Assembly: GCA_023475225.1 (NCBI GenBank) | Contig: JAMCVK010000036.1 | Span: 90,164 to 154,163 of the forward strand | Source: Chloroflexota bacterium | Lineage (GTDB): Bacteria; Chloroflexota; UBA6077; FW602-bin22; JAMCVK01 | Direction: 5' to 3' | Length of the DNA: 64,000 nucleotides | In this document: positions 1-64,000 of the stretch, piece after piece | Numbering within the stretch: position 1 is the first letter of the stretch | How the letters are laid out: each line of letters begins with the position of its first letter | Notes under the pieces: generated by a model | Told to the model about the DNA's origin: nothing | The model's input: the letters and a program-made list of their open reading frames with translations, nothing else | Database searches by the model: none | Program-made: the position numbers and the translations under genes

Positions 1-201
1 GAACCGTTGGCTCAGCTACTCGGCACCTCTTATCTGATCGTCAGACTGGCGGCAGTAAGAGCTCTGGCCTCCATCGGCGGCAGGCGAGCAGCATTGGCCT
101 TGGGCATGGCGACAATGGATGTAAACAATACCGTGCGCCAAAGCGCCGCGGAGGCATTGGTGGCCATGCGGGAGAAGGAGGACGAATGGGAGAAAAGATG
201 A
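1..201 (+). CDS. HEAT-repeat protein, C-terminal fragment
   Basis: The window opens inside this frame, which is open from base 1 to the TGA at 199-201, so only about 66 C-terminal residues are seen. They contain alanine/leucine/arginine-rich helices (VRLAAVRALASIGG, then VRQSAAEALVAM), the pattern of HEAT or PBS-lyase-type repeats that build protein-binding scaffolds. A charged tail ends the protein. The stop overlaps the start region of the downstream phosphatase gene, so the two are probably cotranscribed. Function and full length cannot be judged from this fragment. Confidence 0.6.
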   Translation, partial: EPLAQLLGTSYLIVRLAAVRALASIGGRRAALALGMATMDVNNTVRQSAAEALVAMREKEDEWEKR

Positions 202-803
202 CCCGAATCATCCTGGTGCGGCATGGCCAAACGGAGTGGAACAGGGTGGAGCGCTTCAGGGGAAGGGCGGATGTAGGGCTTAATCAAACCGGCTTGATTC
301 AGGCGCAGGCTGTGGCCCGACGGTTAAGGGCTGAGGGCTCCCTCGTGGCCGTTTATAGCAGCCCCCTGAGCCGCTCGCTGGAAACGGCCAGACCGATCGC
401 TGAAATGTTTGGTCTTGCGGTTCAGCATCTCGCTGGCTTAATCGATATAGACTATGGTGAATGGCAGGGACTCACTCCAGAGGAGGTAGCAGCGAAGTAT
501 GCAGCCCTCTATCACTGCTGGCAGGAGAAGCCCCACCTGGCCCAGATACCAGGTGGCGAGAATCTGGGCCAGGTGCGGCAGAGAGTGGTAGCCGCCCTAA
601 ATGAGGCGATCGCTCGCCATCCTGGTCAGACCATCGTTCTGGTATCCCATAAAGTGATTTGCAAGGTACTGCTCTGTGCTGTCCTAGGGCTAGATGATTC
701 CCACTTCTGGCGGATAGAGCAAGACAACGGGGCTATAAACATAATTGAGTATCAAGACGGTGTATTTACCATCCGACTGGTTAACGATACCTGCCACCTC
801 TGA
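186..803 (+). CDS. histidine phosphatase (phosphoglycerate mutase-like) family protein
   Basis: This is a 205-residue cytosolic enzyme of the histidine phosphatase superfamily. The phosphohistidine motif LVRHGQTEWN sits near residues 10-19 (His13), followed by an arginine in SSPLSRSLETA (Arg63), an acidic residue in GEWQG (Glu92) and the second catalytic histidine in VSHKV (His155). Family members include alpha-ribazole phosphatase (CobC) and broad-specificity phosphatases, and sequence alone does not separate them. An AAGGAGG at 175-181 is placed for the ATG at 186. The ATG at 198, overlapping the upstream stop as ATGA, is an alternative start that would remove four residues. A hairpin at 808-839 may end the transcript. 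Confidence 0.85.
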   Translation: MGEKMTRIILVRHGQTEWNRVERFRGRADVGLNQTGLIQAQAVARRLRAEGSLVAVYSSPLSRSLETARPIAEMFGLAVQHLAGLIDIDYGEWQGLTPEEVAAKYAALYHCWQEKPHLAQIPGGENLGQVRQRVVAALNEAIARHPGQTIVLVSHKVICKVLLCAVLGLDDSHFWRIEQDNGAINIIEYQDGVFTIRLVNDTCHL

Positions 804-807
804 AGTT

Positions 808-839
808 TCCAGCGTATATCATCCCTCATCTACGCTGGA
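808..839 (+). terminator. hairpin after phosphatase gene
   Basis: A perfect 9-bp inverted repeat (TCCAGCGTA/TACGCTGGA) with a 14-nt loop begins five bases after the stop of the phosphatase gene. No T-run follows, so it may be a weak or factor-assisted terminator. The remaining gap to the parB end at 1061 shows no gene. Confidence 0.4.
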
Positions 840-1060
840 GCCTCTTAGGGATGCTAACTGACTGGATTGGGCAGCGAGGACTGTTGGCCCTGGACTACCT
901 CTTAGGCGTCCTAGTGACTGATGGCTTTCTGGTCTCCCTCATCCTACCTCTGCCAGGTGTACGCTACTTGTTGATGCCTTGGGCTGGATAGAACCCATAT
1001 TGCTACCGATGACGTCCTCTGGCAGCGGCCGACGATGGTAGCACCTTTAGAGCATAGAAC

Positions 1061-2101
1061 CTAGAGTTGGGGAGATGCTTGTTCCCCCAATTGCTGAGTG
1101 AGGGCAGTGTGAAAGGTCACAAGCGGAGTGAGGAGTCGTTGCAGGTAGAGTGGGTCGTCCGTATCAAGCTGGGAAAGGGGATCCTCCTCCATCTCTAGGA
1201 GGGCCAGGGCACGGCTGAGGTGCGTACCCAGCTCCAGGGCAAATTTGGAGACCTTGGGCTGCTCCATCTCTGGGGTGTTGAATCCAAGGACCGCGGCGAC
1301 TACCTGCCGAACTGGCCTATGTGGCCAGCGGCGCAGTTCTTTGGCTACGGCCATGGCCTTACGACTGGAGAGGCGGAATTGGCGGATGGTCCGAGCCAGC
1401 TCGAGCTGGAGGTTTGGATATTGATTTAAGTGTACGATGGCCCTGACCTGGAGCTCTGGCGCATCCTCCCCTAATTCACGGCGAATCTCAGGTGGCAAGC
1501 GCAAGAGGGCCAGGTAGTTGCGGACCATGCGGCCGGATATGCCCAGGTAGCGTCCCAGCTCCTCATCGACCTCGTTACTGGTGGGTTCAGGAACGCGGGT
1601 TCCTAACTCCTCGCGGATCTGCTCCCGCAGGGCGCTGATGGCCTGAGCATACTCAAAATCGGTCAGGTTGCGCCGGTAGAGATTCTCGTGCAGCTGGGCC
1701 TTAAGGCTATCGACATCGTCCCGGGCGAGTACGGCCAGGATCTTAGGCATGCCCGCCAGCTGGACAGCGCGCAAGCGCCGCTCGCCGGTGATCAGTTGAA
1801 AGGCGCCGTCGGGGAGACGACGGACAAGCACTGGTTGCAGCTGGCCAGTAGCGCGCATGGATTCACCCAGATCTCTCAGAGAGCGCTCATCGAACTTCTT
1901 ACGCGGTTGTTTGGGATCAGGGCGGATGCGGTCGATGTCGATCCAGTAAGCCTGAGCGAGACTGGCCCCCTCCGTCTCCAAAAGGGTGGCGGGCTTGGGG
2001 GGTGTAGTTTGGGTATCACGCAGATGGGCATCCAGGTCGAGGGGAAAACGGCGCTCTTGCGCCCTCTTCTCGTAGTCGGGGCGGGGTGATTTACTGGCCA
2101 T
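1061..2101 (-). CDS. parB: ParB/Spo0J-family partition protein
   Basis: 346 residues. A ParB/Srx-type domain spans about residues 52-145 and contains the CTP-binding signature GERR at 106-109. A helix-turn-helix follows at about 185-210 (LGISGRMVRNYLALLRL), and a C-terminal region probably dimerises. Such proteins load at parS sites, spread as CTP-dependent clamps and work with ParA in chromosome or plasmid segregation. The start overlaps the parA stop by 11 bases, so the pair is translationally coupled. The charged 50-residue N-terminal extension is typical of the ParA-interaction segment. I saw no clear parS palindrome in the window. Chromosomal versus plasmid origin is not decided by sequence; the neighbours look chromosomal. 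Confidence 0.9.
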   Translation of the reverse strand: MASKSPRPDYEKRAQERRFPLDLDAHLRDTQTTPPKPATLLETEGASLAQAYWIDIDRIRPDPKQPRKKFDERSLRDLGESMRATGQLQPVLVRRLPDGAFQLITGERRLRAVQLAGMPKILAVLARDDVDSLKAQLHENLYRRNLTDFEYAQAISALREQIREELGTRVPEPTSNEVDEELGRYLGISGRMVRNYLALLRLPPEIRRELGEDAPELQVRAIVHLNQYPNLQLELARTIRQFRLSSRKAMAVAKELRRWPHRPVRQVVAAVLGFNTPEMEQPKVSKFALELGTHLSRALALLEMEEDPLSQLDTDDPLYLQRLLTPLVTFHTALTQQLGEQASPQL

Positions 2102-2858
2102 TGAGCACCTCCTGAGCTAGTCGGCGGTAGGCTTCAGCCGCTTCACTGTGGCGATCAAAGATAGTGATGGGTTGCTGTGCGGCATAAGAGTCTCTATATC
2201 TTACCGTACGCTTGATGATTGTGCGAAATAGTGCTCCTGGATAGGCGGCAGCGATGATCTGAAGCATACGTTGATCGTGGATGAGGCGGGCATCGTACAT
2301 ATTAATGAGGATACCTAAGAGTTTGAGGGCGGGATTGAGCATCTCATCGCGGGCCGTGAGGAGCGTCTGATGTAGCTCCTGCATGCCGTCCCAAACGGCC
2401 ATATCGCATTGGGTGACGATGATGACCTCGTGAGCGGCCACGAGGGCCATCATGCTCAGCTCTCCCAGTTCCGGGGGACAGTCGATGAGCAAAAAGTCAT
2501 AGGGATGGGAGGAACGTCGCACCTTACGGGCGAGGGAAAACTGCCAGGGGACATCACCCTGGCGCAGGACTGTACGGGACACGGCTAGATGGCGCGTGGC
2601 CGGCACAGCGTCCAGCCCGAAGGGAGTGGTACGGATGACATCCACCAGGGTGACCTCTGGCGACAACAGGAGATGCTCTGTAGCCGGCTCACCGGGACGC
2701 AGCTGTATCCCCAGATACTTGGTGAGGCTGCCCTGTGGGTCAAAATCAAGGAGGAGCACCTTCTTACCCCGTTCGGTGAGGGCGGCCCCCAGGTTGACCG
2801 CGGTGGTAGTCTTGCCTACCCCTCCCTTCTGATTGGCAAAGGCGATGATCCGAGTCAC
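2091..2858 (-). CDS. parA: ParA-family chromosome/plasmid partition ATPase
   Basis: 255-residue cytosolic ATPase. The deviant Walker A box KGGVGKTT lies at residues 11-18, switch I/Walker A' residues in LLLDFDPQGS at about 36-45, and Walker B in FLLIDCPPELG at about 122-132. No N-terminal DNA-binding extension is present, so it resembles the short chromosomal Soj type. It forms an operon with parB, whose start lies inside its 3' end. ParA binds DNA nonspecifically in the ATP form and is released by ParB-stimulated hydrolysis. The upstream region to 3390 holds repeats rather than a gene. Confidence 0.92.
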   Translation of the reverse strand: MTRIIAFANQKGGVGKTTTAVNLGAALTERGKKVLLLDFDPQGSLTKYLGIQLRPGEPATEHLLLSPEVTLVDVIRTTPFGLDAVPATRHLAVSRTVLRQGDVPWQFSLARKVRRSSHPYDFLLIDCPPELGELSMMALVAAHEVIIVTQCDMAVWDGMQELHQTLLTARDEMLNPALKLLGILINMYDARLIHDQRMLQIIAAAYPGALFRTIIKRTVRYRDSYAAQQPITIFDRHSEAAEAYRRLAQEVLNGQ

Positions 2859-3390
2859 TGATGTCCCCTTCCTGACCTCAAGCAGCCAGGCCAGGAACGC
2901 GAGTTCCTAGCTTCATGTGGGCCATTCCTTAGCTGGGCATCCTGTGGGATACGTCCGAGAGGATCGTAACAATCGGACGGATCCAGCAGTGGCAGTATAC
3001 ATGACTGTGGCTAGAAAAACAATGTCCTTTTTGAGAATGTTGAATATCTCCCCCAAATCCGCCTTCAGGGGGTTCAAGGAAGTTCTTCAGGCTTTTCGCA
3101 GACTGGGGTGTATCCCCAGTCCCCTGCCAAAGGGGCTACGCCGGTAACCGCAAGGGTTGCCCCTACAACGATTATGGCACGGCACATCTGTGAGACCCCT
3201 GCCAAGGGGACACAGCCCCCTTGGAACCCCCACTGGTCAACAGTCTCTTTTTCGAACGATCCTTGGATAGCCTTTCTGCTGGTCGGTGTGGGTCTGCACA
3301 GCCTGTAAGAGAGCATAGAACTTGCTACGGATGATCCTGCGTCTGACGAAACGAACTGATAATGACAAGGCAGGAGCCTGGGCCATCCGC
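2859..3390. other. intergenic region with dispersed repeat, no gene seen
   Basis: About 530 bases between the parA start and the end of the molybdate/sulfate transporter gene. No convincing coding frame is present. The section from about 3062 to 3250 is made of G/C-rich inverted repeats related to those in other gaps of this window. The remainder shows no recognisable element; parS sites were looked for and not found. Confidence 0.6.
3100..3250. repeat. dispersed G/C-rich intergenic repeat, copy 1
   Basis: It contains a hairpin (GACTGGGG...CCCCAGTC at about 3100-3122). At about 3211-3245 lies the reverse complement of the element GGGGGTTCCAAGGGGGC preceded by GAGACTG. The same core recurs at 38645, 45364 and, diverged, at 50950. 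It belongs to a non-coding repeat family confined here to intergenic gaps. Confidence 0.6.
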
Positions 3391-4593
3391 TTAGACCTTT
3401 ATGATCCCTCTTTGCAGAGCATAATACAAAGTGAGACCAGCCAGGAAGGCCACTCCCATATTGATAGTGGCTACCCCAGCCGTGACCAGCAGCACGTAAA
3501 TATCCTCTTTACGGTCGCCGATATCCTTGATGATGGAGGCCAGCTCCAGGCCAGTGAAGAAGAGGATGACTCCCAGGATAGCCTTCGGGATCATCCAAAA
3601 AAGGAGCGTCACGGAATCACTGAAGAAGAGTCCTAAGGTTAGGATGATGATCCCCAGAATGACCAGGGCACCTCCTGTTCTGGCCCCGAAGCGGACGTGG
3701 CCAGCCATGCCCCCCGCACCATGGCAGAGTGGCACCCCACCGATGGAAGCGCTGACAATGTTCATAAGGCCATGGTCAAGGCAGATCGTCCGTGCCTCAA
3801 CCGGGCGCCCCGGGAAGAGGGCATTGTTCTCGGCCACGATGCCCAAGATGGCATTGCCCAGGGTGAGTGGGACCTGGGGCAGTCCCAAGATAAGGGTTCC
3901 CATAACCAGGTCATGCCAGGTGATCTTGGTCAAGGTTTGTTCCGGCAAGCGGAGGTGGGGCGAGAGACGGTGCAGATCAGCGAGCATGGTGGGATTCTGA
4001 ATGAAGGAGACGGCCAAGCCAAAGCCAAGGACTAGCAACAGGGCGGGTAAGCGCTCATTGGAGAGGAAGAGGAAAGTAAGCCCCAGAGCGATGACGGCGA
4101 TGATGGGCTGATTTCCCATCATACCTACTCCATCCATAATGAAGCTCAAGCCAAGCCCCAACATGATGCCATACATGATTGGTCTAGCCATGATCCTTGC
4201 TAGCCAATTGATGGTGCCGGTTAGAGCCATCGTCAGCCAAAAGATGGCTGTGAACAACCCTGAACCCCAGATCATGCCATGAGTGATCATCTCAGGGTGA
4301 GCGATGGCCATCCCTCCGATGGCCTTCATGGGCTGCACAGAGATGGGAGTCTTAAAGTATAGTCCGACGAAGATCTTCATGATCCCGAAGGCGACGAGGA
4401 TGCCCGAGGGATCCAAACCGTTGATCATAATGTAGGCCACAACGAAGGGAATGAAGGTCCCCAGGTCGCCGAAGGCACCAGCCAGCTCGGCGCGATTATA
4501 GATATTGCCTCCGAAGATCATCCTCTGGATTCTTCTAACCATTTTACCGACCAATTCATTCTCCACGGGAGACCTTATCCCCAAATTGTTCAC
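3391..4593 (-). CDS. MOT1-type molybdate/sulfate transporter
   Basis: 400-residue integral membrane protein with about 10-12 hydrophobic segments. It carries both hallmarks of the MOT1 branch of the SulP superfamily: an N-terminal ELAGAFGDLGTFIP stretch at about residues 37-50, and PLCHGAGGMAGHVRFGARTG about 60 percent along. MOT1 proteins take up molybdate, and some relatives sulfate; either fits a genome with a molybdopterin oxidoreductase (54252) and dissimilatory sulfite reductase. The start is a GTG at 4593 with a TAGGAG about 11 bases upstream; an internal ATG 17 codons later is possible. It is monocistronic here. A 26-bp palindrome lies about 140 bases upstream. Confidence 0.85.
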   Translation of the reverse strand: MNNLGIRSPVENELVGKMVRRIQRMIFGGNIYNRAELAGAFGDLGTFIPFVVAYIMINGLDPSGILVAFGIMKIFVGLYFKTPISVQPMKAIGGMAIAHPEMITHGMIWGSGLFTAIFWLTMALTGTINWLARIMARPIMYGIMLGLGLSFIMDGVGMMGNQPIIAVIALGLTFLFLSNERLPALLLVLGFGLAVSFIQNPTMLADLHRLSPHLRLPEQTLTKITWHDLVMGTLILGLPQVPLTLGNAILGIVAENNALFPGRPVEARTICLDHGLMNIVSASIGGVPLCHGAGGMAGHVRFGARTGGALVILGIIILTLGLFFSDSVTLLFWMIPKAILGVILFFTGLELASIIKDIGDRKEDIYVLLVTAGVATINMGVAFLAGLTLYYALQRGIIKV

Positions 4594-4731
4594 TGTTTTC
4601 TAGACTCCTACCTTGAGATCAGGGATTATCGCTATGCCTTTCCTTGCTTCCGATCAAATGCCATAAGTGAGCAGAGAAGATCTCTCAGTCCAAAGAAGTA
4701 TATAACCCTTGAGCCAGACGGTCCCATCAGG

Positions 4732-4757
4732 TCGTTAGGCTAATCTTAGCCTAACGA
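4732..4757. promoter_or_regulatory. 26-bp perfect palindrome, possible operator (ModE-like)
   Basis: The 12-base arm TCGTTAGGCTAA, a 2-base spacer and its exact reverse complement lie between the molybdate/sulfate transporter and the sulfite reductase-like gene. The ends have the form CGTTA-N14-TAACG, the spacing I recall for the E. coli ModE operator. It could serve the transporter (minus strand) or be unrelated. No T-run follows, so it is not an obvious terminator. Confidence 0.5.
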
Positions 4758-4846
4758 TGACCCGAAAATCAAGGTGAGATGAAGCCGCTGTGAGCAATTA
4801 AGGGATGCCAAAATTATAGAGCATCTACAAGCAGTTCCGTTTCAGC

Positions 4847-4874
4847 TTGACAAGACGGATACTTCTGCTATAAT
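4847..4874 (+). promoter_or_regulatory. sigma-70 type promoter for the sulfite reductase-like gene
   Basis: Consensus -35 TTGACA (4847-4852), 16-base spacer and consensus -10 TATAAT (4869-4874) with an extended -10 TGC just before it. Transcription would start near 4881, about 90 bases before the ATG at 4970. The same architecture occurs at 62011-62038. Confidence 0.85.
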
Positions 4875-4889
4875 GTAGAGAGGATAATG

Positions 4890-4920
4890 GATAAAGTTGA
4901 TAGAAATTATCAACTTTATC
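4890..4920. promoter_or_regulatory. operator-like dyad just downstream of promoter
   Basis: A perfect 13-bp inverted repeat (GATAAAGTTGATA, 5-base loop GAAAT, then its complement) covers about +10 to +40 of the predicted transcript. The position suits a repressor site; the AT-rich arms are poor terminator material. A regulatory RNA hairpin is the alternative. Confidence 0.6.
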
Positions 4921-4969
4921 TGCGGATAATGAACCACTTGACGAACGGCCCACCTGGAAGGAGGAGAAG

Positions 4970-6013
4970 ATGTCGATCAGTACAGAAGGAGAAAAGGCAA
5001 TACTCATCGCTGGACAAGAGATACGCATTCGACCAGAGGAGCTTAAGTCTGGAGGGCTCATCCCCCAGAAACAGAGAAATATGGTTACGGTACGCTGTAT
5101 GGCCCCGGGTGGACGAGTGACTGCCACACGCTTGAAGCGGATCGCTGAGGTGGCCGAGAAGTACGGCCATGGCGTGGTGCATCTGTCAGTGCGTATGTCC
5201 CCAGAGATACTCTATGTACCACTGGATAAAGTAGAGGCGCTGGCCAAGGAGCTTGAGGAGGTGGGACAGCGTATCGCCTCCTGTGGTAAGCGGGTACGCG
5301 TGCCCACGGCCTGCGGTGGCTGCGAGTACAACCCCAATGGGATCACCGATACCCAAGCCCTCGCCGAGGAGGTCAACGCGCGCTACTTCGGTATCGAGGC
5401 TTTCCACAAGTTCAAGATAAGCTTCTCCGGTTGCCCTATAGACTGTCCCCGCAGCCGAGAGTCAGACCTGGGCTTCCAGGGGCAGGTGGAACCTGAATTG
5501 GTCGCTGACCTCTGCACCGGTTGCGGACTATGCGTTCGCGCCTGCCAGGACGATGCCCTCTCTATGGAGCCGCTATTGAAAACACCCCGGGCCCGTAATG
5601 GTCTACCTGTGCGCGACGCAGCTAACTGTCTCTCCTGTGGAGATTGCATCAAGGCCTGCCCTTTCGAAGCCATGGTGGCTAAACGTAAGGGGCATGCCAT
5701 CTATGTCGGTGGCAAGCACGGCAAGCATCCCCACGTGGCCTATCCCTTGGCCGAGTTCGTGCCTGATGAAAAGGTCTTCCCCCTCATTGAAATTGTTATG
5801 CAATGGTATAAGGAGCACGGTAAGAGGGATGAGCGCCTTGGACTCACCATCGATCGGGTCGGCATCGATAGTTTGAGGATGAGGCTAAAAGACGTCATCG
5901 GAGAGAATCTGCTAGGACCAGAGGACTTGGCCAAGCCGAGATGGAGAAGGATCTTCTGGGCCGGGACAGCGGACACCTTCCCAACCTACAGTGAATTAGG
6001 AGACGAGGCCTAG
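4970..6013 (+). CDS. siroheme sulfite/nitrite reductase-like protein with ferredoxin domain
   Basis: 347-residue cytosolic protein of the small nitrite/sulfite reductase family (AsrC/alSir-like). An N-terminal ferredoxin-like half domain is followed by siroheme/[4Fe-4S] ligand candidates Cys115, Cys118, Cys155 and Cys159 (ACGGCEYNPNG and SGCPIDCP). An inserted two-cluster ferredoxin follows: Cys182/185/188/192 and Cys220/223/226/230. The first half-motif is C-x2-C rather than the usual C-x5-C, which is odd. The expected reaction is reduction of sulfite (or nitrite) with ferredoxin-level electrons. A strong AGGAGG sits upstream of the ATG. tusA follows with no gap, so sulfur metabolism is the likely setting. 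It is distinct from DsrAB at 25556-27800. Confidence 0.85.
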   Translation: MSISTEGEKAILIAGQEIRIRPEELKSGGLIPQKQRNMVTVRCMAPGGRVTATRLKRIAEVAEKYGHGVVHLSVRMSPEILYVPLDKVEALAKELEEVGQRIASCGKRVRVPTACGGCEYNPNGITDTQALAEEVNARYFGIEAFHKFKISFSGCPIDCPRSRESDLGFQGQVEPELVADLCTGCGLCVRACQDDALSMEPLLKTPRARNGLPVRDAANCLSCGDCIKACPFEAMVAKRKGHAIYVGGKHGKHPHVAYPLAEFVPDEKVFPLIEIVMQWYKEHGKRDERLGLTIDRVGIDSLRMRLKDVIGENLLGPEDLAKPRWRRIFWAGTADTFPTYSELGDEA

Positions 6014-6271
6014 ATGGACTCTTTGAAACCAGACCGTTCCTTGGATCTGCGGGGGACCGTTTGTCCCTTCAACTTCGTCAAGACCAAATTGGCCCTGGAG
6101 GAGATGGCCCCCGACCAGCTCCTGGAGATCATCATCGACGACGGCGAGCCCGTACGTAACGTCCCCCGCAGCATCAAAAATGAAGGACATAAGATTGTCG
6201 AGGTGGAGAATTGGGGCAATGCCTTCCGTCTGTTGATTCGTAAGGTCAGTGATCATCAATCCCTACCCTGA
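6014..6271 (+). CDS. tusA: TusA-family sulfurtransferase
   Basis: 85-residue protein of the TusA/SirA fold. The conserved Cys17-Pro18 (LRGTVCPFNFVKTKL) is the persulfide-carrying site, and the rest gives the usual beta-alpha-beta pattern. TusA-like proteins pass sulfane sulfur to partner enzymes; in sulfur-metabolising microbes they often sit beside sulfite reductase or Dsr genes. The start follows directly on the stop of the upstream reductase gene, so coupled expression is certain in practice. The 3' end overlaps the convergent aldo/keto reductase gene by 16 bases. Confidence 0.88.
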   Translation: MDSLKPDRSLDLRGTVCPFNFVKTKLALEEMAPDQLLEIIIDDGEPVRNVPRSIKNEGHKIVEVENWGNAFRLLIRKVSDHQSLP

Positions 6272-7293
6272 AGCTCAGCATAGGCTGCACACAGCTCCTT
6301 AAGTTTCTCCTGTAACAGGGTTGGGATGGCCAAATGATAGGGGCAACGGGATTCGCAATCGCCGCACTCAAGGCAGGATTCGACGGCGCTGGCCAATCGC
6401 TGAAAGCGTCCCCCCTCTAGCCAGCGGGGACCGAACCTCTTCACCACCAGCGTGCTCTTCAGAACCTCGGAAATTGGTATCCCTTGGGGGCAGGGTTGGC
6501 AATAGTCGCAGGCACGACAGAAATTGCGGCCCACCAGACGGAGCTCCTGCTCTATCTCAGCCTCCTCCTCAAGGGTAAGATGCGGATTCAGATTGCCGAC
6601 GCTGGCGTTCTCCTCCACCTCAGCTACGCTCATCATGCCCGGTATGGTAAGCGTAACTCCCCTTACTAGGACGTATTTGAGGGCCAGTTTGGGCTTGGTT
6701 AAAGCGCCTCCCCCGAGGGGTTTCATACCGATTACAGCTATGTCCAGCTCATGGGCAAGTGGGATCACCTCCTGCTCCACCTCGGTTTCTACGAAGTTGA
6801 GAGCGACCATCAAGGTTTCGAATTCGCCACTGCGCAGCCCGACCAGGGCCATCCGGTGGCTATGAGTGGACATTCCAATGTGGCCGACCTTGCCTGCTGA
6901 TTTAGCCTCTTCGAGGGCCTCCAGAGCACCACCAGGCCCCATAACCTGGGCATAGATCGTCTCATTGTCAACGTTATGCAGCTGGTAGACGTCGATATAG
7001 TTGGTTCGAAGCCGTCGTAAACTTTCAGCAATATCTCTGGCCGCTTCGGCCTTCGTCCTGGCCAATGTCTTGGTGGCCAGGTAGACCTGAGAACGTCTAT
7101 CTTGTAGGGCGCTACCAATTTTCTCCTCGCTATCAGTATAGGCGCGTGCCGTATCGAAATAATTGATGCCCATATTGACCGCGCTGGTCAGGACTTGCTT
7201 AGCCTCCGCTAACCCAAGTCTCTGGATAGGAATCCCCCCGAAACCGATCACGGAAACATCCAGACCGGTCCGTCCCAGCCTCGTGTAACGCAT
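6256..7293 (-). CDS. aldo/keto reductase with C-terminal [4Fe-4S] domain
   Basis: 345 residues. The first ~270 residues form the aldo/keto reductase barrel (TRLGRTGLDVSVIGFGG start, active-site NYFDTARAYTDSE and ATKT, catalytic-type His in YQLHNVD). The C-terminus adds two Cys-rich motifs, CRACDYCQPCP and CLECGDCESRCP, matching [4Fe-4S] cluster binding. This layout is common in anaerobes, where the physiological substrate is mostly unknown. An AGGAGG lies about 11 bases before the ATG. The gene is transcribed alone, convergent with tusA, from an extended -10 at 7331-7339. Confidence 0.88.
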   Translation of the reverse strand: MRYTRLGRTGLDVSVIGFGGIPIQRLGLAEAKQVLTSAVNMGINYFDTARAYTDSEEKIGSALQDRRSQVYLATKTLARTKAEAARDIAESLRRLRTNYIDVYQLHNVDNETIYAQVMGPGGALEALEEAKSAGKVGHIGMSTHSHRMALVGLRSGEFETLMVALNFVETEVEQEVIPLAHELDIAVIGMKPLGGGALTKPKLALKYVLVRGVTLTIPGMMSVAEVEENASVGNLNPHLTLEEEAEIEQELRLVGRNFCRACDYCQPCPQGIPISEVLKSTLVVKRFGPRWLEGGRFQRLASAVESCLECGDCESRCPYHLAIPTLLQEKLKELCAAYAELQGRD

Positions 7294-7330
7294 CCTGTGC
7301 TGATCCTCCTAAAGTAAGATTGGGGAATGT

Positions 7331-7339
7331 ATTATAGCA
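7331..7339 (-). promoter_or_regulatory. extended -10 promoter element for aldo/keto reductase
   Basis: On the minus strand TGCTATAAT reads as an extended -10, placing a start near 7324, about 30 bases before the ATG. No good -35 hexamer is visible, which extended -10 promoters tolerate. Confidence 0.55.
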
Positions 7340-7475
7340 TATACACTGTTCCCTCTATGCTGCCCTGTGAACAGGAATTTACTCACAATATCTCCATAGG
7401 CTCTTCACATTGTTTCTATATTCCCCCTGTTAGAATAACCTTAGTGAATAGTTGTCAAGGTAGGAGGGGTATAAA

Positions 7476-7709
7476 ATGATGGGTTTCTATGGAGGCTTCG
7501 GTTGGTTCAATATGCTCTTTATGAGTTTGTTTTGGATCGGTCTTCTCGCCCTGGTCGTCTGGGGATTGGTCGGTCTGTTCTCCAGAACCGGCGGGACTTC
7601 CTGTGGATCATCGGCTGGATCGTCGGCCTTGGAGATACTGAAGGCGCGCTATGCCCGTGGGGAGATCACCAAAGAAGAGTTCGAGGCGATGAAGCGGGAT
7701 CTCAGCTAG
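7476..7709 (+). CDS. small membrane protein with SHOCT domain
   Basis: 77 residues. A hydrophobic segment (about residues 10-35) is followed by a Gly/Ser-rich linker and a C-terminal SHOCT motif (LEILKARYARGEITKEEFEAMK). SHOCT domains are short helical hairpins found at the ends of many small bacterial membrane proteins; their role is unclear, possibly oligomerisation. A good GTAGGAGG ribosome site precedes the ATG. Two more SHOCT proteins lie at 52590-53183 and share the RYA-GEI-KE-FEEMK pattern. Nothing in the neighbourhood fixes a function. Confidence 0.8.
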   Translation: MMGFYGGFGWFNMLFMSLFWIGLLALVVWGLVGLFSRTGGTSCGSSAGSSALEILKARYARGEITKEEFEAMKRDLS

Positions 7710-7743
7710 GAGACCTAACGAGCACCTCAGAAGTCTGAATCGC

Positions 7744-8550
7744 TTAGATCATCCTCTGGGGGAGGCGATAGGTTAGGATAAGGAGAACACAGAACAAAAG
7801 GGCATGGGCCAACTCTATGAAGCCGATTCTTTTGATGCTCGTTTCCATTTGGGACGAGAATATTGCGGTCAAAACCTTAAAGGCCAGCGGCAGAAAAGCT
7901 AAAGGTACAAGGAGGGGGATATAGGCGGCTAGAACTAGGCCACTAAGGGCCAGTATCAGGACGGACTGATAGATGGCCATATCCCTGGCCAGGGACCACC
8001 CCTCGTCGCCCATCGCCGACATTCGCCTGATCCGCCGTCTGACCAGCATCTTTACATAAAAAACACTGCTGCCTGAGTAGAGGAAACACAGCAGCCATAA
8101 CCACAGGGCGATGTTATCCAGCTGACCGCTAGTGGTATAGTAAGCCCCCGGAGCGGTCAATGAGAGCCCAGCTATGCCCAGCAGTTCGCCCCAGGCCGTT
8201 CGCTCCAGGTGGTAGCTCCCCAGGTAGACTTGTGTTAAGAGTAAGATCAAGCCAAGTCCACCCAGTGGGATCAGCCCCCAGCGCCCATAATACAAAAGAA
8301 GCGGTGTGCTTGATACAGTCCCCAAGGCTCCATAAGATAGTAACCAGAGGATGGGTTCGCGCTGTTCCCCGCTGTTTCTCTTGACGAGAAGGGTGAGAGG
8401 GTAGCGAGCCAAGAAGACGAATAAAATAGTTAGCAGAAATAGGATGGTTTCCCAACCGATTCTTCCAGATACGCCGCTCCCCACTACAAAAGGCACCAGC
8501 AGCATAGCCCAGGCACCGTGCTCGCGAGGGATAAGGAGGCATCTACTCAT
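7744..8550 (-). CDS. YwiC-like integral membrane protein
   Basis: 268 residues with about seven to eight hydrophobic segments. The N-terminus PREHGAWAMLLVPF matches the YwiC-like family signature (REHGAW). In Bacillus the ywiC gene sits near anaerobic nitrate respiration genes; here it lies next to norCB on the opposite strand, a suggestive parallel. No enzymatic residues can be assigned and the biochemical role of the family is unknown to me. It is divergently transcribed from norC across the 347-base region at 8551-8897. Confidence 0.75.
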   Translation of the reverse strand: MSRCLLIPREHGAWAMLLVPFVVGSGVSGRIGWETILFLLTILFVFLARYPLTLLVKRNSGEQREPILWLLSYGALGTVSSTPLLLYYGRWGLIPLGGLGLILLLTQVYLGSYHLERTAWGELLGIAGLSLTAPGAYYTTSGQLDNIALWLWLLCFLYSGSSVFYVKMLVRRRIRRMSAMGDEGWSLARDMAIYQSVLILALSGLVLAAYIPLLVPLAFLPLAFKVLTAIFSSQMETSIKRIGFIELAHALLFCVLLILTYRLPQRMI

Positions 8551-8897
8551 CTCTCTTTAGCCCCTTCCAATTCGCTTCAAGGCGATGGACCACCCCGTAT
8601 CTTTGGCATCACTACGGTTAACCCACAACCAGTCGCCATTCGACCGGGTCGTAGTCAGGCATATCTTTATGACTGAATAGTGGCAGCGTCTCTATCTTCC
8701 TCATCGCTAAGTCAACCATGTCTGTTCTGCTTCATCGTCACTATCCTGCGGCTAATGTATAAAACGTAGGCTGACATTTGGTCCTGTGTATGTGACTTTT
8801 GTCACAGCCAGCAAGGGCACCTCAGGCTATCTTTTTTTACCTAGATACCGCGTGCCTCGGGGGCTACCCCAGATCATCCACAGTTGATTGAAGGAGG
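8551..8897. other. divergent intergenic region upstream of norC
   Basis: No gene is seen. The only clear element is the CRP/FNR-type palindrome at 8791-8806. A polypyrimidine/T-rich tract lies at about 8829-8840. A standard -35/-10 pair for norC was not evident, which fits an activator-dependent promoter. Confidence 0.5.
8791..8806. promoter_or_regulatory. CRP/FNR-superfamily binding site upstream of norCB
   Basis: TGTGACTTTTGTCACA is a perfect dyad of the form TGTGA-N6-TCACA, the CRP-class consensus. It lies about 105 bases before the chosen norC start. NO-responsive CRP/FNR-family activators commonly control nor genes, so direct control of norCB is a reasonable inference. Confidence 0.65.
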
Positions 8898-8909
8898 ATG
8901 ACAGAGAAA

Positions 8910-9569
8910 ATGAGCAAATCTGTCCTGCGCAATGTCTTCATTTTCGGTTCACTTTTCTTCCTCATAGTGTTTCTGGCCCTGAGCTATGATTCACTCTCGC
9001 GGGTATCAGCCCGCACCCCCGCCGTGACTGCCGCTGTGGAGGAGGGAAAGAGGGTCTGGCAAGGGTATGACTGTATGGATTGTCATACTATCCTGGGCAA
9101 TGGAGCCTACCTCGGCCCTGACCTTACCAAGGTGGTCGCTCAAAAGGGAAGCAACTACGTAGGTGCTTTCCTCAAAAACCCCCAGGAAACCAAACCCGGA
9201 GCCCTCATGCCCAACCTGCATCTCTCTGATAAGGAAGTAAGGGATCTAGTTGCCTTCCTCACCTGGGTTGGTGGGGTGGACACCAACAATTGGCCTCCCA
9301 AGCCCGCTGCCGCACCAGCGGCGAGCACTGAGCAGAAGGGTAGGGAAGTCTTTCAACAGAAGGGGTGTTCCAGCTGTCACGCTATCGCTGGTGTAGGTGG
9401 ACATGTGGGACCTGACCTGACCAAGGTGGGTGATCGCCTCAGTGCAGATTATCTGCGCCGTTTCCTTAAGGACCCAGCTGCTGTGAAACCGGGGACGAAG
9501 ATGCCCAAGCTGGAGTATACCCCAGACGAACTCGATGCCTTGGTATCTTATCTGGCGAGCCTCAAGTAG
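8910..9569 (+). CDS. norC: nitric oxide reductase cytochrome c subunit, diheme variant
   Basis: A membrane-anchored cytochrome c, 219 residues from this start. One N-terminal transmembrane helix precedes two cytochrome c domains. The first has CMDCH (Cys55, His59) followed by TILGNGAYLGPDLTK, the distinctive NorC signature. The second, after an Ala/Pro linker, has CSSCH (Cys153, His157) and its own methionine-ligand-like KMP segment. Classical NorC has only the first heme. The ATG at 8898 directly abuts the AAGGAGG, so the ATG at 8910 is preferred. norB starts 50 bases after the stop. Its role is electron delivery from periplasmic donors to NorB. Confidence 0.85.
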   Translation: MSKSVLRNVFIFGSLFFLIVFLALSYDSLSRVSARTPAVTAAVEEGKRVWQGYDCMDCHTILGNGAYLGPDLTKVVAQKGSNYVGAFLKNPQETKPGALMPNLHLSDKEVRDLVAFLTWVGGVDTNNWPPKPAAAPAASTEQKGREVFQQKGCSSCHAIAGVGGHVGPDLTKVGDRLSADYLRRFLKDPAAVKPGTKMPKLEYTPDELDALVSYLASLK

Positions 9570-9619
9570 GGTGAGTTAAGAGTGGCATGAATTCTGCTAT
9601 ATTGAAGGAGGAGTAAACT

Positions 9620-11014
9620 ATGCCGGACCTGACCCCTAAGTACCAATCCCAAAGGGTGTCTTACTGGTTCTTCCTCGTAGCCAGCCTTCTCTTCGTCTTA
9701 CAGGTCGTGGACGGTATCATCATCGCGGCCCAATACATCTGGCCACAACTACTCATGTACCTCTACCCCTTTAATGTGGGAGGGGAGGTTCATCTCAACC
9801 TCTTAGTCTTCTGGTTAGTGTTGGGCTTCATGGGTATCGTCTATTATCTTGTGCCCGAAGAGACGGGACAGGAGATCTGGAGCACCCGCCTAGCCTATAT
9901 CCAGCTGGGACTGCTGGTTCTCACTGGTGTAGCTGTACTGGTCGGTTTCATCGTGCCCCGTTACGGCTTAACCTGGACGGAGGGACGCGAATACATCGAG
10001 GCACCAAGATGGGCTGACTGGCTTATCGCCATCGGGGCGGTCCTCTTCGTGGTTAACGTCGGGCTCACTGTACTAAGGCGGATCAAACCGATCACAGCTA
10101 CCCTGGGGGTACTACTGACCGGCATCATTGGTCTGGCTGTGGTCTATCTCTTTGGGATGCGCTTCTTCAGCAATCTGACTGTCGATCAATTCTTCTGGTG
10201 GTGGGTGGTTCACCTCTGGGTGGAGGGAACCTGGGAGCTCATCGCGGCCGGTGTGATGGCCTTCATCTTGATGCGCCTGACCGGTGTGGACCGGGCGGTG
10301 GTAGAAAAGTGGCTGTATGTGGAGGTGGCTCTTGTCCTGTTTACCGGCATCCTCGGCACTGGTCATCACTACTACTGGATAGGCACACCGGCCTACTGGC
10401 TCTGGGTAGGTGGATTTTTCAGTGCTATGGAACCGGTGCCTATCGTCCTGATGGTCTATGACACCTTAAGATATGTGCGAGAACGGAGGACAGAAATCAC
10501 CAATCAGGTGGCCTTGCACTGGACGGTGGGGGGCGTCATCACCCATTTCTTTGGGGCTGGGGTATGGGGCTTCAGCATTACTTTGCCCCAGGTGAACTAT
10601 TGGACGCATGGGACGCAGCTTACTCCTTCTCACGGCCATCTGGCCTTCTTTGGGGCTTATGCCACGTTGGTGCTCATGTCCATTTATACCTTCCTGCCGG
10701 AAATGAGAGGGCTCCAGAGGTTCGGTCAGAGAAGAGGGCTTACTGCCTTCTGGGTCATCAACGTAGGAATGGTTGGGATGGTATTGATGATGGCCGCGGC
10801 TGGGATTGTCCAGGTCTACCTGGAGAGGATGCTAGGAATTGACCACACCACAGTGGTGAATCAATATCTGAATTTCTGGCTCTTCTGGCGACTGGTCTTC
10901 GGCGTCGTCATGGTCGCCGGGGTGCTTATTTACCTTTGGGATTTCTTCGCCCTGGCTCTGGGAACAAGGGCCCCAGTCGCACGACCGACCGAGCAAAGGC
11001 CAGCTGTCGCCTAA
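9620..11014 (+). CDS. norB: cytochrome c-dependent nitric oxide reductase catalytic subunit
   Basis: 464 residues, about 12 transmembrane helices, heme-copper oxidase superfamily. Diagnostic NorB residues are visible: low-spin heme ligand candidate His58, the HLWVE motif (His198 and Glu202, FeB ligands in cNOR), the histidine pair GTGHHYYW (249-250) and SHGHLAFFGAY (His338, His340). The glutamate in HLWVE separates NOR from cytochrome oxidases, which have tyrosine-linked sites. The reaction is reduction of 2 NO to N2O with electrons from NorC. No norD/norQ accessory genes are adjacent. The function may be respiration or NO detoxification. A terminator-like hairpin follows at 11063. Confidence 0.92.
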   Translation: MPDLTPKYQSQRVSYWFFLVASLLFVLQVVDGIIIAAQYIWPQLLMYLYPFNVGGEVHLNLLVFWLVLGFMGIVYYLVPEETGQEIWSTRLAYIQLGLLVLTGVAVLVGFIVPRYGLTWTEGREYIEAPRWADWLIAIGAVLFVVNVGLTVLRRIKPITATLGVLLTGIIGLAVVYLFGMRFFSNLTVDQFFWWWVVHLWVEGTWELIAAGVMAFILMRLTGVDRAVVEKWLYVEVALVLFTGILGTGHHYYWIGTPAYWLWVGGFFSAMEPVPIVLMVYDTLRYVRERRTEITNQVALHWTVGGVITHFFGAGVWGFSITLPQVNYWTHGTQLTPSHGHLAFFGAYATLVLMSIYTFLPEMRGLQRFGQRRGLTAFWVINVGMVGMVLMMAAAGIVQVYLERMLGIDHTTVVNQYLNFWLFWRLVFGVVMVAGVLIYLWDFFALALGTRAPVARPTEQRPAVA

Positions 11015-11062
11015 CCTAGAGGTCCGGTATGGTCGGCTTAGGGAGAAGGATAACTATCCGCG

Positions 11063-11095
11063 CTGCCCATCCTCAGAATCCCTGGGGATGGGCAG
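11063..11095. terminator. hairpin between convergent norB and acyl-CoA synthetase genes
   Basis: A 10-bp inverted repeat CTGCCCATCC/GGATGGGCAG with a 13-base loop sits in the 98-base gap between two converging operons, where a bidirectional terminator is expected. No long T-run follows in either direction. Confidence 0.55.
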
Positions 11096-11112
11096 TCCGC
11101 CTGTGGCGGATT

Positions 11113-11817
11113 CTACAGTCCTATCTCTGGGTTGATCGGCCGTAACCCTATGCGGGCATCAAGTACAAGGGCGCCTGTTTCGTAGATGACGATCGGGTTA
11201 AGGTCGAGCTCGCTGATCTGAGGATAGTCGGTCGCCAGCTGCGAGACCTTGAGCAGGATATCGCTGATAGCGGCCAGATCGGCTGCGACGCCACGGTAGC
11301 CACGCAACAAGGGATAGGCCCGAATCGCTGTTATCATCTCCGCGGCATCCTGCGGTGTTATCGGGATGAGGCGAAAACAGACATCCTTCAGTATCTCAGT
11401 GAAAATACCGCCCAATCCGAACATCAGGATGGGGCCGAATTGTGCTTCAGTGCTCATCCCTACAATTACTTCCGTGCCGCTCTCAGCCATCTTTTGCACA
11501 ATGACCTCGGCCGTCGGATCCACCCTCTCTACCGCCTGTTTGAGGTCACGGTAGGCCTGCTCTAGCTCATTCTTATTGCGCAGGTTGAGCTTAACGCCAC
11601 CGATATCCGTTTTATGTACGATCTGTGAGGAGAGGACCTTCAGCACAACCGGGTAGCCAATCGCCTCTGCCGCCTGTAATACCTCCTCCAGTGTGCTGGC
11701 CACAAGACAATCTGTGGTAGGGATGCCGGCCAGGGATAGCACTCGCTTCGCCTCAGGTTCGAGCAGAAAGGTCCGCCCTTGCCGCTGACAGTCAGCCAAT
11801 ACCGCCCCGATGGTCAT
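11113..11817 (-). CDS. ADP-forming acyl-CoA synthetase, beta (ATP-grasp) subunit
   Basis: 234 residues from the ATG at 11817, which overlaps the upstream stop as ATGA; a longer frame to 11874 is less likely. ATP-grasp features are seen: YPVVLKVLSSQIVHKTDIGGV, the acidic/metal segment ELDLNPI and a glycine-rich FGLGGIF. With the alpha subunit just upstream it should convert acyl-CoA, ADP and phosphate to the free acid, CoA and ATP. It is the last gene of an operon containing a 2-oxoacid:ferredoxin oxidoreductase that supplies the acyl-CoA, so it is a substrate-level phosphorylation step. Confidence 0.88.
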   Translation of the reverse strand: MTIGAVLADCQRQGRTFLLEPEAKRVLSLAGIPTTDCLVASTLEEVLQAAEAIGYPVVLKVLSSQIVHKTDIGGVKLNLRNKNELEQAYRDLKQAVERVDPTAEVIVQKMAESGTEVIVGMSTEAQFGPILMFGLGGIFTEILKDVCFRLIPITPQDAAEMITAIRAYPLLRGYRGVAADLAAISDILLKVSQLATDYPQISELDLNPIVIYETGALVLDARIGLRPINPEIGL

Positions 11818-13253
11818 CGTTTCTCCCTTCGTCCTTTTCGTCGAGCATAATTGACCAGCCAGGCAGCTCCCCAAGCGGCCTCCTCAGCAGTGATGTAAAG
11901 GGGTATGCCCTCACGGTGCATCATTTCCATATGCTCCCTGGCCCCCTCCACGTTGGCTATGTAGCAGGTTACGGTTGGTTTGCCATACCGCTGCTTGGCA
12001 CGAATGATCTCTGGCGCGGGGAAGCGCCAATTCTTATGGAGGGCATGCATAGCCAATAGCAGATCAACGTTGGGGTCGGCCATGAACACCTCGGCCACCT
12101 GGCCATACTGCTCCGGCTGATAGCCGAAGGCGGCGGCATCCAGGGGGTTCTTCAAGATCACGGGCACGTTTGGGCCGATAAGCGTGCGAACCCGCTCCAC
12201 CGTCTGTGCACCGAGGGAGGATAAGACACAACCGCGCTTGGCCAGCTCGTCAACGACGATGATGCTGGGACCGGCTGTGTGGGTCATCACACCGACCCTT
12301 GGTCCAGCGGGCACCTGCCCGATAAGCAAAGCCTTACAGGCAGCTACTAGCTCAGCCACACTGCCCACGCTGATGAGTCCAAACTGTTGGAAGATATCTG
12401 TATAGACCTTATGCGAGGTGGCCATGCTCCCCGTGTGCGTGAGGGCTGACTGCTGGGCTATCTCAGTCTCACCAGCCTTGAAGATAACCACCGGCTTGTG
12501 CTGTGCTACTTCACCGGCCACCTGCACAAGTCGACGAGCATCCTCCGTTGCCTCCAGGAAAACGCCAATAACCTTTGTGGTCGGGTCATAGTCCAGATAT
12601 TGCAGGAAATCAGCGAATTCCAGGCAAGCACGATTGCCGACGCCGATCCACTTGCTTATGGCCAGTCCTTCATCGGTGGCCTTCTCAACAATAGAGCGTC
12701 CCACCCCACCGCTTTGGCTGATGATGGAGAGATTGCCCTTCTTGGCTAGCCCCAGAGGATAGAATGTAGCGTTAAGATTGGCGTGGGTGTTGGCCAGTCC
12801 CAGGGTATTCGGGCCGATCACCTTTATACCGTATCGCCTGGATATGGCGACGAGGCGACGTTCGAGCTCCTCTCCCTCTGCTCCCATCTCTTTATAGCCG
12901 CCAGCCACGGCGATGGCCCCCGCTATCCCAAGCCGTCCACACGTCTCCAGCATTTCCACTGTGGCGTATTGATTAAGGGCGATGATAGCCAGGTCTATGG
13001 GAGACTCCACCTCCTCCAGGTGAGCGTATACCTTGAGACCGAGGAGCTCCTTATGTCGGGGATGAATGGGATAGATCTTCCCCTTGAATCCACCCATCAG
13101 GATGGCCTCCAGACAGTTGAAGCCCACCCTATCCGAGGAGTCAGTGGCCCCTATTATGGCCACGCTTGCTGGATTGAAGATACAGTCTAGTTGCCGAAGC
13201 TCTTCGTCTGTCAGCCAGCCCGCAGTGCGGCTAGCTGTTTGAGATATGCCCAA
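11814..13253 (-). CDS. ADP-forming acyl-CoA synthetase, alpha (CoA-binding) subunit
   Basis: 479 residues. It has an N-terminal Rossmann CoA-binding domain (PASVAIIGATDSSDRVG), succinyl-CoA-ligase-like domains and the phosphohistidine region SALTHTGSMATSH, where the catalytic histidine of this family lies. Together with the following ATP-grasp subunit it forms an acetate/acyl-CoA ligase (ADP-forming) of the split alpha plus beta type. The start at 13253 overlaps the por beta gene by 43 bases; a slightly later start is possible but no clear alternative ATG or ribosome site was seen. The acyl substrate is unknown; it presumably matches the product of porGDAB. Confidence 0.87.
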   Translation of the reverse strand: MGISQTASRTAGWLTDEELRQLDCIFNPASVAIIGATDSSDRVGFNCLEAILMGGFKGKIYPIHPRHKELLGLKVYAHLEEVESPIDLAIIALNQYATVEMLETCGRLGIAGAIAVAGGYKEMGAEGEELERRLVAISRRYGIKVIGPNTLGLANTHANLNATFYPLGLAKKGNLSIISQSGGVGRSIVEKATDEGLAISKWIGVGNRACLEFADFLQYLDYDPTTKVIGVFLEATEDARRLVQVAGEVAQHKPVVIFKAGETEIAQQSALTHTGSMATSHKVYTDIFQQFGLISVGSVAELVAACKALLIGQVPAGPRVGVMTHTAGPSIIVVDELAKRGCVLSSLGAQTVERVRTLIGPNVPVILKNPLDAAAFGYQPEQYGQVAEVFMADPNVDLLLAMHALHKNWRFPAPEIIRAKQRYGKPTVTCYIANVEGAREHMEMMHREGIPLYITAEEAAWGAAWLVNYARRKGRREKR

Positions 13254-14134
13254 TTGGCATCCACCTCTGCCTGTATTCTGGCGATCTCATCCCTATATCG
13301 TTCGCTGAACAGGTGACTGAAGCGGCCCTGTAGCCTCAGATACTCTTCCACCGCCTTCTTTCTCTCCGCCTTGATGGTCAGTCTGTACCAACGTCCATCC
13401 TCGACCTCATAGATAGGGAAGAAATGTGTTTCAACGGCCAACCTGGCGATCTTGATGGTCATATTCTCGGCAAACCCCCAGCCAGGCGAACAGGGGCTGA
13501 GCACGTGTATGTATGAGGAGCCATCGATAGCAATGGCCCTCTCCACCTTGCGGATATAGTCGAGGGGGTGAGCGATGGAGGCAGTAGCAGCATAGGGTAT
13601 GCCGTGGGCAGCCAGGAGGCGAACCATATCCTTGCGTCGCTCCAGCGGCCTCGGTTCACCAAGCCTGTCTCCACCCACCGGTGTCGTCGTCGTCTTTGCC
13701 CCATAAGGGGTAGCGCCGGAGCGTTGTACACCGGTGTTCATGTAGCCCTCGTTGTCATAACAGATATAGAGGAAGCGATGCCCTCGCTCAACGGCGCCGG
13801 AGAGGGCTTGCAAACCGATATCAGTGGTACCACCATCGCCAGCCAACACCACTAGATTAACATCGTCCCTCTTGTGCAGTGAGCGTAGTCCGGCATCCAT
13901 ACCGGAGATGATCGCCGCGGCATTCTCAAAAAGGGTATGGATGAAGGGGAATTTCGGCGCGCCGGCGTAACCATAGTTCACACACATGCAGCCGGTAGCA
14001 TTGGCCATGAGCGTGTTTCGCCCCAGGACCTTCGTGGCCATGCGCGCCGCGATGACTGCCCCACAACCGTTACATCCGGCTCTACCAGGGGCGACGAACT
14101 CCTCGTCAGTTAGCGTCTTCAACGTCGTGGCCAT
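13211..14134 (-). CDS. porB: 2-oxoacid:ferredoxin oxidoreductase, beta (TPP) subunit
   Basis: 307 residues. TPP-binding features are present: an N-terminal GRAGCNGCGAVIAARM, then VLAGDGGTTDIGLQALSGAVERG with the GDG that begins the TPP/Mg motif, and CYDNEGYMNTG. Cysteines of CNGC and GCMCVNYG suit the [4Fe-4S] cluster of the subunit. It catalyses oxidative decarboxylation of a 2-oxoacid to acyl-CoA with ferredoxin reduction, together with the alpha, gamma and delta subunits upstream. Pyruvate is the commonest substrate of four-subunit enzymes, but 2-ketoisovalerate types have the same layout. Confidence 0.9.
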   Translation of the reverse strand: MATTLKTLTDEEFVAPGRAGCNGCGAVIAARMATKVLGRNTLMANATGCMCVNYGYAGAPKFPFIHTLFENAAAIISGMDAGLRSLHKRDDVNLVVLAGDGGTTDIGLQALSGAVERGHRFLYICYDNEGYMNTGVQRSGATPYGAKTTTTPVGGDRLGEPRPLERRKDMVRLLAAHGIPYAATASIAHPLDYIRKVERAIAIDGSSYIHVLSPCSPGWGFAENMTIKIARLAVETHFFPIYEVEDGRWYRLTIKAERKKAVEEYLRLQGRFSHLFSERYRDEIARIQAEVDANWAYLKQLAALRAG

Positions 14135-14146
14135 AGCATTTACCCC

Positions 14147-15352
14147 CTAGTCCTTGATCCCCCAGGCCTGGAGGAGGGCTCTATCAGCACCCGGCCAAAT
14201 GGTCTCCCTCTTCGGGCGAGAGGCTCCGATCGCCTGCTTCATCTCCTGCACTGCCCTCTGAAGGATCGGGATGGTTACATCTCGACCACCAAGCCCGACA
14301 ATAAAGTTCAGCGCTAAGGGACGTGTGGTCAAGTGGTAAAGGCTCTTGAGCACCTCGGGGTAAATGATACCACCCAAACCGGTGGAGAGTCCCCGATCCA
14401 GGACGCCAATCACAGCGGTCTTCTGTACGGCCGCAGCTACCTCCTGGGTGGGGAAAGGCCGATAACTCTTGATCTTGACCAATCCCACCTTCTCCCCCTC
14501 CTCTCGCAGAAGGCGCACAGCCGTGCGCACCGTGCCCATCATGCTGCCCATGCCGAGCAGTATCAATTCGGCATCTTCGCAACCATAGGTCTCGATGAGG
14601 TCATAACTTCGCCCAAATAGGCGAGCGAAATCGGCCATGCTCTCTCGGAGTACCTCCCTGGCTCGCAACATGCTGACATGCCTGTCATAGCTGAACTCCT
14701 CGTAGGTGTCAGGGAAGGCCATCACATTGAATATGCCTGGGTTGTTCACATCCAGGATGGGGTACTTGGGGGAATGGGCCGGCAGGAACCTTTTGACCTG
14801 TTCTGCCTCAGGCACATCAACTGGTTCGGAGATATGGGAGAGGAAGAAGCCATCCAGGCAGACCATGGCTGGTAGCAAGACCCTTTCATCCTCGATCGTC
14901 CGATAGGCGATCAGGATAGTATCCAGGGCCTCCTGGCAATTCTCAACGTAGAACTGCAACCAACCGGTATCTCGCTGGGCCAGGGAATCCTGGTGGTCGC
15001 AGAATATGGATACTGGGGCAGCCAGGGCCCGATTGGCGATGGCCATCACAATGGGCAAGCGGAGCCCAGCAGCCATAAACAGGCATTCGTGCATCAGGGC
15101 CAGCCCCTGCGAGCTGGAGGCGGTGAAGGTCCTGGCTCCAACGCAGGCCGCCCCAATGCAAGCAGACATAGCGCTGTGCTCGCTTTCCACCGGAATCATC
15201 TCTGCCTTGAGCTCCCCCTTGGCCACGTAGTTGGCTAAATACTCCACAATGGAGGTCTGGGGGGTTATAGGATAAGCGGCCACCACATTGACCTCAGCCA
15301 GCCTAGCCGCTTCGGCCACGGCGCAGCAGCCAGAAATATACTGTCTGCTCAC
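14147..15352 (-). CDS. porA: 2-oxoacid:ferredoxin oxidoreductase, alpha subunit
   Basis: 401 residues from a GTG at 15352 that overlaps the delta-subunit stop (GTGA) and has GGAGGAG six bases upstream. A longer frame to 15394 would overlap the ferredoxin gene by 46 bases and lacks a ribosome site. Motifs are AAYPITPQTSIVEYL at the N-terminus, which contacts the substrate/TPP, and ESEHSAMSACIGAACVGARTFTASSSQG cut by the usual loops. The subunit forms the active-site interface with beta. It is followed by porB after 12 bases. Confidence 0.9.
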   Translation of the reverse strand: MSRQYISGCCAVAEAARLAEVNVVAAYPITPQTSIVEYLANYVAKGELKAEMIPVESEHSAMSACIGAACVGARTFTASSSQGLALMHECLFMAAGLRLPIVMAIANRALAAPVSIFCDHQDSLAQRDTGWLQFYVENCQEALDTILIAYRTIEDERVLLPAMVCLDGFFLSHISEPVDVPEAEQVKRFLPAHSPKYPILDVNNPGIFNVMAFPDTYEEFSYDRHVSMLRAREVLRESMADFARLFGRSYDLIETYGCEDAELILLGMGSMMGTVRTAVRLLREEGEKVGLVKIKSYRPFPTQEVAAAVQKTAVIGVLDRGLSTGLGGIIYPEVLKSLYHLTTRPLALNFIVGLGGRDVTIPILQRAVQEMKQAIGASRPKRETIWPGADRALLQAWGIKD

Positions 15353-15621
15353 AGCCGCTCCTCCACAACCATCTCTATGGCCTGAACCGGACACTCCTCA
15401 GCACAGACACCGCAACCTTTACAGTATTCATAGTCGATAACTATCTTGCCCTGACGGCTTATCACCCCATCGGGACAGTAAATCCAACAGAGGCTGCACA
15501 TGGTACATTTGGCCATATCGACCTTAGGCACGCTCACCCTGGAGACCTCTCGGTTATGCCTAGAAAGTCCGCCTGGTATCCAGGGTGAGATGGGCCGTGC
15601 CTTTTGCCACGGATGTTCCAT
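15349..15621 (-). CDS. porD: 2-oxoacid:ferredoxin oxidoreductase, delta (ferredoxin) subunit
   Basis: 90 residues with two classical [4Fe-4S] motifs, CTMCSLCWIYCP and CKGCGVCAEECP, forming an 8Fe ferredoxin-like electron exit from the oxidoreductase. A Pro/Trp-rich N-terminal extension of about 35 residues precedes the clusters, as usual for PorD. It lies between the gamma subunit (3-base gap) and the alpha subunit (4-base overlap), giving the gene order gamma-delta-alpha-beta found in archaeal and many anaerobic bacterial POR operons. Confidence 0.92.
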   Translation of the reverse strand: MEHPWQKARPISPWIPGGLSRHNREVSRVSVPKVDMAKCTMCSLCWIYCPDGVISRQGKIVIDYEYCKGCGVCAEECPVQAIEMVVEERL

Positions 15622-15624
15622 CGC

Positions 15625-16170
15625 TTAAAGCTCTCCTCTTACACTTTCGTATCCGGCCCGCATCGCTTGTACATTCAAATCGGCGACTCTCGCTGGGAAC
15701 TCCTCGCCAATCACCTCTTCGATCAGGGAGAGGGGCACGATCCCAGTCACCCTGTTGAGGGCGCCTAGCAGCACAGTGCTGGGGATGGGGCGCTGCAATA
15801 GCCGGAGAGCGATCTCCGTAGCATCGACGCTGCACACCTTGAGCCCCAGTCGTGCACCGATATCTCGTGGGGAGTGGTTGCTATTCAGCAGAATGAAGCC
15901 ATGCCTTTGCAATCCCTCCGTAGCCTCTGGATGATTTAGCAGGGTATGGTCAAAAATGACGATAATGTCTGGGTCATAAATGAATGATTTAATACTGATG
16001 GGCTGGTCATCTATCCTGGTGAAAGCCTTCACCACCCCTCCCCGAATAGCTGTGCCAAAAAAGGGAAAGGAGTGAGCCCACTTTCCTTGTTTGACAGCTG
16101 CCTTTCCCAGGAGATCAGCCGCGGAGACGACCCCCTGTCCACCAAGTCCTAAAAATCTTATTTCGTACAT
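15625..16170 (-). CDS. porG: 2-oxoacid:ferredoxin oxidoreductase, gamma subunit
   Basis: 181 residues with the gamma-subunit signature RFLGLGGQGVVSAADLLGKAA at the N-terminus and the FGTAIRGGVV segment around residue 40. It contributes to CoA binding and holoenzyme assembly. It starts two bases after the stop of the ABC transporter ATPase gene, so transport and oxidation genes share one transcript. Length is typical for the family. Confidence 0.9.
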   Translation of the reverse strand: MYEIRFLGLGGQGVVSAADLLGKAAVKQGKWAHSFPFFGTAIRGGVVKAFTRIDDQPISIKSFIYDPDIIVIFDHTLLNHPEATEGLQRHGFILLNSNHSPRDIGARLGLKVCSVDATEIALRLLQRPIPSTVLLGALNRVTGIVPLSLIEEVIGEEFPARVADLNVQAMRAGYESVRGEL

Positions 16171-16172
16171 AG

Positions 16173-17291
16173 CTAAACTATCAGGAAGTGCTGAGGATCC
16201 ATATATAGACTAACCGTAGCTCCCTGCTGAAGCGGCTGGCTCATCTCTACAGCATCGACGTAAGCCACGACACGACGACCAGAATCGAGGATGAGGTGTG
16301 CTTCTGTATGGGTTCCCTGATAAATCAGGGTAGTTAGTCTTCCCAGGAAGATGTTATGTGCCTCTGGGTCTACCGCTTCCACCAGTTTCACTCTTTCCGG
16401 GCGCACGATGACCTCAATATGTTCGGGCTCGCCTGGTAGCTTCTGGGCATCGAGACTGATGAGGATCTTACCCAGTCCCTCTGCTTCGGCCCAAGCTGTA
16501 CGGGCATTTTGGCTGATCAGGCGGGCCTTGAATAGGTTCGAGGCACCAATAAAGGTCGCCACGAACTTAGTCCGGGGATTCTCATAGATGTCATAAGGCG
16601 TCGCTATCTGCTCGATCTGGCCGGCATTCATCACGGCGATCCGGTCAGATAGGCTGAGTGCCTCCTGTTGATCATGGGTGACGAAAACGGTCGTCACCCC
16701 CAATTTACGTTGGATCTCCTTCAACTCAACGCGCATCTCATCACGCAGCTTCTTGTCCAAAGCAGCCAGTGGCTCATCCAGGAGGAGGACCTTGGGTCTG
16801 ATGACCAACGCCCTGGCCAGGGCCACCCGCTGTTGTTGCCCACCGCTGAGCTGCCGTGGGTATCTATGCTCATAGCCGCTGAGTTTGACCAGGGATAGAA
16901 CCTCTTTGACCCGGTTGACGATCTCCGCTTTAGGCATCTTTCTCATGCGCAACCCGAAGGCGATATTCTCAAAGATGGTCAGGTGAGGAAAGAGGGCGTA
17001 ATTCTGAAAGACCATCCCCAAACCCCGCAGGTAGGCTGGTACGTCGTTCACTGCCTCCCCATCGATGATCACCTCTCCCCTTGTCGGCTCGTGGAAGCCA
17101 GCGATCAGCTGGAGAGTGGTGGTCTTACCACAGCCACTCGGCCCAAGCAGGGACAAGAATTCACCCTTGTATACCTGCAAGGATATGTCTCTGACAGCCA
17201 TCACCTCCCCGAAATGCTTAGATACGTCCCTTAATTCCACAATGATCGCATTATCTCCATTTCCATTTATCTGTGCCATGCTCGCCCTCAC
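16173..17291 (-). CDS. ABC transporter ATPase (PotA/FbpC-type, spermidine/iron/organic anion class)
   Basis: 372 residues. Walker A GPSGCGKTT, Q-loop FQNYALFPHL, ABC signature LSGGQQQRVALARAL, Walker B LLLDEPLAALD and switch histidine FVTHDQ are all intact. A C-terminal ~120-residue TOBE-type domain, as in PotA and FbpC, follows. The start is a GTG at 17291 overlapping the upstream permease stop as GTGA; an ATG four codons on is possible. Location between the permeases and porG suggests that the imported substrate feeds the oxidoreductase. Substrate identity cannot be read from this subunit. Confidence 0.9.
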   Translation of the reverse strand: MRASMAQINGNGDNAIIVELRDVSKHFGEVMAVRDISLQVYKGEFLSLLGPSGCGKTTTLQLIAGFHEPTRGEVIIDGEAVNDVPAYLRGLGMVFQNYALFPHLTIFENIAFGLRMRKMPKAEIVNRVKEVLSLVKLSGYEHRYPRQLSGGQQQRVALARALVIRPKVLLLDEPLAALDKKLRDEMRVELKEIQRKLGVTTVFVTHDQQEALSLSDRIAVMNAGQIEQIATPYDIYENPRTKFVATFIGASNLFKARLISQNARTAWAEAEGLGKILISLDAQKLPGEPEHIEVIVRPERVKLVEAVDPEAHNIFLGRLTTLIYQGTHTEAHLILDSGRRVVAYVDAVEMSQPLQQGATVSLYMDPQHFLIV

Positions 17292-18121
17292 TTTATTTGC
17301 AGGATCTTGCTTATCCCGGCGATTCTATCAACCACCAAAAGGATCAGGGTGGTAGAGACGATGAAGGCCGTCGAAACAGCAGCCACCGTCGGATCGGTGA
17401 AGTTACGTACATAGGTGTAGATGGCTACCGGCAAGATCTCGGTTGTTCTAGCGCTGATGAATACCGAGGCAACGAACTCATTGAAGGAGATAATGATAGC
17501 AAACAGGAGCCCGGCGAAGATGCCTGGTTGCAGCATCGGCAGGGTAACATGGAAAAGCACCTTTGCCGGGTTCGCCCCCAGGCTGGCGGCAGCCTTCTCC
17601 AGGCTTGTATCGATATTTTGCAGGCTCACCCAAACGCTGCGCAGGACGAAGGGTATGATGAGGATAATATGCCCCAGGACCAGGATCTCTCGGCTGGCCA
17701 TCAGTCCTGACCAAGCAGCGAAAAGCAAGAGCCCTAAGCCGGTTACTACACCAGGGACCATCAAAGGTGAAAGGAGTACCACGGCCAGCAGTCCAGCGCC
17801 GGGCAAGTTGGCTCTCTCAATGATGATCGCCGCCGCTATGCCGATGATAGCCGCGGCCAGGCTGGCCAGCGAGGTAGTATAAACACTATTGAAAAAGCCC
17901 CTCTGAAATTCTGACCGTTCAATCATGTTCTGGTACCAGTGTAGGGATAGCCCTTCAGGAGGAAAAGACAGAATAGCGGTGGGGTTAAAAGAGGCCATGA
18001 TTACGACCACCGTGGGCAGAGTCAAATAGACCAACACGGCTATCACTACGGCCCAAAAAAGGAGACGGCCGCTGGTCCAGAGCAGTTTCTTTCGGGCGGG
18101 CTTACGTCTAACCATGCCCAT
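17288..18121 (-). CDS. ABC transporter permease (PotC-type)
   Basis: 277 residues, about six transmembrane helices. It has the EAA loop typical of binding-protein-dependent permeases, here EKAAASLGANPAKVLFHVTLP, which docks on the ATPase. The N-terminus begins with a basic cytosolic tail before the first helix. It overlaps the partner permease by 14 bases and the ATPase gene by 4. The family moves polyamines, iron, 2-aminoethylphosphonate or organic acids. Confidence 0.88.
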   Translation of the reverse strand: MGMVRRKPARKKLLWTSGRLLFWAVVIAVLVYLTLPTVVVIMASFNPTAILSFPPEGLSLHWYQNMIERSEFQRGFFNSVYTTSLASLAAAIIGIAAAIIIERANLPGAGLLAVVLLSPLMVPGVVTGLGLLLFAAWSGLMASREILVLGHIILIIPFVLRSVWVSLQNIDTSLEKAAASLGANPAKVLFHVTLPMLQPGIFAGLLFAIIISFNEFVASVFISARTTEILPVAIYTYVRNFTDPTVAAVSTAFIVSTTLILLVVDRIAGISKILQIK

Positions 18122-19016
18122 TCCCCCTCCCGGGACGATTCAGGGCCCATTGTAATCCACCCATGACGAGTAGAGTCAACACTAACATGAACAAGGCCAA
18201 GGCCGCCCCGAAGGGATAATTGGCCGTCTCAATGGCCTGCTCGTAAATCGAGATGGCGATCATCTTCACCTTACCTCCACCCAGCATCTGCGGCGTGGGG
18301 AAGGCGCTGAGAGTCCAGGCAAAGATGACGATGGAGCCAGAGATGATCCCCGGGAGGCTTAAGGGCAGAGTCACACGCAGGAAGGTTTGCAAGGGATTGG
18401 CCCCCAGGCTCTGGGCACTCTTCTCATAAGCGACATCGATATGGCTGATCGCCGCCGCCAGGAGCAGAATCATCACGGGCAAGGAGTATTGAACCAAACC
18501 GATGATCACTGCCGTTTCAGTGAACATCATCTCTATCGGCTCAGAGATCAGCCCTAAACGAAGAAGCAGGGCATTCAGGAATCCGCTGCTGCCAAGCATA
18601 AGCATCCAGGAATAGGTACGGACGATCACCCCGGTAAAGAAGGGCACTACGGTGAGAATCAATACGATCGAGCTAAAAGGGCGAGACTGGGAACGAGCTA
18701 AGGCGTAAGCTACCGGATATCCCAGGATAAGGGTGAAGATGGTGGTATAGGCGCTGAGGCGGAAGGTGTCCATCAGGTAACCCAAGTAAAGGGGATCGAG
18801 GATTTTCCAGTAGTTGGCCCAGGTGAAGCCTCCGATCTGTAAGGAACCGGGGACGAAGGTGCGAAAGCTATACTGGAAGAGGAAGCCCAGCGAAGCCAGA
18901 TAAACCAGCAGTACAGCCAATACTGGTAGCAGAAAGAGCAAGGCCAGCCGTCGCTTAGGGAGACGAGAGATGCGGTCCGTCAGTCCGATCGGCAGCTCTT
19001 TCTCCATTACAGCCAT
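18108..19016 (-). CDS. ABC transporter permease (PotB-type)
   Basis: 302 residues with about six transmembrane helices and the docking loop YEKSAQSLGANPLQTFLRVTLP (quoted in part). A large periplasmic segment after the first helix (YSFRTFVPGSLQIGGFTWANY) resembles PotB/ThiP-like permeases. It partners with the permease at 17288-18121. The start overlaps the LarA-like gene by 10 bases, so racemase and transporter are coexpressed. Confidence 0.88.
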   Translation of the reverse strand: MAVMEKELPIGLTDRISRLPKRRLALLFLLPVLAVLLVYLASLGFLFQYSFRTFVPGSLQIGGFTWANYWKILDPLYLGYLMDTFRLSAYTTIFTLILGYPVAYALARSQSRPFSSIVLILTVVPFFTGVIVRTYSWMLMLGSSGFLNALLLRLGLISEPIEMMFTETAVIIGLVQYSLPVMILLLAAAISHIDVAYEKSAQSLGANPLQTFLRVTLPLSLPGIISGSIVIFAWTLSAFPTPQMLGGGKVKMIAISIYEQAIETANYPFGAALALFMLVLTLLVMGGLQWALNRPGRGNGHG

Positions 19017-20335
19017 GGCTCTGTCATCTCCGTTGATAGGATGGGGAAGGTAATGGAACCTTGAGGCATTAAATAGGTGATCGGTGTGTCCATACCCAGC
19101 AGATGATAAGCCATCGACAGCGCTTCATCAACAGAGTGGGCAGGGATCGTGCCACTCACTCTGACTTGTTCGTCAAGCAGCTCAGAGACAAGAATTACAG
19201 TGTGGGCCTTGGCCTGCACGCAGAACCCGTAGGCCATAGCGCCACCAATGGTGCAGTAGGCCCGCAAGCGGTCCTCTTTCTCTTCCAGGCTATCCGGGCT
19301 GGTGAAGATCTCCTCGAACTCTGCTCCCCCCAATCCCTGGCTACACTCAGCTAAGAGGACGATCACCCCTCCCGGACGCACCGCCCGCACAGCGTTATCC
19401 AACGTCTTGTAGGCTTGATAAAGGTTGATATCCTTCGGCCATCCCCCGCAGGAAACGATGACCAGTTCTGCCCTTTCATCTAAGGGGGCAGAGAAATGCT
19501 CTCTGACGAACTGACAACCAGCCAAATGGGCTGCTATTAGGTCACCTCCTACTATATGGCTTAGCTGATGCTGCCCATTGACCACCACGTTGACCAGAAA
19601 ATCAGGATGAGCATGCCTGGCTATCTCGACCATATCTGCGGAGAGCGGATTGCCCTTAAGACAACCAGAACCGACTGATAGATTCATTCCCCTGGCGGGT
19701 GGAGGATTGAAGAAAAGAGCATGGTTCGTCTGTACTGTATCGAAGCCAGCTATCCCAGGCATGATGCCCTTTTTACCGCCCCCAAAGCCGGCCAGAAAAT
19801 GATATACGATACCCCCAGTGACGATGACCCGGTCAGACTCAACAACTTTCTTATTCAACTCGATGGGGGTGCCCCGCACCGTTTTTCCCAAGTTCACTAA
19901 ATTAGCTCGATCCAGGCAATCATGACCCTCAATCCGCACCCGGGCTGCGACCTCAGCGCCATAAACGGTCAGGACCTCCTCCCTGGTCAAAGAGCGATGT
20001 GTGCCCTGTCCGATGATGACAGTGATGTCATCATCGGATATGCCGCGCTGATTCAACGTGTCGAGGATTGGCGGGATGAGCAGATCATAGTGCACCCAGA
20101 CACGGGTGATGTCCCCGCCGATGATGGCCACCTTCTCCCCTCTTCGCACGATATCAACTAGTGGTGGGGAGCCGATAGGTTGGCTGAGGACACGCCGCAC
20201 GGCCGCTCTGACATCAGGCAGATTAGCCACCCTCTTGCCGCTGAGCAGGCCAAGGAGGTTTTGCCTTGGCAGAGAAATAGCTAGCTGCGCCCTTCCATAA
20301 GCGAGCTCAAAGGTCTTCTTCTCTAAAGAGATCAT
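19007..20335 (-). CDS. LarA-family (nickel-pincer) 2-hydroxyacid racemase-like protein
   Basis: 442 residues of the lactate racemase (LarA, formerly DUF2088) family. Catalytic-type residues are visible: a histidine in GQGTHRSLT, the segment YHFLAGFGGGKKGIMPG whose histidine and lysine correspond to the LarA acid/base and pincer-binding lysine, and a histidine in QTNHALFF. LarA uses a nickel-pincer nucleotide made by LarB, LarC and LarE; none of these is in the window. Homologues racemise or epimerise diverse 2-hydroxyacids, so lactate is only one option. Position between binding protein and permease genes suggests it acts on the imported compound. Confidence 0.82.
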   Translation of the reverse strand: MISLEKKTFELAYGRAQLAISLPRQNLLGLLSGKRVANLPDVRAAVRRVLSQPIGSPPLVDIVRRGEKVAIIGGDITRVWVHYDLLIPPILDTLNQRGISDDDITVIIGQGTHRSLTREEVLTVYGAEVAARVRIEGHDCLDRANLVNLGKTVRGTPIELNKKVVESDRVIVTGGIVYHFLAGFGGGKKGIMPGIAGFDTVQTNHALFFNPPPARGMNLSVGSGCLKGNPLSADMVEIARHAHPDFLVNVVVNGQHQLSHIVGGDLIAAHLAGCQFVREHFSAPLDERAELVIVSCGGWPKDINLYQAYKTLDNAVRAVRPGGVIVLLAECSQGLGGAEFEEIFTSPDSLEEKEDRLRAYCTIGGAMAYGFCVQAKAHTVILVSELLDEQVRVSGTIPAHSVDEALSMAYHLLGMDTPITYLMPQGSITFPILSTEMTEPWL

Positions 20336-20350
20336 TATACCTTATTAGCG

Positions 20351-20385
20351 ATCCTGCACATCCTCATCCTGAGGATGTGCAGGAT
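20351..20385 (-). terminator. strong hairpin between binding-protein gene and downstream operon
   Basis: A perfect 16-bp inverted repeat with a 3-base TCC loop (arm ATCCTGCACATCCTCA) lies 11 bases after the binding-protein stop, in transcription order, and before the LarA-like gene. Such hairpins often terminate most transcripts or protect the 3' end of the highly expressed binding-protein mRNA while allowing some readthrough. Confidence 0.75.
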
Positions 20386-20396
20386 ATTATCCGGCC

Positions 20397-21521
20397 CTAC
20401 TTGGCCACGATCTCGCGGTTGAACCATTCCTTCCAGGCGCTCATCATCTTGGCCCGTTGTCCATCATCAATCAGGTAAGCCTTCGTCTTCCAGTCATCCG
20501 GTGTGGCCAGGACACCTGGCTGGCCCTTTAACTCAGGAGGGAGATTGGCCTTCATGTTCATCACCCCGCACTTGAAGGAGGCGGCCAGCTTCTCCTGGAC
20601 ATCCTTATCAAGCATGGTGTTTATGTACTTATAGGCCGCCTCCCGGCGAGCCGGGTCGATCCCCTTCATTATGGCGACCGTGTCGATACCAACCACTGCC
20701 TTTTCCTTCGGGTCGACTATCTTGACCGGTACACCCTGCTCCTTGAGGTGGAAGGCGTTGATGCTGAGCATGACCTCGATCGGTGCGTTGCCGGTCTTCA
20801 ACAGGTCTTGACTCTGGGCATCGGTAGCGTAGAAGCCGGCAATGTTGGGTTTGAGGGCCTTGAGCTTCTCCTGCCCCTTCTCCCACTGGAACTCATTGCC
20901 GCCTGATAGCAACGCACTCATCACGATGATATGGCTGGGGTCGAAGTCGGGCAAGCCGATCTTGCCCTTGAACTCTGGCTTCCAAAGGTCAGCCCAGGAG
21001 GTAATATTCTCTTTGATCAGGTCGGGGCGGTAGACGATGGTGTAGACGTAGGACCACACACCCAGGTGATAATCGCTGCGAACCGCCTCCTTGAAGAGAT
21101 CCTTGGAGTTGGGGATTTTGGAGAGATCGAGCTTCTCGAAGAGGTCATCCGAGATGTATAGGCGCCCCATATGAGTGGTGGTGAGGGTGATATCCACCTG
21201 AGGCTTGCCCTTAGCCGCCCTGGCCTTGGCCAGGCGATCGACCGTGCCACCGACTTCATACTCGACCTTGATCCCCGTCTCAGCAGTAAAGCGTTTGCTT
21301 ACCTCCCTATCCAGCGTATCTTTCCAGTTGCCACCCCAGGTACTGACTACGATGCTCTCTACCTTAGGTGCAGGGGCTGCGGCCTTGGTGGGCGCTGGGG
21401 CAGCGGCCTTCGTGGCCGTAGGCGCAGGTTGGGCGCCCGGGGCACAACCCGCCAAGCCCACTATCAGGACATTAACCAACAGGATCACCAACAGGATACC
21501 CGTGACTTTTCTCACTCCCAT
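20397..21521 (-). CDS. ABC transporter extracellular solute-binding lipoprotein (family 1)
   Basis: 374 residues. A lipoprotein signal peptide with lipobox LAGC (Cys at about residue 26) is followed by an Ala/Pro/Thr/Lys-rich linker and a PotD/iron-binding-like domain beginning VVSTWGGNWKDTLDREV. The STWGG start and later FKGKIGLPDFDP region are typical of extracellular solute-binding family 1 proteins for polyamines, Fe(III), phosphonates or organic anions. It is the first gene of the transporter/oxidoreductase operon on the minus strand. The ligand cannot be assigned; downstream enzymes argue for a hydroxy- or oxo-acid rather than a polyamine. Confidence 0.88.
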   Translation of the reverse strand: MGVRKVTGILLVILLVNVLIVGLAGCAPGAQPAPTATKAAAPAPTKAAAPAPKVESIVVSTWGGNWKDTLDREVSKRFTAETGIKVEYEVGGTVDRLAKARAAKGKPQVDITLTTTHMGRLYISDDLFEKLDLSKIPNSKDLFKEAVRSDYHLGVWSYVYTIVYRPDLIKENITSWADLWKPEFKGKIGLPDFDPSHIIVMSALLSGGNEFQWEKGQEKLKALKPNIAGFYATDAQSQDLLKTGNAPIEVMLSINAFHLKEQGVPVKIVDPKEKAVVGIDTVAIMKGIDPARREAAYKYINTMLDKDVQEKLAASFKCGVMNMKANLPPELKGQPGVLATPDDWKTKAYLIDDGQRAKMMSAWKEWFNREIVAK

Positions 21522-21898
21522 TTACCTCCTAATAAGATGAATCTTCTCCCTAATCAAGTAGGGGAACACCAGTGGCTATATGCTGAGGCGATCACCCCCT
21601 ATCAGAGGCACTCCAGGCTCTGCCTGGAGCAGGGCTTAGAATAACCCAAAGTATACGAAAGAGCTAGGAAAAAAGATATGTTAAAAATAAATGATTTTTA
21701 GGGCCAAAATTAGTACACTATGTAGTAATCCACCTGTGAGGTAACCGGTCTCTCATAAAGCCCGGCATGGACAAACCAAAGCGCATTAACTATCATGGGA
21801 AAGCCGAATAGCAGAATTGCCAGGGGTAGGGGCCTGGGGATGTGTCCCGACTCTCATAATGAAATCTTGAAGGGTTACCTTGAACCCCGGGGGATAAT
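21522..21898. other. divergent intergenic region between transporter operon and sensor kinase
   Basis: No gene. It holds a small hairpin (CTCCAGGC, loop TCT, GCCTGGAG at 21611-21629) and an AT-rich dyad (TAAAAAT, spacer AAATG, ATTTTTA at 21682-21700). Promoters for both directions must lie here, but no hexamer pair is convincing by eye. Confidence 0.45.
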
Positions 21899-24712
21899 AT
21901 GCGACACTTTCAAGGGGGGAGAGGGAGGTGGGTGATAATCCAGCCACAATGGAATTTCATTGAGAAATCGCTTGAGCACCACGTGTCTCGTTTCTTTTGG
22001 CCCAACATCGGTCTGGGCAGGAAGATGGCGATCATCGCCGCCATTGGTGTGATTTCGCTGGTAGGCCTTTTCGCCTTTCTTGGTATAAGCGCCCTCCAAG
22101 AGAACACCGACCGCACCCTGCAAGAACGTGTAGCGCTGGCCCAGACCATGGCCAGTCGTATCGATTACGTCCTGGCCAACATCGATCACGCCCTGACCAC
22201 TGCCGCCACACAAGAGGAGTTAGTGGATCCGACGCAACGCGAAGATGCCTTGAAAGCCGTAGCTCATCGCCTTGCCCTTTTTGGTGACCAGGTCTATCTA
22301 CTTGATAACAAGGGAAGAATCCTCATGACACAACCACCAAGCGCCCCCTCTCTCTCACTGGACCATGCCACCCCGGTGGTGAGTGTTTTGAAAGGCGAAC
22401 GTTTCTCGATATCAAGCACCATCGACGCTCATAATCCCCAGCCATCAGTCCTGGCAGCTGCCCCCATTCGAAACGCTGCGGGAGAGGTGATCGGTTTACT
22501 TGCCCTGACCATCGACTTGAACGGGTCGAACATTGGCGTCTTGGCCAATTCTCCTGCCCTGGGCGAAACTAGCTATGCAGATCTTGTGGATGCTAATGGT
22601 GTGATCCTTTCCAGCAGCCGATCCGATCGCGTTTCAAAGTTCGGCGATCACAGTGGCAATCTAATCAGGATGATCCAAGACCATCGCCCGCTTGTGACGA
22701 CCTGTCATGACTGTCATGTCTCGTCGTGGGGTCTGGACCGCCAGCGCGAGGTGTTGGCCTTTGCACCCCTGTATCGGGCTCAGTGGGGAGTCGCAGTTCA
22801 TCAAGGCGAAGCTGAAGCGTTCGCGCCGAGGCATCAATTGCTGTCAAAGATTTTCACCCTGGGCGCAATGGCGCTGTTGGGTGTGCTGGGACTGGTCTAT
22901 GTGACTACGCGCATGGTGATCACGCCCGTACAGGCTCTCACAACAGCGACGCGGCGCATAGCCAGTGGTGACCTGAAGACACCTTTAGAGGTGCATGGTC
23001 GTGATGAGATCGGCACCCTAACCCGCTCTTTTGATGAAATGCGCTTGCGTTTGAAGACGTCCATGGAAGAGAGCCAGGCATGGAACCGCGAACTCGATAG
23101 GCGTGTGCAGGAGCGCACAGCTGCATGTGTTGCGGCGCAAGAGGAAGCCCAGCGCTCGCGTGACCAACTCCAAACAGTGATGGACAGTCTCAGTGATGAG
23201 CTGATGGTGATTGATCGGGACTATCGTGTGAGACAGGTTAATGCGAGGCTAAGCAGGCATCTAGACGACGGATGTGCTGCTATCGGCAAGTCCTGTTACG
23301 AAATCGCTCACGGGTCCACGCCCTGTCAATCAGCCGATTGTCCATGTCCGCTACCCATCGTAGTCGAGACAGGTCGGCCTGTTCGTGTGACGCACTTTCA
23401 CCCCCAGGAGGGCTCAGGGCGTTATCTGGACATCGTTGCCTCTCCGCTTATAGATGAAGGTGGACGGGTAAATGGCATCGTTGAGGTATGGCGTGATGTG
23501 ACTCAAGAGAGACGTCTCGAGGAAACGCTACTCGCCCGTAATCGTGATCTCTCAGCGCTGAATACTATTGCTCGTACCGTCATTCAATCACGGAATCTGG
23601 AGGAGTGTCTGGATATCGTGCTGGCCGAGGTTATGCGGATCAGCGGAGTGGACGTGGGTGTGATCTTTCTAGTTGAAGGGGAGGATCACACCCTGAAGTT
23701 GCGGGCGTTTCGAGGGTTATCGAAAGAGGCGGCTATGGTCGTTACACGCGTTGGACTCAGCGATAGTGGGTGTGCTGGGGTACTGGACACCGGCAAACCT
23801 GTCATAGTATCGAACGTTCCTCATTACCAGACAACGGCGGGTACCGCCCTTCAACGGGAAAATCTACGCTCATTGGCCCATATCCCATTGATCGCTAAAG
23901 GCCAAAGGCTGGGGAGCATGTGTGTTGGTACACGTGTACTGCACGAATTTTCAACGGAAGAGATCGCGCTGCTCACCTCTATAGCCGACCAAATCGCCAT
24001 TGCTGTTGAGAACGCGCAGCTATATGAGGAGTTGCAGCGCAAAGAGCAAGTGCGTGGTGCCTTATTGCGTGCAGTCATTTCCGCACAGGAAGAGGAACGT
24101 AAACGTATCTCAAGAGAATTACACGATGAAACCAGCCAGACGTTGAGCGCGCTTTTGTATACCCTTGATACAGCAAGAGAGGCGGGCTCCTCATCAGAGA
24201 TGCAGCCACTGCTGCAACGAATGCGGGAACTGACCATCCATACCATCGACGAAATCCATAAGATTATCTTCGATCTGCGCCCGACGATGCTCGATCAGCT
24301 GGGGTTGACAGCGGCGCTGCGCTGGTATGCAGAGACACGGCTGGGAGAGCTGGGGGTGCGCCTTAAGGTGCAGAAGGCTAGAGATGTGCCTCGCTTGTCA
24401 CCGGTAGTTGAAACAGCGATCTTTCGTACCGTGCAAGAAGCAATCAATAACATTACTAAGCATTCCGGGGCACGCCACGCTACCATAAGGTTCGCTCGAA
24501 AATCGAATGCGCTGGAGATTGTCGTTAAGGACGATGGCATCGGCTTCGATGTGGACTCAATTGCCCGTTCCGCCGATCCGAAATGCGGTTGGGGATTGAT
24601 GGGCATGCAGGAACGGATCAGCGCTATCGGGGGTGAACTTTATATCACCTCCATGCCCGGTAATGGCACAGAGATTCGGATCTGCGTTTCCCTTGGAGGT
24701 GATGATGGATAA
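21899..24712 (+). CDS. NarX-like multidomain sensor histidine kinase with periplasmic CxxCH motif
   Basis: 937 residues. The order is: transmembrane helix (about 43-63), a large extracytoplasmic Cache-like sensor domain (64-316), second transmembrane helix (317-337), HAMP (338-390), coiled coil, PAS (about 420-535) with four cysteines (CYEIAHGSTPCQSADCPCP), GAF (about 560-715), HisKA_3 with RELHDETSQ phosphoacceptor histidine, and a HATPase domain at the end. The sensor domain contains CHDCH at 269-273, a c-type heme attachment motif. The kinase probably phosphorylates the adjacent NarL-type regulator and controls the dsr operon downstream. The start codon is uncertain; later GTG/ATG choices would only shorten the cytosolic N-terminus. 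Confidence 0.85.
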   Translation: MRHFQGGRGRWVIIQPQWNFIEKSLEHHVSRFFWPNIGLGRKMAIIAAIGVISLVGLFAFLGISALQENTDRTLQERVALAQTMASRIDYVLANIDHALTTAATQEELVDPTQREDALKAVAHRLALFGDQVYLLDNKGRILMTQPPSAPSLSLDHATPVVSVLKGERFSISSTIDAHNPQPSVLAAAPIRNAAGEVIGLLALTIDLNGSNIGVLANSPALGETSYADLVDANGVILSSSRSDRVSKFGDHSGNLIRMIQDHRPLVTTCHDCHVSSWGLDRQREVLAFAPLYRAQWGVAVHQGEAEAFAPRHQLLSKIFTLGAMALLGVLGLVYVTTRMVITPVQALTTATRRIASGDLKTPLEVHGRDEIGTLTRSFDEMRLRLKTSMEESQAWNRELDRRVQERTAACVAAQEEAQRSRDQLQTVMDSLSDELMVIDRDYRVRQVNARLSRHLDDGCAAIGKSCYEIAHGSTPCQSADCPCPLPIVVETGRPVRVTHFHPQEGSGRYLDIVASPLIDEGGRVNGIVEVWRDVTQERRLEETLLARNRDLSALNTIARTVIQSRNLEECLDIVLAEVMRISGVDVGVIFLVEGEDHTLKLRAFRGLSKEAAMVVTRVGLSDSGCAGVLDTGKPVIVSNVPHYQTTAGTALQRENLRSLAHIPLIAKGQRLGSMCVGTRVLHEFSTEEIALLTSIADQIAIAVENAQLYEELQRKEQVRGALLRAVISAQEEERKRISRELHDETSQTLSALLYTLDTAREAGSSSEMQPLLQRMRELTIHTIDEIHKIIFDLRPTMLDQLGLTAALRWYAETRLGELGVRLKVQKARDVPRLSPVVETAIFRTVQEAINNITKHSGARHATIRFARKSNALEIVVKDDGIGFDVDSIARSADPKCGWGLMGMQERISAIGGELYITSMPGNGTEIRICVSLGGDDG

Positions 24713-25349
24713 AATTCGGGTCCTGGTTGTTGATGACCATGCTATCCTGCGCGATGGTATATGTTCATTGTTGGCGCGGCGAGATGACCTTCAAGTCATC
24801 GGGGAGGCGGCGAACGGGTTAGAGGCATTGAAGCAGGTAGAAACACTCAGACCGGACGTGGTGCTGCTGGATATTTCGATGCCTGTGATGGACGGGCTTG
24901 AGGCGACCCGCCGGATCAAGCAGGCATTTCCAGAGGTGAAGATACTCGTTCTAACTCAGCACGATAACAATGAGTATGTTTTCCCCGTGTTGGAGGCTGG
25001 CGCCGCTGGTTACGTTTTGAAAAAATCTGGTGGAGCGGAGTTGGTCGCTGCTATCCGTGCTGTGTACCAGGAGGATGCCTTCCTGCATCCCGCTGTTGCT
25101 CGCGAGGTGATAGCTCGAATGAGGGAGGCAGCCGAAGAATGTGGGCAACAGCCACGCTTGACTGAACGGGAAACAGAGGTACTCAAGTTGATCACGGAAG
25201 GGTTGAGTAGCCGTGAGATCGCTGAAAAGTTGTGCTTAAGTCCAAAGACGGTCATGGTGCATCGCGCGAATATCATGGAGAAGCTAGGTATCCACAGTCG
25301 TGCTGAGCTCGTCAGGTATGCCATTCGGCAGGGACTGATCAAGCCGTAA
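24705..25349 (+). CDS. NarL/FixJ-family response regulator
   Basis: 214 residues from the ATG at 24705, five bases after a GGAGG and overlapping the kinase stop. The receiver domain has the DD pair at 10-11, phosphoacceptor Asp56 in DVVLLDISMP and the conserved lysine in VLKKSGG. The C-terminal LuxR-type helix-turn-helix (LTEREVE-like: LTERETEVLKLITEGLSSREIA) occupies about 150-210. It is the partner of the preceding kinase. It probably binds the repeated GACCTA sites upstream of dsrA, although its specificity is not established. The closest paralogue in the window is the regulator at 58884. Confidence 0.9.
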   Translation: MDKIRVLVVDDHAILRDGICSLLARRDDLQVIGEAANGLEALKQVETLRPDVVLLDISMPVMDGLEATRRIKQAFPEVKILVLTQHDNNEYVFPVLEAGAAGYVLKKSGGAELVAAIRAVYQEDAFLHPAVAREVIARMREAAEECGQQPRLTERETEVLKLITEGLSSREIAEKLCLSPKTVMVHRANIMEKLGIHSRAELVRYAIRQGLIKP

Positions 25350-25387
25350 CACACTGTTCCCTCAATTATCGCTGGAGATAGTTCGAT

Positions 25388-25444
25388 TGACCTACTCTAA
25401 AAATAGGTCATTTGACCTAATACAAAATACACAAGGAGACCTAT
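25388..25444. promoter_or_regulatory. array of GACCTA half-sites upstream of dsrA
   Basis: Four copies of TGACCTA/GACCTA occur in 57 bases: TGACCTA at 25388, its inverse TAGGTCA at 25404, TGACCTA at 25413 and GACCTAT at 25438. The first two form a 7-bp dyad with a 9-base spacer. The block lies 110-170 bases before dsrA and directly after the response regulator gene, fitting an operator for that regulator. Confidence 0.6.
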
Positions 25445-25555
25445 TCTCAAGGCATGTGATCAGCGCTAGATTTCATAGGTTGAAGGGCTAGAGTTTGTTG
25501 GAAGTATCTTGAGGAGCAGGGGATAGCTCAGGAAAAGGGAATGGAGGTAAAGAAA

Positions 25556-26740
25556 ATGCCAGATTCAGAAACACCCCTCCTGGATGAACTGGAAAAAGGG
25601 CCCTGGCCGAGCTTCGTAAGGGATATGAGGGAGGCTGCGCAGAAGAAACCAGCGGCGAAAGACCTGATGCGACAGCTTGAGTTATCTTACAAAGAGAAGG
25701 TTGGGCACTGGAAGCATGGGGGGATCGTTGGCGTAAAAGGGTATGGTGGAGGTGTGATTGGGCGCTATTCAGATCGACCGGACCTTTTCCCTAACGTGGA
25801 GATGTTTCACACCTTGCGGGTCAACCAGCCCTCTGGTTGGTTCTACACCACTAAGGCCTTGCGCGCACTTTGCGATGTGTGGGACAAACATGGAAGCGGG
25901 TTAACCAACTTCCATGGGGCCACGGGTGACATCATCCTTTTGGGTACGACAACAGAGCACCTACAGCTCTGTTTCGACGATCTGGCGGAGATCGGCTTTG
26001 ATCTAGGGGGTTCAGGGTCGTGCTTGCGGACCCCCAGTGCCTGTGTAGGACCGGCGCGATGCGAATATGCCTGTATCGACACTCTAGACATATGTCACGA
26101 TCTCACGGTAGCATACCAGGAACAACTTCACCGTCCAATGTTCCCTTACAAGTTTAAGATCAAAGTTGCCGGTTGTCCTAACGACTGTGTGGCCTCCATC
26201 GCCAGGTCGGACTTGTCCGTGATTGGCACCTGGAAGGGGAACATTCAGATCGATGAGGATGAGGTTGGTAAGTACTGGGAATCAGGGTTTGATATTCAAG
26301 GTGAGGTGGTCGATCTGTGCCCAACCAAATGCATGGAATGGGATGCACATTCCCGGACATTGAAGATCAATGATAGGGAATGCAACCGCTGCATGCATTG
26401 CATCAACCAGATGCCTAAGGCATTGCGTCCTGGTGAGCAACGTGGGGCCACTATCCTGGTAGGTGGCAAGGCCCCCATCGTTCAAGGGGCTTTACTCTCC
26501 TGGGTAGTCGTGCCCTTTATGAAGATGGAGCCCCCATACGGAGAGCTGAAGGACCTGGTCAACAAAATCTTTGACTGGTGGGATGAGAACGCCAAGATGC
26601 GTGAACGCTTGGGAGAACTGATCAACCGGCTCGGGATGGGGCAGTTCTTGCGCGCCACAGGTCTGCGGCCAGTTCCCCAGATGATCATACGACCACGAGC
26701 GAACCCCTACTACTTCTGGTCGGCTGAGGAGGTGAAATAA
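25556..26740 (+). CDS. dsrA: dissimilatory sulfite reductase alpha subunit
   Basis: 394 residues from the ATG at 25556, which has GGAGG eight bases upstream; the ATG at 25541 is the longer alternative. Siroheme-[4Fe-4S] ligands are seen as Cys163-x5-Cys169 ([12 protein letters not shown]) and Cys207-x3-Cys211 (AGCPNDC). The inserted ferredoxin domain carries Cys255/259 and Cys276/279/282. With DsrB it reduces sulfite by up to six electrons, handing intermediates to DsrC. It begins a 14-gene operon. Presence of dsrD and absence of dsrEFH and dsrL nearby indicate the reductive direction. Confidence 0.96.
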
Positions 26741-26741
26741 G

Positions 26742-27800
26742 ATGGCCCGCACAGATTTTGGTCCCCCTCATTACACGCAGATGCTACCCCCCGTGATTCA
26801 GAGGAATTACGGAAAATGGAAATATCATGAGCGTCTCAAGCCCGGGCTCCTGAAGCATGTTGCTGAATCAGGTGACGAACTGTATACCGTTCGGGCCGGG
26901 TCAGAGCGCTTGCTGAGCACTGATCGTGTCAGAGAGATCTGCGATATCGCCGATAAATACTGTGAAGGGTACGTTCGTTTCACCAGTCGGCATAACATAG
27001 AATTCCTTGTCTCTGATGGAAGTAAGGTGGAACAGCTCATAGCTGAGCTCAGGAACAAAGGGTATCCGGTAGGTGGTACAGGACACTCCATTACCAACAT
27101 CGTGCATACTCAGGGCTGGGCCCACTGCCATACTCCAGCGACAGATGCCTCTGGCCTGGTGAAGGCGTTGATGGACGAGCTGTATGACTACTTTATGAGC
27201 TGGAAATTACCAGCTTACTGCCGTATCTCCCTGGCCTGCTGTCTAAATATGTGCGGTGCAGTACACTGCTCGGACGTCGCCATACTTGGGATACACCGCA
27301 AACCACCAAAGCCCAACCACGAGATCATCCGTACCAAGTGCGAAATACCCAATGTGATCGCTGCTTGCCCTACAGGTGCCATTCGCCCAGATCCCAAGGA
27401 GAAAAGTCTGATCATCAACGAAAAGCGGTGTATGTATTGCGGCAACTGCTACACGATGTGCCCTGGCTTACCTCTAGCAGATGCTGAGGGCGATGGGGTC
27501 TCCATTTGGGTTGGAGGCAAGGTTTCCAGTGCCCGCACTCCTCCTGCTTTCTCCCGCCTGGTCATCCCTTATTTGCCCAACAATCCACCGCGCTGGCCTG
27601 AGACTGTGGCCGCAGTAAAGAACATCATCGAGACCTGGGCCAGGCATGCTCATAAGCATGAGCGCATGGGGGAGTGGATCGAGCGGATCGGCTGGGACCG
27701 CTTCTTCCTGCTCACAGGCATCCCCTTCACTGAGCAATTGATCGATGACTTTACCTTTGCCACCGAGACGTTCCGTACTACTCCGGCCTTCAAGTGGTAG
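26742..27800 (+). CDS. dsrB: dissimilatory sulfite reductase beta subunit
   Basis: 352 residues, separated from dsrA by one base. Cysteines for the second siroheme/[4Fe-4S] centre are present (Cys129 region, and [16 protein letters not shown] around 164-178). The ferredoxin domain has [15 protein letters not shown] and [15 protein letters not shown]. The highly conserved DsrB N-terminal region ([20 protein letters not shown], quoted in part) is intact. It forms the catalytic alpha2beta2 core with DsrA in the cytoplasm. Confidence 0.96.
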
Positions 27801-27818
27801 AGATAGGAGGTAGACAAA

Positions 27819-28025
27819 ATGCCAGGTGAAACTGAAGAGGAACTCAAGGGGAAGATCATTGAGTTCTTCAAAAAGAAGGGGAAGATGCTTACCGCTCGGG
27901 ATGTGGCCAATGGATTAGGGATCGATCACCCCACCGCAAAGAAGGCGCTATCCGAGTTGGTAAAAGACGGGGCACTGGAGTTCGTTTCCTATGGCGGTGC
28001 AACGTTCATCAAGCTACCAGAGTAA
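27819..28025 (+). CDS. dsrD: DsrD, dissimilatory sulfite reductase activator
   Basis: 68 residues with a winged-helix pattern: helix KGKIIEFFKKKGKM, recognition helix DVANGLGIDHPTAKKALSEL and beta hairpin FVSYGGATFIKL. DsrD stimulates DsrAB in sulfate reducers and is used as a marker for the reductive pathway, since sulfur oxidisers lack it. It sits 18 bases after dsrB in the canonical order dsrABD. The length is slightly shorter than the roughly 78 residues of Desulfovibrio DsrD. Confidence 0.93.
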   Translation: MPGETEEELKGKIIEFFKKKGKMLTARDVANGLGIDHPTAKKALSELVKDGALEFVSYGGATFIKLPE

Positions 28026-28047
28026 GGGCGGGGGTTCTTAGCTAAAA

Positions 28048-28077
28048 CCAATCGCCAGAGGCGAATCTGGCGATTGG
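28048..28077 (+). terminator. intra-operon hairpin between dsrD and dsrC
   Basis: A perfect 12-bp inverted repeat CCAATCGCCAGA/TCTGGCGATTGG with loop GGCGAA. No T-run follows, so attenuation, mRNA processing or 3'-end protection of dsrABD is more likely than full termination. Confidence 0.6.
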
Positions 28078-28112
28078 CCTATAGAGACTTTAACTTTAGG
28101 AGGTACATAACT

Positions 28113-28430
28113 ATGCCAACATTCAAATACGATGGTAACGAGATAGAAGTGGATGAGGATGGGTTCATGCAGGAGCCGGCTCTGTGGAATGAGCAAATCG
28201 CCCAAGCACTGGCCAAGGCAGAGGAGGTCGAGGAATTAACATCGGATCACTGGAAGGTCATCAGCTATCTGCGCAACTATTATCAGGAATTTGGTATTGC
28301 ACCAATGATTCGTAAGCTGTGCAAGGATACCGGATTCGACCTGAAGTATATCTATAAACTCTTTCCAGGTGGTCCGGCCAAGGGTGCCTGTAAGGTCGCT
28401 GGTCTGCCCAAACCCACTGGTTGTGTGTAA
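28113..28430 (+). CDS. dsrC: DsrC sulfur-carrier protein
   Basis: 105 residues from the ATG at 28113, preceded by AGGAGGT; a longer in-frame start at 28074 lies in the hairpin and lacks a ribosome site. The C-terminal arm GPAKGACKVAGLPKPTGCV contains both redox cysteines, Cys93 and the penultimate Cys104, which makes this a true DsrC rather than a TusE-like protein. DsrC carries the trisulfide product of DsrAB to the membrane DsrMK complex. The gene is flanked by two hairpins, consistent with its usually high separate expression. Confidence 0.96.
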   Translation: MPTFKYDGNEIEVDEDGFMQEPALWNEQIAQALAKAEEVEELTSDHWKVISYLRNYYQEFGIAPMIRKLCKDTGFDLKYIYKLFPGGPAKGACKVAGLPKPTGCV

Positions 28431-28437
28431 GAAGACG

Positions 28438-28482
28438 CGTCGCTCTGGACGGTGAAAGAATCACCAGCCGCCCAGAGCGACG
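28438..28482 (+). terminator. compound hairpin between dsrC and dsrM
   Basis: An 11-bp outer stem (CGTCGCTCTGG/CCAGAGCGACG) encloses an inner 5-bp stem (GGTGA, loop AAGAA, TCACC). It starts eight bases after the dsrC stop. It lacks a T-run. It probably terminates part of the dsrC transcripts or shields the 3' end, lowering expression of the membrane complex relative to dsrC. Confidence 0.7.
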
Positions 28483-28526
28483 ATAATTCACAACCAGTTC
28501 CATTCAAACAGCGTGAGGAAACCCCC

Positions 28527-29321
28527 GTGGATCTCTCCGCACTTTACACTACCATAATGACCATAATTTTCACAGCGGCATTCTATCTCACTATCCTTTT
28601 ATTCATCGTCGGGATGGTGTACCGTATCCAGGTCTGGGTGAAAACGCCAGCCCCCTTGCCTATTCCCTTGACGCCAGCACCAAAATCTGTTTTTGGCATG
28701 TTGGCTCGAGTAGTAGGTGATTTTTTCCTGTTTCAAAATTTATTAAAGGGAACACGCTTGTTGTGGATTGGCGGATGGCTCTTTCATCTCTGCTTGTTAG
28801 GTGTATTCCTACGTCATCTCCGTTATTTTCTCTATCCAGTTCCAGATTGGATAATGACGGTGCAAACTATCGGAATCTACGCCGGCTTCCTTCTACCCCT
28901 GCCCATCCTCTATCTCTTCTATCGGCGAGTGTCTATCACGCGGACCCTTTATGTCTCCTCTATGGCCGATTATTTCATCCTCTTTCTTTTGCTGTGTATC
29001 GCCGGCACGGGTATGTTGATGCACTATTATGCCCGCCCCTATCTTGTTGACATTAAAGCGTTCATTCTGGGCCTGATCACCTTTGCCCCCGTGGGGCTCC
29101 CCAGCGACCCCATCTTCCAGATTCACTTTGGCTTAGTACTGTTATTAGTTGCGTATTTCCCCTTCAGCAAACTGGTCCACGGTATAGGACTGCTGTTTAA
29201 TCCAGTGCGCACCCAGATTTTTGACGTGCGCAGGCGATACGTTAATCCCTGGAACTATCCGCTGAATGAGGCAAAAATACTCACCAATAGTGAAGCAAAA
29301 AGCGGAGTGACGCTGCAGTGA
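28527..29321 (+). CDS. dsrM: DsrM-like membrane cytochrome b (NarI-type)
   Basis: 264 residues from a GTG at 28527 with GAGGA seven bases upstream. A longer frame from a GTG at 28452 starts inside the hairpin and is rejected. About five to six transmembrane helices with histidines at helix ends (WLFHLCLLGVFLRHLRYF and the later FQIHFGLVLL) resemble the diheme nitrate reductase gamma/DsrM fold. DsrM oxidises menaquinol and passes electrons to DsrK. It overlaps dsrK by 4 bases. Confidence 0.88.
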   Translation: MDLSALYTTIMTIIFTAAFYLTILLFIVGMVYRIQVWVKTPAPLPIPLTPAPKSVFGMLARVVGDFFLFQNLLKGTRLLWIGGWLFHLCLLGVFLRHLRYFLYPVPDWIMTVQTIGIYAGFLLPLPILYLFYRRVSITRTLYVSSMADYFILFLLLCIAGTGMLMHYYARPYLVDIKAFILGLITFAPVGLPSDPIFQIHFGLVLLLVAYFPFSKLVHGIGLLFNPVRTQIFDVRRRYVNPWNYPLNEAKILTNSEAKSGVTLQ

Positions 29322-30718
29322 CTTATTCCATCACGGTTCCAGAACTATCAGAGGACGTATCGGCGAACATAGTCTGCTATCCAGCTAAGGTGAAGGACCT
29401 GGTGGCCATCGAACTGCCTGCTGGTCGTATACCAGACTGGCAGGAAAGGGCTATAGCGAAATTCGGCGAATTACTTAAAAAATATCGTTCGCTGCAGGTG
29501 ATGATGGATAGTTGCGTAAAATGTGGTGCGTGTGCAGATAAGTGCCAGTTTTATCTGGGCACGGGCGACCCCAAGAATATGCCCGTTGCCCGGGCCGAAT
29601 TGCTACGTAAGGTGTATCGTCGCTATTTCACGCTGGCTGGGCGTTTGTTCGGGAAGATCGTGGATGCTCATGATCTGGATGAAGACATGCTCCGTGATTG
29701 GTATACCTACTTCTACCAGTGCTCGGAATGCCGCCGTTGTTCAGTCTTTTGCCCATACGGGATCGATACAGCGGAAATTACCATGGCCGCACGGGAGATC
29801 ATGGCCTCCATCGGCATTGGGACGAAGTATGTGACAGAAGTGATTGCCAAGGTCTACGAACAGGGGAATAATCTCGGCATACCACCCCTAGCATGGAAAG
29901 ATAATTGCGAGTTCCTCGAAGAGGAGCTACGTGAGGAAACAGGTAAGGATATTCGGTTGCCTGTGGACGAGGTGGGTGCAGAGGTTCTGTTAGTGATGCC
30001 TTCAGCGGACAATTTTGCTAACACCGACACGATGATGGGGTATGCCAAGTTATTCTACGCGGCTGGAGTGAGCTGGACGACTAGCACTTACTGCAATGAA
30101 GCGGGAAATTTCGGGTTGTTTCTCAATTTTCACAATCTAAAGAAGGTGAACAAGCGCATTGTGGATGCGGCGAGGGAGCTGAAGGTGAAACGCATCATCT
30201 GGGGTGAGTGTGGCCATGCCTGGCGTGCTGGCATAATGACCGATGCCCTGAACGGCCCTCTGGATTTTCTCGATACACCTTACCCAATGCATATCTGTCA
30301 ACTCACCGCAGACCTAATTCGGCGGGGTGCCTTCAAACTTGACCGCAGCGGGAACGATGACATGCTAGTCACGTACCACGACCCATGCAATCCCGCCCGA
30401 GCGGGCCAACTGCTGGAGGAACCCAGAGAGATAATTGCCGCAACCTGTAACAACTTCGTCGAGATGCCCGCTGAAACCATCCGCCAGAAAACTGTGTGTT
30501 GCGGCGCAGGTGGCGGACTTCTGACCGATGAGATCATGCCTACACGCTTTGCCGGTGGCAAGATTCGAGCAGAGGCATGTCGCTCGACTGGAGCCACCTA
30601 TCTGGCCACCCCCTGTGCGATCTGCAAGGCCCAGTTGCCAGAGGTGATGAAACACTATAAGGTCGACGTGAGAGTGGGCGGCGTGCACGACCTTTTCTCT
30701 AAAGCACTAGTGTTATGA
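29318..30718 (+). CDS. dsrK: DsrK-like Fe-S heterodisulfide reductase subunit
   Basis: 466 residues. Two [4Fe-4S] motifs (CVKCGACADKC and CSECRRCSVFCPYG) precede the CCG-type domains: HDPCNPARAGQLLEEPR, VCCGAGGG and TPCAICK. This is the DsrK/HdrD catalytic arrangement that binds a non-cubane [4Fe-4S] site and reduces the DsrC trisulfide. The start is a GTG overlapping the dsrM stop. Together with DsrM it forms the membrane-attached complex that links quinol oxidation to DsrC recycling. Confidence 0.93.
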   Translation: MTYSITVPELSEDVSANIVCYPAKVKDLVAIELPAGRIPDWQERAIAKFGELLKKYRSLQVMMDSCVKCGACADKCQFYLGTGDPKNMPVARAELLRKVYRRYFTLAGRLFGKIVDAHDLDEDMLRDWYTYFYQCSECRRCSVFCPYGIDTAEITMAAREIMASIGIGTKYVTEVIAKVYEQGNNLGIPPLAWKDNCEFLEEELREETGKDIRLPVDEVGAEVLLVMPSADNFANTDTMMGYAKLFYAAGVSWTTSTYCNEAGNFGLFLNFHNLKKVNKRIVDAARELKVKRIIWGECGHAWRAGIMTDALNGPLDFLDTPYPMHICQLTADLIRRGAFKLDRSGNDDMLVTYHDPCNPARAGQLLEEPREIIAATCNNFVEMPAETIRQKTVCCGAGGGLLTDEIMPTRFAGGKIRAEACRSTGATYLATPCAICKAQLPEVMKHYKVDVRVGGVHDLFSKALVL

Positions 30719-31056
30719 GACAGACAAATTTGGTCACCACCATCCTGTGGTCAGTTATCGTTATTGCCGCTTTAGTCCTATTCAGCATTGTGGCTGTGGT
30801 GCGTGTGCCAGAACCTGTGAAGGATGGCAGGGGGCCACTGGCCATCAAGATCGAACCCCAATACACCGCTCCTGATTACCATAACCCTCTGGACTGGTGG
30901 AAGACTCATCACATGGAGGTGGTAGATAGGGGCGTGTTCGGTCAGAACCAGGTTGATTTTAACTTACACCAGTGTCTCTATTGCCATGAAGTGCAAAAAT
31001 CGTGTAACAACTGCCACAGCTATGTTGGTGTGAAATTGATCCCTGAGGGACGTTGA
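30715..31056 (+). CDS. membrane-anchored diheme cytochrome c in the DsrJ position
   Basis: 113 residues. One N-terminal transmembrane anchor (about 8-29) exposes a small domain with two heme c motifs, CLYCH (87-91) and CNNCH (97-101), only ten residues apart. It follows dsrK with a 4-base overlap, where dsrJ stands in classical operons; DsrJ has three hemes, so this is at best a reduced relative. The TrpTrp and HisHis pair at 61-66 may supply axial ligands. It is probably an electron carrier between the quinol module and other cytochromes on the outer face. Confidence 0.75.
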   Translation: MRQTNLVTTILWSVIVIAALVLFSIVAVVRVPEPVKDGRGPLAIKIEPQYTAPDYHNPLDWWKTHHMEVVDRGVFGQNQVDFNLHQCLYCHEVQKSCNNCHSYVGVKLIPEGR

Positions 31057-31520
31057 TGAGTGACGCAACCTATACCCCTATCAAGGGGCCACGCCCATCC
31101 CAGTTGGTGACACGACGCGATTTCTTAATCGGTCTGCTGGCGTCTATCGTTGCCGCTATGGGTCTGGGCCAGTTCGTCTATCCCCTTTATAGATATCTTT
31201 CTGCCGCGCCAAAGGGTGTACCACGCCCAATGACCATCCCCTTATCTGAATTACCTGCAGGCGCAGTTAAGACTATAGTTTACGGTGATGAACCGGCCAT
31301 TGTGATGAATAGGACCAACGGGATTCGGGCCTTCTCGCTGGTGTGCACGCATCTCGGTTGCATCGTGAAGTGGGAACCGGCAAAACAACAGTTCGTCTGT
31401 CCGTGTCACGATGGGCGATTTGATAAGAATGGTAAGGTGATTTCCGGACCTCCCCCCATCCCGTTGGAGCAACTGCGCCTTAGAGAATTACCGGACCAGA
31501 TCATTGTAGGAGGCACATGA
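31056..31520 (+). CDS. Rieske [2Fe-2S] protein
   Basis: 154 residues from the ATG at 31056 (TGATG overlap with the previous stop). A Tat-type signal/anchor (TRRDFLIGL, Arg20-Arg21) is followed by a transmembrane helix and a Rieske domain with CTHLGC (Cys97, His99) and CPCHDG (Cys115, His118); Cys102 and Cys117 give the stabilising disulfide. The next two genes encode the matching cytochrome b halves, so this is the Rieske subunit of a quinol:cytochrome c oxidoreductase. A Rieske protein inside a dsr operon is unusual. Confidence 0.93.
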   Translation: MSDATYTPIKGPRPSQLVTRRDFLIGLLASIVAAMGLGQFVYPLYRYLSAAPKGVPRPMTIPLSELPAGAVKTIVYGDEPAIVMNRTNGIRAFSLVCTHLGCIVKWEPAKQQFVCPCHDGRFDKNGKVISGPPPIPLEQLRLRELPDQIIVGGT

Positions 31521-32179
31521 TAACTGCAGTGAATGCGGTAGTGGATTGGCTTGACGAACGCTTCCAGATCCGTCAGCTCGTGCGAGACGAGCTGACGGAA
31601 AAGGTTGTTCCCAAGGGATTTCACTGGCTGCGCTGTTTCGGAGGGATCTCCCTGGTAATCTTTATTATTATGACCCTATCGGGAATGTTTCTAATGCTCT
31701 ATTACATACCAGAGACAGATAAGGCATTCCAGAGCATTGTGAACATCGATAACAGCGTTTCCTTCGGCTGGTTGGTTCGCCGCATTCACGCTGTCGGCTC
31801 AAATCTGATGATAATTACGGTAGTCATTCACATGCTACGTGTGTTCTACCAAGGTGCATTCAAAAAACCTCGCGAGCTGCACTGGGTATCGGGTGTATTC
31901 CTGCTGCTCCTTACTCTGGCCTTGTGCTTCTCGGGCTATGTTTTGGTGTGGTCACAGATGTCGTTTTGGGCGACGACTGTCGTGACCAACTCAGTGCGAG
32001 TGACTCCGTTCATTGGTGATGGACTATTGCTGTTGATTAGGGGTAGCAATCTGGTGACACAAGCCACACTTTCGCGGTTCTTCGCCTTGCATGTGGTCAT
32101 TATTCCGGTGGTGCTCGTGCTTTTTATGCTGTTCCATTTTTGGATGATTCGACGCACTGGTATCTCCCAGCCGTTATGA
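31517..32179 (+). CDS. cytochrome b6-like subunit of a Rieske/cytochrome b complex
   Basis: 220 residues, four transmembrane helices. Heme ligands are His91/His105 (13 residues between) and His192/His207 (14 between); the 13/14 spacing is the cytochrome b6 pattern, while mitochondrial-type b has 13/13. Cys40 in RCFGGIS corresponds to the cysteine that binds heme ci in b6f and Bacillus QcrB. The protein ends after helix four, so the complex has a split cytochrome b. The start overlaps the Rieske stop by four bases. Confidence 0.92.
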   Translation: MITAVNAVVDWLDERFQIRQLVRDELTEKVVPKGFHWLRCFGGISLVIFIIMTLSGMFLMLYYIPETDKAFQSIVNIDNSVSFGWLVRRIHAVGSNLMIITVVIHMLRVFYQGAFKKPRELHWVSGVFLLLLTLALCFSGYVLVWSQMSFWATTVVTNSVRVTPFIGDGLLLLIRGSNLVTQATLSRFFALHVVIIPVVLVLFMLFHFWMIRRTGISQPL

Positions 32180-32200
32180 CGAACGATTCGAGGATGGTTC

Positions 32201-32614
32201 ATGGCAAACAAAGACCGCTATAGGGATTGGCCAGGGGAGAAAGAGCCCTTTTTCCCCAATGAAGTAACCTATATGGCCCTGGTTGTACTTTGTGTATTGA
32301 TGATCTATGCGTTCATCGTCTTCTTTATTCCCTGGCCTTTTTTAGCGGCTGGTGAACCGGCAAATCCCCTCGTCACTCCCGAGCATATCAAGCCAGAATG
32401 GTATTTCCTCGCCTCATATCAGGCACTGAAACTCTTTCCAAGCGAATTAATTGGCATTGGTGTTCAGGTAGTCGCCGTACTTGCCTTACTGACCTTGCCA
32501 TTTTGGGATCGCAGTAAGGAGGCCAATATGCGTAAGCGCCCGCTGTTGCTTGCTATGGCCGCCCTTGCGATGGTCGTGGGGATCGCGCTTACAATTTGGG
32601 GGATGATTAGCTAG
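32201..32614 (+). CDS. cytochrome b subunit IV-like protein
   Basis: 137 residues with three hydrophobic segments. The Qo-site motif PEWYFL (65-70) identifies it as the C-terminal half of cytochrome b (PetD/subunit IV type). It completes the Rieske/b6/IV trio with 21 bases between it and the b6-like gene. The charged N-terminus KDRYRDWPGEKEPFFPNE is typical of QcrC-like N-termini in monoderm bacteria, but there is no fused cytochrome c domain; a separate cytochrome c gene follows instead. Confidence 0.92.
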   Translation: MANKDRYRDWPGEKEPFFPNEVTYMALVVLCVLMIYAFIVFFIPWPFLAAGEPANPLVTPEHIKPEWYFLASYQALKLFPSELIGIGVQVVAVLALLTLPFWDRSKEANMRKRPLLLAMAALAMVVGIALTIWGMIS

Positions 32615-32622
32615 GGGAAGAG

Positions 32623-33225
32623 ATGAAATCGCTGACCTTGCTCTTGGTTGCAGTTTCGATCGTGTTCGGCTTTGCTACGATAGGTCTCAGCAAAGCCTCG
32701 CCATCCCACGCTATCTCACAAACAAGGGAGGTAACGAAGGGCAACAACTGCGTCGAATGCCATTCGGTGAATGACCCTCGCCTCGCTGAGCCAGTGCTGA
32801 GGTGGCGAAGGAGCGTCTATCGGGCCAAGTACATTCCATGTCAACCACTGCGGGAACTTGAAGAGGGGATGTATCAGGCAGGTACGCTTCTCTGTATCGT
32901 GACAAGGGCAAGCAGCAGATTGGCTGAAGAACACGTGGCAACCGGTGATTGGGAGAAGAGCGCACTGGCCCAGAGGGATACGCTCAATGTTATCCAGCAA
33001 AAGCACGTGATTTCCGTTTCACAGATCAACCAACAGACTAAGGTAGTAAATTTTCAGACAAACAAGCTATATGTACAGATCAACCAGATGCGCGACGAAT
33101 TGCGCAAACGCATCGCCCTGGGCGTGGCGACACTGATTGCTCTCTTCATTATTTTTGGAATTTTCATTGGCTTGCACAACATCCTGGAATCCAAGAGGAA
33201 ACAACGTGATGCCGAGACCAGGTAA
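32623..33225 (+). CDS. membrane-bound monoheme cytochrome c-like protein
   Basis: 200 residues. A signal peptide (about 1-30) is followed by one heme c motif CVECH (43-47), a helical middle region rich in Gln/Asn (ISVSQINQQTKVVNFQTNK) and a C-terminal transmembrane helix (about 162-185) with a basic tail. I do not recognise the family; the long coiled segment between heme and anchor is unusual. Its place right after subunit IV suggests it takes electrons from the Rieske/cytochrome b module or tethers another cytochrome. The gene overlaps the next one by 17 bases. Confidence 0.65.
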   Translation: MKSLTLLLVAVSIVFGFATIGLSKASPSHAISQTREVTKGNNCVECHSVNDPRLAEPVLRWRRSVYRAKYIPCQPLRELEEGMYQAGTLLCIVTRASSRLAEEHVATGDWEKSALAQRDTLNVIQQKHVISVSQINQQTKVVNFQTNKLYVQINQMRDELRKRIALGVATLIALFIIFGIFIGLHNILESKRKQRDAETR

Positions 33226-34837
33226 TCTGACCGCCATTGTCTTGCTCTTATGTGGGTCCATTTTGTTGTCGAGTTGCGCTGGTGTGCAGCCTCCTGCACC
33301 TCCGACTCAGCCCAACCCTGCTGACATCTTAGAGGAAGATGGTCGGCTGGCAGCGCAGGTTGAGACCGCTCAACAGCGTGCCTGGATACTAGGACAGATC
33401 GCAGCGAGATTGGGCCGGATGGACCCGGAGCGTGCCGCAAAAGTTTACACTGAAAGCATGTCCGCGGCGCGTCAGTCCAGTTCAAACGGGGAGGCAATTC
33501 GTGCACGGGCAGCAGAGCTGAGGCGCCTGTCCGAGACCTGGAGCCCGGATAACCGCACGTCTGCTCTTGCCCTGGCAGACCGCCTTGAGGCGCTAGCGGG
33601 ACGCGCTTGGGTGATGCGTGTCATCGCGACGGAATGGCGTAAGATCGACCCCGATGGTGCCCGGGACGCACTTAACGCCGCCGCGCAGCTGGCCATGCAG
33701 AATCCAGACAGCCGCTATCGCGACCTCGATTTGCGCGGCATCGCTGTCGAACTGGCGACGATAGACCTGGATAACGCTCTGAAGCTAACCGACCGCATTC
33801 ACAACCCTTTCGTGCAAGTCTGGGCCTTGCGCGAGATGAATCAGTTGCCTCGTGCTATCGCGATGGCAAGGCAAATGACTGATCCTTATGACCGGGCTTG
33901 GGCCTTACAAGAAATAGCGTTGGCCTCGGATTCAGGCGATGCGCCCAGAATTCTACTGGAGGCAGCTGACGCTGCCTTTAAGGTTGATAAGGTAGAGCCA
34001 AAATCCTTCGCTCTGTCGGATATAGCGAGCGCTCTAGCAAAATTCACCCCAGCTAGGGCAGAATCCCTTAGCGATCAAATCGATGCGAATGTTCCTGAGG
34101 CACGATTCACCGCGCTGCGAGATGTGGCCGTCGCCACAAAAAGCGCACAAATCTTCTCTCGTGCCCAACGGGAAGTGGCCAGGATTCCCGATGATTATGA
34201 ACAGGCTAAGGCAATGCAATCATTAGCAAGCAAGTGGACAGCGGTCGATCCTCAGCAAGCTCTCGCCCTGGCCAGGCAGATCGCCGATCCCTTCGTGCGC
34301 GCTGACGTTGAGCGCGACTCAGTCGCCGCATTAGCCCAGACTAACCTTGCTCAGGCGCTGGAGGAGGCGAAGAATATAACCCTGCCATCATCACGCCTGG
34401 AAGCGTTAACTGCCATCGGCGCAGTGTTAGTAAAAACAGATGCTGCCCAGGCCGGTCAGGTTTTCAACGAAGCCTTTGGCCTGGCGAAGGATTTGACCAA
34501 TATGCACCCACTTGTCGCCCTCGCCTCAGAATGGGCCAGGGTTGCTCCAGATAAAGCAATGCTGGTTGTGGATAAACTCGACAGCGATGCGGATCGCGCT
34601 CAGTCCTTGTGTAACATCGCGGTCGTGTGGGTGAAGAGCCACAAGGCCCACGGTATTGTAGCGTGGGATAATGCCGTCGCGGCAGCGAAACGGATACGTG
34701 ATGAGAACGATCCCTTCGCCTCCAGCAAGGCGCTGATAGAGTTAGCCCAGGCCTGGTCAACGATCGACCAGGACAGAGCTGCGCAGGTTCTCAGCGAGGC
34801 ACTGGAAGCCGCCGAAAAGGTTTCTACTAAGTCCTGA
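33209..34837 (+). CDS. lipoprotein made of helical repeats, unknown function
   Basis: 542 residues from the ATG at 33209; the frame is open further upstream inside the cytochrome gene. A lipoprotein signal with lipobox LSSC (about residue 22) anchors it outside the membrane. The rest consists of roughly 30-36-residue helical repeats with a recurring pattern Asp-Pro-Phe/Tyr-x-Arg-Ala-x-Ala-Leu (DPYDRAWALQEIA, DPFVRADVERDSV, DRIHNPFVQVWALREM). This is a TPR/HEAT-like solenoid probably used for protein binding. Position between cytochromes and the second dsrMK-like pair suggests a scaffold for the surface redox complex. No enzymatic motif is seen. Confidence 0.7.
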   Translation: MPRPGNLTAIVLLLCGSILLSSCAGVQPPAPPTQPNPADILEEDGRLAAQVETAQQRAWILGQIAARLGRMDPERAAKVYTESMSAARQSSSNGEAIRARAAELRRLSETWSPDNRTSALALADRLEALAGRAWVMRVIATEWRKIDPDGARDALNAAAQLAMQNPDSRYRDLDLRGIAVELATIDLDNALKLTDRIHNPFVQVWALREMNQLPRAIAMARQMTDPYDRAWALQEIALASDSGDAPRILLEAADAAFKVDKVEPKSFALSDIASALAKFTPARAESLSDQIDANVPEARFTALRDVAVATKSAQIFSRAQREVARIPDDYEQAKAMQSLASKWTAVDPQQALALARQIADPFVRADVERDSVAALAQTNLAQALEEAKNITLPSSRLEALTAIGAVLVKTDAAQAGQVFNEAFGLAKDLTNMHPLVALASEWARVAPDKAMLVVDKLDSDADRAQSLCNIAVVWVKSHKAHGIVAWDNAVAAAKRIRDENDPFASSKALIELAQAWSTIDQDRAAQVLSEALEAAEKVSTKS

Positions 34838-34872
34838 GATCATATTGGACTGGAAAGGAGAGATAGTATTCG

Positions 34873-35535
34873 ATGGTTCTACTTCTTGTCACACGCCTGA
34901 TGGTCGTGCTGGCATTTATAGCGTTTGTAACTGGACTCATGGTAAGGTTGCGCCCCCTTTTTACACGGACATCTAAAAGAGACCTGTCGACGCCCCGAGG
35001 CTCCGCCCTTCGTGGTGTGTTGTACGCCTTCACGCTGGGGATGGCCCCATGGGAAAAAGAATCCACGCGTATCCACTGGGTGGCCTATCTGCGTGGCATA
35101 TTCTTCCATCTCGGCATTTTCGCAGGGTTTGCCGTCCTACTTTTAAGTCTGGGGGTGCCTCTAGACGTACTCAGGACGCCCCCCTTCGCACCGCTGCGAT
35201 GGTTTTTCCTGCTCCTTACTGGCCTGGGAACGTTGTGTGGTGCGGGCGCAATCATCTGGCGGTATGTAGATAAGGGAGAACGTGCCCTCAGCACTCCTGA
35301 CGATTATTTCTCTGCGTTTCTCGTGACATTCTTCGTTGCGGCTGCTTTCCTTACGGTGCTAGGCGCGAACACTCTGCTGGTGTTCTACATTATTAGTGCA
35401 ATAATGTTAGCCCTGATTCCCTTCACCAAGATCCGCCACTTCATTTACTTTTTCTTTGCGAAATACTTCTTCGGCATGCAGTTCGGTCATCGAGGCGTGT
35501 TGAAGGGGAGCGGTATAGATGGGCAGAGTGCATAA
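34873..35535 (+). CDS. second DsrM/TmcC-like membrane cytochrome b
   Basis: 220 residues with about five transmembrane helices of the NarI/DsrM type. Histidines at IHWVAYLRGIFFHLGIF and later KIRHFIYFFF suit heme b ligation. It pairs with the DsrK-like gene that follows (17-base overlap), as TmcC pairs with TmcB in sulfate reducers. Thirty-five bases separate it from the lipoprotein gene, so it belongs to the same operon. It is shorter than the first DsrM, which starts with a longer cytosolic tail. Confidence 0.8.
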   Translation: MVLLLVTRLMVVLAFIAFVTGLMVRLRPLFTRTSKRDLSTPRGSALRGVLYAFTLGMAPWEKESTRIHWVAYLRGIFFHLGIFAGFAVLLLSLGVPLDVLRTPPFAPLRWFFLLLTGLGTLCGAGAIIWRYVDKGERALSTPDDYFSAFLVTFFVAAAFLTVLGANTLLVFYIISAIMLALIPFTKIRHFIYFFFAKYFFGMQFGHRGVLKGSGIDGQSA

Positions 35536-36847
35536 CATCGCTATACCAGCAAACACAACGACCACCGCTGAAAGGGCACGCATCGCCGTAGAAGTGCTGG
35601 ACGCATGCCTGAGCCCACAGCTTATGGCCTCCCTAGAAATTTGTGTGCGCTGTGCGATCTGTGATCGGTCCTGCCATTTCTTTGTGGCCAATCCTGAACC
35701 AAGGTACATACCTTCCTATCGTGCCGAGCAACTGCGGCGCTTTTATCGTCGTTTGCACGATCCCCTTGGCCGAATAGCCCCAGGTTTTATCGGTGCCAGG
35801 GACCTCGATGAGAGAGGCCTACAGGATTTGCGTTCCCTCGCCTTCGGTACCTGCACGATGTGCCGACGCTGTACGTTGAATTGTCCTCTCGGGGTAGACG
35901 TTGCCCTGATTGTACGAACGGCGCGGGCGATGCTGGCTCGCATCGGCATGGTTCCCCACGATCTCCAGGAACCGATTGATACGCACCTGCGCGTTGGCAA
36001 TAGCGGCGACATTGGAACGGAGAGTTTTATTGAGTCGATTGAGTGGTGGGAAGAGCAACTACAGTCCGATGTTGGGGACTCTAAGGCAAAGATCCCCCTT
36101 GACAAGCAAGGGGCACGCATTTTATTCGTCTTCACACCCCGGGAATTGAAGTCTTATCCATTAACGGCGATAGCCATGGCCAAAATATTCTACGCAGCGG
36201 GCGAAGATTGGACGGTGAGCACAAAGACGTGGGACGCGACGAACTTCGCCATGTTCTCTGGAGACGACAATGTCATGCGTGCTATCGCCCAAAGGATGCG
36301 GGATGAGGCCGTTCGTCTTGGGGTGAGGGAAGTGATCTGGAACGAGTGTGGACATGGGTATCGCGGTTTTCGCTGGGAAGCCGAAAATTGGCTCAACAAG
36401 CGATTTCCCTTCCGCGTCCGCAGTTTCCTTGAGCTTATCGTGGATTATATCAAAGAAGGTCGATTGAAATTCGATCGGTCGAGAAATCCCCAATCAGTCA
36501 CGTATCACGATCCCTGCAACATGGCACGTAATGGCGGACTGATCGAAGAGCCACGTTACATTCTTAAAAATGTTGTGGCCGACTTCAAAGAGATGGAGCC
36601 GCACGGTACAGAAAACTATTGCTGTGGGGGTGGTGGTGGTCTCCTGTTTATGTCTGAATTCACTCAGCTACGCATGATGGCGGCCAAGCCCAAGGCCGAT
36701 CAGATTCATGCTACCGGTGCAGAGATAGTAACCAGCGCATGTCACAACTGTCTCGATCAACTCACTGAGATAAACAGTAAATACCGCTTGGGTGTGCGGG
36801 TCAAGGGGTTGTCGGAGTTAGTTGCTGAGGCTATCGTGCTGCCCTAA
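35519..36847 (+). CDS. second DsrK/TmcB-like Fe-S protein
   Basis: 442 residues with the same architecture as DsrK: CVRCAICDRSC, CTMCRRCTLNCPLG, then HDPCNMARNGGLIEEPR, NYCCGGGGG and SACHNCLDQL. The catalytic cysteines for the non-cubane cluster appear intact. It may be a paralogue accepting electrons from another cytochrome b branch, as in the Tmc or Hme complexes, rather than a duplicate of DsrK; sequence divergence from the first copy is clear even by eye. It ends the plus-strand operon, converging on the CbiA-like gene 41 bases away. Confidence 0.85.
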   Translation: MGRVHNIAIPANTTTTAERARIAVEVLDACLSPQLMASLEICVRCAICDRSCHFFVANPEPRYIPSYRAEQLRRFYRRLHDPLGRIAPGFIGARDLDERGLQDLRSLAFGTCTMCRRCTLNCPLGVDVALIVRTARAMLARIGMVPHDLQEPIDTHLRVGNSGDIGTESFIESIEWWEEQLQSDVGDSKAKIPLDKQGARILFVFTPRELKSYPLTAIAMAKIFYAAGEDWTVSTKTWDATNFAMFSGDDNVMRAIAQRMRDEAVRLGVREVIWNECGHGYRGFRWEAENWLNKRFPFRVRSFLELIVDYIKEGRLKFDRSRNPQSVTYHDPCNMARNGGLIEEPRYILKNVVADFKEMEPHGTENYCCGGGGGLLFMSEFTQLRMMAAKPKADQIHATGAEIVTSACHNCLDQLTEINSKYRLGVRVKGLSELVAEAIVLP

Positions 36848-36887
36848 TGCGCTGATGTGGTAGAGGGGCAGCCGAGAATATACGTGA

Positions 36888-38267
36888 TCACCGTCGATCC
36901 GGAGAAATAGCCGGGCTATGGGCCAGGGCGACGAAGTTCTCCGCCCACTGGGGCACACCCAGGGCGTGCAGATGGGTGTAACTGGCCAGCACGTTTTTGT
37001 AGACGAGCCCATCCATATGGCCGTCCACCCCGCGGCCACGTCGCATCATATAGGCTGAGCGCACCCAGCTGAGGTTGACCAGCCGGGAATAGTGAAACTC
37101 GTGGCCGCGCAGCTGCTGCCCGATCTCGAAGAGGGTATTCTCACCAACCACCTCGGCCACAACGTAGCCATGGCCTTGGGGCCGAGAGCAGATCTCCACA
37201 TCAGCGGGCAATGCCCCCACCATATGATATATCCGATCATGCCTGCGAATCTCACGAGCCAAATACATCAGCCCGGCGCATTCAGCATAGACGGGCAACT
37301 CCTCATCTACGGCCACAGCGATGTCTCGCCGCAGTGAGATATTGCTCTCTAATGCTTCACCGAACATCTCCGGGAAACCGCCGCCAATGTATAGCCCATC
37401 GATGTAGGGCAGATGTGGGTCGGATAGGGCATCTATGTAAACCAGCTCTGCGCCAGCCCGCTGCAGGGCCTCCAGATTCTCTGGATAATAGAAGCTGAAG
37501 GCGCGATCGCGTATGACTCCCAGCCTTACAAAGGTCCGGCGTGAGGGAGGCTCCTCGACCACAACCGGCGGCAAACATTCCGCCTGGCGAGCTATCTCCA
37601 GCACCGCCTCGACATCCACGTACGACTCTACGATTTGACGAGCACGCTCGATGGCCCCCGCCAGGTCGCTGTCCTCGCTATGGGGCACCAGCCCCAGGTG
37701 ACGGTCAGGTATGAGTAACTTTTCATCTTTGGGGACACAACCCAAAACGGGGATACCACAGTAGCGGTGGACTGCGTGCGTCAGCATCGACTCGTGGCGA
37801 CCTACGGCAACGTCGTTCAGGATTACCCCGGCCAGGTTGGTATCAGGCTCGAAGCGTTGGTAACCACCGACCAAGGCGGCCACGCTGCGCGTCATACGCG
37901 CCGCGCTGATGACCAAAACGACTGGGGCGCGCAGGAGCCGCGCCACCTGGGCTGTGCTACCGCTGCCCTCAAGGTCAAGCCCATCATAGAGCCCCATGGC
38001 CCCCTCGATGATCGCCAGGTCAGCGTCGCTGGCGGCTCGTTGAAAAGAGGCTAGAAGTGTCTCCCGCTCCAGCATGAAGAGGTCAAGGTTGCGGCAGGCT
38101 CGCTGGGCAGCGGCCGTGAGCCAGCTCGGGTCGATATAGTCCGGCCCCTTCTTGAATGGCTGCACCTTTAAGCCTCGCCTGGTCAAGGCAGCACATAACC
38201 CGATGCTAAGGGTGGTCTTACCGGAACGACCCTGAGGGGCAGCGATCACCAGGCGAGGTAGAATCAC
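36888..38267 (-). CDS. dsrN: CbiA-like glutamine amidotransferase, probable siroheme amidase DsrN
   Basis: 459 residues of the cobyrinate a,c-diamide synthase family. The N-terminal half has a P-loop (APQGRSGKTTLSIGL) and the dethiobiotin-synthetase-like fold; the C-terminal half is a class I glutamine amidotransferase with nucleophile Cys in YAECAGLMYLAR and a histidine in GHEFHYSRL. DsrN in sulfur microbes is this family and amidates siroheme for DsrAB. No cobalamin genes flank it, and it adjoins the dsr operon, so DsrN is preferred over CbiA. It follows a ferredoxin gene by two bases. Confidence 0.78.
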   Translation of the reverse strand: MILPRLVIAAPQGRSGKTTLSIGLCAALTRRGLKVQPFKKGPDYIDPSWLTAAAQRACRNLDLFMLERETLLASFQRAASDADLAIIEGAMGLYDGLDLEGSGSTAQVARLLRAPVVLVISAARMTRSVAALVGGYQRFEPDTNLAGVILNDVAVGRHESMLTHAVHRYCGIPVLGCVPKDEKLLIPDRHLGLVPHSEDSDLAGAIERARQIVESYVDVEAVLEIARQAECLPPVVVEEPPSRRTFVRLGVIRDRAFSFYYPENLEALQRAGAELVYIDALSDPHLPYIDGLYIGGGFPEMFGEALESNISLRRDIAVAVDEELPVYAECAGLMYLAREIRRHDRIYHMVGALPADVEICSRPQGHGYVVAEVVGENTLFEIGQQLRGHEFHYSRLVNLSWVRSAYMMRRGRGVDGHMDGLVYKNVLASYTHLHALGVPQWAENFVALAHSPAISPDRR

Positions 38268-38269
38268 AG

Positions 38270-38458
38270 TTAATACTCCTGCACAGAGATGGCCCCAGAC
38301 TCACACACGGTTACGCAGGCCTCGCAACCCAGGCATTCATCAAGGTTACCGCTCACCTGGGCCTTATGGTCATTGAGGCTCAAGATCTGGGCTGGGCACG
38401 CCTCGACACACTCACCACATCCCTCACAATTATCAGTCTCAATGGTAACGATATACAT
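38270..38458 (-). CDS. small ferredoxin with two [4Fe-4S] motifs
   Basis: 62 residues. Cysteine motifs CEGCGECVEACP and CLGCEACVTVCE show two [4Fe-4S] clusters. The protein is close to a minimal clostridial-type ferredoxin. It is cotranscribed with the CbiA/DsrN-like gene (two-base gap) and probably supplies electrons to a cytosolic partner; the sulfite reductase is a natural candidate because of position, but that is inference. Confidence 0.9.
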   Translation of the reverse strand: MYIVTIETDNCEGCGECVEACPAQILSLNDHKAQVSGNLDECLGCEACVTVCESGAISVQEY

Positions 38459-38644
38459 TGCTTGTGCTCTACCTCATTAAAGAAATTAAGCGAAAACTTT
38501 CAGGTCTCAGGGAGCTAATGTTACTACAGCCAGGCTGTTCTCGTGGCTCCAGCCTTGCCCTTCCCCCTTCAATCCATGTTAGGGAGGCCCCCCATTTGCT
38601 AGAATAGTATTCCCATTTCCAGTATTCTTGTCAAGCCCAAACCG

Positions 38645-38790
38645 GAGACTGAACAACAGGGGTTCCAAGGGGGGCATAGCTTGGTAAGGGTCTTTCGGAT
38701 GTGCCCCACAGAACACAAAAAGGCCCGCAGGACTACCTTGAACCCTCTGTGGGGATTGGGGGGAGCTATTCAAGGCTCTCCGACATGATC
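38645..38790. repeat. dispersed G/C-rich intergenic repeat, copy 2
   Basis: It begins GAGACTGAACAACAGGGG and continues TTCCAAGGGGGGC, almost identical to the copy at 45364. It then has the second module AGGCCCGCAGGACTACCTTGA...GGGGGGAGCTATTCAAGGCTC, matched at 45605 and 58797. Confidence 0.65.
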
Positions 38791-38856
38791 TTGACGGGTA
38801 TGATATAATAGATTCTGTCTGAACCCTATACTTGGTGATCCTTAGATTTCCCTACC

Positions 38857-38979
38857 AAGATGGCTTGATCCCTCAAGGGGTAAGGGTGCTGTTGGCCATC
38901 TTAGATCAGAGTGGGTAGCTCCCCACTAATACTGTTGGTCACACTGCCCGACTCGTCCTGATGAGAGCTATATAGGCTC
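38857..38979 (+). ncRNA. candidate structured leader RNA (three consecutive stem-loops)
   Basis: Stem 1 AAGATGGC/GCCATCTT (38857-38864 with 38895-38902) encloses a CCC-TCAA-GGGG hairpin. Stem 2 AGTGGG/CCCACT spans 38910-38927. Stem 3 GAGC/GCTC spans 38965-38979. It lies upstream of a nucleoside-type transporter gene. It does not match a riboswitch that I can name, and chance structure is possible. Confidence 0.3.
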
Positions 38980-39124
38980 AATTATTGTACGGAAGATACT
39001 CATCTGAGGTCTGAAGAGATTTACGATTTAAGCCCCCGAGATCCTTCGCTTTACCCGCCATAGCAGCCCGGTCCTATGTCCTATCGCCGGCTGTTTAAAA
39101 CACTTGAGATCTATCGGGGTAAGA

Positions 39125-39200
39125 GAAGCCCAAAGGGGCAAAGCCCCTCCGGTGGCCTGCCCGCCGCAGGCGGGGAATTTGGGGTATCCCAAGACCAGAG
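39125..39200. repeat. dispersed G/C-rich intergenic repeat, related fragment
   Basis: Inverted repeats GGGGCAAAGCCCC and CCCGCCGCAGGCGGG are followed by ATTTGGGGTATCCC, a string also found at about 45440. It is probably a diverged or partial member of the same intergenic family. Confidence 0.45.
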
Positions 39201-39329
39201 GAATAGGGTTGAGAGGCGTCTCCAAATGCCCCCTTCCAGTTAAGGGAGGTGAATGAACCGACAAGGACTGGGTTGTCGCCATACCGTCTTCGATGATTAC
39301 CCGAAATAAAGCTTAGGAGGATGCCTGAA

Positions 39330-40370
39330 ATGAAACACATCCTACGGATCACCCTGACAGCCATGCTTGCCCTTTCATTGCTGGCAGCTTGTACCCCAGC
39401 ACAGCCAGCACCAACACCTACCTCTCAGGCAGCACCTGCCCCTGGTGGCGCTATAAGTATGCCTCCCCTGAAATTCGCTGTCTTACTCCCAGGCAATATC
39501 AACGACGGTGGATGGGTCCAGGCAGCATACGATGGCCTGGTATACGTCAAACAGAAGTACCCTAACCTAGTGGTCTCCTACCAAGAAGCCATTCCGGAGA
39601 AGGATTTCGAGACAGCGTTTCGGGACTACGCCAGCCGTGGTTATGACCTTATTTACGGCCACGGCTTTCAGTTCGGCGATGCGGCCCTGAAAGTGGCCAA
39701 GGAATTCCCTAAGACGAAGTTCGTCGTCCATAGCTCGACTGTAGTACAGGCCCCCAATGTGGCCTCCTCGGTGGCTGCACTGGAGGAACAGGGCTTCGTG
39801 GTAGGGGCTGTGGCTGGCCTTATGACCAAATCGAACGTGATTGGTATAGCCGGCGGCCAGGACATCCCGGTCATTCGAGTACCCCAGGAATATTTCGTTA
39901 AAGGGGTAACCTACGTGAACCCCAAGGCTAAGGTTCTCCAGTCGTATTTGGGCACATGGGACGATGTGGCTAAAGGCAAGGAGACAGCCCTCGCCTATCT
40001 GGCCCAAGGGGCTGATGTGATCGTCGTCAATGCCAACGTCGTCCAGCTCGGCTCCATCGCTGCTGCTAAAGATAAAGGAGCCTTGGCCATCGGCATGGGT
40101 CGGGACGTCAACGCCATAGCCCCAGATACGGTGGTCACCAGCCTGATCTGGGATATGGGAAAGGTGATGGAGATGTTCCTCTTGCAAGTGGCCGAGGGTA
40201 AATTTGAAGCTAAGAACTATGTATTGGGCTTCAAGTCAGGGCATTTACAACTGGCGCCTTACCATGGCTTCGACCAGAAGTTATCTAAAGAGGTTAAGGA
40301 TAAGATCGCTCAAATTGTGGCGGATGTTAAAGAAGGCAAAATTAAAGAGGCCCTCCCCGCGAGTAAATAG
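39330..40370 (+). CDS. BMP-family (PnrA-like) substrate-binding lipoprotein
   Basis: 346 residues from the ATG at 39330, nine bases after AGGAGG; the ATG at 39321 abuts the ribosome site. A lipoprotein signal (lipobox LLAAC) and a Pro/Thr-rich linker lead into a BMP domain: KFAVLLPGNINDGGWVQAAYDG, then YDLIYGHGFQFGDAA and GFVVGAVAGLMTKSN. Family members bind purine or pyrimidine nucleosides for ABC import. Two permeases of the matching type follow. Pyrimidine-degradation genes downstream make a nucleoside or base plausible as ligand. Confidence 0.88.
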   Translation: MKHILRITLTAMLALSLLAACTPAQPAPTPTSQAAPAPGGAISMPPLKFAVLLPGNINDGGWVQAAYDGLVYVKQKYPNLVVSYQEAIPEKDFETAFRDYASRGYDLIYGHGFQFGDAALKVAKEFPKTKFVVHSSTVVQAPNVASSVAALEEQGFVVGAVAGLMTKSNVIGIAGGQDIPVIRVPQEYFVKGVTYVNPKAKVLQSYLGTWDDVAKGKETALAYLAQGADVIVVNANVVQLGSIAAAKDKGALAIGMGRDVNAIAPDTVVTSLIWDMGKVMEMFLLQVAEGKFEAKNYVLGFKSGHLQLAPYHGFDQKLSKEVKDKIAQIVADVKEGKIKEALPASK

Positions 40371-40382
40371 GCTGCCCGGTAA

Positions 40383-40416
40383 GGCCCTAAGCGGCCTGCG
40401 CAGGCCGCTTAGGGCC
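40383..40416 (+). promoter_or_regulatory. 34-bp perfect palindrome between binding protein and permease genes
   Basis: The 17-base arm GGCCCTAAGCGGCCTGC is followed directly by its reverse complement. It lies 13 bases after the binding-protein stop and ends three bases before the permease ATG, so it would sequester any ribosome site for that gene. It may stabilise the upstream mRNA and throttle the downstream genes. Confidence 0.75.
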
Positions 40417-40418
40417 AA

Positions 40419-41540
40419 ATGATGTTCGACCAAGACAAGATTATGGATCAAGTAGAGCAACAACCGCTTGCTGCTCAGCGCAGGGCGATGGTCCCCCATC
40501 TGGCACCCTTACGCCTGTTCCTGGCCTTTATGCCCCTCTGGGCTACGGCCTTCGCCCTGGCCGTCGGAGCGGTCCTGATACGCCTTATTGGATTGAATCC
40601 CATCGAGGCCTATCAGGGACTATGGGATGGCGCCTTTGGTAACGCCAATGCTATTGGTGTGACGCTTATGCAGGCGACACCTCTTACGCTGGCCGGTTTG
40701 GGCGTTCTTTTCGCCTTCCGAGCCGGCTTATGGAACATTGGAGCAGAGGGACAACTCTACGCCGGCGCCACGGCCGCTACCCTGATCGCCCTGAACTTCC
40801 CCGGATTACCATCGTTCGTGCATATCCCTCTGGCCATGCTAGCCGGCTTCATTGCCGGCGCCATTTGGGCTGGTATACCCGGTTATCTCAAGGCTAGACG
40901 GGGCGTCAACGAGATAATCAGCACCCTAATGCTAAACTATGTGGCCATCAACGCCGTCAACTGGCTCGTGCGCGGCCCCCTGCAAGAGCCACAGCGTTAC
41001 TTTCCCCAAACGATCCCTATCCAGCGCAGCGCCGAGTTACCTATCTTATTACCAGATAGTCAGCTCCATGCAGGCATAATAGTGGCCCTGGCCGCAGCGT
41101 TCATCGTCCATATGATTCTCTGGCGCACGACCCTGGGCTTTCAAGTGAGAGCTGTGGGCGCCGGGCCCTCAGCAGCCCATTATGCAGGCATCAACGTGGC
41201 CAGAAGCATTATCCTGACCATGGCCATCAGTGGGGGGCTGGCTGGTTTGGCTGGCACCAATGAGATTTTAGGGGTACAACATCGCTTGAGGGATACCTTC
41301 TCGCCTGGTTACGGCTATGATGGTATTGTAGTGGCCCTTCTGGGCCAGCTGCAGCCTGCGGGGGTCATCCTGGCTTCCCTCTTTTTCGGAAGCCTCCGCA
41401 GCGGGGCCAGCATGATGCAACGTACGGCCCAGGTACCGGTCACTTTGGTATACATAATCCAGGGGTTAGTCGTCCTGCTGGTGGTGGGCACCTATGTCAT
41501 TCAGCAACTACCCAAGTGGTCGCGTCGTAGGAGACAGTGA
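40419..41540 (+). CDS. nucleoside-type ABC transporter permease (BMP-associated)
   Basis: 373 residues with about nine to ten transmembrane helices. The segment GLGVLFAFRAGLWNIGAEGQL (quoted in part) and the ARRGVNEIISTLMLNYVA loop are characteristic of the YufP/NupP-like permeases that partner BMP lipoproteins. No clear ribosome site precedes the ATG at 40419 because the palindrome abuts it; internal starts at 40443 or 40488 are alternatives. It overlaps the second permease by 4 bases. Confidence 0.87.
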   Translation: MMFDQDKIMDQVEQQPLAAQRRAMVPHLAPLRLFLAFMPLWATAFALAVGAVLIRLIGLNPIEAYQGLWDGAFGNANAIGVTLMQATPLTLAGLGVLFAFRAGLWNIGAEGQLYAGATAATLIALNFPGLPSFVHIPLAMLAGFIAGAIWAGIPGYLKARRGVNEIISTLMLNYVAINAVNWLVRGPLQEPQRYFPQTIPIQRSAELPILLPDSQLHAGIIVALAAAFIVHMILWRTTLGFQVRAVGAGPSAAHYAGINVARSIILTMAISGGLAGLAGTNEILGVQHRLRDTFSPGYGYDGIVVALLGQLQPAGVILASLFFGSLRSGASMMQRTAQVPVTLVYIIQGLVVLLVVGTYVIQQLPKWSRRRRQ

Positions 41541-42484
41541 TGCTAGCAGCTATTTTGAGCCTCAATTTCCTTATCGAATACTTGACCGCCAGTCTTAGAA
41601 TGGCCACACCCCTCCTCTTCGCTTCATCGGGTGAGGTATTATCTGAGCGGGCAGGCGTACTTAATATAGGACTTGAGGGGATGATGCTGACTGGGGCTTT
41701 CGCCGGCGCTTTGGGGGCCCTTTATACAAACGACCCAGGGATTGGACTTCTCTGTGCCCTGATCGGCGGTGGTCTTATGGGCTTGATCCATGCCTTTATG
41801 AGCATCACCCTAAGGGCCGACCAGATCGTATCCGGTTTTGCCCTTAATCTCTTCGCCTTGGGACTGACCGGCTTCTTCTTCCGCGCCATCTTTGGGGTGA
41901 CGAAAATTCAAGCCAGCGTGGCCACCTTCAAGGAGCTACCAATACCGCTATTGAGCGACATTCCCCTCATTGGGGACGTGCTCTTCGACCAGATCATCCT
42001 TGTATACATAGCCCTTCTCCTCGTTCCCACCCTATCCTTCATTCTCTTCCGCACAACGTGGGGACTAAGCATATTAGCCGTCGGAGAGCATCCTCAGGCG
42101 GCAGACACAGTGGGCATCAGAGTCAACACTGTGCGGTATGTGGCCACGGTACTTTGTGGGGCCCTGGCCGGGATGGGTGGGGCCTGCCTTTCCTTGGGCC
42201 AACTGGGGACCTTCGTCGAGAATATGACCGCCGGGCGTGGCTTTATCTCCCTGGCAGCCGTAATATTCGGCAACTGGAGGCCGATGCGTATATTAGGCGC
42301 CTGTCTTTTATTTGGTGCTGTCGATGCCCTTCAAATTCGCCTTCAAGCCTTTGATGTACCGATCCCCTACCAGCTCCTGGTGACACTGCCCTACCTGGTG
42401 ACTCTCATTGCCCTAACCGGCTTAGTTGGCCGGGTACGTGGGCCAGCTGCCCTGGCCATACCGTACCCTAAAGATCAGGGTTGA
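41537..42484 (+). CDS. nucleoside-type ABC transporter permease, second subunit
   Basis: 315 residues, about eight to nine transmembrane helices, of the YufQ/NupQ type. The early segment SGEVLSERAGVLNIGLEGMMLTGA (quoted in part) and ITLRADQIVSGFALNLFALG are family hallmarks. It forms the heteromeric channel with the preceding permease. The double-domain ATPase that usually accompanies these genes is not in the operon or elsewhere in the window. Confidence 0.88.
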   Translation: MMLAAILSLNFLIEYLTASLRMATPLLFASSGEVLSERAGVLNIGLEGMMLTGAFAGALGALYTNDPGIGLLCALIGGGLMGLIHAFMSITLRADQIVSGFALNLFALGLTGFFFRAIFGVTKIQASVATFKELPIPLLSDIPLIGDVLFDQIILVYIALLLVPTLSFILFRTTWGLSILAVGEHPQAADTVGIRVNTVRYVATVLCGALAGMGGACLSLGQLGTFVENMTAGRGFISLAAVIFGNWRPMRILGACLLFGAVDALQIRLQAFDVPIPYQLLVTLPYLVTLIALTGLVGRVRGPAALAIPYPKDQG

Positions 42485-42708
42485 TGAAAATTGACATTTT
42501 ACCCCCTTTATGATAGTTTACCCCCGAACTTACTCCAAGGTAAGTAGCAGAAGTCTATCCATTGAGACTGCCGTTCGAGAGAACATATCCACTAAGAAAG
42601 AAGGTGCGGCCAAAGAAGAGCTATTTGTACAAGCAGGCATGCCTGAAACTTATCCGGAGATGAGATGGTCGGTGAAAGATTGTATCCATTAATACTTTGG
42701 AGGAGGAT

Positions 42709-43818
42709 ATGCTGTTTAAGAGTCGTCAACCATGGTTGCTAGTCATCGGTCTGCTGGTTGCCCTGAGCCTGTTGGTATCTTGCGCTCCTGCGGCAGCCCC
42801 GACCCCTACACCTACCCCTAAACCGGCTCCTACTCCCACGCCGGTAGCCGCCGCCCCTACGCCAACCCCGGCCCCTACACCAGCCCCGACGCCAACGCCC
42901 AAAGCCAAGGATAAGGTAACTGTCCGTCTTGGCTGGGTGATGAAGGGCGAATACGCTTGGCTCTTTGCCGCCAAGGAGAAGGGGTTCTTCGACAAATACA
43001 ATCTCGATGTTGACGTCCTAGAGGGGAAAGGGTCCACCGCAGCGATGAATTTGGTGGCTAACAAGAGTGATACGTTCGGCTATACGGGTGGAGCGGCTTA
43101 CATCATAGCTGTCAGCAAGGATGTGCCCATCAAGATGGTGGCCCTGTTCCTTCAGAAGGGGCCGCAGGTCATCCTGTCATATCCAGATAAGCCAGTGCGA
43201 ACACCCAAGGACCTGGAGGGAAAATCAATCATTCTTAGTCCTGGGGAGGGCTTCTCGACCCTCTGGCCAGCTTTTGCCGCAGGCACCGGTATCGATCGCA
43301 GCAAGGTGAAGGAGATAAATGTTGGCGTTGAGGCCAGACAGGCCACCTTCCTGCAAAAGAAGGCTGATGTCTCCCCTGAGTACATCACCTCAGCAGTCTA
43401 TCCTATGGAAGTGAAGGCCGGCGTGGAGTTTGTGAAGCTCTTCTTGGGCGACCTGGGTTGGGATCCGGTCAATAACGGCATCTTCACCCACGAGGATGTA
43501 ATCAAGGAGAAGCCTGATCTGGTACGCCGCTTTGTGGCCGCCTCCATAGAGGCCTTTGACTGGACGGCCAAGCACCTGGACGAGGCGACGGAGATCATGG
43601 TGCCTAAGCTGCCTGGTCAGTCAAAGACCGTCATCCGCAAGCAGATAGAGGCCACAGCCTCCTTAGCACACACCAAGAATACGGAGGGCAAGCCCACGGG
43701 GTGGATGTCCGAGAAGGATTGGGAACGGTCGATCGAGCTATTGAAGATGGGTGGTAGCATCGAGAAGGCCAAGCCAGCCAAGGACTACTTCACCAACGAT
43801 TTCCTGCCCAAACAGTGA
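42709..43818 (+). CDS. NMT1/THI5-like ABC substrate-binding lipoprotein
   Basis: 369 residues from the ATG at 42709 (GGAGGAGG just upstream). The lipobox LLVSC is followed by a 35-40-residue Pro-Thr-Ala repeat linker, then an NMT1/SsuA-like domain (VTVRLGWVMKGEYAWLFAAKEKG, quoted only in part, then the GKGSTAAMNLVANKSDTFG loop). The family binds pyrimidine precursors, thiamin precursors, riboflavin, nitrate or sulfonates. No permease or ATPase of this type is nearby. Terminator-like hairpin follows at 43874. The linker DNA is a low-complexity CCT/ACC repeat. Confidence 0.85.
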   Translation: MLFKSRQPWLLVIGLLVALSLLVSCAPAAAPTPTPTPKPAPTPTPVAAAPTPTPAPTPAPTPTPKAKDKVTVRLGWVMKGEYAWLFAAKEKGFFDKYNLDVDVLEGKGSTAAMNLVANKSDTFGYTGGAAYIIAVSKDVPIKMVALFLQKGPQVILSYPDKPVRTPKDLEGKSIILSPGEGFSTLWPAFAAGTGIDRSKVKEINVGVEARQATFLQKKADVSPEYITSAVYPMEVKAGVEFVKLFLGDLGWDPVNNGIFTHEDVIKEKPDLVRRFVAASIEAFDWTAKHLDEATEIMVPKLPGQSKTVIRKQIEATASLAHTKNTEGKPTGWMSEKDWERSIELLKMGGSIEKAKPAKDYFTNDFLPKQ

Positions 43819-43828
43819 TCGCCCTACC

Positions 43829-43868
43829 CGTGGTAAAGTCATAGCTTTCGTGGTAAAGTCATAGCTTT
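43829..43868. repeat. exact 20-bp tandem duplication
   Basis: CGTGGTAAAGTCATAGCTTT occurs twice without interruption, just after the binding-protein stop and before the terminator hairpin. It looks like a recent slippage or duplication; no function is evident. Confidence 0.8.
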
Positions 43869-43873
43869 CCTGA

Positions 43874-43901
43874 GAGCGCCCCGATTCTTATCGGGGCGCT
43901 C
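43874..43901 (+). terminator. terminator hairpin of the transporter operon
   Basis: A perfect 12-bp GC-rich stem GAGCGCCCCGAT/ATCGGGGCGCTC with a TCTT loop, followed by CATTCT. The stem is strong although the T-run is short. Confidence 0.75.
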
Positions 43902-43948
43902 CATTCTAGAAGTCCAAGGGGCTAAGCCCACCTAAGTAAGGAGAAGAG

Positions 43949-45364
43949 ATGCCCTACCGAGACTTACGGGAATATATAGCGCGCCTGGAACAGGGGGGGA
44001 GGCTGAAGCGTATCAAAAAGGAGGTAGATAAGGACTGGGAGATCGCCGCCGTCTGCCGCAAGGTCTTCCAGAAGATCCCTCCTGAACGGCGATCGGCCCT
44101 TCTCTTTGAACACGTGCGTGGCTTCACCATCCCTGTGGCCGTCGGGCTGCTGGGAGCCTCTCCTGAAGTCTACGCCCTGGCCCTGGAAACCACCGTAGAC
44201 CAGATCGGCGAGCGGTGGGACAGGGCCCTATCCAACCCCATTCCACCTCGTCTGGTGGAGATGGGCCCATGTAAAGAAAATATCCTCAAGGGCGACGACG
44301 TTGACCTCCTGAAACTGCCGGTTCCCACCTGGACTGTAGGTCAGGATCCAGCCCCATTCTTCACTTCACCTTACGTCTGTACCAAAGACCCGATCAGCAG
44401 AGTGCCCAACGTGGGATGCTACCGCATGCAGTTGAAGGGTAAAAATAAGACTGGCATCTTCGCCGATACCATACAACACATGAACCTCCATATGCAGGCC
44501 GCTGAGGCCAGAGGTGAATCCCTGCCTGTAGCGGTGATCGTCGGGGCTGAGCCAACCATCGGCTACGTCGCCGTGACTAAGGTGCCCTTTGGTGTGGATG
44601 AATTTGCTGTGGCCGGAGGGCTACGAGGGGAGCCTGTGGAGCTGGTCAAATGTGAGACGGTTGACCTGGAGGTGCCCGCTACGGCCGAGATAATCATCGA
44701 GGGAGAGGTACCTCCCTATTACCGTGAGCCGGAAGGCCCCTTCGGTGAATTCCCTGGCTATATGGGGGCAGCAGGCGATCTCCCCATCATCAACGTCAAG
44801 TGCATCACCCATCGTCACCATCCTATCTACCAGGCCTTCTTCAGTCAGATGCCACCCAGTGAGAGCAGCTGTATCAAGGCCATCAGCCGAGAGTGGACCA
44901 TTTACAAACACTTGAAACGAGACCTGGGGCTGCCCATAGTGGACGTCCATCTGAAGGAAAGCGGCGCCTCCATCGCCTATCTGGTCATCTCCCTAAAGAA
45001 ACAGTACGAAGGACAACCTAAACAGGTGATGTGGGCGGCCTGGTCGGTGGACTCCACTTGTGGCAAGATCACGGTGGTAGTTGATGACGACATTGATATC
45101 CGAGACCCATTCGCCCTGGAATGGGCCCTGAGCTTCCGCATGCAACCGGCACGGGACATCATCGTTATGGATAACGTCCCGGCGGTGGCCCTGGACCCTT
45201 CTATCGCCCCACCCCATGTGCCCCAAACGGACCGCGCCAGGCTGATGGGATCAAAAATTGGAATCGACGCGACGCGAAAACATGAATACCCTGCCCTCGC
45301 TCTGCCACCGGCAGAACACCTGGAGCTGGTGGAAAAGAACTGGATAGCCTACGGCTTCACTTAG
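43949..45364 (+). CDS. UbiD-family prenylated-FMN decarboxylase
   Basis: 471 residues, full length for UbiD. N-terminal YRDLREYIARLEQGGRLKRI is typical. The prFMN/metal-binding core is seen in VAVIVGAEPTIGYVA and GLRGEPVELVKCET, with the conserved YREPEGPFGEFPGY carrying catalytic glutamates. UbiD enzymes reversibly (de)carboxylate aromatic, heteroaromatic or unsaturated acids; the substrate cannot be told. The UbiX prenyltransferase that makes the cofactor is not in the window. It follows the transporter genes but a terminator separates them. Confidence 0.92.
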   Translation: MPYRDLREYIARLEQGGRLKRIKKEVDKDWEIAAVCRKVFQKIPPERRSALLFEHVRGFTIPVAVGLLGASPEVYALALETTVDQIGERWDRALSNPIPPRLVEMGPCKENILKGDDVDLLKLPVPTWTVGQDPAPFFTSPYVCTKDPISRVPNVGCYRMQLKGKNKTGIFADTIQHMNLHMQAAEARGESLPVAVIVGAEPTIGYVAVTKVPFGVDEFAVAGGLRGEPVELVKCETVDLEVPATAEIIIEGEVPPYYREPEGPFGEFPGYMGAAGDLPIINVKCITHRHHPIYQAFFSQMPPSESSCIKAISREWTIYKHLKRDLGLPIVDVHLKESGASIAYLVISLKKQYEGQPKQVMWAAWSVDSTCGKITVVVDDDIDIRDPFALEWALSFRMQPARDIIVMDNVPAVALDPSIAPPHVPQTDRARLMGSKIGIDATRKHEYPALALPPAEHLELVEKNWIAYGFT

Positions 45365-45680
45365 AGACTGAACAACGGGGGTTCCAAGGGGGCGTCCGCC
45401 GAAGGAGGATGGGGAGTGTCCGCCTTCGGCGAACTGGGGTTTGGGGTATCCCCAAATCTTTATTCCCCTCTCCCGCTGGAGCAAAGGGGGAGGTCAAGGA
45501 GGGCGCTCCCTCCTTGGAGGGTCCTAAGGGCTCCGCCCTAGCCTAGTTCCCCCTTCTCCCACGAAGTGGGAGAAGGGGGCAGGGGGATGAGGGTATCAAC
45601 CAACAAAAAGCCCACAGGGCTACCTTAAACCCCCTGCAGGGGGTTTGGGGGAGATATTCAGCACTCTTGAACAATTAGGG
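45364..45680. repeat. dispersed G/C-rich intergenic repeat, longest copy
   Basis: It fills most of the gap between ubiD and the dehydrogenase gene (45365-45726), in which no gene is seen. It starts GAGACTGAACAACGGGGG, continues with TTTGGGGTATCCCC and a module GGCTCCGCCCTAGC, then TTCTCCCACGAAGTGGGAGAA (a hairpin) and CCCCCTGCAGGGGGTTTGGG. The same modules in the same order occur at 58715-58870, and part at 38645-38790. Confidence 0.7.
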
Positions 45681-45726
45681 GGAGACACGAGCAGCATAAT
45701 CCCACAAATACAGGGAGAGGATAGTC

Positions 45727-46758
45727 ATGAAAGCCCTTCGTTTTCATGAGTACGGTGGTCCAGAAAAGTTAAGGTACGAAGACGTTGAGGATCCAGAGCT
45801 ACTCCCAGATGGGGCCCTGATAAGGGTACAAGCCTGTGCTGTCAATCACCTCGACCTGGATCTGCGGGCAGGGACTTCCCGCATTCCCCTGAGACTTCCC
45901 CATATCCTTGGTCGGGAGATCGCCGGCCACATAGTGGCTCTGGGGAAGGAGGCCAGGGGTCTCCAGATTGGGGATCGGGTGTTGGTCACCCAGGCCCTCC
46001 CCTGCGGTCACTGTCTCTACTGCCAGACCGGTCGGGACAACATCTGCGCTAACATGCAGCTGCTGCCAGGGATCGACGCTCCCGGCGGATATGCCGAATA
46101 CGTCAGCGTGCCCGTAAGCGCCCTCTTCAGGATACCCGCTAGCCTGAGCTATGATCAGGCTGCTGCATTTCAGCTCGCCTTTGGTACAGCCTGGCACATG
46201 CTCATCGCGCGCGGCGGCCTCCGGGCTGGGCAGACGGTTCTCATCAATGCTGCTGGTAGCGGGATTGGCAGCGCCGCAGTACAGATAGCGAAGCTCGCCG
46301 GGGCCTGGGTGATCGCTTCCGCGGGAAGCGAGGCGAAGCTACAGAAGGCGCGTCAGTACGGCGCTGATGACGCTATCAACTACCGAGAATCCGACCTCGC
46401 CAAGGAGGTACTGAGGCTCACCGGCGGTAGGGGTGTCGATGTAGTTTTCGAACACGTGGGTGGCGAAATCTTCCTGGCCAGCCTGGCTTGCCTGACCAAA
46501 GATGGCACCATGGCCGTCTGCGGTGCCCACGCTGGAGAGGTCGTACCGCTGGATATCATTCAGGTCTTTCGCAAAGAGGCTAAGATAATCGGCTCCTACG
46601 CCGGGACATCCCAGGAGATAACGATGCTTCTCAATCTAGCGGCTCAGGGTAGACTGAAGCCAGTTATCCATCGCTGCCTACCACTCGAACAGGCCGCGGA
46701 AGCGCACCGTACGATGGCAGCACGGGAGCACTTTGGCAAGATCATCCTGAACCCTTAA
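45727..46758 (+). CDS. zinc-type alcohol dehydrogenase / quinone oxidoreductase-like protein
   Basis: 343 residues of the medium-chain dehydrogenase superfamily. GroES-like N-terminal domain with HILGREIAGHIVALG; a structural-zinc cysteine set CGHCLYCQTGRDNIC; Rossmann NAD(P) site INAAGSGIGSAAVQIAKLAG. The catalytic-zinc ligands look partly changed (CAVNHLDLDLR), so it may act more like a quinone oxidoreductase. The substrate is unknown. It is monocistronic, convergent with pyrR 20 bases away, and preceded by the repeat block. Confidence 0.85.
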   Translation: MKALRFHEYGGPEKLRYEDVEDPELLPDGALIRVQACAVNHLDLDLRAGTSRIPLRLPHILGREIAGHIVALGKEARGLQIGDRVLVTQALPCGHCLYCQTGRDNICANMQLLPGIDAPGGYAEYVSVPVSALFRIPASLSYDQAAAFQLAFGTAWHMLIARGGLRAGQTVLINAAGSGIGSAAVQIAKLAGAWVIASAGSEAKLQKARQYGADDAINYRESDLAKEVLRLTGGRGVDVVFEHVGGEIFLASLACLTKDGTMAVCGAHAGEVVPLDIIQVFRKEAKIIGSYAGTSQEITMLLNLAAQGRLKPVIHRCLPLEQAAEAHRTMAAREHFGKIILNP

Positions 46759-46778
46759 CTCCCTAAAAACGTGACGGG

Positions 46779-47366
<588 letters not shown>

Positions 47367-48605
47367 TTATGAAGCTAGAGATAGCGCCGCTTCCAGTAGA
47401 ACCTGCGCCCCAAGGGCTATATCACTGATATCCGTCCATTCATCAGGACTATGAGAGACGCCGGCATGGCTCGGCACGAAGACCATGCCAGCCCGGGTGA
47501 TACTAGCCATGCGCATGGCATCATGACCGGCGCCACTGGGCATCGTCATATAGCTGATGCTATGAGCCTCACAGATGTCGCAAATCAGTTTTATTATTTC
47601 TGCATCCATCATTACTGGCTCAGATGAGTCGGTGATGGCCAAATGCACCTGCATACCCCTCCTCTCAGCGATCCGTCGGGCCTCGGCTAATATCTCTTCA
47701 GCGGTAGTTTGTTTCTCCTCGGAGGAGATGCTGCGCACATCCACCCCAAGACGCACTTCGCCAGGGACGACGTTGATGACCCCTGGCCTGATTTGAATCA
47801 TCCCCACTGTAGCCACTGTGTGGCGCTTAGATCTGGCCAACTCATCTATGAAACAGACAAGATGGGCACCAGCCACCAGAGCATCCCTCCTCAGGTTCAT
47901 AGGCGTCGCGCCAGAGTGATCCGCCTGGCCGATGAACTCTACCCGCAAGCGGGTGGGTGCTGCTATGGCGGTCACCACACCGATCTTCACCCCCATACTT
48001 TCCAAAACCTGTCCTTGCTCAATGTGCAGCTCCAGGTAAGCCTTGATCGTTCCGGGATCTCGACGGGCACGATGGATGCTCTCAGCGTCGATGCCCATAC
48101 GGGTCAGCATCGAGCCGAGGGTGGTCTTGGTGGAGTCAGTCAGGCTCATCAGCACCTTAGGATCGATCTGGCCGGTTATCACGCGACTCCCAATGGTGGC
48201 TATACCAAACCGACTGGCTTCTTCAGCCACAAACATCACTAGCTCGATCGGATGTTGGTGACGCACGCCACTCTCCTTAATGGTCCGTACTACCTCAAGA
48301 GCAGCAATGACCCCGACGGCACCATCGAAGCGACCGCCATGAGGCACAGAATCGAGGTGAGAGCCCAACATCACCTCTGGGGCATCTCTATCGTAACCCT
48401 CTATCTGTCCGAAAATGTTACCGAAGCCATCTATACGCAGCCCCAACTGCGACTTTTGGATCATATGAATGAGCACCTGACGGGCCCTCAATTCAGCCAC
48501 TGAGAAGGCTACCCGGTTCATCCCCTGAGCAGTGAACCCCACTCGGGCGATAGCGTTGAGATCGCTCGCCAGGCGCTCCTTTTGAATAGCCAGCATTTCT
48601 ACCAT
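47367..48605 (-). CDS. M20-family N-carbamoyl amino acid amidohydrolase (hydantoinase/carbamoylase)
   Basis: 412 residues. Metal ligands are recognisable: His in GSHLDSVPHGGRFDGAVGV, the acidic pair FVAEEASRFG, His in ELHIEQGQVLE, and a C-terminal histidine in VPSHAGVSHSPDEW. The dimerisation domain starts around VVTAIAAPTRLRVEF with GQADHSGATPM. Members hydrolyse N-carbamoyl-amino acids, beta-ureidopropionate or allantoate. Neighbouring hydantoinase and nitrilase genes point to N-carbamoyl product hydrolysis after ring opening. It starts 9 bases after the end of the hydantoinase gene. Confidence 0.88.
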   Translation of the reverse strand: MVEMLAIQKERLASDLNAIARVGFTAQGMNRVAFSVAELRARQVLIHMIQKSQLGLRIDGFGNIFGQIEGYDRDAPEVMLGSHLDSVPHGGRFDGAVGVIAALEVVRTIKESGVRHQHPIELVMFVAEEASRFGIATIGSRVITGQIDPKVLMSLTDSTKTTLGSMLTRMGIDAESIHRARRDPGTIKAYLELHIEQGQVLESMGVKIGVVTAIAAPTRLRVEFIGQADHSGATPMNLRRDALVAGAHLVCFIDELARSKRHTVATVGMIQIRPGVINVVPGEVRLGVDVRSISSEEKQTTAEEILAEARRIAERRGMQVHLAITDSSEPVMMDAEIIKLICDICEAHSISYMTMPSGAGHDAMRMASITRAGMVFVPSHAGVSHSPDEWTDISDIALGAQVLLEAALSLAS

Positions 48606-48614
48606 TACCCTAGC

Positions 48615-49988
48615 CTATCTAGCTCCATAGACCAAAGGAAGCTCCTTAACCGGCAGAAATCTTCCTTGCCCAACCTCAGCTTTCAGCTCACCGTTTTCCA
48701 ACAAGATTCGTCCCCTCTGCATCGAGAAGATTGGTCGCCCAAGGCATCGCCAACCCTCAAAGAGGGAATAATTGGCTTTGGAGTGCAGCTCCTCCTTGGT
48801 GATCGTCCATTCGATGGCCGGGTCCACGATGACCAGGTCCGCATCTGACCCCACCTCAAGCGCTCCCTTAGCCGGATACAAACCGAAGATCTTGGCTGGG
48901 GTCTCACTCAGCAACTCCACTAGTCGGCTGAGGGTGATGCGGCCTTTGTTGTAGCCCTCCTGATACATCATGGTGAGAAGCGTCTCGGTCCCCGGGGAAC
49001 CAAAACTCGCCTTCCATAGATCACCCCTGGGATCCTTGATCTTGGGCGCATGGTCGCTAGCCACTACGTCCAGGATACCATCACGCAATCCATCCCAGAG
49101 AGATTCGGAATCAGCCTCGCTGCGGAGGGGTGGACCGATCTTGGCCAGGGTACCCCAACGATCCACAGCCTTCTCTGTCAAACAGAGGTAGTGAGGACAG
49201 GTCTCTGCCCATATTCGTTGACCGGTGGCTTTGATGTCGGCGATGACCTCCACAGCCTCCCCAGCGGCGACGTGAGGAATGTAGAGGGGACAATTCACCG
49301 CGGCGGCAAAGCAGGAAGCACGATAGACAGCTTCGGTCTCCAGGATAGCCGGGTGAGAGACCACCAGGCTATGGGGACCCTGTTCGCCCTGGGCCATGAG
49401 TTTGTCCTCAAGGTAATCGATAGCCAGCCCACTCTCGGCATGCACCAAGATCAGTCCACCGTGCTGAGCGATAAGGTCCATAGCCGCAATCAGGTTATAG
49501 TCGCTTATCATCTGCCCCAGCTTAGCGTAGGACATGAATACCTTGAACGATCTGACCCCTAATTTGACCGCTTCTGGGACGAAGTGCCACTGGTTATTGG
49601 GATCGAGAAAACCAACGTGGAGGCCGAAGTCGAGGAGTGATCTCCGGTTGCCATCGGCGATAGCGCCCTCGAGTGTACCAGCGACATCGTGACCGGCGTT
49701 GATGTAGATGAAGTGCATCAGGGTTGTAACGCCCCCATAGGCAGCTACCCTGGAGAGATGCTCTATATCATCCACATACACCGGATGAACGTGAATGTCC
49801 AGAATACCAGGTAAGACAAGCTTAGCGGAAGCGTCGATCAGGCGGTCAGCCTCATAGCCGAGGTCTATACCAATCTCCTTTATCTTACCCCCAGAGATGG
49901 CTATGTCCACTCGCTTTATCCCCCTGGGAGAGACGACTAGACCACCCTTTATGATCGCATCAATCTTATCCAGACTACCAGTGGACAT
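48615..49988 (-). CDS. dihydropyrimidinase/hydantoinase-type cyclic amidohydrolase
   Basis: 457 residues from the ATG at 49988; a TTG five codons upstream is possible. Amidohydrolase metal site: ILDIHVHPVYVDD with the HxH pair, FKVFMSYAKLG whose lysine should be carboxylated, histidines in LILVHAESG and YIPHVAAGEA, and the aspartate in VASDHAPK. The family opens dihydropyrimidine, hydantoin or allantoin rings. Context with carbamoylase and nitrilase favours a reductive pyrimidine or hydantoin pathway. It follows the nitrilase gene after 16 bases (minus strand). Confidence 0.88.
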   Translation of the reverse strand: MSTGSLDKIDAIIKGGLVVSPRGIKRVDIAISGGKIKEIGIDLGYEADRLIDASAKLVLPGILDIHVHPVYVDDIEHLSRVAAYGGVTTLMHFIYINAGHDVAGTLEGAIADGNRRSLLDFGLHVGFLDPNNQWHFVPEAVKLGVRSFKVFMSYAKLGQMISDYNLIAAMDLIAQHGGLILVHAESGLAIDYLEDKLMAQGEQGPHSLVVSHPAILETEAVYRASCFAAAVNCPLYIPHVAAGEAVEVIADIKATGQRIWAETCPHYLCLTEKAVDRWGTLAKIGPPLRSEADSESLWDGLRDGILDVVASDHAPKIKDPRGDLWKASFGSPGTETLLTMMYQEGYNKGRITLSRLVELLSETPAKIFGLYPAKGALEVGSDADLVIVDPAIEWTITKEELHSKANYSLFEGWRCLGRPIFSMQRGRILLENGELKAEVGQGRFLPVKELPLVYGAR

Positions 49989-50004
49989 CTCAACACACCC
50001 CAAA

Positions 50005-50826
50005 TTAAAGTGGTTTACAAAGAATGCTATACAGCTCCGGGCGTCGATCAGTCATATAACGCACTTCTTTCCGCCATTTGACGATGTCGTCCAGGTCGAT
50101 AGTTGTCACAAGCACTTCCTCTCGGTCCATAGCTGCCTCAGCCAGCACATGTCCTCGTGGGTCAACCACTTTACTGTTCCCAAAAAGGTGGAGGGTGCCC
50201 TCCATACCGACCCTATTGGCCGCGACGACAAAGACAAGATTATCAAGCGCCCGGGCCGCAGTATTCACATCCCAGAGGTCCTTATCCCTAATCTCCCAGG
50301 CAGAAGGGATGAAGATGACCTCGACGCCAGCTAGTGCCAGCGCACGCCCTGCCTCAGGAAAACCGGCATCGTAACATATCAGCAGTCCGAAGCGACCCAG
50401 TTCCGTCTGAAAGACTGGATATTCGCCACCATTGCGGAAGTAAAAGCGCTCTAGACCAAAAGCGTGGGTCTTACGGTAGGTACCTTTTACTTGACCATCA
50501 GGTCCCAGAAGCAGGGCCGAGTTATACACAACGCCGGGCATCTGCTGAGACTCGGCCATCCCGGCAATGATATAGAGGCCACGCTTCTGCGATACCTGCC
50601 CCAGGGCCCGAGCCACAGGCCCATCAGCAGGTTGAGCCAGCTCCACAAACCGCTCTCCCAGAATTTCCATGTTATAGCCAGTGGCGAAGAGCTCTGGTAA
50701 GCAAACAACCTGTGCTCCTTGCTCTGCTGCCTCCTCAATCATCCGCAGGGCGCGGCCAAGATTAGCCGCGATGTTGCCCAGTTCGACATCCATCTGGATG
50801 ATCCCAACCCTGATCTCCCTGGTCAT
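50005..50826 (-). CDS. nitrilase-superfamily carbon-nitrogen hydrolase
   Basis: 273 residues from the ATG at 50826, which has AAGGAGG just upstream; the frame extends further but without support. The Glu-Lys-Cys triad is visible: VVCLPELFATGY, GTYRKTHAFGLE and LLICYDAGFPE. Such enzymes include beta-ureidopropionase, N-carbamoyl amidases and omega-amidases. It is the first gene of the operon that runs to pyrR. The Cys motif ICYD.xFPE fits the N-carbamoylputrescine/carbamoyl amidase branches better than true nitrilases, although this is tentative. Confidence 0.88.
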   Translation of the reverse strand: MTREIRVGIIQMDVELGNIAANLGRALRMIEEAAEQGAQVVCLPELFATGYNMEILGERFVELAQPADGPVARALGQVSQKRGLYIIAGMAESQQMPGVVYNSALLLGPDGQVKGTYRKTHAFGLERFYFRNGGEYPVFQTELGRFGLLICYDAGFPEAGRALALAGVEVIFIPSAWEIRDKDLWDVNTAARALDNLVFVVAANRVGMEGTLHLFGNSKVVDPRGHVLAEAAMDREEVLVTTIDLDDIVKWRKEVRYMTDRRPELYSILCKPL

Positions 50827-50920
50827 AGCCCTCCTTAATAAACACATTTGCTCCTGGAGGCTATAGCCTTCAGGAGCAGAATAGTCCTCCACCCCTCCTA
50901 GACTCCGCTGAACATAAAAC

Positions 50921-50949
50921 ATTCTAACGTCCGTTAGATTTGGAGTCAA
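50921..50949 (-). promoter_or_regulatory. promoter with embedded TetR-like operator for pyrimidine-degradation operon
   Basis: Minus strand: -35 TTGACT (50949-50944), a 17-base spacer and -10 TAGAAT (50926-50921). The 16-bp dyad TCTAACG-GA-CGTTAGA (50923-50938) fills the spacer and overlaps the -10, the classic place for a repressor. The transcript would start near 50914, about 90 bases before the nitrilase ATG. Confidence 0.75.
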
Positions 50950-51220
50950 GAATAATGGGGGTTCCCAGGGGGCACAGCCCCTTTGGTTAGCTTAACACTT
51001 CACTCTGGGGGGATAGGCCATTGGGGAAGCATGAACCACAATTTTACGAGATCAAGACTACCCCACAACTTTTGAAGCGGTTAGTTTGCACCGTGAATAA
51101 GGGGGAAGGAAGGATCCCTATCATCGATACCTACTCAACCAACTAGGCATCGGAGACTAGTAACGATCTGCCGGCCTACTACATTCCCAGATATCGGCCC
51201 TGGCAAAATGTGCTATCCAA
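50945..51220. other. intergenic region with diverged repeat, no gene
   Basis: The gap between the nitrilase operon and the flavoprotein gene holds a diverged repeat copy at about 50955-50990 (GGGGGTTCCCAGGGGGC with AGCCCC). The remaining 200 bases show no recognisable coding or regulatory element. Confidence 0.5.
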
Positions 51221-52462
51221 TCAAATAACCAGCGGGATGCCCAGCCCCTTGCCACCGAGTGTCAGGGCCAGCCGCAGCGCCTCACGTCTCGATCCATGCG
51301 GTGCCAGCCACCATTGTTCAAACAGCACCTTTCCCCAGTGCCAGACCCGGCTCGGCTTGTATAGTTTCACTTGGGGCGAAGGTTCACTGTAGAAATTCCC
51401 ACTGGCAAACCCGGCCACACCGTGGCCCATCTCCAGCATTCAGTAACCGTCGCCAGCAAAAGTGGCAATGGGTGACTGGTCGTTCACTTGGGCAACGATC
51501 CGTCTGGCCACCGTCTCAGCTTGAGCGTGGGCGAACACACCAGCCTTGGGCAGCATCAGCGGTATATCGGGCTTCCAGCGACCTGGGATAGGGAGCGCCG
51601 TCACATCGCCCAGCGCATAGACATGCTCGTACCGGGTTGCCAGCGTGGCCCGATCCACCTGTACCCAGCCCACCTCATTCGCCAGAGCCGACTCGCGTAC
51701 AATGCGTGGACTTCGGTGCGGCGGGACAGCCACGAGCAAATCGTACTTGAACGGGTCCTTACCATCGAAGGTAAGTTTGCGGGTTTGCGGGTTGACGGCT
51801 GTCAGTTTGTGCAGCGGGTGAAAAGCGATTCCCTTCGCCTCAATCATCTGCCGGACGGCGGCGCCGAGCACTGGCCCTGCTACCGGCATCGGTTGAGGTT
51901 CAGGGGTAAATAGGTGTACCTCCACCCTGTCTCGCAGTCCACGCTTGCGGAAAAAGTCGGCCAGAAGCAGCACACCTTCGTGCGGCGCGCCGGGACATTT
52001 ATAAGGCAGCGCACTCACTACCAGGGTAACTGTCCCGCCATTAAACGTTTGCAGCGCATCGCGCAACTTTGCTGCACCATCAAAGGTGTAGAATGTGTGT
52101 GCCACGTCAGCCAGGCCAGGGATCACCTCAGGTGCAAGTTCAGCGCCCAGGGCAACGATGAGATAGTCATAGGTCAAGGTCTGCGTGCTCGTCTCCACGC
52201 TGCGGTTTGCCAGGTCGATGGACTGCGCTTCAGCCAGGACTATTTCGATGCCTGACCGCACTAGATGGCCCACGTCGCACGTGATCTGCTCCGGCTTCCG
52301 GTCGCCGGTCATCAGCCATAGGAATGAGGGGGCAAAAGTGTGCCGGGCGTTCTTCTCGACTAGCACGATACGATGCTCGCGCGGCAGACGCCGCCGCAGT
52401 TCATTAGCAGCGACCAGCCCACCGACACCACCACCCAAAATGACAACCGTTTTGCCAGCCAT
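51221..52462 (-). CDS. sulfide:quinone oxidoreductase-like flavoprotein with in-frame TGA (candidate selenocysteine)
   Basis: 413 codons if the TGA at 51442-51440 is read through. The first 340 residues have an FAD site (VVILGGGVGGLVAANEL), a redox-cysteine segment YKCPGAPHEG (Cys156) and LYALGD-type second FAD motif (YALGDVTALP). After the TGA the same frame continues 72 codons with clearly conserved family sequence (MGHGVAGFASGNFY, RVWHWGKVLFE). Family members have a redox cysteine here, in a context C-x2-E-x-G, so TGA stands at codon 341 where Cys is expected. Ribosome site GGAGGAG precedes the ATG. Either selenocysteine or a nonsense-mutated pseudogene; I favour Sec because of the hairpin downstream. 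Likely role is sulfide oxidation to quinone. Confidence 0.7.
51402..51436 (-). promoter_or_regulatory. bacterial SECIS-like hairpin after the in-frame TGA
   Basis: On the mRNA strand GGCCAC (51427-51422), loop GGT (51421-51419) and GTGGCC (51418-51413) form a perfect 6-bp stem. A lower stem CTGG/CCAG (51436-51433 with 51405-51402) surrounds it. Eighteen bases separate the TGA from the loop, and the loop begins with G. These values fall inside the bacterial SECIS rules I recall (loop 3-14 nt with an early G, 16-37 nt from UGA). Confidence 0.6.
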
Positions 52463-52589
52463 TGGTACTCCTCCCCTTCGTCAGAAAGTAATGCACTGGA
52501 ACCATAAGGCCTGTCCTGAGCTCACCGAAGGGCGCGAGGAGAGATCTTCGCGCCTTCATGGTTATGCTCTTCGCAGTCTGCTCTAAACT

Positions 52590-52922
52590 TTACAAGCTGA
52601 GATCGCGCTTCATTTCCTCGAACTGCTCTTTAGTGATTTCCCCTTTGGCGTAACGGCGTTTGAGGATGTCGAGCAGTGATTCGTTCGTGGGTGCATTGGT
52701 TCCTGGTTGTCCCGCGCCGCGCGCCAGGGATTGAACCAGCCAGACCACCCCAGCGATGATGAGCGCCCAGAACAAGAGCATTCCGATTCCGCCGACGAGC
52801 GGGAATCCCCATCCGCCCATCATCCACGGCCCCATCATTCCCCAGCCACGACCGTAGCCAGGTCCCCAACCGAAGGGGAAAAACAGGCTCATGCCCATGA
52901 TGAGCAGTACAACTCCGATCAC
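52590..52922 (-). CDS. membrane protein with SHOCT domain (Gly/Met/Trp-rich)
   Basis: 110 residues. Two hydrophobic segments flank a Gly/Trp/Met-rich stretch (GWGPGYGRGWGMMGPWMMGG), and the C-terminus is a SHOCT motif (LLDILKRRYAKGEITKEQFEEMK). It lies between a small Cys/His-rich SHOCT protein and the flavoprotein gene on one strand. The Met-rich loop could bind soft metals, but this is speculation. The SHOCT helices are nearly identical to those of the next upstream gene, suggesting the two proteins interact or duplicated. Confidence 0.78.
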   Translation of the reverse strand: MIGVVLLIMGMSLFFPFGWGPGYGRGWGMMGPWMMGGWGFPLVGGIGMLLFWALIIAGVVWLVQSLARGAGQPGTNAPTNESLLDILKRRYAKGEITKEQFEEMKRDLSL

Positions 52923-52964
52923 TATAGCCCAGGCAGTTTTATTCGTCGTATGCTTCTCCTTTCA

Positions 52965-53183
52965 TTAGTGGTGTCCACATTCAGCGGTAGATGCCACAGT
53001 AGAAGTGGCATCCGACACACCCAATACATGTTTCATTTCCTCGAACTGCTCACGGCTGATTTCACCCAGCGCATAGCGTCGTTTGAGGATGTCGAGCAGC
53101 GATTCGTTCAGCGTCACGTTCGCTTGCGTTGTTTGCGCAGCGTGTTCCGAATGATCCATCCCGTGCATCATCATACAACACAT
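52965..53183 (-). CDS. small Cys/His/Met-rich protein with SHOCT domain
   Basis: 72 residues from the ATG at 53183, with GGAGGAG five bases upstream; the longer frame is not supported. The N-terminus MCCMMMHGMDHSEHA and C-terminus AECGHH are dense in Cys, Met and His, a pattern of copper or other soft-metal binding. Between them lies a SHOCT motif (LLDILKRRYALGEISREQFEEMK). No transmembrane segment is apparent. It heads the group with the second SHOCT protein and the SQR-like gene, behind a promoter with an AT-rich operator, consistent with metal or sulfide stress control. Confidence 0.72.
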   Translation of the reverse strand: MCCMMMHGMDHSEHAAQTTQANVTLNESLLDILKRRYALGEISREQFEEMKHVLGVSDATSTVASTAECGHH

Positions 53184-53506
53184 TATTGCTCCTCCATCTC
53201 TGGTACGGAGCGCCAGGTCCAAGGATCCGGCGCTTCGCCCGCACGCTCTTACCACTGTTGGTGGATAATTATAATGAGGCATTGTGAGGATTTTATGAAG
53301 GAGTGATGCGGAGTCTATGAAGAAGTGCCTTTCTTCGATATCCTTTCGAATATTAGAATCTAAGAATATTTTATAGCATTGTTCGACTCTTGTCAAAACA
53401 ACGGGGCTGAAGGCTCATCCCTTGCAGTGAAAATTCAAGGGGTCGATTCTTTCACTCTGACTGCATCTTCAGATGAGCGAAGGGGATAAAGCAGGAGGTA
53501 GGCTGA
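53184..53506. other. upstream region of the SHOCT/SQR-like gene group
   Basis: About 320 bases without a gene. It holds the promoter/operator at 53348-53396 and an untranslated leader of about 180 bases. Towards the torD end a weak stem CCCTTG/CAAGGG occurs around 53419-53442. Confidence 0.5.
53348..53396 (-). promoter_or_regulatory. promoter with AT-rich operator for SHOCT/SQR-like group
   Basis: Minus strand -35 TTGACA (53396-53391), 17-base spacer, -10 TAAAAT (53373-53368). Around the predicted start (near 53361) are a near-perfect dyad TTAGAATCTAA (53353-53363) and two direct copies of GAATATT (53348 and 53364), 16 bases apart. This suits an ArsR- or CsoR-like repressor, which I cannot identify. 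Confidence 0.65.
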
Positions 53507-54274
53507 TTAGAGGAAGGAAGACCAATTCTCAATCTCGCTGACATCAGAGCAGACAAAATCGGCTGTTAAGTCGGCCATGGCGGCATAGAAGGGATGCCGC
53601 GTAGACCCCTTCACCTTACCACAAAAGAGAACCACCCAGGGCGATAGATGTTGGCTAAGGAACTTCCGCTGCCGTTCGAGGCAGGCGATGGCCGCCTCAA
53701 CATCGCCCAGGTTCCAGGATTCCGCCTCCCGACTACAGAGATGCTGCATAAATTGCAGCTCTAAGCCGATGTGATCCGGGGGTAACTCCTCGCTTACCTC
53801 CAGGCCGGCCTCAAGGTACTGCTGCCTGGCTGCCACTGTGGAGTCGCCCCAAAGTAAGCCCTTCACAGGACCAGCTGGAGACGGGTACCCCAGTCCGCTG
53901 TCCCTTAAGCCCCCGCTATCGGTATATACCGACTGGTAGGGGGATACGCAACCCGGTCCCACAAAGAGCCGCGTGTACTCTACCTCCAGCTCCTCTTGTA
54001 ACTTCAGCTCATTTCTAACCCTCAGACACGCCTCCAGCTCAGCAAGATAGGGTATAGACATACCGCAGAGGCGCAGCGCCGTAACGACGCCCCCTAGCCC
54101 ATGGAGAAGATGGCTGGAAGGTTTCTCAGCGTAAATAGTCGCCAGAAAATTGTAAATACTGCTCCTGGCCAGGGCGAAGTCCCTTAGGGTGATAAGCTCA
54201 CCCTCTGGCCCAGCCACATCCCCCGAGCCTTTGGGCATCTCCAGTTCTCGCTTAGGCTTTATAGACCTTAACAC
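53507..54274 (-). CDS. TorD/DmsD-family molybdoenzyme chaperone
   Basis: 255 residues, almost all helical. Family features are a Leu-rich N-terminal helix bundle starting at ARSSIYNFLATIYAEKP, the VEYTRLFVGPG segment, and PPDHIGLELQFMQHL with the D-H-I-x-x-E-L pattern. Such chaperones bind the Tat signal of their partner enzyme and help insert the molybdenum cofactor. The gene follows and overlaps the catalytic-subunit gene by 23 bases; the GTG at 54274 has AAGGAGG just upstream, and an ATG at 54238 is the alternative start. Confidence 0.87.
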   Translation of the reverse strand: MLRSIKPKRELEMPKGSGDVAGPEGELITLRDFALARSSIYNFLATIYAEKPSSHLLHGLGGVVTALRLCGMSIPYLAELEACLRVRNELKLQEELEVEYTRLFVGPGCVSPYQSVYTDSGGLRDSGLGYPSPAGPVKGLLWGDSTVAARQQYLEAGLEVSEELPPDHIGLELQFMQHLCSREAESWNLGDVEAAIACLERQRKFLSQHLSPWVVLFCGKVKGSTRHPFYAAMADLTADFVCSDVSEIENWSSFL

Positions 54275-56645
54275 AGACCTCCTTATGCAGAGCCATGCCA
54301 GATATGGGATCGCATTTGGTCAGATTGAACTGACCATCGGCCGTGCCCTTGCCCCTGGCCACCTTACCGAAGCCCCAGTGGCCAAAGCCATGCTGCCAAC
54401 CTACCACCTCGGGATGGACGCCCTGTGTTACCCTGGCGATGGCTTTATCCTTGCCATAGGGAGATTCCACCCAAACCTTATCCCCATCTTTGATGCCCAG
54501 CCTCTCCGCCGTCTTAGCGTTGATAGCCAGACGATTCCAGCTCTGCAACTCCATCAAGTAGGGATTGTTGAAGGTTCGGGAATGCGTGTGGTGTGTCTCC
54601 TTCCAGTTGATAAGGTAGAGGGGATATTTATCGTCAGGGAGCCAGTCTCGTGGCGTATAGACAGGTAGGCCGTTCACCGGCTCGCCCTTTATATCCTTCT
54701 TAGCAGCAAGGCTCTCCGAGAAGAGCTCACACTTGCCAGAAGGGGTACCAAGGCCCTTGTAAACCTTATCTCCCACCTTCACACCCACGAATTTACCGTC
54801 TTTATCCTTAACTGTACCCGTCTTCGCCTGCACAACCGCCCCTTCAGGCATCTTCACTTCGGTCTTATGTTTCTCGTACTGTGTTCCCTTAGCGTCCATC
54901 CACACTGCCCCTGGCAGGGCCTGGAGCTGCTCCAGGGTGATCTTAGCCGAGCCACCCTGGATCATCTTGCTGATGTAATCCTCATAGCGGAGGTTAGCGA
55001 AGAAGGGTTTACCCTCCGCATCCTTGAGCCCTAAGCGCTTGCCCAGCTCGATAACGACATCGTACTCCGGAATCTGTCCGAAGATGGGCTTCACCACCGG
55101 CTGACGCAGGGTCACCACCGGCCAGGTCACCCATTGTCCAATAACCTCATATCGCTCCAAATAGGTCGTGCCGGGGAGGACGATGTCGGCCATTTCAGCC
55201 GTCTCGCTGAGAAAGGTATCCACGACCACCACGTACTCCAGCTTCTTGAGGGCTTCGATGACATTGTTCGTACCTGGGACAGAGAGCACAAGGTTCTGAA
55301 AAATGATCATAGCCATCTTAGGCTGGTAAGGGCCCTTACCATCGAGGATGCGATTGACGATCTCAGTGTAGACGCCGGAGGCATGTCCCATTGGAAAGTC
55401 CTTAAGTCCATCCAGCCTGGGCTTAGCGGTCTTCTTCACCTTGATCGGTGGATGAGCCCCACCTCCCTTGTTGGGGATAAGAAGAGTACCTGGCTTATCG
55501 ATGTTACCCGTGAGCGCTGCCAGGGCAGCGATAGCCCGGCCACCCTGAACTGCATTAGAATGCTGTCCCGGACCAGACCAGGCATCAACGACAGCCGGCT
55601 TAGTGGTAGCAAACTCCCGGGCGAGACGTCTGATAGTGCCAGCCGGCACACTGGTGATTTTCTCCGCCCATTCCGGCGTCTTATCTTTAACATAATCCTT
55701 GAATTGGTCGAAACCAACCACCCAGTCAGCGATGAACTGCTGGTCATATAGGTTTGCTTCGATGATCACATTGGCCATAGCCAGGGCGAGAGCCCCATCG
55801 GTAGAGGGTCGAATGGGAATCCACTCGTGGGCCTTGGCCGCGGTGAAGCTGAGATAAGGATCCACCACCACCATCTTGGCTCCATTTTCGATGCCACGCA
55901 TAATGGTGCGAGGTAAATGAGCCCACTTGGTGGCCGAGAGGGGATTCCAGCCAAAGAAAAGGATATATCTAGCGTTCACTGTATCACCCAGAGGACGGTC
56001 ATGGCCAAGGACAGCCTTGAAGGAGGCCTTGCGGGAGACATCGCAGAGGTTGGAATGCATGCTGTAGTTAGGAGTGCCATACAGATCGCAAAGGTCGGCC
56101 TGGATATCAGTGAAGCTAGAATCCTCAGTGAACCAGAGCAGGGTATGGGCCTCACCAGCATCACGCAGAGATTTAAGCTTGCTGGCAATCTCAGTCAAAG
56201 CCTCATCCCAAGAGATCTCCTTCCACTTGGGATCCACACCTCTGCCTTTCTGGGGGTTAGTGCGTTTGAGCGGTTTCTTCAGCCTGTCCGGATCGTAAAG
56301 GGTGAAAATGCCCGCATTGCCCTTGGGGCACATGGCCGCCCCCTCGCCCTTATGAGCCAAATAGTCTGCGGATGCGTTGGAAACACCGATGGGGTTGGCC
56401 GGGTTGGGTTTTATGGCTACCACTCGACCGTTCAACACGTTACAAAGGATACCGGTGGTGCCACCACACATATGACAACAGGTGGGGATCCACACCCCCT
56501 CCGCTCGGCTCAAGTCCTCCACAGGGGCAGAGGCAACCCTCGTTACTAAAGGGGTAAAGCGGCTGCCCACAGCGACAAATCCAGCCATGGCGGCCGACAA
56601 TTCCAGGAACTGGCGACGCGTAAGCTTGCGCGGCTCCATATCCAT
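54252..56645 (-). CDS. CISM-family molybdopterin oxidoreductase, catalytic subunit (Psr/Phs/Arr/Ttr-like)
   Basis: 797 residues, exported by Tat (LTRRQFLEL at 8-16). The N-terminal cluster region reads CCHMCGGTTGILC (56-68) with the fourth ligand in MCPKG (Cys106): the third canonical cysteine position (64) is threonine, while extra cysteines sit at 56 and 68. A cysteine in SNLCDVSR (Cys201) is the likely Mo ligand, as in polysulfide/thiosulfate and arsenate reductases. The molybdopterin-dinucleotide domain ends the protein. With the Fe-S and NrfD subunits it forms a quinol-coupled periplasmic reductase. Substrate may be polysulfide, thiosulfate, tetrathionate or arsenate; motifs do not decide. 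Confidence 0.88.
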   Translation of the reverse strand: MDMEPRKLTRRQFLELSAAMAGFVAVGSRFTPLVTRVASAPVEDLSRAEGVWIPTCCHMCGGTTGILCNVLNGRVVAIKPNPANPIGVSNASADYLAHKGEGAAMCPKGNAGIFTLYDPDRLKKPLKRTNPQKGRGVDPKWKEISWDEALTEIASKLKSLRDAGEAHTLLWFTEDSSFTDIQADLCDLYGTPNYSMHSNLCDVSRKASFKAVLGHDRPLGDTVNARYILFFGWNPLSATKWAHLPRTIMRGIENGAKMVVVDPYLSFTAAKAHEWIPIRPSTDGALALAMANVIIEANLYDQQFIADWVVGFDQFKDYVKDKTPEWAEKITSVPAGTIRRLAREFATTKPAVVDAWSGPGQHSNAVQGGRAIAALAALTGNIDKPGTLLIPNKGGGAHPPIKVKKTAKPRLDGLKDFPMGHASGVYTEIVNRILDGKGPYQPKMAMIIFQNLVLSVPGTNNVIEALKKLEYVVVVDTFLSETAEMADIVLPGTTYLERYEVIGQWVTWPVVTLRQPVVKPIFGQIPEYDVVIELGKRLGLKDAEGKPFFANLRYEDYISKMIQGGSAKITLEQLQALPGAVWMDAKGTQYEKHKTEVKMPEGAVVQAKTGTVKDKDGKFVGVKVGDKVYKGLGTPSGKCELFSESLAAKKDIKGEPVNGLPVYTPRDWLPDDKYPLYLINWKETHHTHSRTFNNPYLMELQSWNRLAINAKTAERLGIKDGDKVWVESPYGKDKAIARVTQGVHPEVVGWQHGFGHWGFGKVARGKGTADGQFNLTKCDPISGMALHKEVCVKVYKA

Positions 56646-56651
56646 AACCTC

Positions 56652-57659
56652 CTAATTGAGCGGGATCATCTGTCCACCAACTACGGTGACATAGCGCATG
56701 ACGTAGATGCCAACTAGCACCAGCAGGGAAGCCGCCGATAGGGCGAACATGTTTCTATTCAGCTTCGGCATAACCAGAATGACCAGCGGCAGAAACAAGC
56801 CGAGCAACAGCTCTACCCCTAAGAAGAGCGGCGCAAAACTGCCCCGCAACAGTAGCATGGCGGCCGCGTAGTCATCAGGACGAGAGGCCGTAAGCACTAA
56901 CACTTCGGAGAGGATGAATAAGAAATCAAGCAGGATGAACCCAGCTAGGATCTTCCCTAGATCACGGATGACGTCATCTGTCACCTTGGGGAAGTACTTG
57001 GTGACCAGCGGGTTATCACCCCATAGCCTCTCCTTAAGGACACAGACCACGATCAGGAGGGCTGTGCCCGAAACCATGGCCGACACCAGAAAGTACATGG
57101 GCATCAAGGAGACGTTCCACATGGCCCGCCCTTGCCCCAGACCAACAATAAAACCGGTGTAGCCATGCACCATGATGGCTAGCGGAATGCCCAGGCTACC
57201 GAAGAACTTCATCAGGGCCTCAGCCTTAGGGTCATGATACGCCATCACCCCTTCGGCCAAGCTACGGCCTCCGCCGAAGATGGGAAGCGCCGGTCCCTCC
57301 ACCTGATAAATGAAGTAGAGATAGATCAAACAGTTGATGGGATAAAGGATGAGTAGAAAGGTACCCCAGGTCACTGGTGACCTGAAGTTGAACATATAGA
57401 GAAGATGTATGAAGCGCAGGGGCTGCTCTAGGTCAATGAGCAGAAATAGAGGGGCGATGATCAACACGATGGGAGCAAGGATAGCCCCCACCCGACCGGC
57501 GGCCTTGAATCTCTCCAGGCCGAAGACGTAGGCCAGAGTAGAGATAAGAAAGGAGGCCGCGCTGACACCTGTGAGGAAAAAGTAGGTAGCTATATTGCTC
57601 TTAAGGGGTACGATATGGGGCACGTTATAGACCACGGTCACTAAATCACGAGGGTCCAT
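56652..57659 (-). CDS. NrfD/PsrC-family membrane anchor subunit
   Basis: 335 residues with eight to nine transmembrane helices. The start YNVPHIVPLKSNIATYFFLTG and PLFLLIDLEQPLRF are characteristic of NrfD/PsrC proteins, which bind menaquinone at the periplasmic face and carry no heme. It lies between the Fe-S subunit gene (24-base gap) and the catalytic gene (6-base gap). Order Fe-S, membrane, catalytic is the same as ttrBCA. Confidence 0.9.
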   Translation of the reverse strand: MDPRDLVTVVYNVPHIVPLKSNIATYFFLTGVSAASFLISTLAYVFGLERFKAAGRVGAILAPIVLIIAPLFLLIDLEQPLRFIHLLYMFNFRSPVTWGTFLLILYPINCLIYLYFIYQVEGPALPIFGGGRSLAEGVMAYHDPKAEALMKFFGSLGIPLAIMVHGYTGFIVGLGQGRAMWNVSLMPMYFLVSAMVSGTALLIVVCVLKERLWGDNPLVTKYFPKVTDDVIRDLGKILAGFILLDFLFILSEVLVLTASRPDDYAAAMLLLRGSFAPLFLGVELLLGLFLPLVILVMPKLNRNMFALSAASLLVLVGIYVMRYVTVVGGQMIPLN

Positions 57660-57683
57660 CTTGTTACACCTCCCTAATCTCCC

Positions 57684-58412
57684 TTACCTAATAGGTTGAT
57701 TGCTGGCGAGACGATAGTCATAGAACCGATCGGCGTAGGAGAGTCCCTCAAGGATCTTGTACCTCTCCCGAACGTCTTCCTCACTCAGACCCACCTCCTC
57801 TTTAAGATCCCGATGATAGTAGCGGATGTACTGGGGATCGGTGCCGCGTCTGTCCATAACGAATTGATCGGGAAAGATGTAAAAGACCTGAGGCTCAGTG
57901 CCACTATCCGGTTTGAAGGGGCTCACCGGATTGGTGGCAATGAGTTTAGAGACCTCACTCTGCGGGTCATTCATATCACCAAAGGTGCGCGCCTTAGTCA
58001 TGCAGGTTTCGACGCAGGCCGGCTGTTGCCCCCTTTCCACCCGGTGGACACAGAAGGTGCACTTCTCCACCACCTTGCGGACAGGGTTGACGAAACGGGC
58101 ATCGTAAGGACAAGAAGCGATGCAATACTTGCAGCCGATACAGCGATCGTAATCGACAAGCACAATGCCATCCTCCCGCTGATAGGAGGCTTGCACCGGG
58201 CAGTTCTGCACGCAGATGGGCCTGGCGCAATGGTTACATAGCGATGGTAGAGACAACTTACGTACGTTGGGATATTCCCCCTTCTCTACTTGCTTGACCC
58301 ACGCCCGAAAGGTGGCGATGGGGACGTTATTCTCCTGTTTACAGGCTACAGAGCAGGCGTGACAACCCACACAACGGCGCAAGTCGATGACCATCACATA
58401 TCTTTTTGCCAT
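57684..58412 (-). CDS. four-cluster Fe-S electron transfer subunit (PsrB/TtrB-like)
   Basis: 242 residues from the ATG at 58412, seven bases after AAGGAGG. Four cysteine groups typical of CISM beta subunits: CVGCHACSVACKQEN, CNHCARPICVQNCP, CIGCKYCIASCPYDAR and CTFCVHRVERGQQPACVETC. They conduct electrons between the NrfD-type subunit and the molybdenum subunit. No signal peptide is present, so it is probably exported together with the Tat-bearing catalytic subunit. It is the first gene of the four-gene reductase operon. Confidence 0.92.
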   Translation of the reverse strand: MAKRYVMVIDLRRCVGCHACSVACKQENNVPIATFRAWVKQVEKGEYPNVRKLSLPSLCNHCARPICVQNCPVQASYQREDGIVLVDYDRCIGCKYCIASCPYDARFVNPVRKVVEKCTFCVHRVERGQQPACVETCMTKARTFGDMNDPQSEVSKLIATNPVSPFKPDSGTEPQVFYIFPDQFVMDRRGTDPQYIRYYHRDLKEEVGLSEEDVRERYKILEGLSYADRFYDYRLASNQPIR

Positions 58413-58448
58413 ACTAATCCCTCCTTCGCTGTGCTGGAGAACTCTCAC

Positions 58449-58883
58449 AGAGAGATCTCTTCTTCGCCCTGAGGTGATTCTAAAACAGACACCTGTTTTC
58501 GTCTGTCGGGAAAAGCCTGGGATTTGAGGCCAGAGTCGTCGGGGAAAACGCTACTTTATAACACGACTGGAGGAAAAAACCTGACATAGCCTAAGAGGTT
58601 ACCCAATCGTGGGGGGATACCTTACCGAGGAATAAGGAGGCAAGCGGGGGGACGAGCCCCCGCGCTACATCCTCTTAAAGGGGGTAGTCCAGAAGGGGGA
58701 TCACCCCCTTCTGGGAGGGTTCTAGGGCTCCGCCCTAGCTTCACTCCCCCCTCTCCCGCAAAGCGGGAGAGGGGGCCAGGGGGTGAGGGCACCCCACAAA
58801 AAAGCCCGCAGGGCTACTTTGAGTCCCCTGCGGGGGTTTGGGGGAGAGCTTCAACGCTCTCAAAAACGATACTGCTCTAGGGG
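58449..58883. other. intergenic region upstream of reductase operon
   Basis: No gene is seen. From about 58640 onward it is filled by the dispersed repeat; the first 190 bases should contain the promoter of the reductase operon, but no clear hexamers were found by eye. Confidence 0.5.
58640..58870. repeat. dispersed G/C-rich intergenic repeat, copy 4
   Basis: It contains GCGGGGGGACGAGCCCCCGC, then the modules GGCTCCGCCCTAGC, CTCTCCCGCAAAGCGGGAGAG and CCCCTGCGGGGGTTTGGGGG in the same order as at 45520-45660. The end AGCTTCAACGCTCTC also parallels the ends of the other copies. Compensating base changes keep the stems paired (ACGAAGT versus GCAAAGC in the loop flanks). Confidence 0.7.
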
Positions 58884-59555
58884 TTAAGGGTCTGGGCGCA
58901 ACAACCCTTGCTGCATAGCATATCTGACCAAGTCCGCCCGGCTGCGTAGCCCCAACTTACGCATCAGCCGGGCCTTGTAGGTCTCCACCGTCTTGAGACT
59001 CAAAAAGAGCCGATCAGCTACTTGCTGGTTGGTATAACCATGGGCGAGGAAGCGCAGTACCTCCCGTTCCCGCTCACTAAGGGCTGTATAACCAGCCGGC
59101 GTGGTGGCTCTCTTCTCTCTGCCCAATTCCTTCCGGAGCAGGTCCCCAACCAACACCTTTGTTAGGGCCGGATGGAGGAAGATTTCACCCCGTTGGACGG
59201 CCCGAATGGCTGCAAGAAGCTCCGTATCTGCCCCCTTCTTGAGGGTGTAGCCTGCAGCCCCCGCTCGCAGCGCCTCACGCAGGTAGCTCTCGTCATCGTA
59301 CATACTGAGGATGAGGATCTTAACCTCCGGACAGCGCCTCTTAAGATGATGAATGGCCTCCAGGCCGCCCATTCCGGGCATGCTGAGGTCTAAAAGGAGG
59401 ACGTCTGGACGCAGCACGTCGGCCTTCTCCAGGGCCTCTGCACCATCGCCCGCCTCACCAACCACCTCCATGTCCGGCTGAGCATTCAGGAGCAAATGCA
59501 GGCCAGCACGCAGCACAGCGTGATCATCCGCTATAAGGAGACGGATCTTAGCCAT
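58884..59555 (-). CDS. NarL/FixJ-family response regulator
   Basis: 223 residues from the ATG at 59555, eight bases after GGAGG and overlapping the kinase stop. Receiver domain with DD at 10-11 and phosphoacceptor Asp56 (VLLLDLSMP); LuxR helix-turn-helix near the C-terminus (LSEREREVLRFLAHGYTNQQVA). It pairs with the kinase just upstream. It probably controls the molybdoenzyme operon downstream, whose first gene lies about 470 bases further on the same strand. It resembles the regulator next to dsrA. Confidence 0.9.
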   Translation of the reverse strand: MAKIRLLIADDHAVLRAGLHLLLNAQPDMEVVGEAGDGAEALEKADVLRPDVLLLDLSMPGMGGLEAIHHLKRRCPEVKILILSMYDDESYLREALRAGAAGYTLKKGADTELLAAIRAVQRGEIFLHPALTKVLVGDLLRKELGREKRATTPAGYTALSEREREVLRFLAHGYTNQQVADRLFLSLKTVETYKARLMRKLGLRSRADLVRYAMQQGLLRPDP

Positions 59556-61041
59556 CCACCCCACCTCCTATCCCATCCAGTGGCACTTCGACAAAGACTG
59601 TTGTACCCAACCCCGGCTGGGATTCGATGGTCAACTTGCCTCCGATGAGAGAGGCCCGCTCCTGCATGCCGAAGAGTCCCAACTTTCTTTCCTTAGACCT
59701 GGAACCCATGACCCTCTTTACATTAAAACCCTTACCGTCATCCTCGATGATAGCCACCATCGCGTCCTCTCGCTGTTCCAGGAGGACGCTGGCCGTAGCA
59801 GCCTGGGCATGCCTGGCCACATTGGTGAGCGCCTCCTGTATGATGCGATAGAGGGATGTCTCCATCTCCGGGGGCAAAGCTACCCCCTCCAGACCACTGC
59901 TGTGGAAATCAATCTCAATGCCGTGCTTGCGGCTGTATTCCTTCACATAGCGTTTAAGGGCCTCCACCAATCCTAAGTCATCCAACACACTGGGCCGTAG
60001 CTCCAGAGCGAGGTCATGCACCCCTTCAAGAACTCTGGACGCTGTGGAGCGCAGCTCAGCCGTCTTATCCTTAACCTCATCCAGACGTGTCGCCCCTTCT
60101 ATTATTTTCAGACCCACCATAAGGGAGGCGATGGACTGACTTGTCTCATCGTGTAGCTCGCGGGCGATGCGTTTGCGTTCCTCCTCTTGAGCATTAATGA
60201 CCTTCGACAGGAGCTGGCGGCGTAGCTCTTCTTTGCGCTGGAGTTCCTCATTAAGAGCGGCGAGCTCTTTGTTGCTCTGAAGAATCTGTTGATTAAACAG
60301 GGCCAGGTGTTGGGTCATAGCGTTGAAGGCAAGGCTTAGATGGCCGATCTCATCTCTGGCCCAGACGCTGGACTGTCGTCCCCAATCGCCTCTGACGACC
60401 GCTTTGGTCACCTCAACCAACTCCTGGATCGGTCTGGTGAGGACGAGGGTCAATAAATAGGCCGCGACGACGCCCATCAGAGAGACCAGGGCCGTGGCAA
60501 TCAGCAGTTGGCGCGTAGTGGCCGCCAGCATCCCTTGCAAGCGACGATCCGACATACCAACACGAGCCGTTCCGGCTCGTCCATCCAGGATTGGTACGGC
60601 GATGTCTCGGATCAAGCCCTCCTCCGTATCAAGCACCTCCAAATGATAGCGCTCTTTAGGACCCACTGCATTAGATTCGGCCAAGCCCACGGGGAGGCCT
60701 GTGCCGAAGGTATGCAGCAGAACATTACCAGAGGCATCAAGGATGAAGGCGTAACGGACGTCCGGATTATTCTCCAGAGTATCTCGCAAGAGCTCGTAGA
60801 GCACAAAGGTGTTATTCGTCAGGATCAGGTCCGCGCTGCGGGCAGCTAAATCCCTGGTGAGGGAGATGCCTCGCTTGGCCAACTCGTCGCCCAGCATCGC
60901 ATTCATACTCAGCCGCACCTGGAGGGTAACGCCCAGCCCGAGAAGAAGCACCAAGCCCAAGACGATGCCCATTATTTTTACCCGCACGCTGACAGCGCCG
61001 GCTACTGACCAAAAAATCGCCCAGAGCCTACCTGCTCTCAC
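59548..61041 (-). CDS. NarX-type sensor histidine kinase
   Basis: 497 residues. Transmembrane helix (about 22-42), extracytoplasmic sensor segment (43-175), second helix (about 180-202), HAMP, HisKA_3 with RELHDETSQS and a HATPase domain with DDGKGF and GLFGMQERA. The sensor segment has no cofactor motif, so it may respond to the adjacent PhnD-like protein. It overlaps that gene by 14 bases and the response regulator by 8, forming a three-gene signalling cassette. Confidence 0.88.
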   Translation of the reverse strand: MRAGRLWAIFWSVAGAVSVRVKIMGIVLGLVLLLGLGVTLQVRLSMNAMLGDELAKRGISLTRDLAARSADLILTNNTFVLYELLRDTLENNPDVRYAFILDASGNVLLHTFGTGLPVGLAESNAVGPKERYHLEVLDTEEGLIRDIAVPILDGRAGTARVGMSDRRLQGMLAATTRQLLIATALVSLMGVVAAYLLTLVLTRPIQELVEVTKAVVRGDWGRQSSVWARDEIGHLSLAFNAMTQHLALFNQQILQSNKELAALNEELQRKEELRRQLLSKVINAQEEERKRIARELHDETSQSIASLMVGLKIIEGATRLDEVKDKTAELRSTASRVLEGVHDLALELRPSVLDDLGLVEALKRYVKEYSRKHGIEIDFHSSGLEGVALPPEMETSLYRIIQEALTNVARHAQAATASVLLEQREDAMVAIIEDDGKGFNVKRVMGSRSKERKLGLFGMQERASLIGGKLTIESQPGLGTTVFVEVPLDGIGGGVDG

Positions 61042-61981
61042 CCTGCCGCCTCACCTTCATGAGCATCATCCGCACGGTATCATAGGCATGTTCATCGGGG
61101 ATCACGAAGCGATCGATCAGTAAGCCTTGCAGGATCTGTTGTCCCCTCTCGCTCTCATGCATGGAGAGGAACAACTCCCTTAATTGGGCCTTAAGCTGAG
61201 CATTCAGGGCCGGATGCACTACCACCGGAGGGCTGCCATAGGGTGGCGATTTGGCGATAACCCTCGTCCTGGCGCTATAGCGGGGATCACGGGCGAGGGT
61301 ATAGTCATAGACCAAGCTATCCACCGCCGCCCCATCCACCAGCTTTTCAGCCACGGCTACGATAGAGTTATCATGACTATAGGTGAAGATATACTTCTTA
61401 AAGAAGGATTCGGGCGTCTCACCCATCTGGAGCAGCATGTAGGTGGGCGATAGACGGCCGGAGTTGGACATGGGATCGGTGAAAGCGAAGGTCTTACCCC
61501 GCAGGTCAGCCAGACTTTGGGCCGGACTATCATAGGGCACGATGACATAGGAATAGTATACAGCCTGTCCCCGCACCTGGGGGGCTACCAGAAGCTCCAT
61601 CCCGAAGTCCTGATTCCCCTCAACGTAGGCCTGACTGCAAATGAAAGCCAGATCCACATTTCCGGATCTAACCAGGTCGTTGATCTCAGCATAAGTCGAA
61701 CGCTGGAGCAGCTGTACCGGTCGGCCCAATCTCTGTCCCAGGTAAGCCAATAGCTCGTTATAAGTACGCAGGGTCTCCTTCGGGGAGATAACCCCGGCTA
61801 TGGCCACCCGCAGGGGCAGCCTACCCGGTTGGCCAGGGGCGTTGGATAGTCCTGGCTCTACCGCTGATAGCCTTATTCTCTTATTCGGCTGACCTTCAGC
61901 GCAGGCACCGAGGGCCAGCAAGAGAAGGATCACAAAAATGATGCCGGCCAAGCGATAGCACTTGTTTAACACAATTGACAT
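61028..61981 (-). CDS. PhnD-like periplasmic binding lipoprotein, probable sensor partner
   Basis: 317 residues. Lipobox LGAC (about residue 28) and a phosphate/phosphonate-binding-like fold: LRVAIAGVISPKET, YAEINDLVRSGNVDLAFICSQAYVEG, then FAFTDPMSNSGRLSPTYML, the usual ligand-binding DPxSxSG loop. It precedes the histidine kinase and lacks permeases, so it probably senses rather than imports. Similar binding proteins work with kinases in arsenic (ArrX, AioX) regulation, and TtrS carries such a domain. The ligand is unknown; an oxyanion used by the downstream molybdoenzyme is a fair guess. Confidence 0.82.
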   Translation of the reverse strand: MSIVLNKCYRLAGIIFVILLLLALGACAEGQPNKRIRLSAVEPGLSNAPGQPGRLPLRVAIAGVISPKETLRTYNELLAYLGQRLGRPVQLLQRSTYAEINDLVRSGNVDLAFICSQAYVEGNQDFGMELLVAPQVRGQAVYYSYVIVPYDSPAQSLADLRGKTFAFTDPMSNSGRLSPTYMLLQMGETPESFFKKYIFTYSHDNSIVAVAEKLVDGAAVDSLVYDYTLARDPRYSARTRVIAKSPPYGSPPVVVHPALNAQLKAQLRELFLSMHESERGQQILQGLLIDRFVIPDEHAYDTVRMMLMKVRRQGESR

Positions 61982-62010
61982 TCTAACCTAATCATAGAGC
62001 CCAGACAAGC

Positions 62011-62038
62011 TTGACATTTCCTTTTTTTATGCTATAAT
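62011..62038 (+). promoter_or_regulatory. sigma-70 type promoter for the fix operon
   Basis: TTGACA (62011-62016), a 16-base spacer and TATAAT (62033-62038) with an extended -10 TGC. The start would lie near 62045, about 85 bases before fixC. Architecture is the same as at 4847-4874. Confidence 0.85.
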
Positions 62039-62040
62039 AC

Positions 62041-62062
62041 GTCTGCTTGTCAGATAGCAGAC
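62041..62062. promoter_or_regulatory. operator-like dyad at the fix transcription start
   Basis: GTCTGCT-N8-AGCAGAC is a perfect 7-bp dyad covering the predicted start site. An overlapping dyad CTTGTC/GACAAG (62046-62065) shares the same centre region. A repressor or redox regulator may bind here. Confidence 0.55.
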
Positions 62063-62128
62063 AAGTTAATGCAGCCGCAATACAAGGCGCGCAGCAGACG
62101 CGCATACATTCTGCGCAGGGAATAGGTC

Positions 62129-63418
62129 GTGGACAAGTTTGATGTTGTAGTCGTAGGAGCAGGCCCAGCAGGTTCGATAGCTGCTTACCTCTTGGCCAAA
62201 GAAGGGCTTCAAGTCCTTCTGGTTGAGAGAGGCACGTTCCCCGGAAGCAAGAACGTGTCGGGGGGCCTCCTCTACTCCAGGATCGTGAACGAGATATTCC
62301 CCAACTTCTGGGAAGAAGCCCCTGTGGAGCGGGCTATTACCGCCCACAGCATCGTCTTCCTGGGAGAGGACTCGGCCCTTGCCCTGCATTACACGGACAC
62401 CGGAGCGGCAAATTCACCATACAACGCCTTCAGCGTGTTGAGAGCTAAGTTTGACCGCTGGCTGGCCGAAAAGGCTGAGCAAGCTGGTGCGACGCTTATT
62501 CCAGGAATTACCGTGGACGGGCTGTTGGTCGAGAAGGGGAGGATAGCCGGGATCAAGGCTGGACCTGACGAGATACCCGCAGACGTGGTTATCGACGCAG
62601 AGGGCGCCAAGTCTCTCCTGGCCAAAGAGGCTGGACTGCGAGGGGATTTCAACCCCAAGGACGTCTCTTTGGGTCTAAAGGAAGTAATCGAGCTCCCAGA
62701 GGCGACCATAAACGAGCGCTTCAACTGCTCCCCTGGTGAGGGAGCCGCCTTCACGATGGTCGGGCAATCGAGCGGGGTGGAGGGGGGAGGCTTCCTCTAC
62801 ACGAACAAGACGACCCTCTCCCTTGGCTTTGTGGCCAAGATCAGCTCGCTCAAAGATAGCCAGCTCAAGGCCCACGAGATCATCGAGGAGTACAAGTCAC
62901 ATCCTTTCATTTCGCGCCTGGTTCAGGGGGGCGAAGTCGTCGAGTACTCTGCCCAAACCGTACACCGGGGCGGTGTTCACCTGATTCCCCAGCTGTATGG
63001 GGATGGGATCCTGCTGGTAGGAAGCGCCGCCGGCCTGGTCTTGAACAATGTGCTCACGCTCAGGGGCATGGACCTCGCTATCGCCTCAGGAGTAGCAGCG
63101 GCCAAAACCGTGCTGGCCGCCAAGGAGAAGGGAGATTTCTCGCGAGCCGCCCTGTCGGCCTACGAAAAGACGCTCAAGGAGAACGTTGTCTATAGGGATT
63201 TGGAAACCTTCAAACAAGCCTATCCTCTTCTCGAGAACAAGCGGCTCTTCGAGACGTACCCGGACATGCTTTGCTCCACGATGAAAGAGCTCTTCTCGGT
63301 GGATACCACGCCGAGAAAGAAAGCCTTCGGTGTGCTCAGGGAAAAGATGAAGGGACAGGTTTCTATGATTGAGATGGCCAAAGACCTCGTGCAGGTGGCC
63401 AGGGGGATAGGGGTATGA
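62129..63418 (+). CDS. fixC: FixC-like electron transfer flavoprotein:quinone oxidoreductase
   Basis: 429 residues from a GTG at 62129. FAD-binding VVVVGAGPAGSIAAYLLAKEG (quoted in part) starts the protein, followed by VERGTFPGSKNVSGGLLY, characteristic of FixC/ETF-QO, and a second FAD contact GDGILLVGSAAGLVLNN. FixC takes electrons from the FixAB flavoprotein to quinone and, in FixABCX complexes, takes part in flavin-based electron bifurcation that also reduces ferredoxin. fixX follows with a 4-base overlap and an ETF beta gene comes next. Confidence 0.92.
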   Translation: MDKFDVVVVGAGPAGSIAAYLLAKEGLQVLLVERGTFPGSKNVSGGLLYSRIVNEIFPNFWEEAPVERAITAHSIVFLGEDSALALHYTDTGAANSPYNAFSVLRAKFDRWLAEKAEQAGATLIPGITVDGLLVEKGRIAGIKAGPDEIPADVVIDAEGAKSLLAKEAGLRGDFNPKDVSLGLKEVIELPEATINERFNCSPGEGAAFTMVGQSSGVEGGGFLYTNKTTLSLGFVAKISSLKDSQLKAHEIIEEYKSHPFISRLVQGGEVVEYSAQTVHRGGVHLIPQLYGDGILLVGSAAGLVLNNVLTLRGMDLAIASGVAAAKTVLAAKEKGDFSRAALSAYEKTLKENVVYRDLETFKQAYPLLENKRLFETYPDMLCSTMKELFSVDTTPRKKAFGVLREKMKGQVSMIEMAKDLVQVARGIGV

Positions 63419-63708
63419 AGGGAAAGGTGCTGACCCTGGATCAGCTGCTTGGATTAGACAAGTACGTGATTGACGAACAGGGCCACATCAAGGTGAACCA
63501 GGCGCTCTGTGCGTCGTGCGAGCTCAAGCCCTGCCTGACCGTCTGTCCAGCCGGGGTCTACTCGCTGGTAGAGGACAGGATCATAGCCAACCACGAGAAT
63601 TGCCTTGAATGTGGTACGTGCATAATCGCCTGTAATGTGGGGGGCAGGACCTGCATCGAATGGAAGAATCCCAGGGGTAGCTATGGGATCTCTTTCCGCT
63701 ACGGTTAA
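63415..63708 (+). CDS. fixX: FixX-like ferredoxin
   Basis: 97 residues. Cysteine clusters CASCELKPCLTVCPAG and CLECGTCIIACNVGG fit FixX, which binds one or two [4Fe-4S] clusters and sits on FixC. The C-terminal IEWKNPRGSYGISFRYG is the typical FixX ending. The ATG overlaps the fixC stop. Thirty bases separate it from the ETF beta gene. Confidence 0.93.
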   Translation: MKGKVLTLDQLLGLDKYVIDEQGHIKVNQALCASCELKPCLTVCPAGVYSLVEDRIIANHENCLECGTCIIACNVGGRTCIEWKNPRGSYGISFRYG

Positions 63709-63737
63709 TTCTTAAAAGTTGAGCCGAGGTGGTGTCA

Positions 63738-64000
63738 ATGAAAATCGTCGTCTGCGTCAAGTACGCGCTGGACGTGAGCGAGGTGAAGCTCGACCCAGCA
63801 ACCAAGAAACCCCGTCTGCTAGGAGTGCCGAAGAAGATCAGCGATGTAGAGAAGAACGCCCTGGAGGCCGCCGCTCAGCTGAAGGAGAAATACGGTGGTA
63901 CCATCCACATCCTGACCTTCGGTCCGCTGGAGGCCAAGGAAGCGTTCCGGGAAGCCCTGGCTATGAACGCGGACGGGGCTATTCTGGTCGAGGACCCCTG
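63738..64000 (+). CDS. fixA: electron transfer flavoprotein beta subunit (FixA), 5' part
   Basis: The frame starts at the ATG at 63738 and runs off the end of the window, giving about 87 residues (MKIVVCVKYALDVSEVKLD at the start). The N-terminal VCVK and later EKNALEAAAQLKEKYGG with LTFGPLEAKEAFREALAM are standard ETF-beta/FixA sequence. It follows fixX, so the operon order is fixC-fixX-fixA and presumably fixB beyond the window. GAGGTGGTG upstream is a weak ribosome site. Confidence 0.9.
   Translation, partial: MKIVVCVKYALDVSEVKLDPATKKPRLLGVPKKISDVEKNALEAAAQLKEKYGGTIHILTFGPLEAKEAFREALAMNADGAILVEDP

Follow-up and report, generated by a model that had tools for sequence, protein, structure and literature searches.

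The window, a 64,000-nucleotide stretch of a contig from a Chloroflexota bacterium, carries on its minus strand a gene predicted to encode a selenocysteine (Sec)-containing, type III sulfide:quinone oxidoreductase (SQR)-like flavoprotein (51221-52462), with Sec at TGA341 among its 413 codons. The minus-strand frame runs from an ATG at 52462 to an in-frame TGA at 51442-51440, which is codon 341, and on to a second TGA at 51223-51221, whereas a default ORF call ends at 51440 and yields 340 amino acids. Codons 342-413 add 72 residues, with no further stop before the terminal TGA. The original prediction, which described a frame broken by this TGA and then continued by 72 conserved codons, is borne out in its coordinates and in the conservation, and the redox cysteine that it placed in a KCPGAP motif is indeed there: this is Cys156 (K-C156-P, codons 155-157, 51992-52000, minus strand), the presumed redox partner of residue 341, which is invariant in 29 aligned homologues. 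A genome search found this to be the sole gene of its kind in the genome, with no Cys paralogue, and the exact gene is known from one genome only.

Just upstream lie two small SHOCT-domain genes (52590-52922 and 52965-53396, together spanning 52590-53396, minus strand), followed by an operon resembling those of polysulfide/thiosulfate reductases, with genes for an Fe-S subunit, NrfD, a PhsA-like molybdoenzyme, and a TorD-like chaperone (53507-58448, minus strand). We count this operon as supporting a sulfur-metabolism context for the SQR-like gene. SHOCT genes also directly precede Cys-type homologues at four other loci (L028, L030, L032, and L083), which suggests that they are a conserved partner of SQR-like genes.

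Homologues were collected by scanning 84,980 species genomes, which gave 75 loci, and by searches of Chloroflexota genomes, which gave further loci. Codon 341 could be aligned at 114 places, where it is TGC in 82, TGT in 22, TGA in nine (including the window gene), and TCT in a single, remote match. The homologues with either TGA or TGC/TGT at this codon that the original prediction proposed to look for are therefore present, at nine and 104 of the 114 places, respectively. All close relatives have Cys in this column, and of the 26 columns that are invariant in a 29-sequence alignment, two are C156 and C/U341. In the alignment to the best PDB sequence matches, which are SQRs, codon 341 pairs with the distal Cys356 of the Acidithiobacillus ferrooxidans enzyme, confirming the supposed Cys column; in the Aquifex SQR, we take the distal catalytic cysteine to be Cys347. 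Seven of the eight other loci with TGA in this column belong to a distant clade (33-36% identity to the window protein), and the eighth is L079 (55%). Stops inside three other loci (L136, L138, and L140) were set aside, their positions not being at the Cys column. Translation of the TGA as Trp, or another genetic code, was also rejected: the column holds Cys throughout, and TGA ends other ORFs of the window.

Downstream of the TGA, the RNA can fold into a hairpin of the SECIS type. Its apical part, GGCCAC-GGU-GUGGCC (51413-51427, minus strand; alternatively a 5-bp stem with a CGGUG loop), begins 12 nt past the TGA and is enclosed by an outer helix (51401-51437, minus strand) of 4 + 5 bp flanking a bulge. 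The 6-bp stem, the GGT loop, and their distance from the TGA are as originally described, whereas the outer stem is longer than the 4 bp proposed there. The whole fold, over the 48 nt from the TGA, has an energy of -19.2 kcal/mol (z -2.4). Bacterial SECIS (bSECIS) constraints comprise a loop of 3-9 nt with a G (with G/U next) in its first two positions, a stem of 4-16 bp, a minimum free energy of at most -7.5, and a distance of 16-37 nt from the UGA (PMC13188914). With its 6-bp stem, GGU loop, distance of 18 nt from the UGA, and energy of -8.9 kcal/mol, the window hairpin satisfies every one of them, in line with the predicted match to bacterial SECIS rules.

Hairpins within these constraints follow 2.3% of window positions, and among the 19 TGA-ended window ORFs of at least 150 aa only the SQR-like gene has one. 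A strict SECIS test is passed at 7/9 TGA places, compared to 18/104 Cys places and 3/57 close Cys homologues; in the two TGA genes that fail it, a one-base bulge interrupts the 6-bp stem (-10.1 kcal/mol). In each of the nine TGA genes the stem lies at +12 and the loop is rich in G, and CGG or GGG opens it at the same position throughout. Two pairs of the hairpin (C-G/G-C and A-U/C-G) carry double compensatory changes across these loci. When the same peptide is re-encoded at random, 1% of the versions reach the observed fold energy for the window gene and 0.15% for L079. We also observe that the GHG peptide encoded by the hairpin differs from the usual sequence of the Cys homologues and is shared with L079. 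Fold energy alone was discarded as a discriminator between Sec and Cys genes: GC-rich Cys homologues fold equally well, which explains why the window gene ranks only 18th of the 114. An Rfam search at the locus returned no family of note.

The search for selA, selB, selC, and selD that the original prediction suggested recovered the first three. The selA gene (484 bits) adjoins selB (371 bits) on contig C14 of the same genome, and the tRNA-Sec gene, selC, is located on contig C45 (72 bits, anticodon TCA). Judged by composition, the contig that carries selA and selB does not look foreign, being close to the window (GC of 54% vs 55%, tetranucleotide correlation of 0.92). For selD, no TIGR00476 match above cut-off was found in the assembly, which is 96.85% complete, so that the absence of the gene is not proven. 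Three candidates below the cut-off look, from a reading of their sequences, like HypE (L020), ThiL (L019), and a related AIRS-family protein (L018), the HypE-like gene adjoining hyp-like genes. SelA occurs in 62 of the 70 genomes of the comparison set and SelD in 58 of those 62. As SelD is present in 58 of the 61 other SelA-bearing Chloroflexota (G026, G049, and G096 likewise have none), its absence here is unusual, and this is the main doubt about the Sec reading. Either selD is in the 3% that is unassembled, or it has truly been lost. Other selenoproteins were sought in three families, formate dehydrogenase, FlpD, and AhpC/TSA, whose matches in the genome have no internal TGA.

The window protein matches Pyr_redox_2 and the central domain of flavocytochrome c sulfide dehydrogenase (FCSD). 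Its AlphaFold2 model, built from a 30-sequence alignment with Sec as Cys (mean pLDDT 94.3, pTM 0.92), has the SQR fold with FAD-binding two-dinucleotide domains and ends in two helices (372-386 and 391-407). In a Foldseek search of the PDB, human, Acidithiobacillus, and Aquifex SQRs came first, ahead of most NDH-2 and FCSD entries. The characterised SQRs (Aquifex aeolicus, 3HYV; A. ferrooxidans, 3SZ0 series; human SQOR, 6OI5) resemble the window protein in fold (TM about 0.80-0.85) and have both of its redox positions (about 156 and 341-356), but with Cys at the second; they are only 22-26% identical to it.

The Cys column, the agreement of the hairpin with the SECIS rules, and the presence of SelA, SelB, and tRNA-Sec make Sec well supported, and with it the original proposal that Sec occupies the position of the catalytic cysteine. 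We therefore regard it as highly probable that the product of the gene is a type III SQR-like flavoprotein of 413 residues, with UGA341 being decoded as Sec via SelB, tRNA-Sec, and the downstream hairpin, and with Sec341 as the distal catalytic residue. In such an enzyme, the hairpin 12 nt downstream would direct SelB and tRNA-Sec to the UGA, Sec341 would take the place of the distal cysteine and be partnered with Cys156 at the FAD, sulfide would be bound and oxidised via a Cys/Sec persulfide or selenosulfide, and the electrons would pass through FAD to quinone at the membrane. Sulfide oxidation with electron transfer to quinone is the likeliest role of the window protein, judging from its sequence and that of its relatives.

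The TGA might instead stem from a sequencing or assembly error, or from a nonsense mutation that very recently arose in an ordinary Cys-type SQR gene. TGC or TGT is one base away from TGA, close relatives have Cys, the gene comes from one genome assembly only, and selD was not found there, all of which would agree with such an event. We nevertheless consider it unlikely, as a SECIS-type hairpin with the right spacing would have to coincide with the altered base (2.3% of random positions, 3/57 close Cys homologues), the GHG peptide that builds this hairpin is atypical of Cys homologues and recurs in L079, TGA is found in the same column at eight other loci, and SelA, SelB, and tRNA-Sec are present. 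A genuine stop, leaving a 340-residue truncated product and the 72 downstream codons as a relic, is more improbable still. The TGA would act as a stop if no Sec were made, and the entire FAD-binding core precedes it; the tail, however, holds the surroundings of the second catalytic residue and the modelled C-terminal helices and is free of further stops. Moreover, a relic 3' of a true stop is expected to drift, whereas the 72 codons keep the relative identity of intact homologues: the ratio of identity over residues 342-413 to that over residues 1-340 is 0.89-1.02 between the window protein and its ten nearest examined Cys homologues, no different from the value that these homologues give among themselves (0.96 +/- 0.06). 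The tail is thus still under selection as protein.

A further alternative accepts Sec but not the SQR function, the protein being a related flavin disulfide oxidoreductase with another sulfur or selenium substrate or a non-quinone acceptor. The modest identity to characterised SQRs and a fold common to FCSD and NDH-2 leave some room for this, and the adjoining polysulfide/thiosulfate-reductase-like operon makes polysulfide or thiosulfate chemistry possible. We hold this to be a minority possibility, given that both SQR redox positions are conserved, that SQRs stand above FCSD and NDH-2 in the structure search, that there is no fused cytochrome, and that the model ends in two helices.

A selenoprotein of this kind has been predicted before, so the remark in the original prediction that it knew of no described Sec-containing SQR does not hold (PMC12013277, PMC13188914, NF049943). 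An NAD(P)/FAD-dependent oxidoreductase with Sec, predicted by Xiao & Zhang (2025), comes from two Desulfosediminicola genomes and has TGA homologues elsewhere (PMC12013277). A 2026 review gives this family under NF049943, with the name type III sulfide quinone reductase, selenoprotein subtype, and the motif HxxU (PMC13188914); MGW8192990.1 is a Desulfosediminicola member of NF049943. The kind is therefore already known by prediction. NF049943 is also the top NCBIfam match of the window protein (residues 4-383, 246.3 bits, E 5e-73), and both place Sec in an SQR-like flavoprotein. The score is, however, well below the curated cut-off of 525 bits, as it is for the distant TGA clade, and we therefore do not place the window protein in this family; it also differs in having DGYU, with Asp at -3, instead of HxxU, and in lying inside a Cys clade. 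The gene is thus probably a new, independent Sec-containing SQR-like flavoprotein, outside NF049943.

The nearest relatives are Cys-containing type III SQR-like proteins from Chloroflexota, Acidobacteriota, and other bacteria (for example L026, L021, and L093), which reach 74% full-length identity and share the domain plan and the invariant Cys156, several having a SHOCT gene nearby. Unlike the window gene, they have TGC or TGT at codon 341 and mostly no SECIS-type hairpin. At this identity, the window protein and the Cys enzymes of related bacteria form a close Sec/Cys pair in which to study what advantage selenium might bring, be it rate, resistance to over-oxidation, or polysulfide release, any kinetic benefit of Sec in the window protein being presumptive. 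The gene also extends the predicted Sec enzymes of sulfide oxidation beyond Desulfosediminicola. Since standard gene calling truncates Sec-SQR genes, such enzymes are under-counted.

In a maximum-likelihood tree computed with codon 341 masked, three state changes are required to account for the nine TGA genes, two of which are forced by well-supported branches (SH-aLRT support from a quick search). The window gene falls within a set of 57 rows with 99% SH-aLRT support that otherwise contains Cys genes only, away from the Sec clade with the motif HTxU; an independent Cys-to-Sec change in the window lineage is thus likely, as far as the tree indicates. L079, from a Baikal Dehalococcoidia, branches alone on a long branch. 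Its TGA falls in the Sec column and a good SECIS-type hairpin is present, yet its N-terminal half contains a frameshift near residue 120. On balance, and with some reserve, we favor at least two, perhaps three, separate origins of Sec as the distal redox residue of SQR-like proteins (window, L079, and HTxU lineages), by convergence on a hairpin at the same position, with a CGG-type loop and a forced peptide change (GHG/GAG) that builds the SECIS.

The seven genes of the HTxU clade come from Chloroflexota (L143, L144, L145, L146, L147, and L148) and Binatota (L089). They share the TGA at the column of the window gene and have His at -3, as in NF049943 when the two are compared via its motif HxxU. 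The four members scored against NF049943 reach 238-258 bits, under its cut-off, which suggests that the Sec proteins of this clade are likely cut short in annotation. Their motif, HTxU-L, is accompanied by a GGCGC-CGGG-GCGCC-type hairpin at +12.
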